From a virus, in IMG/VR virus record IMGVR_UViG_3300033143_001644, positions 1 through 21,933 of that record: a DNA stretch of 21,933 nucleotides; one strand, given 5' to 3'. Below the pieces are notes generated by a model that was given only the letters and a program-made list of their open reading frames with translations, made no database searches and was not told where the DNA came from. The position numbers were made by a program, and so were the translations under genes. Of the stretch, positions 1 to 21,933 are shown one piece after another. Position 1 is the first letter of the stretch. Every line of letters begins with the position of its first letter.

Positions 1-1
1 A

Positions 2-34
2 CTTGACATAGAGCAAGATTTGGATTACCTTTGA
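2..34 (+). CDS. C-terminal tail of an upstream gene (partial, tentative)
   Basis: Frame 2 is open from the window edge and reads LDIEQDLDYL before a TGA at 32-34. The acidic, leucine-rich tail looks like a plausible protein C-terminus, and the spacing to the next start (33 bases) suits this compact genome. Only ten codons are visible, so function cannot be judged. The promoter-like -7 box at 26-33 overlaps its last codons, so both features can be true together. Confidence 0.35.
   Translation, partial: LDIEQDLDYL
3..33 (+). promoter_or_regulatory. Putative Bacteroidota-type promoter ahead of the packaging genes
   Basis: A TTG at 3-5 (within TTGACA) is followed, after a 20-base spacer, by TACCTTTG at 26-33. 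This is an exact match to the TAnnTTTG -7 box of the Bacteroidota primary sigma factor, and the spacing is usual for its -33 element. Transcription would start near 40, about 28 bases before the small-terminase start. That it drives the structural operon is inference. One short-motif match can arise by chance, and the upstream context is outside the window. Confidence 0.5.
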
Positions 35-67
35 GTTGAGGATAACAAAGCACTAACAAAGATAGCG

Positions 68-502
68 ATGGCACGAAAGGTTAAGCCAAAACATGGGAAA
101 GGTCTAATGAATCAGTTTGAGAAAGGTGAGTCGGGAAACCCTAAGGGCAGGCCCCGCAAACTGGTCTCTCATGTACTTGCTGAGTTAAAAGAGAAGGGTG
201 TTGATCCGGTTAAGCCTGTTGACATAGTGGCGATATACGAGCAACTCCTGAATGTTACTCAAGAAGAGATTACAGACCTTGTTAACGACGTTGACGCTCC
301 CTACTCTATCAGGTTGGTGGCTGCAGCGATGACACAGAAGAACCGAGGATTTGAGATCATTGAACGTATGATCGACCGAGCACACGGCAGGCCAAAGAAC
401 GAACTTGAGTTAGGCGGGAAGATGGAGCCGTTCTTAGCTCTAATGAAGGCCGCTACAGCCGAGGGTCCTCCAAAAGACGAAGCAGATGAAAAGAAAGACT
501 AA
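68..502 (+). CDS. Putative terminase small subunit (GNPKGRP / DUF5681-like)
   Basis: This 144-residue protein carries the motif FEKGESGNPKGRP near residues 17-29, the signature of DUF5681-type proteins that often sit just upstream of large terminase genes in phages and prophages. The rest is mostly helical and charged (EQLLNVTQEEI, then IIERMIDRAHGRP), ending in a Lys/Asp/Glu-rich tail. In the family context it would recognise phage DNA and feed it to the large terminase at 1138-2667, but two small genes intervene. The DNA-recognition role is inferred from position and motif, not from a clear helix-turn-helix. Its end overlaps the next gene by 17 bases. Confidence 0.65.
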   Translation: MARKVKPKHGKGLMNQFEKGESGNPKGRPRKLVSHVLAELKEKGVDPVKPVDIVAIYEQLLNVTQEEITDLVNDVDAPYSIRLVAAAMTQKNRGFEIIERMIDRAHGRPKNELELGGKMEPFLALMKAATAEGPPKDEADEKKD

Positions 503-755
503 ACTATTATCAATCCTTTATCTCAACAATATCATATTCATAGCATTACTTGTAATATTCTCATGTGAGAAGGAAGTTATCACTGAAGACCCTGACTGTT
601 GGGCTTGTACATTCTACAAGAGTGATCCCTTCCCTGTGTATATGTGTGGTTATGACTCTCTACAGATCGCTGAGTTTGAGAGGGTTACGATGAACTATGA
701 TAAGGAGACAGAGATATGGAGAAATATCAAATGTGTTAAACTTAAGAGCGAATGA
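486..755 (+). CDS. Small predicted lipoprotein (unknown role)
   Basis: An 89-residue protein starts with KRKTK, a hydrophobic stretch at residues 7-26, and the lipobox IFSC with Cys27 as the predicted acylated residue. F-S-C followed by acidic or lysine residues (CEKE) is common in Bacteroidota lipoproteins and resembles their surface-export signal. The mature part is about 62 residues with four further cysteines (C38 and C41 as CWAC, C54, C83), which could form two disulfides. It overlaps the small-terminase gene by 17 bases and the next gene by 4 (ATGA). A cargo gene changing the host surface, such as superinfection exclusion, or a spanin-like role is possible; neither can be shown. It would be made at the host membrane, unlike its packaging neighbours. 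Confidence 0.7.
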   Translation: MKRKTKLLSILYLNNIIFIALLVIFSCEKEVITEDPDCWACTFYKSDPFPVYMCGYDSLQIAEFERVTMNYDKETEIWRNIKCVKLKSE

Positions 756-1138
756 CAAAGCAGAGAAAGAAAACATTCCTCAATAGACTCCCTGAGTGGG
801 TCTTAAATATAGGGTTCACCATTGAGTATTACTTTGGTGGGCTCAGGTCTATGTGGATATGTAAGTTCAGACCAATCAAGAAAGCTGCAATCTTCTATGG
901 CCATAAGTCAGGAGACTTCGCTATACGGTACGCTCACAGGCGTCACCGTAAGTGGAAACAGAAATGGGATGGCAAAGGCCGGGTTCAGGCAGTGGTCATC
1001 TTTGAGAAGACCAGACTTGTTGTATGTTCGGAGCTTGAAGTAAAAAGGTTTCAGCACGCAGGTATTATCGACAAACATCTTGTAGCCCGGAATGTAGTTA
1101 AGAGGGCGGTCTACAACACCAAGAGGGGTGCGAAATAA
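752..1138 (+). CDS. Hypothetical basic protein between the terminase genes
   Basis: I do not recognise this 128-residue protein. It is strongly basic, with a Lys/Arg/His cluster at about residues 61-72 (YAHRRHRKWKQK) and basic N- and C-termini, so nucleic-acid contact is plausible. Residues 16-34 (VLNIGF through MWICKF) are hydrophobic and aromatic, but too broken by charges to be a confident membrane segment. It starts at an ATGA overlap with the lipoprotein gene, and its TAA shares one base with the ATG of the large terminase (TAATG), so it is very likely translated with them. A packaging accessory role is only a positional guess. Confidence 0.6.
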   Translation: MTKQRKKTFLNRLPEWVLNIGFTIEYYFGGLRSMWICKFRPIKKAAIFYGHKSGDFAIRYAHRRHRKWKQKWDGKGRVQAVVIFEKTRLVVCSELEVKRFQHAGIIDKHLVARNVVKRAVYNTKRGAK

Positions 1139-2667
1139 TGGAACAAGAAGAGTTTGTTAAGGCTGAATGGAAAAAGAACTTCTGGAAGTGGAGAAGGGAC
1201 TGGAATCTATTCGCCACAGAAGCTCTTCATGTATCACTAGACCCGGAACAACAAGAGATACTCTCAGCGGTACAGAACAGTAAGATGATAGCTGTCGCAT
1301 CGGGAACAGCGAGAGGTAAAGACTATGTGGCTGCAGTAGCGGCCATTTGTTTTATGTACCTGACTCCGGAGTGGAATGAGAAAGGTGCTCTGATTAAGAA
1401 TACTAAGGTGGCCCTGACGGCTCCTACAGGCAGGCAGGTAAGTAATATCATGTACCCTGAGATCGTTCGGATATTCAATAGCGCTCAATCTTTACCGGGC
1501 AGACTGGTAGGTAATGATATCAGGACCAGTAACGCTGAGTGGTTTCTAACAGGCTTTAAGGCAGATGACAACAACACCGAGGCATGGTCCGGGTTTCATG
1601 CTGTAAACACTATGTTTGTAGTTACCGAGGCGTCTGGTATCTCCGAGAAGACCTTTAATGCGATAGAGGGCAACCTGCAGGCCAATTCTAAGATTCTCAT
1701 CGTGTTCAATCCGAACAATATGATCGGTTATGCAGCTCGAGCAATGAGCTCTTCAAGATGGAATTCTTTCCGGTTAGACGACCTGACGGCACCTAATGTT
1801 AAGCAGAAGAGAATGGTATTTCCGGGGCAGGTTGACTATGAGTGGGTTAAAGACAAGGTGGGTACGTGGTGTGAGATAATCCAAGAGCGAGACTTTAATG
1901 AAGGTAAGGGTGACTTCAAGTGGGAAGGTAAGCTGTATAGGCCCAACGACTTGTTCAGGGTAAAGGTACGAGGAATGTTCCCTGAGGTGAGTGAAGATGT
2001 TCTGATACCCTACTTATGGGTGGAGATAGCAATGAAGAGATGGAAACTATTCAAAGCGGAAGGCAGGCGGCTTGAGGGGTATAGAAAGATCGGGGTTGAC
2101 ATAGCAGGCATGGGCCGGGACAGTACAGTGATGTGTCACAGGTTCAGAGACCATGTGAAAGAGTTCGACGCTTATCAATCAGGAGGTGCGGCAGACCATA
2201 TGAAGATGGCAGGTATCGTGAAGAACTGGTGTACAGGGAAGAATCAGGCGTTTATTGATACCATAGGTGAAGGCGCCGGTGTTTACTCCCGTCTCGTTGA
2301 GTTGGGACTTAAAGCAAAGGTGTATTCTGTTAAATTCAGTGAAGGTGCCGCTGATCTTACGGATAAAACAGGTGAGTTCGAGTTTGCGAACATGAGAGCT
2401 TACCTATTCTGGGCTGTAAGGGACTGGCTGAACCCTGCATTTGATTCAAAGGCCATGCTGCCACCCAACCAAGAGATGCTGAAGGAGTTGATTGAGATAA
2501 AGTATAAAATACAAAGCAACGGGAAGATAATAATTGAACCCAAAGAAGACATCAAAGAGAGATTAGGCCGGTCAACGGATTATGCGGACGCTCTCGCAAA
2601 CACCTTCTACCCGGCGACTAGCGGCGGTTCAATGAGTATGCAAGATTTAAGTGGAATTGTCCCGTAA
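1138..2667 (+). CDS. terL: Terminase large subunit (ATPase and nuclease)
   Basis: This 509-residue packaging motor protein would cut the genome concatemer and pump DNA through the portal using ATP. The ATPase domain has a Walker A-like ASGTARGKD (residues 54-62), a Walker B-like MFVVTEASGI (159-168) preceded by GFHA, and a motif III-like VFNPN (189-193). The RNase H-like nuclease shows GVDIAGMGRDST (Asp321), FIDTIGEGAG (Asp374) and STDYADALAN (Asp481, Asp484). The order, spacing and length are those of SPP1/T4-type terminases. Oddities: the Walker A Ser/Thr is Asp62, and the usual first Walker B Asp is Thr163. Position just before the portal agrees. Confidence in the family is high. Confidence 0.93.
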   Translation: MEQEEFVKAEWKKNFWKWRRDWNLFATEALHVSLDPEQQEILSAVQNSKMIAVASGTARGKDYVAAVAAICFMYLTPEWNEKGALIKNTKVALTAPTGRQVSNIMYPEIVRIFNSAQSLPGRLVGNDIRTSNAEWFLTGFKADDNNTEAWSGFHAVNTMFVVTEASGISEKTFNAIEGNLQANSKILIVFNPNNMIGYAARAMSSSRWNSFRLDDLTAPNVKQKRMVFPGQVDYEWVKDKVGTWCEIIQERDFNEGKGDFKWEGKLYRPNDLFRVKVRGMFPEVSEDVLIPYLWVEIAMKRWKLFKAEGRRLEGYRKIGVDIAGMGRDSTVMCHRFRDHVKEFDAYQSGGAADHMKMAGIVKNWCTGKNQAFIDTIGEGAGVYSRLVELGLKAKVYSVKFSEGAADLTDKTGEFEFANMRAYLFWAVRDWLNPAFDSKAMLPPNQEMLKELIEIKYKIQSNGKIIIEPKEDIKERLGRSTDYADALANTFYPATSGGSMSMQDLSGIVP

Positions 2668-2697
2668 ATATATTAACTTTATCAAAAATACATTATA
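2668..2697 (+). promoter_or_regulatory. AT-rich leader of the portal gene with a -7-like box
   Basis: The 30-base gap between large terminase and portal is almost pure A/T. It contains TAACTTTA at 2674-2681, 24 bases before the portal ATG, one base off TAnnTTTG. The same octamer occurs 25 bases before the scaffold-like gene at 19000. No TTG lies 19-21 bases upstream (the nearest is 14 bases away), so a full promoter is doubtful. There is no Shine-Dalgarno site; the A-rich context would fit Bacteroidota translation starts. Confidence 0.3.
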
Positions 2698-4164
2698 ATG
2701 GATTACTTGGAAATTATTTCAGAACAAGATGCAAAGAAAATCCAAGAGCTATTCAGTAGCCAAAAGCCGGAATTTACCATCACTTCAGAAGATAGCCTGA
2801 CCCAATACAAGGTGGCAAGCCATCCTATTTTCGACGAAACTGTCCGCCCAAAGAAGATAATCACAAAAGATACAGGAAGAACTAATGACGCAGGCGCAGC
2901 TATCACCTCAAAGGTCTCTATTGATGTAGCCAGAGTGGGCCTTCCGTTTCAGAAGGTTATTGTTGAGCGGCGAGTCGGTTTCCTGTTGAGTGAGCCTGTA
3001 GTGACAGAGGTAATGTACGGTGAGGATGATACTTCAGAGCAAGAGCTTGTGGCTCTTATTGATCGACTTCAGAACGACAATAAGATGGACTACAAGAACA
3101 AAGAGATCGCCCGGAGAATGATGAGCGAGCTGCAATGTGCTGAACTATGGTACTTTGTAGAGAACGCTAACCCGGCCATAAAAGGGAAGTTCACCCTTAG
3201 AGTTAAAATACTCTCACCTGATCTTGGTGACGAACTCTTTCCTTTATTTGATGCGTCAGGTGATATGGTTGCCTTTGCCCGTGGGTACAAGGTGAAAGAA
3301 GAAGATAAGGAGATCGACCACTTTGATGTGTACACGAGCGAGTTTGAATACAAGTACGCTCTAAGGGATGGTAACTTAGACCTAGACCCTCTGATAGAAG
3401 GCCCGAACCCGATACCAAATCAAATAGAAAAGATTCCTATCATATACCATACGCAACCCGAGCCTGAATGGCATGACGTGGAAAGTATGATCGAACGACT
3501 TGAAACAATCGTATCTAATCACGCAGACACCAATGATTACTTCGGTAGTCCGATACTTGCCGTATCAGGTGAAGTGCTTGGCTATGCGTCGAAGGGAGAA
3601 TCAGGTAAAATCATACAGCTCGCTAATGGTGCGCAGGCTAATTACTTAGCGTTATCATCTGAGCCTCAGTCTATTAAGATGGAGAAAGACAATCTTCAGG
3701 AGTATATCTACGCTATGAGTCAGACGCCAGACATTACGTTTGAGCAGATGAAGCAGATCGGTCCGGTTTCCGGGGTAGCTCTCAGGTTGATGTTTCTTGA
3801 CGCCCATATGGCAGTAAAGAGCAAGGAGGAAATCTTCGGCATTGGTCTTCAGCGAAGACTTAACCTGATCAAGGCTGCTATAGGTAAGGTGGTTGATACC
3901 TCCAAGGCCAAGGCTGCAGAGATAGTACAGGTTAAGCCAATCATTACGCCTTATATCCCTGAGAACGTAACTGAGATGATCGATAACCTTATCACGGCAA
4001 AGAGTACTGGAATTATAAGCACCGAATCTGCAGTAGAACAGAACCCTCTTGTCGTAGATACTGAAATCGAGATGGAACGTATAGATAAAGATGAGGCCGC
4101 AAGCCTAGTAGGAGAAGTAGGGCCAGAGCAAATTGTACCCGGTAAAAAGAAGGAGAAGTCATGA
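2698..4164 (+). CDS. Portal protein (SPP1 gp6-like)
   Basis: The 488-residue product fits the SPP1-type portal family, the dodecameric ring at one capsid vertex through which DNA enters and leaves and to which the neck binds. Visible features are the motif VERRVGFLLSEPV (89-101), matching the family's conserved segment around YLLGxP, then a mixed alpha/beta wing. A long helical region follows (IERLETIVSNHADTNDYFG, then EYIYAMSQTPDITFEQM), with GVALRLMFLDAHMAVKSKEE before the C-terminal crown. The gene follows large terminase after 30 bases and overlaps the next gene by ATGA. Unusually, its expected MuF-type partner is not next but at 17888. Confidence 0.88.
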   Translation: MDYLEIISEQDAKKIQELFSSQKPEFTITSEDSLTQYKVASHPIFDETVRPKKIITKDTGRTNDAGAAITSKVSIDVARVGLPFQKVIVERRVGFLLSEPVVTEVMYGEDDTSEQELVALIDRLQNDNKMDYKNKEIARRMMSELQCAELWYFVENANPAIKGKFTLRVKILSPDLGDELFPLFDASGDMVAFARGYKVKEEDKEIDHFDVYTSEFEYKYALRDGNLDLDPLIEGPNPIPNQIEKIPIIYHTQPEPEWHDVESMIERLETIVSNHADTNDYFGSPILAVSGEVLGYASKGESGKIIQLANGAQANYLALSSEPQSIKMEKDNLQEYIYAMSQTPDITFEQMKQIGPVSGVALRLMFLDAHMAVKSKEEIFGIGLQRRLNLIKAAIGKVVDTSKAKAAEIVQVKPIITPYIPENVTEMIDNLITAKSTGIISTESAVEQNPLVVDTEIEMERIDKDEAASLVGEVGPEQIVPGKKKEKS

Positions 4165-4475
4165 CAGAATATACACTAGCCGAGCACGTATCGGGAGATA
4201 GTTTTCTAGGACTTAACTTTGATCTTTCAAACGAGTTAGGTCAGATCGATATCACGGATGCCGTAATCGAATTGACTACAGACCGGGACAATAGCGCTAA
4301 TAAGCTATCAGTAGCGGGAGGACATATAGAGATTACCGATGGGCCCGGTGGGCTGTTTGGTATAAAAGAGCAGAAGATCGAGTGGGAGCCTCACCAATAC
4401 ACCTGCCTGTTAAGAGTTCAGCTTGTCGGCGGGAGAAAGAGGACGTATGCGAAGATAACATGGCCAATAGTTTAA
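4161..4475 (+). CDS. Small structural-type protein (beta-rich, unknown)
   Basis: A 104-residue protein starting in the last codons of the portal gene (ATGA overlap), with AGGAG 8-12 bases upstream. It looks like one all-beta domain: alternating strands such as FLGLNFDLS, AVIELTTDR, GGHIEITDGPGGLFGI, YTCLLRVQL and a closing RTYAKITWPIV. This pattern (a polynomial-like input, a boundary value and a final 'tyakitwpi' strand) resembles small Ig-like or baseplate-upper N-terminal domains in phage tail or fibre operons. I cannot place it in a named family. Role as a virion or fibre-attachment component is inferred from neighbours. Confidence 0.6.
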   Translation: MTEYTLAEHVSGDSFLGLNFDLSNELGQIDITDAVIELTTDRDNSANKLSVAGGHIEITDGPGGLFGIKEQKIEWEPHQYTCLLRVQLVGGRKRTYAKITWPIV

Positions 4476-4478
4476 GTT

Positions 4479-4616
4479 ATGGCGGATACATTAGTGATAG
4501 AAGTAATTGAAGAAATACCTACCTTAGAGGTGGTTATTCCTTGCGTCAAAGTGACCGTGAGCCCTACAGCGCCCACAGGCCCGACAAAAGGCGACCTTTG
4601 GGTGGATACGACATAA
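4479..4616 (+). CDS. Very small protein with a PTxPTKGDLWVDT motif (45 aa)
   Basis: A 45-codon reading frame begins three bases after the preceding stop and ends at TAA 4614-4616, leaving 25 bases before the next gene. It fills an otherwise empty gap and stays in the dense pattern of the operon. It reads MADTLVIEVIEE, then a valine-rich beta stretch, then SPTAPTGPTKGDLWVDT at its C-terminus. The P-x-P-x-x-G-D-L-W-x-D-T motif recurs in phage tail and fibre proteins, where it usually lies at a domain edge. Here it is free-standing, so this could be a mini structural protein or a remnant of a longer one. There is no obvious ribosome binding site. Confidence 0.5.
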   Translation: MADTLVIEVIEEIPTLEVVIPCVKVTVSPTAPTGPTKGDLWVDTT

Positions 4617-4641
4617 TAGTTAATCTTTAAAATTAGAAACA

Positions 4642-5070
4642 ATGAGTGCAACAAATCAATTCGAGACAGATTTATTGGAACTGCTTTTCAATAACACTGA
4701 CATCGCAAACATCGGTGACGGCACCGGAATCCAAGGTGGAACTGAAGGGAGTTTTTACATAGCCCTTTATACTGTTACACCTTCTGACTCAGCAGCAGGA
4801 ACCGAGTGTACCTACACTGGTTATGCAAGAGAGGCAGTAGCTAGGAACTCAGGTGGATGGACAATAGCAGGCGATAATGCCAGTAATGCAGCAGCTATCA
4901 CATTTGGTGAGTGTACTGCGGTTCCTGAAGATGCAGTAGCCTTTGGTATTCATACTGCCATAACAGGTGGCGACCTATTATTCTGGGGTGCTCTTGGAGC
5001 AACTCTGAGTATTACTGCCGGTGTGATACCTGAATTTGCTATAGGCGATCTGGATATCAACGCCGACTAA
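4642..5070 (+). CDS. Phage structural protein of the 'ALYT...TEcxYxgYAR' type
   Basis: This 142-residue protein follows a layout often seen in phages: an N-terminal helix (NQFETDLLELLFNN), a strand FYIALYTVTPSD, a Gly/Thr loop ending in YTGYAREAVARNSGGWT, then AITFGECT, an HTAITGGDLLFWGAL strand pair, and a closing FAIGDLDI strand. Such proteins lie among minor tail or fibre genes and are annotated as phage structural or tail-fibre-like; the exact virion position is not fixed by sequence. The start ATG follows an A-rich leader (aaaattagaaaca). It is in the same frame as the downstream methyltransferase gene, separated by one TAA and 12 bases. A role with the giant fibre protein is likely but inferred. 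Confidence 0.7.
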   Translation: MSATNQFETDLLELLFNNTDIANIGDGTGIQGGTEGSFYIALYTVTPSDSAAGTECTYTGYAREAVARNSGGWTIAGDNASNAAAITFGECTAVPEDAVAFGIHTAITGGDLLFWGALGATLSITAGVIPEFAIGDLDINAD

Positions 5071-5082
5071 TCAGGGGAGACC

Positions 5083-5640
5083 TTGACGTTCGATGAAGCA
5101 TACTACCTTTCTGATCTGCAAAAGGTCGGGCATCCTCATTATGCAGCAAGAGCTCAGTGGGTAATAGATAATTATGCAGGGAAAAGAGTCATCGAGCTTG
5201 GTTGTGGTTTTGGTCAAGTCATTAAGTCACTGAGAGATGTAGGGATAGTCGCTTGGGGTGTTGATGCAAGTCAATATGCCATTGATAATACCGACGCTCC
5301 CGGTTTTGTGTTTCATGTTACTGCAGGAGATTCTGACCTTAAGCGTCAGGACTTTTGTGTTTCATGGAACTTTCTTGATTGTCTTAATAATGAAGCTGAA
5401 GCCGAGCTTATTTGCGACAAGCTCAACGGATGTACAACAAACTTTCACGTTCTCTGTACGGACGATGGAAGCCCAGACGCAGCCAACTACATAGCTAATG
5501 GTTATTTCATTAAGCCAATGTCCTATTGGTTAAACTTGGTTGATAGCGATGTCATTCTGATAAACTACCATACAGGAGATGTATTCAATGGCGATGGTCC
5601 AATAAATATACCCCTGAATTGGGGAATGATAAGTAAGTAA
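5083..5640 (+). CDS. Class I SAM-dependent methyltransferase (TTG start)
   Basis: A 185-residue Rossmann-fold methyltransferase. Motif I is VIELGCGFGQV (residues 36-46), which binds S-adenosylmethionine. Motif II contains GVDASQYAID with an acidic residue for the ribose, and VSWNFLDCLNN is the likely motif IV region. The opening TFDEAYYLSD is typical of small methyltransferases acting on sugars or small molecules. The start is TTG: an in-frame stop lies 12 bases upstream, no ATG occurs before the core, and AGGGGAGA stands just ahead of the TTG. It shares one base with the giant fibre gene (TAATG). The substrate is unknown; a glycan or a virion protein is more likely than DNA, since no DNA-methylase DPPY/NPPY motif is seen. 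Confidence 0.82.
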   Translation: MTFDEAYYLSDLQKVGHPHYAARAQWVIDNYAGKRVIELGCGFGQVIKSLRDVGIVAWGVDASQYAIDNTDAPGFVFHVTAGDSDLKRQDFCVSWNFLDCLNNEAEAELICDKLNGCTTNFHVLCTDDGSPDAANYIANGYFIKPMSYWLNLVDSDVILINYHTGDVFNGDGPINIPLNWGMISK

Positions 5641-8600
5641 TGGCTTTAATACCGCAAGTAAATAGTCGAATAGCAAACGCAACGGAAACGTGGCAATGGG
5701 CCTGCGCTGTTGATGGCGATGGTTGGGCTCCGACTGATGAATTCATACTTGCGACTTATGCTACAGACAATACACCTCACTCCGGAACGGCGGGTATTAA
5801 CTTTAAGTTACAGTGGAGGCGAGCAGGAGGAACCTTTGCTGACGTAGGTGCTGATACAGAAATATGTTGGGGGACAGGAACAGGGCTTGTTGATGGTACG
5901 GAAGGTACAGGAAACCCTGCGGGCTGCTTGTCTCAGCAGTTTGTTGGAGAGAATGAAGGAGACAACTCGTACACCAATTCCCTAAAGGTTAGCTCAGGGA
6001 ACATTATTGAGATACAGTGGGCCTTGGGTTGTGGCTCTGGCGTTCAGTCAGAACAGGAATACGAGTTTCAACTCGTCGATGTAACAGGCAGTAACACAGC
6101 CGTTTGTAACGTATCCTTAACAACTGCAGTAGGGGCCACATATGAGTACGCAGACGGAATAGCCACGATCACGTTCGACTCAACTATTGCAGACCTTAAA
6201 GGTAGAGGCAGAATAGACGGAACCGGCACAATTACTTTCGGTGTAGAAACGGCTAATCTGGTTGGCCGGGGAATGATCGATGGTGTTGGTACAATAACCT
6301 TTGGCGTGGAGACAGCCAATCTGGTTGACTCGGCCTCAGGCCCGGTGACAGAATACATAAAAGGTACGGTCGGAATGCTCGTCGATGAGGATTTTGAGCG
6401 ATTTGATGAACTTGATATTATCACAGATGACGCTGATTGGGAGTTAGAGCTTGGGTCGCCTACCGTATTTATCTTAGCTGATAATAAAGTACTTGCCAGT
6501 AATGATTCAGGGGAAACCCACACATATAATACAAGTACAGGTCAGATAGGAAATTCATTTACCCAGATAGAAGTAAAGCAGGTAGGGGGTACGACTTGGG
6601 GAGGCTTGCAGATAAGAGTTGACGATAGTGGTGGGGATTTATCATGTTGGCAATTAGCTTTTGCCTCTAATGGAATGAGACTGTCTCACTGGTGGAATGG
6701 GGCTTGGAACTCAGGGCAATATCGGGCGGTTGGGTTTGAAGTAGGAGATATTTTAAGGCTTGAAGCTATAGGGCAAGAAATAAGTCTATTTGTTAATGGT
6801 AGTCTTTATACTTTATTTGACACCGAGCTGCCGGGAGGTAGAGCCATAAAGACTGAGGTGAAGGCAGTGGGTTATGGTGGAATAATTTGTGGATACGACA
6901 CAGTTACTCCGGCCAGTCGTACTTACATAGATAATTTTAAGTTTGGTGTTCCGTTCGGATTCTCTTGCTCTGGAACATTAAGTGCAAAAGGCCGCCTGAG
7001 AGCATATACGGTAGGAGAAGACATTCTTACTAACGGTGATTTCTCAAGTGCGACAGGATGGAGCATTAATAACCCAACAAATGCTTCTATCAGTGATGGT
7101 AAGGCTCATTTTCACTTGTCGACAGCGGAAGAATCGGTCTATATAATGCACCAAGTTAATGCAGGGATTGCTAATAATACACTGCATGAAATCAGATGTT
7201 TTGTCAATAGTATAGATGTTGGTTCATTAAAGGCACGCTGTAACGCAGGGAGCGGGTTTTATGCCCCTGATTTTAAGGTAGGATATAATTCAAATATCCA
7301 TATGTCGGGGGACTTAAACCAACGGCTTTACTTTTCTGGATATGGTTGGACTGAAGCAGAAGTTGAATGGGTCTCTGTTAAACTTGCTACACCTACTTGC
7401 CAATTAGCATTTTCTTGCTCGGGAACTTTAAAAGGTAAAGGGGTTCTAAGGTCAGGGGTATTAGGAGCAGAAAAGATTACAGATGGTGATTTCTCAAGTG
7501 ATTCCGAATTTCAATATGGGTCTGGTATTACATATAGCTCAGAGGCTATGCACTATGATGGTGTAACTAATTATGGATATATCATTCAAGAGCAAGGTGA
7601 TACAATTAGTGGAATCGAAGTAAATACTGATTACACCATTTCATTCGATGTATCAGGGAGTACTGGGGTAGGGTTGCGTTTTATAATAGAGTCAGATGAT
7701 AATGTATCATATGTAGCTACTGATAATTATGCAAATGGGCATCATTCCGTTGATTTTAGAAGTCCGTCAGATATTGGTACAGGAGGTCTAAAAATATTAT
7801 GCTATGATAGTGGTGAGGCGGGAACCATTGACAATCTTTCCATTAAACCACGTACAGTTGATTCTATTACATTCACCTGCTCGGGTACGCTCAAAGCAAA
7901 AGGTCGGTTACTTTCATTTACATTAGGCTCGGAGTTAATACCGAATTCTGAATGTGATGATACTGGTTATTGGCTTGAGAATACTGGATGGTCTATTGTT
8001 GATGGGAGGCTTTATAATGATGGGTCAGGTTCTTATTCTTCCTGCGAGCCTTCAAATCCAGAACCAGAGGCATCAATGACAGCAGGGTTTCTATATCGGT
8101 TGGGGGTAGACATTGAATATGTTTCGGGAAGTTTAGAAAATACAATACTTAATGAAGTATATCCACAAGCAACTGGAAGATTTGAGCGAGCAATAAAAAA
8201 CGATGGAAGTGGATATTTCTTTATCACTTGGGAGTATTGGAGTGGGTATCTCGATAATGTTAGTGTCAAAGAAGCCACTCCTAACTGTCAGTTAGCATTT
8301 ACCTGTTCAGGTACATTAAAAGGAATAGGTGTTCTGAACTCATGTACGCTTGGAGTGCAGAGAATGACGAATAATAGTTTTGACACGGATTCTGATTGGA
8401 CTAAAGATGCTAACTGGACGATTGTTGACGGAAATGCTGTTGCATCAACAGTAGTGAACACTGCTAGTATATATCAATTTGATGGTTGGGTTGAAGGGGA
8501 CCGATATAAGAGAGCAAGAGTAGAAATACGAGTTGTAGAACATACTGTTGGGAATCTTCGTGCTCGAGTAGGTAGTTCAGGTAATTTATTGTTTTTCACG

Positions 8601-11600
8601 GAAGCGACGGGAAGACACGTTGGGTCTAGGCTGTTAAGCAGTAATCCATCTTTCGGAACTGGCTTAATGGGAAGTGATGGTTACACAGGAAAAACAGGCT
8701 GGATTGCTGTTTGGGAACAAACGGTTAATTGCAACCTTGTATTTGCTTGCTCAGGTACGCTTAAGGGCAAGGGCTCAATGAAGTCCTATACTTTGAGTGC
8801 CGAAGTATTAACAGACCCCGGATTTGACAATGCTCCAAGTTGGTCTGTTGGCGCAGGGTGGACGTTAGCAGACAGTAAAGTAACTGGTGTAGCCGCCACA
8901 GGGGATGTTTCAAATAGCAGTCACGGAGAGTTGGAAGGCGAGGTACTTAGAATTGAAACTGTTTGTTCTGCTTTTACATCAGGGGTAGCAAGATGGTTGT
9001 TTTTTGGTGGAGATATAGGCACTCATATAGACGGACCTGCGGATATAGGCTCTACCATTGATATTATAAGGAATACTGACACCGGTAATGGGACATTCGG
9101 AATACAAGACGTAGGGGCGTTTACCGGAGCACTCGACAGTATATCTATTAAAAAATATGAGAACATTTCCACTATTACATTTGGTTCATCAGTAGCTAAT
9201 TTGGTAGATAGTGCGGCAGGAACATCATTGACCGATGGAGCAACTACGATCACATTTGGTAGTTCGACTGCCGTCTTGAAGGGGCGGACGTTAATGCACA
9301 ACCTGACATTGGATTCTGATATCGTTATAAATGGAAGTTTCGATACAGATACCGATTGGAATAAAGGAACTGGTTGGGCTATTGATGCAGATGAAGGCAA
9401 GGCGGTGGCGACTAATATTGCTCCTTATGCTGCAATATCACAAAACACTACAGGCTCACCCGCAGCGGGAGATCATTGGAGAAGTGTACTTCATGTATCA
9501 GAGATTGACCACCTATCCCAAGCAGCATATATAGACGTAGGGTTTTGTTCTCATTATCATGTAGCAGCGGAGATGTATCAACGTAATGGTATATACCCAT
9601 TTCATTTCCATATCATCTCTGTTCCAAATGATAATATTCTCATAAGGAATGGTGATAATTCAGATAATATATCATTTAAGGCACTATCCATAACTCTTCA
9701 AAAAGTAACGGATGTTAGCTGTAAGCTGACCTTTGCTTGCTCCGGTACATTAAAAGGAAAAGGAGAGATGCACTCGTTTACCCTTGGAGCAGAGGAAGTT
9801 ACGAACGGTGGGTTTGATGCTGATACAGATTGGAATACAGATGATGCAGGTTGGTCAATATCAGACGGTGAAGCTCACGCTGTAGCTACATCAGGATATA
9901 TTTATCAATCGGATATTCTCGTTGTAGGGGCGCTTTACAGGAGTGTTTTTAATGTAACCGAGTATACCTCAGGGAATGGTGTAAGGGTAGGGTTTGGTTC
10001 AACTGTTTTAGGTGCGTCCAGAGCAGTCGTTGGTAGGTTTGTTGATCATGGCTATTGTTCTGGAACGAATACATTGTACATGGACAATGACGGAACAAGT
10101 ACGTTGTCTATAGATAATGTTTCCTTGAAAGAAGCCACACCGAATTGTTCGTTTGGATTCTCTTGTTCAGGTACTCTAAAAGGGCGTGGAAGTCTACGAG
10201 CCAACGAGCTTGGACTTGAAATGCTTTCTGAAAGTGAGTTTGATACTGAAGTTAATTGGGGGCATGATTCTGAGTGGTCTATTGCAGCAGGGAAAGCTAC
10301 TTACGATTATACAGGCAATGGAAACCTGTATCAAACAGGCGGAATCATTACCGACTTTCTACCGAACCGATCATACAAGTTTGATTTTGAAGTAGCCATT
10401 GCATCAGGGAACGCTAACCTGAGAATGGCTAATGGTAATCAAGTCGTAGTATTTATTCCATACGCAAACTTCTCGGATGGTGTACATGAGGTGGATGTGA
10501 GGACGGGGGATAGTATAGGTATCGGAGGATTAAGCATTAGAGCTACAACGAATGGAACGAGTGGCTTTGACTTAGAATATGTTTCGATTAAGCCCTACCA
10601 AAGAATAGAATTTCATTGCTCTGGAACTCTTAAGGCAAAGGGGCGCCTTAACTCATATACCTTTGGTAGTGAGTTGATTACTACAGGGGATTTCTCAAGT
10701 GCAGGTGACTGGGAGGTTCAGGCGAATGCTCTTTGGTCGATAGCCGACGGGAAGGCGAGTTGCTCAGACGTATCGGCAGAAAATAGTTGGATAGGCAAGA
10801 CCTCAGGTGTAGCGATTGAGCCATACAAAAGATATAATTTCAGAACGAAAATAGGAGATGTAGGGAGTACTTCTGAAACAATGATTAATGTTGACCTTGC
10901 ATACTCAGGGTTTCACGCAGAAACAGTAATAGGAAACGCAGAAATAAACTGGACTTATCCAAGCGGTAGTGGTACTCAGGAGGCCATGATGATATACTCC
11001 ATTTATTACAATTGTGACGAGCCGTTTTCTATTGACGATGTTTCCCTGAGAGAGGCAGTCCCTAATTGCACTTTAGTATTCGCACCAACTGGAACTCTTA
11101 CAAATGTAGGTATATCGTTACAAGGTTCTTCATCATTAACATTCTCCGAGGCTGCGTCATTAAAGGGAATGGGGCAGTTGCGTTCTTATACCCTTAGTAC
11201 TGAGAAGATTGCAAACGGAGGGATGGACTCTACCTCAAGTTGGGAGATAACAGAAGGTTGGGAGATAACAGGAGGTGTAGCGGTATATGATGGCATATTG
11301 GATTATCAATCATTATATGAGGTTGATAGTAGGCTTGCTATTCCTTTAGATGCTGATAAGAGGCACGTTCTATTGTTTGATGTCATTCCAATTGATACCA
11401 ACTTCATGCGGATAAGGTTGCGTTCCGGTGATGGAGATTTTGATATATTACCTGCTATTTATTATTATCAGAAAAGGTATCGAATTAACTTCCCCGTTCC
11501 CCTTCTTAAAGAAGACGGAGGTATTCGATTCTATATGTATAATGACGGTGGGGTGGGGCATTTGGATAATGTTTCTCTGAAATCAATTATTCCAACCTGT

Positions 11601-12899
11601 CAGCTTGCATTTACTCCCGCAGGAACTCTTACAGATGTAAGTATAGGCGAAGGCCCAATTGACGGAGCAACCACAATCACTTTCAGTGAAACGGCATCGT
11701 TAAAAGGCCGGGGCTCAATGTCGGGAGTTTCGACGATAACATTTAGCGAAGGGGCTGTCTTAAAAGCTAAAGGGATACTACAAGGTACAACAAGCCTCAC
11801 GTTTAATGAAAATGCAGTATGGACGGCTACCTCTCATATAACAGGAGCGAGCACTCTTGAGTTTACCGTCGCAGGAGACCTCTCGGGCGGAGCGGCTGTA
11901 TATGGCTCTGCGGGGATTACATTCACTACGGCTGCTATATGGACCGCTTATGCTCATATAACAGGAGTAGCCAGTATAACCTTTACCGTTGCTGCCGATA
12001 TCTCTGGCACGGATTACACCGACGGCACGACGTCAATTACTTTTGGCTCAAGTGCCCATATTACAGGTAGAGCTCAGACCACAGCATCCTCAAGTATAAC
12101 TTTCAGCTCTGCCGCTAATCTTATTGGCAAAGGCATACTGACCGGAACGTCTGGAATTACATTCTCTCTGACTGCGGCACTCAAGGGTCGGGCAATGGCT
12201 ACCGGAAGCACCAGTATAACATTTGTCGGTATCGCTGCGGTAACAGGTACGAACTATATAAACGGAACTACTGACCTTACATTCTCAGAGGTCGCAAGTC
12301 TTAAGGGTAGAACAAGCCTAGAAGGAGTTTCCGCCCTTACTTTCTCGGTAGCAGGTAAGGTCGCCTTTACCGGGGAGATGACAGGGGTTGCTAGTATTAC
12401 CTTTACCGGTGCGGGTGAATTAAAGGGAAGAAGCGCTCTCGTAGGTATCTCTGCTATTGATTTTGCGATGGTTGCCGTCCTTAAGGGGCACGGGTTTATG
12501 ATAAGTGTAATCTTACTCTCATTCTCCACCGGGGCTAATCTTAAGGGTCGGGGCGTTATGGGCGGGGTGACAGACATTACATTTGCGGTCACAGGCACGG
12601 GAGGATTTGATGCCGATATAACCGGGGTGGCTACAATAGTATTCGCTTTATCCGGAACAATCAAAGGGCGCACTGCCTTACAGGGCTCTACTCAATTATT
12701 ACTCCAACCTGCTGCTCATATAATTGGTCATATAGGTATTCAGGGGTCGACTTCCATAGAATTCACTACGTTCATGATCTTCTCTGTAGGATTTGGTATA
12801 CTAAAGTATTGGACTGGCGTGGCTTGGACTAGAAGAAGTATCATAGAGCCCACTTATTTATGGTACAATGGAGAGTGGCAATTACTCGATACAAGGTAA
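5640..12899 (+). CDS. Giant modular fibre protein with lectin and carbohydrate-binding-like modules (2419 aa)
   Basis: This is the largest gene of the window. Residues 1-170 form a beta-rich domain with five cysteines. From residue 173 the chain is a 20-21-residue beta repeat of the form G-x-x-x-I-T-F-x5-L-K-G-x-G-x-L. A concanavalin-like domain (about 243-437) and ten jelly-roll modules (about 460-1985) are inserted between successive repeats. Residues 2009-2388 are 19 uninterrupted repeats of exactly 20 residues. The tail reads KYWTGVAWT...YLWYNGEWQL, the paired W-x-G-x-W ending of many phage tail proteins. No enzymatic motif or S74 chaperone is seen. Receptor binding or surface decoration is inferred. 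No tape measure lies in the window, so head fibre and tail fibre remain open. Start ATG shares one base with the upstream TAA. Confidence 0.85.
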   Translation: MALIPQVNSRIANATETWQWACAVDGDGWAPTDEFILATYATDNTPHSGTAGINFKLQWRRAGGTFADVGADTEICWGTGTGLVDGTEGTGNPAGCLSQQFVGENEGDNSYTNSLKVSSGNIIEIQWALGCGSGVQSEQEYEFQLVDVTGSNTAVCNVSLTTAVGATYEYADGIATITFDSTIADLKGRGRIDGTGTITFGVETANLVGRGMIDGVGTITFGVETANLVDSASGPVTEYIKGTVGMLVDEDFERFDELDIITDDADWELELGSPTVFILADNKVLASNDSGETHTYNTSTGQIGNSFTQIEVKQVGGTTWGGLQIRVDDSGGDLSCWQLAFASNGMRLSHWWNGAWNSGQYRAVGFEVGDILRLEAIGQEISLFVNGSLYTLFDTELPGGRAIKTEVKAVGYGGIICGYDTVTPASRTYIDNFKFGVPFGFSCSGTLSAKGRLRAYTVGEDILTNGDFSSATGWSINNPTNASISDGKAHFHLSTAEESVYIMHQVNAGIANNTLHEIRCFVNSIDVGSLKARCNAGSGFYAPDFKVGYNSNIHMSGDLNQRLYFSGYGWTEAEVEWVSVKLATPTCQLAFSCSGTLKGKGVLRSGVLGAEKITDGDFSSDSEFQYGSGITYSSEAMHYDGVTNYGYIIQEQGDTISGIEVNTDYTISFDVSGSTGVGLRFIIESDDNVSYVATDNYANGHHSVDFRSPSDIGTGGLKILCYDSGEAGTIDNLSIKPRTVDSITFTCSGTLKAKGRLLSFTLGSELIPNSECDDTGYWLENTGWSIVDGRLYNDGSGSYSSCEPSNPEPEASMTAGFLYRLGVDIEYVSGSLENTILNEVYPQATGRFERAIKNDGSGYFFITWEYWSGYLDNVSVKEATPNCQLAFTCSGTLKGIGVLNSCTLGVQRMTNNSFDTDSDWTKDANWTIVDGNAVASTVVNTASIYQFDGWVEGDRYKRARVEIRVVEHTVGNLRARVGSSGNLLFFTEATGRHVGSRLLSSNPSFGTGLMGSDGYTGKTGWIAVWEQTVNCNLVFACSGTLKGKGSMKSYTLSAEVLTDPGFDNAPSWSVGAGWTLADSKVTGVAATGDVSNSSHGELEGEVLRIETVCSAFTSGVARWLFFGGDIGTHIDGPADIGSTIDIIRNTDTGNGTFGIQDVGAFTGALDSISIKKYENISTITFGSSVANLVDSAAGTSLTDGATTITFGSSTAVLKGRTLMHNLTLDSDIVINGSFDTDTDWNKGTGWAIDADEGKAVATNIAPYAAISQNTTGSPAAGDHWRSVLHVSEIDHLSQAAYIDVGFCSHYHVAAEMYQRNGIYPFHFHIISVPNDNILIRNGDNSDNISFKALSITLQKVTDVSCKLTFACSGTLKGKGEMHSFTLGAEEVTNGGFDADTDWNTDDAGWSISDGEAHAVATSGYIYQSDILVVGALYRSVFNVTEYTSGNGVRVGFGSTVLGASRAVVGRFVDHGYCSGTNTLYMDNDGTSTLSIDNVSLKEATPNCSFGFSCSGTLKGRGSLRANELGLEMLSESEFDTEVNWGHDSEWSIAAGKATYDYTGNGNLYQTGGIITDFLPNRSYKFDFEVAIASGNANLRMANGNQVVVFIPYANFSDGVHEVDVRTGDSIGIGGLSIRATTNGTSGFDLEYVSIKPYQRIEFHCSGTLKAKGRLNSYTFGSELITTGDFSSAGDWEVQANALWSIADGKASCSDVSAENSWIGKTSGVAIEPYKRYNFRTKIGDVGSTSETMINVDLAYSGFHAETVIGNAEINWTYPSGSGTQEAMMIYSIYYNCDEPFSIDDVSLREAVPNCTLVFAPTGTLTNVGISLQGSSSLTFSEAASLKGMGQLRSYTLSTEKIANGGMDSTSSWEITEGWEITGGVAVYDGILDYQSLYEVDSRLAIPLDADKRHVLLFDVIPIDTNFMRIRLRSGDGDFDILPAIYYYQKRYRINFPVPLLKEDGGIRFYMYNDGGVGHLDNVSLKSIIPTCQLAFTPAGTLTDVSIGEGPIDGATTITFSETASLKGRGSMSGVSTITFSEGAVLKAKGILQGTTSLTFNENAVWTATSHITGASTLEFTVAGDLSGGAAVYGSAGITFTTAAIWTAYAHITGVASITFTVAADISGTDYTDGTTSITFGSSAHITGRAQTTASSSITFSSAANLIGKGILTGTSGITFSLTAALKGRAMATGSTSITFVGIAAVTGTNYINGTTDLTFSEVASLKGRTSLEGVSALTFSVAGKVAFTGEMTGVASITFTGAGELKGRSALVGISAIDFAMVAVLKGHGFMISVILLSFSTGANLKGRGVMGGVTDITFAVTGTGGFDADITGVATIVFALSGTIKGRTALQGSTQLLLQPAAHIIGHIGIQGSTSIEFTTFMIFSVGFGILKYWTGVAWTRRSIIEPTYLWYNGEWQLLDTR
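6156..6341 (+). repeat. Three 63-base units of the beta repeat, N-terminal set
   Basis: Units start at 6156, 6219 and 6282 and each encodes 21 residues (the third is cut short by the lectin-like domain). The protein core is I-T-F-x5-A-x-L. Units two and three share the 13 residues GTITFGVETANLV without change, but 9 of the 13 codons differ synonymously. The copies are one residue longer than the C-terminal set, with the extra residue between the phenylalanine and the leucine. Confidence 0.85.
6363..6950 (+). other. Concanavalin/LamG-like domain within the giant fibre protein
   Basis: About 196 residues between two beta repeats. It begins LVDEDFERFDEL, includes ADNKVLASND, a strand block around WGGLQIRVDD, then GDILRLEAIGQEISLFVNG, and ends with the lectin-like closing strand YIDNFKFG. 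The 'receive a value through xVxGxxIxxFVNG ... IDNFxxG' layout is that of concanavalin-like sandwich domains in glycan-binding and sugar-hydrolase accessory modules. It differs from the ten following modules and is the only one of its kind here. Ligand unknown. Confidence 0.6.
7020..11600 (+). repeat. Ten inserted jelly-roll modules, CBM4/9-like
   Basis: Modules start near 7020, 7476, 7938, 8364, 8808, 9324, 9798, 10224, 10677 and 11208, each about 120-140 residues. They open with NGxFdtdtdWxxgxgWxIxdGkA and close with a strand like IDNVSLKEATPNC, the pattern of the galactose-binding-like CBM4/9 fold that phages often use in fibres. Between modules there is always one or two copies of the beta repeat (CSGTLKGKGxLxSYTLG), so module plus linker has a period of about 425-460 bases. 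The copies differ widely in protein sequence, so the duplications are old. Glycan binding is inferred from the fold only. Confidence 0.75.
11664..12803 (+). repeat. Nineteen tandem 60-base units (20 residues each) without indels
   Basis: The stretch splits exactly into 19 blocks of 20 residues. Almost all start with G (two start A or S) and carry I-T-F or a close variant at positions 5-7 and often L-K-G-R-G from position 13. I counted each block by eye and found no insertion or deletion. Blocks 3-4 and 5-6 are especially alike (tcatataacaggag at 11834 and 11954, 120 bases apart), so a two-unit step was duplicated. A constant 20-residue step with alternating strand residues suggests a beta-solenoid or stacked-hairpin shaft (inference). 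Confidence 0.9.
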
Positions 12900-12917
12900 A
12901 ATAACTCTAAATATAGA

Positions 12918-12947
12918 CTGCCGTTCGGAATAAAGTTTTTATATTTG
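12918..12947 (+). promoter_or_regulatory. Possible internal promoter before the sugar cassette
   Basis: TATATTTG at 12940-12947 matches TAnnTTTG exactly and lies 16 bases before the ATG at 12963. The matching upstream element is weak: CTG at 12918-12920 at a 19-base spacing. The gap 12900-12962 also holds a short CCG-TT-CGG inverted repeat followed by GTTTTT (12921-12940), perhaps a weak or decayed terminator. A separate promoter would let the cassette be made apart from the fibre gene; this is inference. Confidence 0.35.
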
Positions 12948-12962
12948 AGTAAAAGTAAAAAC

Positions 12963-13946
12963 ATGAAGATATTAGCACTTGTTTACAACACAACGGATAG
13001 TTGTAGCTTTTACCGTGCAGGGGGAATTTTCCCTGATCTACAACGCAAGATGGATGCAGATATTGATCTTGTAGCATGGAATGAAATAGTCCTTCAGTGG
13101 CAGAAAATAATTCAATACGATATTATTTTTATGCAGCGCCCTTTCTCGGATGAAGCACTTAGCTTCTGTTCATTCATGAAGAATTTTAACATACCTATGT
13201 GGATGGATTACGACGACAACCTGTTTGCCGTGCCCGCAGAGAACAAGCTCGCCAGAATGTATGGCCCGGAAACCAGAGAGCGACTTAAGAAGATCGCAGC
13301 ACTGGCCGACGTCATCACAGTGGCCACTCCGGAGCTTAAGGTTCTGTTTGATGAGCATAATAGCAATGTAGTGATCGTCCCGAACGCATTCAATGACTTT
13401 ATCTTTAAGGAACGCCCGTTACGCCATGCAGATCAAAAGATGGTTACATGGAGGGGTTCTGATTCTCACATTTATGATGTTATGTCGGTCGGCGATCAGC
13501 TCAACCAACTAACTGAAGAGTACGAAGATTGGCAATTCTTGTTTATGGGATTTCACCCGTGGTACCTTAATGAAGGGACGAACGTATTCGCCCTCCCGGC
13601 AATGGACGTCATGCTCTACTTTAAGAACATGGCTCAAATGCAGGCCCCGGTCCTTATCACTCCACTGCATGACAGTGATTTTAATCGATGCAAGTCTAAC
13701 ATTGCATACATTGAGGCATCCTATTTTGGCTCAGTATGTGTATGCCCTGACTTTCCAGAGTGGCAGAAACCCGGAGCTATCAACTATGAAAACCAGAAAC
13801 ATTTCTATTCAGCGGTTAAGGGAGTTATTAACAATGAGGTCGACGTTGTTGTTGAAAACCGTAAAGCATGGGAATACGTCACAGATGAGCTAATGCTGAG
13901 TAAGATAAACATAAAACGCATGGAAGTTATTAACAACTTATTATGA
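12963..13946 (+). CDS. GT-B glycosyltransferase (GT4-like)
   Basis: With the ATG start this is 327 residues. The first strand is MKILALVYN and the N-terminal half contains MWMDYDDNLF (79-88). The hinge region has VIVPNAFND (137-145), then WRGSDSHIYDV (163-173), and the C-terminal nucleotide-sugar site has NRCKSNIAYIEASYFG (241-256), equivalent to the usual K...E. This is the layout of GT4/GT1-type transferases; donor and acceptor cannot be told. A TTG at 12945 would add six residues but overlaps the -7-like box, so I prefer the ATG. It overlaps the next gene by ATGA and is the first gene of the coupled cassette. Confidence 0.82.
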   Translation: MKILALVYNTTDSCSFYRAGGIFPDLQRKMDADIDLVAWNEIVLQWQKIIQYDIIFMQRPFSDEALSFCSFMKNFNIPMWMDYDDNLFAVPAENKLARMYGPETRERLKKIAALADVITVATPELKVLFDEHNSNVVIVPNAFNDFIFKERPLRHADQKMVTWRGSDSHIYDVMSVGDQLNQLTEEYEDWQFLFMGFHPWYLNEGTNVFALPAMDVMLYFKNMAQMQAPVLITPLHDSDFNRCKSNIAYIEASYFGSVCVCPDFPEWQKPGAINYENQKHFYSAVKGVINNEVDVVVENRKAWEYVTDELMLSKINIKRMEVINNLL

Positions 13947-14518
13947 CAAATTCGACACTAGTTCAGTTATTTGAGACACACGGAAGACGGAGATACTACA
14001 CCGACAAGGGTGACGGACACTCGTATCTTCCGGTTTACGATAAGCTGTTTGCACCCTATAAAGACAAGGCGATCAACCTGTTTGAGGTAGGACACTCCGC
14101 CGGTGGTGCGCTTCGTTTATTCGATGATTACTTCAGGCACCCAGACACCCGGATAATTGGGATAGACCAGTCAGATAACGACTGGATTACTATGTACGAT
14201 CGGAAGCCTTATGATACAGAGAGGGTCGAGACCTTTCTTCAGGATGCCAATCTCTTAGATCGAGAATGGTTTAATCGCCGGAACTTCTGGCCCGACATCG
14301 TGATAGAAGATTCTAATCACCAGTTGGATACTCAGCTATACATTGTAAAAACCCTTCTGCCGATAATGAGGCCCGGAGGCCTTCTTATTATAGAGGACGT
14401 ACTTGACCCGGTTGAGCGAGTTAAGGAGTTCGAGAAATTAGGAATAGAGTTTGAATTATTCGACCTTAATCACATTAAATATACTGCAGATAACGCACTA
14501 ATAGTCTACAGGACATGA
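13943..14518 (+). CDS. Sugar O-methyltransferase-like enzyme (CmcI/TylF type)
   Basis: A 191-residue class I methyltransferase. It opens with YYTDKGDGHSYLPVYDKLF (residues 18-36), the TDK...HxY...Y lead-in common to sugar and macrolide O-methyltransferase relatives. Motif I is NLFEVGHSAGGAL (45-57), motif II IIGIDQS (71-77), and the metal/catalytic region IVIEDSNHQLDTQ (119-131) is followed by RPGGLLIIEDV (143-153). IEDxxH...GGxxIIED is characteristic of the cephalosporin hydroxylase/macrocin O-methyltransferase group. It sits between two glycosyltransferases with ATGA overlaps on both sides, so methylation of a transferred sugar is the natural reading (inference). Confidence 0.82.
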   Translation: MTNSTLVQLFETHGRRRYYTDKGDGHSYLPVYDKLFAPYKDKAINLFEVGHSAGGALRLFDDYFRHPDTRIIGIDQSDNDWITMYDRKPYDTERVETFLQDANLLDREWFNRRNFWPDIVIEDSNHQLDTQLYIVKTLLPIMRPGGLLIIEDVLDPVERVKEFEKLGIEFELFDLNHIKYTADNALIVYRT

Positions 14519-15573
14519 TAGACAGAAGAGAAACCAAGTTAATTCGCCCGTGGTGGGAGTATGACGACCTTCATAAGCAGATGTGGAAAGATGAAGATAT
14601 AACTGTCATTATCTGCGAGCGAGACACTCTGGATATAACTCGGCTCACCTTGGAGTCACTCTTGCGATTCTACCCTGATATACCTATCCTATTTGTGGAC
14701 GGTGGCTCTGAAGATGGGTCTCTTGAGTATCTTAAGTACATGGGCAGGAAGCATTCCAATATAGAAGTGTGGCATCGTGGTGGACGTAATGGTCACGGAA
14801 CTATGCTCGATGATGGGATTAGGCAGTTTATAACAACCAAGTATATATTGTTAATGGACTCAGATGTCATTGTGCGAAGAGGCGGTTGGATTGAAGATAT
14901 GCTTGAGCAAATGGAATCAAGGGATATTTATGCCATAGGTACAATTATGCTTGTCACTAACTCGAATGATGGATGCGGGGAGCCCAAGGATGATAATGAC
15001 ATTCTTAGGTACGCTCACCCGTCCTGCTCCATGATTAGAAGGTCTACCTATTTGACCTTACCTCCATTTATAGAGCACGGGGCGCCACTGGTTCATAATA
15101 TGCAGGAGGCTCAGAAACTTGGATTAAAGGTTGAATATTACCCGATCGAGTACTACTGCGCACATATGTCCGGGGCAAGCTACAATGACCCTAGAACGAT
15201 ATGGCGGACCGATATGGGAGTCCATATGAGGCCGCTAGTGACATTTATCATACCTCGTGATGTTGGACTGTATCTGGGAGATCAGATCGATAAAGACTTT
15301 GATATAGTTTACGCCGGGCCTATTCATAAGGAAAAAGTTGTTATTCATGATGTTGGACATTTTAATGTAGGTAACGATGTATTCCAGTTAAGGCACCGGG
15401 TTACTGGCGACTATGTTTGCAAATTAGAGACGGACTGCGCTTTACCGGAAGACTTTATAAAGAATGTTCGATTGGATTTAACGAAAACGTATTGCCCTGA
15501 TGTTCTTAATGTAGACGGGGGAATAAAAATAGTAAAACGAGAAATATGGCAGCAGACAGACTCCCTATCATAG
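14515..15573 (+). CDS. GT2 glycosyltransferase with a second GT-A-like half
   Basis: A 352-residue protein. The first 235 residues are a GT-A family 2 domain: ITVIICERDTLDITRLTLESL (29-49), ILFVDGGSEDGSLEYL (58-73) and the metal-binding LLMDSDVIV (112-120), followed by a basic acceptor region. From residue 240 a second, shorter block begins with PLVTFIIP and contains VGNDVFQLRHRVTGDYVCKLETDCALPEDFI, where ETD (305-307) stands in a DxD-like place. This looks like half of another GT-A domain, truncated or degenerate. The start overlaps the methyltransferase gene by ATGA, and the end overlaps the next gene by 28 bases. Sugar specificity unknown. Confidence 0.85.
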   Translation: MIDRRETKLIRPWWEYDDLHKQMWKDEDITVIICERDTLDITRLTLESLLRFYPDIPILFVDGGSEDGSLEYLKYMGRKHSNIEVWHRGGRNGHGTMLDDGIRQFITTKYILLMDSDVIVRRGGWIEDMLEQMESRDIYAIGTIMLVTNSNDGCGEPKDDNDILRYAHPSCSMIRRSTYLTLPPFIEHGAPLVHNMQEAQKLGLKVEYYPIEYYCAHMSGASYNDPRTIWRTDMGVHMRPLVTFIIPRDVGLYLGDQIDKDFDIVYAGPIHKEKVVIHDVGHFNVGNDVFQLRHRVTGDYVCKLETDCALPEDFIKNVRLDLTKTYCPDVLNVDGGIKIVKREIWQQTDSLS

Positions 15574-16229
15574 GGTTTATGCACATTTGTATGATTAATG
15601 AGTATCTTGAGATCGTGGGAGAGCAAATAAACCTTATGGTGACGTCTGGGCTCTATGATGAGGTAAAAAGAGTAGATATCGGATGTGTGGGGCCAGAAGA
15701 GAACTTGGAGCTCTTAAAACGAGCCTATAAGCCTTTTGACAAGTTGCATTTTCAGATACATAGCAAGGATATCGAGAAGTATGAGTTTTTGACATTGGGT
15801 ATGCTGCAGCAAAGATCGATTATTTCCGCTCAGTTCCACGGGTTCTATATTCATACTAAAGGTGTAAGTTGGCCGGGGCATGAAGGAGGAAAGCATTGGA
15901 GAGATTATATGAATCACTATATACTCACTAAATGGCAGGATAATATCAGGATGTTAGAGTTCGGATATGATACCTGTGGTGTAAAACTTGTTAATAAAAG
16001 ATTCCCGCTCCACTATTCAGGAAACTTTTTCTGGTTCAGCTCAGAATACGTAAAGGTCCTTCCTAAGGTGCTTAAGTCCGATATGACTGACAGGTTTAAT
16101 GCTGAAATGTGGATAGGCTGCGGGCAACCTATTTGCGCTACACTATGTCAGCAATTTGTTGATTACGATACTCAAGGGAAGTTTATTCCTAAAGACAGTA
16201 AATGTATAACTCAAAAAATAGAATCATGA
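15546..16229 (+). CDS. HTKG/GNFFW-type putative glycosyltransferase
   Basis: A 227-residue protein of a family I know only by its motifs: FYIHTKGVSWP (100-110), HWRDYMNHYILTKW (117-130), YDTCGVKL (141-148), HYSGNFFWFSSEYVKVLP (156-173) and NAEMWIGCG (185-193). Proteins with this HTKG-WRxxM-DxxGV-HxxGNFWW-ExW chain occur among surface-polysaccharide genes and some large viruses, and are thought to be glycosyltransferases; I am not aware of a solved mechanism. The start at 15546 keeps the first strand PIIGFMHI whole but overlaps the GT2 gene by 28 bases. An ATG at 15579 would avoid overlap but cut that strand. It ends in ATGA with the next gene. Confidence 0.68.
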   Translation: MAADRLPIIGFMHICMINEYLEIVGEQINLMVTSGLYDEVKRVDIGCVGPEENLELLKRAYKPFDKLHFQIHSKDIEKYEFLTLGMLQQRSIISAQFHGFYIHTKGVSWPGHEGGKHWRDYMNHYILTKWQDNIRMLEFGYDTCGVKLVNKRFPLHYSGNFFWFSSEYVKVLPKVLKSDMTDRFNAEMWIGCGQPICATLCQQFVDYDTQGKFIPKDSKCITQKIES

Positions 16230-17017
16230 CAAATTATTGTTTCACACTAGCTTACAACCTTCCGTCAGAGGTAGAGAAGGCAACCGAGATGCTCTACAGG
16301 CTCAATTCAAACAGCAAGTTCCGTCATTTGATTGTTGACCTTGGATTTCCTTTGATAGTTGGCGACGAAATTCCTAAAGACCTCAAGAAGGCGAAAAAGC
16401 ATAACACAAAACTTCTTAAGGAGACTTGTGTAAGATATGGCTCAGAATATATTGAGATGGAAAATATTGGAGTCTCTCAGAACTGGACTCAGGTTTATAA
16501 GCACCTGAAGTTAGCTGACGATGACGTGTTGATTGGAGTTGACCCAGACGAGCACCCTAAAGGCTTTGGGTGGGTTAAGGCCATGGGCGACGCAATCCGG
16601 AACATGGACCTTGGGCTATGCTCTCTGATGATGGAGGACCACGTACCTCTTATGAGTGGGATTCCTTACAGTGAGCAAACCATTGAAGGTACAAGGCTGT
16701 ACTTTCTGCCTGCAGGCTCCTTGAACTGGGCTTTGATCGGTATAAGCGGTAAGTTTCTGAATAAGATTAAAAAGATACCATTTCCGGAGAAGGCGCCTAG
16801 ATACGGGTGGATTGAGGCCGAACTGTATCCATTATTTACAAAACACAAGATGACATGGGCTGTGCTTGCCGATTACATGGTGGAGCATACAGACTATGAG
16901 CACGGGCACCCCGGTACTTCTAAGCTCTTAAGGGAGTGGAAGAACCAAATCGTGTTTAAAGTCGAAGACGGCCAGATGTCTTTTGACGAATTCCTTAAGG
17001 CAAAGAAGAAGAAATGA
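16226..17017 (+). CDS. GT-A-like putative glycosyltransferase
   Basis: A 263-residue protein using the ATG at 16226, which overlaps the upstream TGA as ATGA like most junctions here. An ATG at 16202 would add eight residues and a 28-base overlap and is less likely. It opens MTNYCFTLAYNLPSEVEKATEML, a strand-helix pair. Then comes ENIGVSQNWTQVYKHLKLADDDVLIGVDPDEHPKG, where DPDE (106-109) falls after a hydrophobic strand exactly where GT-A enzymes have their metal-binding DxD. W193-I200 and the YMVEHTDYEHGHPG segment (217-230) may form the acceptor and His metal site. The C-terminus is a lysine-rich tail. Family assignment rests on the fold pattern, so I call it putative. Confidence 0.6.
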   Translation: MTNYCFTLAYNLPSEVEKATEMLYRLNSNSKFRHLIVDLGFPLIVGDEIPKDLKKAKKHNTKLLKETCVRYGSEYIEMENIGVSQNWTQVYKHLKLADDDVLIGVDPDEHPKGFGWVKAMGDAIRNMDLGLCSLMMEDHVPLMSGIPYSEQTIEGTRLYFLPAGSLNWALIGISGKFLNKIKKIPFPEKAPRYGWIEAELYPLFTKHKMTWAVLADYMVEHTDYEHGHPGTSKLLREWKNQIVFKVEDGQMSFDEFLKAKKKK

Positions 17018-17907
17018 TATTAGTAACTGGATGTGCGGGTTTTGTGGGCAGTAATATCGTTAAGAGATTGCTCTTGGAGGGGCACGATGTTATCGGGGTA
17101 GATGATCTTTCGTTTGGCGATGAGGCCAATGTTCCGAAAGAACTCACATGGTATAAGATGAAATTTGAGGACCTAACGGAATGCAAAATGAATAAATGCG
17201 ATATACTTATTCATGCCGCTACAGCAAATATCATCTACGCAATGGACAACCCGGTCGAGACTTTTAAAACCAACGCAGAAGGAACTCTAAAACTGTTTGA
17301 TAAATTCGCAGGAAAAATCATTTACTTAAGCACGGCATCCGTCTATGGCAACGCCTTGTTGTTACCAACCTCGGAAGACGCTGAAGCACAGACTACTAAC
17401 GCATACGATTTATCGAAGTATGTTGCGGAGATTGCTTTGAAGCTCAGAGGTGATTACACTACATTAAGGCTCTCTAACGTATACGGGGAACAACAAAGGG
17501 CGTCGAACCCTTATTGTGGGGTTATTGGGAAACTGGTTCATGCCGCAATGCGTGATATTGCGTTTACAATAACCGGGGGATGGGAGTCAACCAGAGATTA
17601 CACATACATACAAGACGTGGAGGACGCTGTACTTTTGGCTATTAAAACCAAGTCGTTCAATACTGAGTTTAATATCGCTACAGGGATAGAGACCTCTATC
17701 GAGGGATTGATAGTTGCGGTCCGAGAAATCACCGGGAAGAAAGTTTACTTTGGCAGCACAACACCAAGAAAGATTGACGGAATTACCCGGCGCTGCCTTG
17801 ATATAAAGAAGGCGAAACGGTTTCTAAAATGGAAGCCCACCACTAACTTACTGCAGGGATTGGCCTTTACAATAGACTGGTACAAACATGACAGACATAT
17901 CAAATAA
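17014..17907 (+). CDS. NAD-dependent sugar-nucleotide epimerase/dehydratase (extended SDR)
   Basis: This 297-residue enzyme has the complete extended-SDR set: the glycine-rich TGCAGFVGS (5-13), VIGVDDLSFG (26-35) with the acidic NAD-ribose residue, HAATANIIYAMDNP (67-80), STASVYG (106-112), the catalytic YDLSK (131-135), RLSNVYG (152-158), and RDYTYIQDV (194-202). Family members convert NDP-sugars, for example UDP-glucose to UDP-galactose or the matching GDP/TDP sugars; the exact substrate cannot be read here. It would supply a donor sugar for the transferases just upstream. Overlaps are ATGA with the previous gene and 20 bases with the MuF gene, placing the sugar cassette inside the head operon. 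Confidence 0.9.
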   Translation: MILVTGCAGFVGSNIVKRLLLEGHDVIGVDDLSFGDEANVPKELTWYKMKFEDLTECKMNKCDILIHAATANIIYAMDNPVETFKTNAEGTLKLFDKFAGKIIYLSTASVYGNALLLPTSEDAEAQTTNAYDLSKYVAEIALKLRGDYTTLRLSNVYGEQQRASNPYCGVIGKLVHAAMRDIAFTITGGWESTRDYTYIQDVEDAVLLAIKTKSFNTEFNIATGIETSIEGLIVAVREITGKKVYFGSTTPRKIDGITRRCLDIKKAKRFLKWKPTTNLLQGLAFTIDWYKHDRHIK

Positions 17908-18943
17908 ATATCGTGACGAATTTCTGAAGGAGCAATTAAAGGTTGCGAAGAAATACAAAAGACTCATGGCCATGTCGGGAGATGAGATTGCCAGACTTGT
18001 GAGAGACCCTAACTCTAAATTATTCAAGGAGTTTGATTTTTCCAAGTACCCGAGGTTACAGCGGAAGATTGCAGCGATAATCGCTACCTTTCATGTAAAG
18101 GCTCTTCGATTAACTGAGGATGAGATCAGAAAGGCATGGCGTCTTTCTAATGGTAAGAATGATGCTCTTCTGGATGATTACCTTAGGGGTTTGGTCGACG
18201 TGGCCGCCATGAAGGGGAGTGGAGTGCTTTATGTTGCGAATAGAGATATCATGGAGGCGTTCATCTCACGTACCAGAGGGGCCGAGACGCTATCTGCATC
18301 TGTATGGAAGATAAGTAATCAGTTGAGAAAAGAATTAGAATTGCAACTTGGATTGGGAATTATGAATGGTGATTCTGCAGATACGATTAGTCGTCGTATC
18401 AGAAGATACCTAGATAATCCAGAGGCTTTATATAGAAGAGTGAGAAATAAATATGGCGACCTTATTCCTAGTAAGGCTATGTCAGAATATCACCCCGGCC
18501 AAGGAACTTATAGATCGGCCTACAAGAATGCGGTTCGAGTAGCAAGGACTGAAACAAATCAAGCCTACCTGTTATCGGACCATTACCGATGGGAGTCAAA
18601 TCCGTTAGTAGAAGGGGTTAAGATAGAATTATCCTCACAGCATCCTGAATATAAATTTGTAGAAATATGTGAAGAGTTAGAGGGAGAATACCCTACTGGC
18701 TTTGTATTTAGTGGGTGGCATCCACAGTGCTTATGTCATGCAACACCTCTTCTGGCAAACAGGGAAGATTTCAGGGCATGGCTAAGAGGGGAAGAGAAGT
18801 TGACGACCAACCCGATCAAGGCGACGCCGCCAAATTTCAGAGAGTGGATTGCTAATAATATTGATCGCCTTTCTGAGTACAAGTCTGTACCTTATTACAT
18901 ACTTGATAATCAAGCTATTATAAAGGATATCTTGCATCGTTAA
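17888..18943 (+). CDS. MuF-like minor head protein
   Basis: The 351-residue protein has a long helical N-terminal half (to about 200) and a C-terminal MuF domain with VRVARTETNQAYLLSDHYRW (216-235) and GWHPQCLCHATPLL (276-289). R-x-E-T plus HPxCxC are the family's conserved signs (SPP1 gp7/Mu gpF relatives). Such proteins associate with portal and procapsid and help head assembly or DNA exit. The family sits right after the portal in most phages; here it is 13.7 kb away. No toxin or enzyme domain is fused. It overlaps the epimerase gene by 20 bases, so its translation probably depends on ribosomes coming through the sugar cassette. Confidence 0.85.
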   Translation: MTDISNKYRDEFLKEQLKVAKKYKRLMAMSGDEIARLVRDPNSKLFKEFDFSKYPRLQRKIAAIIATFHVKALRLTEDEIRKAWRLSNGKNDALLDDYLRGLVDVAAMKGSGVLYVANRDIMEAFISRTRGAETLSASVWKISNQLRKELELQLGLGIMNGDSADTISRRIRRYLDNPEALYRRVRNKYGDLIPSKAMSEYHPGQGTYRSAYKNAVRVARTETNQAYLLSDHYRWESNPLVEGVKIELSSQHPEYKFVEICEELEGEYPTGFVFSGWHPQCLCHATPLLANREDFRAWLRGEEKLTTNPIKATPPNFREWIANNIDRLSEYKSVPYYILDNQAIIKDILHR

Positions 18944-18952
18944 AAAAACATA

Positions 18953-18982
18953 TTGAAAAAAGGGAATTTTGTACTAACTTTA
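18953..18982 (+). promoter_or_regulatory. Putative promoter ahead of the scaffold and capsid genes
   Basis: In the 56-base gap after the MuF gene, TTG at 18953-18955 is followed after 19 bases by TAACTTTA at 18975-18982, one base off the Bacteroidota -7 box TAnnTTTG and at proper spacing. The same TAACTTTA lies before the portal gene. A start near 18989 would leave about 10 bases before the ATG at 19000. Extra transcription of scaffold and capsid genes at this point makes sense, since capsid protein is needed in bulk (inference). Confidence 0.42.
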
Positions 18983-18999
18983 CTAAATGAGAAATTAAT

Positions 19000-19704
19000 A
19001 TGAAAACAAAGATTTTAGAAGCCTTGAAGACCAAATTTGATGGGGTTCAGGACGCAATACTCAACAGGGTTATCGTTAAGCTCAAGCTCGATAAGACTGT
19101 TAAAGAAGAAGGGGATGTCGAAGCTGCTGTCGAAAAGGTTACGTTTCAGCAGGTCGTAGATTCATACGGAGATAGTAGGGCCACAGAGGCGTCTACTACT
19201 GCCGTTAAGACATTCAGGGAAAAGCACGGTATAGGGGAAGACGGAAAGCTGATTAAGAAGGCCGACCCAATAAAGAAAGACCCAGACCCGGACCCTGACC
19301 CTGACCCTAATGAACCCGCATGGTTCAAGGCTTATAGGGAGAAAACTGAGAAAGAGCAATCCGAACTAAAGGAGAGGCTCGATGGGATAAACAAGGCAAA
19401 GACCGAGACCGAGCTAATGGGGAAACTCACCAAGAAACTCGAAGAAAAGGGACTTGACAAGACTTTTATTCCTTTATTCACCCGTAATCTGACTATTGAG
19501 TCAGAGGACAAACTCGACGAACTTACGGAGACTATCAATACGGACTATGAAAAATTCGTACAGGATAAGGCCGATGAAGGGGTCGTGATTAGCATTCCCA
19601 AGGACTCTACATCAAAACCTAGCGCTTCTGATGCAACCGCAAAGAAGATTGCCGAGGATAAAAACGATGGGGTTAGCGAAGGAGTGAAAGGAAAAGAGTT
19701 ATAA
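19000..19704 (+). CDS. Scaffold-like protein
   Basis: A 234-residue, very polar protein between the MuF and capsid genes, where phage scaffolding proteins usually lie. It is rich in Lys, Glu and Asp with few aromatics. Order: a helical N-terminus (ILEALKTKFDGVQDAILNRVIVKLKL), a spacer with five Asp-Pro repeats, a predicted coiled-coil stretch (AYREKTEKEQSELKERLDGI at about 110-130), more helices (TELMGKLTKKLEEKGLDK) and a disordered Ser/Thr/Lys tail. Scaffolds guide capsid assembly and leave the head. No protease motif is seen, so exit or cleavage would need another factor. The assignment rests on composition and position, not on sequence family. Confidence 0.7.
   Translation: MKTKILEALKTKFDGVQDAILNRVIVKLKLDKTVKEEGDVEAAVEKVTFQQVVDSYGDSRATEASTTAVKTFREKHGIGEDGKLIKKADPIKKDPDPDPDPDPNEPAWFKAYREKTEKEQSELKERLDGINKAKTETELMGKLTKKLEEKGLDKTFIPLFTRNLTIESEDKLDELTETINTDYEKFVQDKADEGVVISIPKDSTSKPSASDATAKKIAEDKNDGVSEGVKGKEL
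19279..19308 (+). repeat. Five GACCCN repeats coding (Asp-Pro)5
   Basis: Six-base units, gaccca gacccg gaccct gaccct gaccct, encode five Asp-Pro pairs in the scaffold-like protein. The last three units are identical, so slippage could change copy number. The peptide is a stiff, disordered linker between the two helical parts. Confidence 0.85.
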
Positions 19705-19722
19705 ATTTAAAATTAATTAGCG

Positions 19723-20310
19723 ATGCAAATAACTTCAGGTTCTATAGCGGGAAGAATATCTGTTTTCGAGAATATTCTCGAAGATGTTCCCGGTGGCGTC
19801 GGTCTTAATGTTACTCGGTTGGATTACCTGACCGCAAATAAAGAGTACATTCAGGCAGGAACGCCCGTTTATGTTGATCTTGCCACTCGTGTTGCTGAAG
19901 TCTGTAAAACGGCTTTAGGAATTGACGGAGGTGGCGCTACAGCCCCGAGAGTTAATAAGCTCCATCATTTTCTTGTTGGAGATTATCTTAACGACGGGAC
20001 TACCGGTGCGTATATTTCAGCCATTGATTCTTCGGATGATGACTATGACGTGCTTACCGTGAATACAGCAGTTACGTATGCTGCAGGTACTAAGTTCTTT
20101 GAAGGAACAGTTTCAGGTACCTCCGCAGTTCTTAAGTACACTCCTAATGGAATGGTTAAGTCACCAGAGTACATTAAGAATGGTAACGCCGACGTGCCAG
20201 TCGTAAAGATGGGAACAGTAAGAGAAGACGCTCTTGTACACTGTATTCCAGACCTTTACAAGACTGCTCTCCGGTCTGCTACGGGAACTTCTTTAATAAC
20301 CCTTGTTTAA
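19723..20310 (+). CDS. Putative capsid decoration / head-fibre-type protein
   Basis: A 195-residue protein directly before the major capsid gene, the place of decoration proteins. It is beta-rich and has the decoration-type phrase EYIQAGTPVYVDLATRVAEVCKTA (pattern xxGTPVYxDxxxxVAxV), followed by HFLVGDYLNDGTTGAYISAIDSS and YAAGTKFFEGTVSGTSAVLKYTPNGMV, i.e. two similar Ig- or barrel-like halves. Similar beta domains occur in lambda D-like and head-fibre proteins. It would stabilise or decorate the filled head. Neither family can be chosen from sequence alone, and position carries much of the weight. An 18-base gap precedes it and a 10-base gap follows. Confidence 0.55.
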   Translation: MQITSGSIAGRISVFENILEDVPGGVGLNVTRLDYLTANKEYIQAGTPVYVDLATRVAEVCKTALGIDGGGATAPRVNKLHHFLVGDYLNDGTTGAYISAIDSSDDDYDVLTVNTAVTYAAGTKFFEGTVSGTSAVLKYTPNGMVKSPEYIKNGNADVPVVKMGTVREDALVHCIPDLYKTALRSATGTSLITLV

Positions 20311-20320
20311 ATTATAAATT

Positions 20321-21400
20321 ATGAAAACTCCAATAATTGAGGGTATATCCCAAGCGGGCCTTACGTCTTACCTTAAGGCAAGACAATACGAGGCAATGTA
20401 CTGGCCAACTCTGTTCCCTATTCAAAATGTTAATTCCTTGGATGGAAAGACATTGATCGGGGATAAAGGTTCTAGAATTGCAGCTCACGTAATTTCCTAC
20501 GATGCGAAAGCACCGGAGGCGAGCCGTAAGTCTATGACTACTCAATACTTCGACATACCGAAGATCGCCCAATCGAGAAGGAAGACCGAGAAAGAAATCA
20601 TCGAACACCAAATCACCCGGTCGATACGGGGTAATGACGCCGTGATCGAGGATTATTTCAATGACGTCGACTTCTGTATTGATTCAGCTAACGCAAGGAT
20701 AGAATGGATGGTTCTACAGGCGCTTTCCCTGACGAAATTACAACTCACGTATAACAACAACCCTATGGGTATTGTTAACGAGACTGTGATTGACTTTGGA
20801 ATGCCCACGGCCAACAAGAAGACTGTCGCCGTTATCTGGTCATCTGGAAATGCAGCTACAATGACTCCACTTGTGGACTTTAAGGCTGTAATAAAGGCGG
20901 CGAGAGCTAAAGGAATATATTTCGAGAGGATGCTGATGCACCCTGATGCGTTCGACCTTATCACAGGTTGTACAGAGTTCCAAACTGCTTGCAAATCATT
21001 ACTGGTTGGCGAGAGTACAGTTCTTGGAACACTAGGTATAGAAACCGCAAACAAAGTGCTGACAGCGCTTAGACTCCCTCCTATCAGTCTGATCGAGACG
21101 AGTGTAGGAATCGAGACTAAGGCAGGTGCCGTTTCGGAATCTAATCCTTGGGACACTTCTCACGTAACCTTTGTACCTACAACTGTTCTTGGAAACCTCT
21201 ATAACGGCCCTATAGCCGAAGAGATCGAGAGACCTACGCAGGTAATACAGGCTAAGAGAGGAAATGTTCTTGTGAGTCTACAGAGAGATTTTAACCCGGT
21301 TTCAGTTCTGACCAAAGGAGAATGTAATGTTTTCCCATCATGGCCAACTGTTGACAGGTGTTTCTCATTGTATACTGCTCACGCATCCACTTGGGCTTAA
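20321..21400 (+). CDS. Major capsid protein (HK97 fold, lambda gpE-like)
   Basis: The 359-residue product fits the lambda gpE-type capsid family. The N-terminal region has YLKARQYEAMYWPTLFPIQNVNSLDG (the YxxxxxxxxxLFP sign), then RIAAHVISYDAKAPEASR in the E-loop area, and IAQSRRKTEKEIIEHQI in the spine helix. The later part carries YFERMLMHPDAFDLITGCTEF and ends with DRCFSLYTAHAST. Length suits a 340-360-residue capsid protein without a cleaved delta domain. It forms the icosahedral shell and should be the most abundant virion protein. It follows scaffold and decoration genes in the usual order, and a stable hairpin stands 6 bases after its stop. Confidence 0.9.
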   Translation: MKTPIIEGISQAGLTSYLKARQYEAMYWPTLFPIQNVNSLDGKTLIGDKGSRIAAHVISYDAKAPEASRKSMTTQYFDIPKIAQSRRKTEKEIIEHQITRSIRGNDAVIEDYFNDVDFCIDSANARIEWMVLQALSLTKLQLTYNNNPMGIVNETVIDFGMPTANKKTVAVIWSSGNAATMTPLVDFKAVIKAARAKGIYFERMLMHPDAFDLITGCTEFQTACKSLLVGESTVLGTLGIETANKVLTALRLPPISLIETSVGIETKAGAVSESNPWDTSHVTFVPTTVLGNLYNGPIAEEIERPTQVIQAKRGNVLVSLQRDFNPVSVLTKGECNVFPSWPTVDRCFSLYTAHASTWA

Positions 21401-21406
21401 AAATAT

Positions 21407-21426
21407 AGCCGTCCTTCGGGGCGGCT
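21407..21426 (+). terminator. Stem-loop with UUCG tetraloop after the capsid gene
   Basis: AGCCGTCC (21407-21414) pairs with GGGCGGCT (21419-21426), giving an 8-pair stem with one G-U pair and a C(UUCG)G tetraloop, the most stable class of RNA tetraloop. It begins 6 bases after the capsid TAA. The 3' side is TTAATTTCTTT, a poor U-tract, so full termination is doubtful; partial termination, an RNA-processing or 3'-stabilising role for capsid mRNA, or all of these are possible. The next gene starts only 14 bases after the hairpin. Confidence 0.7.
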
Positions 21427-21439
21427 TAATTTCTTTGAC

Positions 21440-21763
21440 ATGACAAATCTTGAGGCATTAAAAGCTAAAGTCGGATATCCTTTATCAGACAACTCGTTGA
21501 AGGTCGCTCTCAGTGGGAGGGCCATTACAGCGGTAGATACTTTTGATAGCACGGTCGATGTTAGTTCCTTTGAGTTAGCGTACGCTGACTGTCTCACTAC
21601 AATATTATCAACACCTAATAGTGTTAGTGAGGGAGGTTTTTCGGTTACGGTAGCAGACAGGGAGACATTAAGAAACCTTGCCAATAAAATATATACCAAG
21701 TACGAACAGGCGAGTCCTATCTTAAAGAATAATCCTACGGGAACATTTAAACAGATATGGTAG
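21440..21763 (+). CDS. Small head-completion-type protein (DUF6706-like)
   Basis: A 107-residue, mainly helical protein directly after the capsid gene, where head-tail adaptors are expected. It reads MTNLEALKAKVGYPLSDNSLKVALSGRAI at the start, then FELAYADCLTTIL, then a short beta turn and RETLRNLANKIYTKY. It resembles the DUF6706-type proteins seen near capsid genes in phages of Bacteroidota, from memory of the pattern; no search was possible. A role as neck or adaptor component is inferred. It overlaps the next gene by 7 bases. Confidence 0.5.
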   Translation: MTNLEALKAKVGYPLSDNSLKVALSGRAITAVDTFDSTVDVSSFELAYADCLTTILSTPNSVSEGGFSVTVADRETLRNLANKIYTKYEQASPILKNNPTGTFKQIW

Positions 21764-21933
21764 ATCAGTATCCCGATAGCGTTGTTTTTACCGTGAACCC
21801 GGCGATGAGTCAGGACCCTAATACTGGGGTTTACTCAGCCGCCACAGGAGACTCTACGGTCAATACGTTCGAGTGTAGAGCCGAGCTGAACTCGAAAGGG
21901 TTTAAGGTTCCGGGAAAGGATGGCGCAATGGTG
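21757..21933 (+). CDS. Partial gene, head-closure/neck type, cut by the window end
   Basis: An ATG at 21757 overlaps the upstream stop (ATGGTAG) and the frame stays open for 59 codons to the window edge. It begins MVDQYPDSVVFTVNP and contains NTFECRAELNSKGFKVPGKDG, a pattern (ECRAEPNxxGxxIxxxDG) seen in short phage proteins after the capsid and adaptor genes. It is likely a neck or head-closure component. Only its N-terminal part is seen, so the call is by position and one motif. Confidence 0.6.
   Translation, partial: MVDQYPDSVVFTVNPAMSQDPNTGVYSAATGDSTVNTFECRAELNSKGFKVPGKDGAMV

Follow-up and report, generated by a model that had tools for sequence, protein, structure and literature searches.

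The window analysed here is the whole of the 21,933-base virus record IMGVR_UViG_3300033143_001644, which is perhaps a fragment. It begins with a small-terminase-like gene and the large terminase, followed by the portal, a gene of 104 amino acids and a gp80-family gene. Next come a small methyltransferase, a giant fibre gene and a glycosyltransferase-like gene, and then further sugar/methyl-transfer genes, MuF, the scaffold, a putative decoration gene and the major capsid protein. The small methyltransferase, whose stop overlaps the start of the giant gene, is the one gene between the gp80-family gene and the giant, and all of these lie on the same strand (Table 1). A block of sugar- and methyl-transfer genes (12945-17907) sits amid the head module and separates the fibre gene from MuF. 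Its members are the glycosyltransferase-like gene (12945-13946), a Methyltransf_24-like gene, a GT2 gene, two unassigned genes and an NAD-dependent epimerase. The first of these is named by resemblance only (a Pfam search returned no family), and a scan of genome contigs with it gave no prophage and no host. In most relatives it directly follows the portal, even where the slot holds no fibre. The idea that it serves the shaft was rejected because it is retained in relatives whose slot lacks a fibre, and it is therefore independent of the fibre.

Table 1. Features of the giant fibre gene and of the two genes upstream of it (coordinates in the window; residues are those of the giant protein)
Feature	Coordinates	Strand	Evidence
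gp80-family protein, 142 aa	4642..5070	+	Pfam PF23140 E=2e-20; profile match PDB 8jou chain a, E=6.7e-9
Small methyltransferase	5083..5640	+	Pfam Methyltransf_23 E=1.6e-6
Giant fibre gene, 2419 aa	5640..12899	+	single open frame, no internal stop
N-terminal domain, residues 1-165	5640..6134	+	Pfam, PHROG, phage records: no match
Three N-terminal repeats, residues 177-238, 21-residue variant	6168..6353	+	PWM 13.6, 12.9 bits (first two); motif (third)
LamG-like domain, residues 239-438	6354..6953	+	resembles L068 fibre 1030-1185, E about 1e-4
Linker repeat 439-458	6954..7013	+	PWM
Module M1, residues 459-588	7014..7403	+	alignment of modules
Linker repeat 589-608	7404..7463	+	PWM
Module M2, residues 609-742, predicted CBM-like beta-sandwich	7464..7865	+	VIA Z 9-11.4
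Linker repeat 743-762	7866..7925	+	PWM
Module M3, residues 763-884	7926..8291	+	alignment of modules
Linker repeat 885-904	8292..8351	+	PWM
Module M4, residues 905-1032	8352..8735	+	alignment of modules
Linker repeat 1033-1052	8736..8795	+	PWM
Module M5, residues 1053-1178	8796..9173	+	alignment of modules
Double linker, repeats 1179 + 1204	9174..9308	+	motif; PWM 9 bits for 1204
Module M6, residues 1224-1362	9309..9725	+	alignment of modules
Linker repeat 1363-1382	9726..9785	+	PWM 21 bits
Module M7, residues 1383-1504	9786..10151	+	PHROG 30593, E=3.6e-11 at 1383-1446
Linker repeat 1505-1524	10152..10211	+	PWM
Module M8, residues 1525-1655	10212..10604	+	alignment of modules
Linker repeat 1656-1675	10605..10664	+	PWM
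Module M9, residues 1676-1811	10665..11072	+	alignment of modules; low-confidence model
Double linker, repeats 1812 + 1833	11073..11195	+	PWM, 1833 = 25 bits, top of all
Module M10, residues 1853-1988, predicted CBM-like beta-sandwich	11196..11603	+	VIA Z 8-9
Linker repeat 1989-2012, runs into array	11604..11675	+	PWM 9.7 bits
C-terminal array, 18 repeats of exactly 20 residues, 2013-2372	11676..12755	+	PWM; model 1 strands
C-terminal end, degenerate 19th repeat and YWTGVAW / LWYNGEW tail	12756..12896	+	sequence

Database searches place little of the giant protein. A Pfam search with the whole protein returned no family, its sole PHROG match is module M7, and phmmer against the PDB gave no match. 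The LamG-like fold name of residues ~239-438 comes from sequence resemblance only. Searches by tblastn with the giant, its N-terminal domain and M7 against 50,697 phage records found none, although low-complexity filtering possibly hides repeats in such a search. Direct IMG/VR scans with the giant, its modules or the repeat DNA motif gave either nothing or a chance match, as with L002, a QueE-like gene. A likeness by eye between the N-terminal domain and that of the fibre at locus L084 had no support from BLASTP, and the YWTGVAW / LWYNGEW tail (12756-12896) had no relative among the fetched loci.

What runs through the protein is a short repeat, with the consensus xxFTxSGTLKGKGxLxGxxx, in 34-35 copies (3 + 13 + 18-19). 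The N-terminal copies start at residues 177, 198 and 219, and the 13 linker copies at 439, 589, 743, 885, 1033, 1179, 1204, 1363, 1505, 1656, 1812, 1833 and 1989. The array copies then follow every 20 residues from 2013 to 2353 (18 clean), with a degenerate 19th at 2373. Linkers are one repeat each, or two at 1179/1204 and 1812/1833, and the N-terminal repeats and repeats 1179/1204 have one added residue between F and A. A PWM trained on the 18 C-terminal copies only was scored on residues 1-2012, with 300 shuffles as the control. It found 12 sites above 8 bits (10 linkers and 2 N-terminal repeats) against 0.15 per shuffle on average. The weak linkers 439 and 1812 reach about 4 bits with this array matrix versus 33 and 23 bits when scored with a matrix that was refined on the giant protein. 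The first-pass annotation had described the linkers as one or two copies of the C-terminal array repeat in the same phase, and the array-trained matrix bears this out. The spacing that it claimed, F-x-C-S-G-T-L-K-G against F-x-x-x-A-x-L-K-G, is confirmed, and its count of 3 + 13 + 19 over residues ~173-2388 is correct within one degenerate repeat.

The repeat has a regular chemical pattern. In the giant fibre and seven relatives, positions 1, 3, 7, 9, 11, 13, 15 and 17 seldom or never carry a charge and are occupied by hydrophobic and small residues, while charge falls on even positions, mainly 10, 12 and 14. This alternation fits beta structure with the odd positions buried, and the giant's repeats combine such odd-position burial with a GTLKGxGxL core. 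Buried stacked charges mark false AF2 solenoids (PMC11795689); the charge pattern of the repeat does not imply that such charges are present here.

Relatives were reached only via the neighbouring genes, that is, the portal, the glycosyltransferase-like gene and gp80. The portal relatives mostly have the portal followed by the glycosyltransferase-like gene, with no intervening fibre. In the best 80 loci of at least 600 matching stretches from a gp80 scan of IMG/VR, 29 have a same-strand gene with five or more repeats of the 20-residue type, several of them within 100 bases. The repeat filter also passes 6 of 1122 shuffled proteins, and some entries with poor spacing are doubtful (e.g. L058_8086 and parts of L060, L061 and L057). 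The period is exactly 20 in most of these gp80-linked relatives. Most of the repeat genes in the best 80 loci are bare shafts, and some have LamG, CBM or other domains. Bare shafts adjoining gp80 are seen at L023, L084, L066 and L058. At L023, a portal relative, the order is portal, gp80, a 576-aa protein and the glycosyltransferase-like gene. The 576-aa protein consists of an N-domain and then at least 12 repeats of the same kind, without modules. Scored with the matrix from the giant's repeats, its shaft sums to 86 versus -38 (s.d. 14) in shuffles.

Decorated shafts occur at L060, at L059 (one LamG-like domain) and at L068 (IMGVR_UViG_3300006224_000025). The 1740-aa L068 fibre has two LamG-like domains, one CBM-like domain, one other domain and a long C-terminal array. 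As with the giant, gp80 lies upstream (47 bp), LamG-like and CBM-like domains occupy the slot between repeats and the C-terminal array is bare, but there are four mixed side domains rather than eleven. A cultured phage, Microbacterium phage Magritte (L057 6345-8810), encodes a protein, gp27, with a GDPD domain before a similar array of 20-residue GSGALSA repeats, and this is a possible enzyme-bearing member. Short repeat-like sequence is also seen N-terminal of the GDPD domain. The architecture of the giant is real and unusual: its repeat shaft is decorated, and the fibre belongs to a gp80-linked kind that is widespread. Comparison lends the decorated-shaft plan good support. The repeat shaft is bare in related phages and is here loaded with one LamG-like domain and ten modules predicted to be CBM-like.

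All eleven of these domains interrupt the repeats at one boundary. Read directly from the sequences of the giant, L068 and L059, each domain begins once a repeat has closed with x-L-x-G/S, and stops just ahead of the first strand of the next. Domain kinds differ between phages, so the fixed phase is not just a relic of a single duplication. Among the ten units of the giant, protein identity is 52% for the linkers and ~23% for modules M1-M10 (about 122-138 residues each). Third-base differences at shared four-fold-degenerate residues are 72% and 69%, respectively. That is, the linkers are more alike in protein though their silent sites are equally saturated, and they are therefore under stronger selection than the modules. 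On this comparison the linkers are structure under constraint, not simple spacers. Repeat identity (first 17 positions, nine linkers) is 59% between linkers, 33% between array copies and 27% between linker and array. Because the linkers resemble each other far more than they resemble the array, most modules probably arose when a unit of repeat plus module was amplified long ago, its modules diverging afterwards, and not by ten separate insertions. The modules had first been read as insertions at repeat boundaries. The common boundary holds for all eleven domains, while the linker identities speak against ten separate events.

Two stretches of the giant were modelled. Model 1 (AlphaFold) covers residues 1656-2192 and is a monomer prediction whose alignment was seven rows of our own; model 2 covers residues 163-764. 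In model 2, M2 matches a porphyran-binding CBM at Z 11.4, CBM16, CBM22 and CBM29 near Z 10, and also CBM4 (VIA). In model 1, the VIA matches of M10 are CBM4-2, CBM27 and a xanthanase domain (Z 8-9). None of the ten modules matches a Pfam CBM above the gathering threshold, the best being CBM_4_9 (PF02018) at E=0.025 in one module. The predicted fold of M2 and M10 is like that of CBM families 4, 16, 22, 27 and 29, while membership by sequence stays below threshold. The earlier description of the modules as jelly rolls is sustained by prediction for M2 and M10, which come out as CBM-like beta-sandwiches. We take all ten modules as predicted CBM-like beta-sandwiches (M2 and M10 matched, the others poorly modelled), and on this footing they may bind glycans.

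Taken together, it seems rather probable that the giant is a decorated repeat-shaft virion fibre, probably fixed at the neck via gp80, with modules that grip glycans. The upstream gp80-family protein would hold the giant at, or close to, the head-tail neck, and about 35 twenty-residue beta repeats would chain into a shaft. The LamG-like domain and the ten CBM-like modules would exit where one repeat ends and before the next one's first strand begins, with the final 18 repeats left bare. Such a fibre could offer numerous weak sites for glycans on a single axis, and its modules may keep the phage attached to polysaccharide of the host surface or matrix, either during adsorption or ahead of it. 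We infer the packing of the repeats into one shaft, the neck location, the sugar binding and the role in adsorption. The absence of a fibre from this slot in most of the closest portal relatives weighs against the reading.

Right-handed beta-helix proteins, such as autotransporter passengers, filamentous haemagglutinin and phage tailspikes, are a known case of a repeating beta coil with additional domains branching off it. Model 1 looks like the beta-helices of tailspikes and of GH87/GH110. Compared with those side-domain proteins, the giant fibre has a 20-residue coil with eleven domains at almost every coil of one half, and its gene sits in a phage head module near gp80. A type V secreted adhesin (autotransporter/FHA) was rejected as an identity for the giant: no secretion or translocator Pfam family was found, and the gene lies in the phage head module. 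The mean pLDDT of model 1 is 54.8 (array about 58-80, M10 about 52-61, linkers about 36-49, M9 lower) and its pTM is 0.43. The array forms three short strands per repeat. The top VIA-align matches are right-handed beta-helix proteins, with Z 19.2 and rmsd 2.9 over 264 residues spanning 1-537 of the model. Since the 537-residue stretch contains 266 repeat residues, and a match confined to 154-534 still aligns 244 (array and double linker), the linkers read as lying on the array helix. The natural reading of model 1, drawn from these counts and not from aligned pairs, is that all linkers and the array share one helix with the modules outside. Model 2 (mean pLDDT 49.7, pTM 0.43) has no beta-helix match spanning the linkers among the rows listed. 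AF2 is known to yield confident false solenoids for repeat sequences (PMC11795689). The predictions on a continuous shaft are suggestive, not decisive. For the one continuous shaft first proposed, the membership of linkers and array in one repeat family is supported; stacking appears in the low-confidence model 1 and not in model 2.

The shaft may be built from more than one chain. Most phage fibres are trimers. This is also true of the neck-fibre subunits of Anabaena phage A-1(L) (PMC10966104). A shaft of three chains would have a larger rise per repeat and three modules per level, and the rung geometry of the first-pass annotation would then be wrong. A sphere-packing test in the real coil order bears on this point. 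Eleven modules can exit a helix of 4.8 A rise without overlap given about 10 A of slack each. The slack needed is about 18 A for three side-by-side 4.8 A helices and about 3 A for a trimeric shaft that rises 17 A per repeat, so that at a rise of at least 17 A the modules fit with little slack. Judged from the sequence, connectors of about 4-6 residues flank each module on both sides. The objection that crowding rules out a one-chain solenoid was not upheld, as about 10 A of slack suffices. Modelled in this way, steric crowding is compatible with one chain yet favours a larger rise. On the other hand, the 20-residue period does not fit the 15-residue repeat of the adenovirus-type triple beta-spiral. 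That fold was rejected, as the giant and the gp80-linked relatives have a period of 20. We regard a trimeric shaft as a serious candidate at somewhat under an even chance; it is a sub-case of the decorated shaft, and confidence in the two therefore overlaps.

Alternatively, the giant could be beads on a string, with single linkers that pack on the neighbouring module or tether it semi-rigidly, so that only the C-terminal array is a shaft. The lack of a shared helix through the linkers in model 2 and the crowding of modules at a 4.8 A rise would agree with this. A linker subfamily (59% alike, 27% to the array) is also expected if repeat-plus-module is one folding unit. Against it, model 1 sets linkers and array on one helix, the linkers match the array motif in phase, and the same kind of repeat makes long bare shafts in relatives. 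Moreover, linkers are one or two whole repeats and never fractions. We consider the arrangement unlikely, though it keeps some weight.

For the place of a decorated shaft, one-chain or trimeric, the best guess is the phage neck. The 142-aa protein encoded upstream of the giant is a clear homologue of fiber I, Gp80, of phage GP4 (PF23140, PDB 8jou), and is a candidate for the fibre's partner or anchor at the neck. In GP4, gp80 is a small protein; the decorated shaft here is a separate gene, associated with gp80 in gene order. Placement on the capsid or tail, with a purely genomic link to gp80, would suit a fibre gene lying in the head module between the portal and MuF. PHROG 240, which matches gp80, is annotated as a head protein, and the tail genes fall outside the 21.9-kb record. 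In some phages, however, relatives in the widespread gp80 family adjoin genes for the neck, for head-tail attachment and for tail tubular protein A, and the Pfam family, PF23140, takes its name from a podophage fibre protein. We judge a capsid or tail location doubtful, at about one chance in a handful or slightly more.

The neck fibre of A-1(L), gp82-gp81-gp80, is a described system to which a neck-fixed decorated shaft can be compared. It is a bead chain with a distal carbohydrate-binding module, and its beads are many copies of separate trimeric subunits (PMC10966104). In the giant, by contrast, all domains are on one 2419-residue chain and are held by repeats. The A-1(L) carbohydrate-binding module showed no host binding in the authors' assay (PMC10966104), so such modules are as likely to bind matrix or other polysaccharide as to bind a primary receptor.

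Finally, a Ser/Thr/Gly-rich disordered or glycosylated stalk, modified by the adjacent sugar-transfer enzymes (the GT2 gene, methyltransferases, epimerase and glycosyltransferase-like gene after the fibre gene), is very improbable given the alternation of buried and charged positions across relatives and the retention of the glycosyltransferase-like gene where the slot has no fibre.

The decorated shaft may also be one member of a larger group. Gp80-linked fibres of 20-residue repeats could form a widespread undescribed class of neck fibre with one docking phase, in which the giant is the most decorated found and has a continuous axis; we hold this only tentatively, just short of evenly balanced. 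Perhaps the domains spliced into such shafts are unrelated to each other (CBM-like, LamG-like and enzymes such as the GDPD of Magritte gp27). A limited literature search found no described phage fibre with a 20-residue repeat, and one may exist. Phage neck fibres are poorly known, and how phages gain new surface-binding domains is an open question. If the proposal is true, the rule is simple: the shaft is neutral and allows splicing at one point, and phages carry it either bare or loaded with different binding domains. This rule is testable because bare and decorated homologues adjoin the same partner gene. The repeat would also be a natural scaffold for the multivalent display of domains on one axis, and a function would be suggested for many unannotated repeat genes that adjoin gp80 in environmental phages.

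Other genes at the related loci are of interest in their own right. In the same slot, L019 (3644-5863) has a LamG-like domain followed by a different repeat of ~20 residues (DAFHxLxSDxPVLTQKHxLVV). L018 (2367-3179), at the same locus, has a third kind of short repeat (S-I-S-E-x-x-S-L type) and ends in an Arg-rich tail similar to the one at L023. Nucleotidyltransferase-like, dehydratase-like and DegT-type aminotransferase-like genes, assigned by sequence, lie at L013 (6795-9917) and L023 (4546-9509), and such sugar-nucleotide genes suggest that this phage group has a pathway for virion or surface glycans. Within the L023 block there is also a GIY-YIG-type homing endonuclease-like gene (6038-6736, again by sequence). 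Many linkers of the giant (7398-11610) carry Cys ahead of and within the first strand (PNCQLAFTCSG). The two are not strictly paired inside one linker, and the repeats of L066 share the inner Cys (ITCSGTL).
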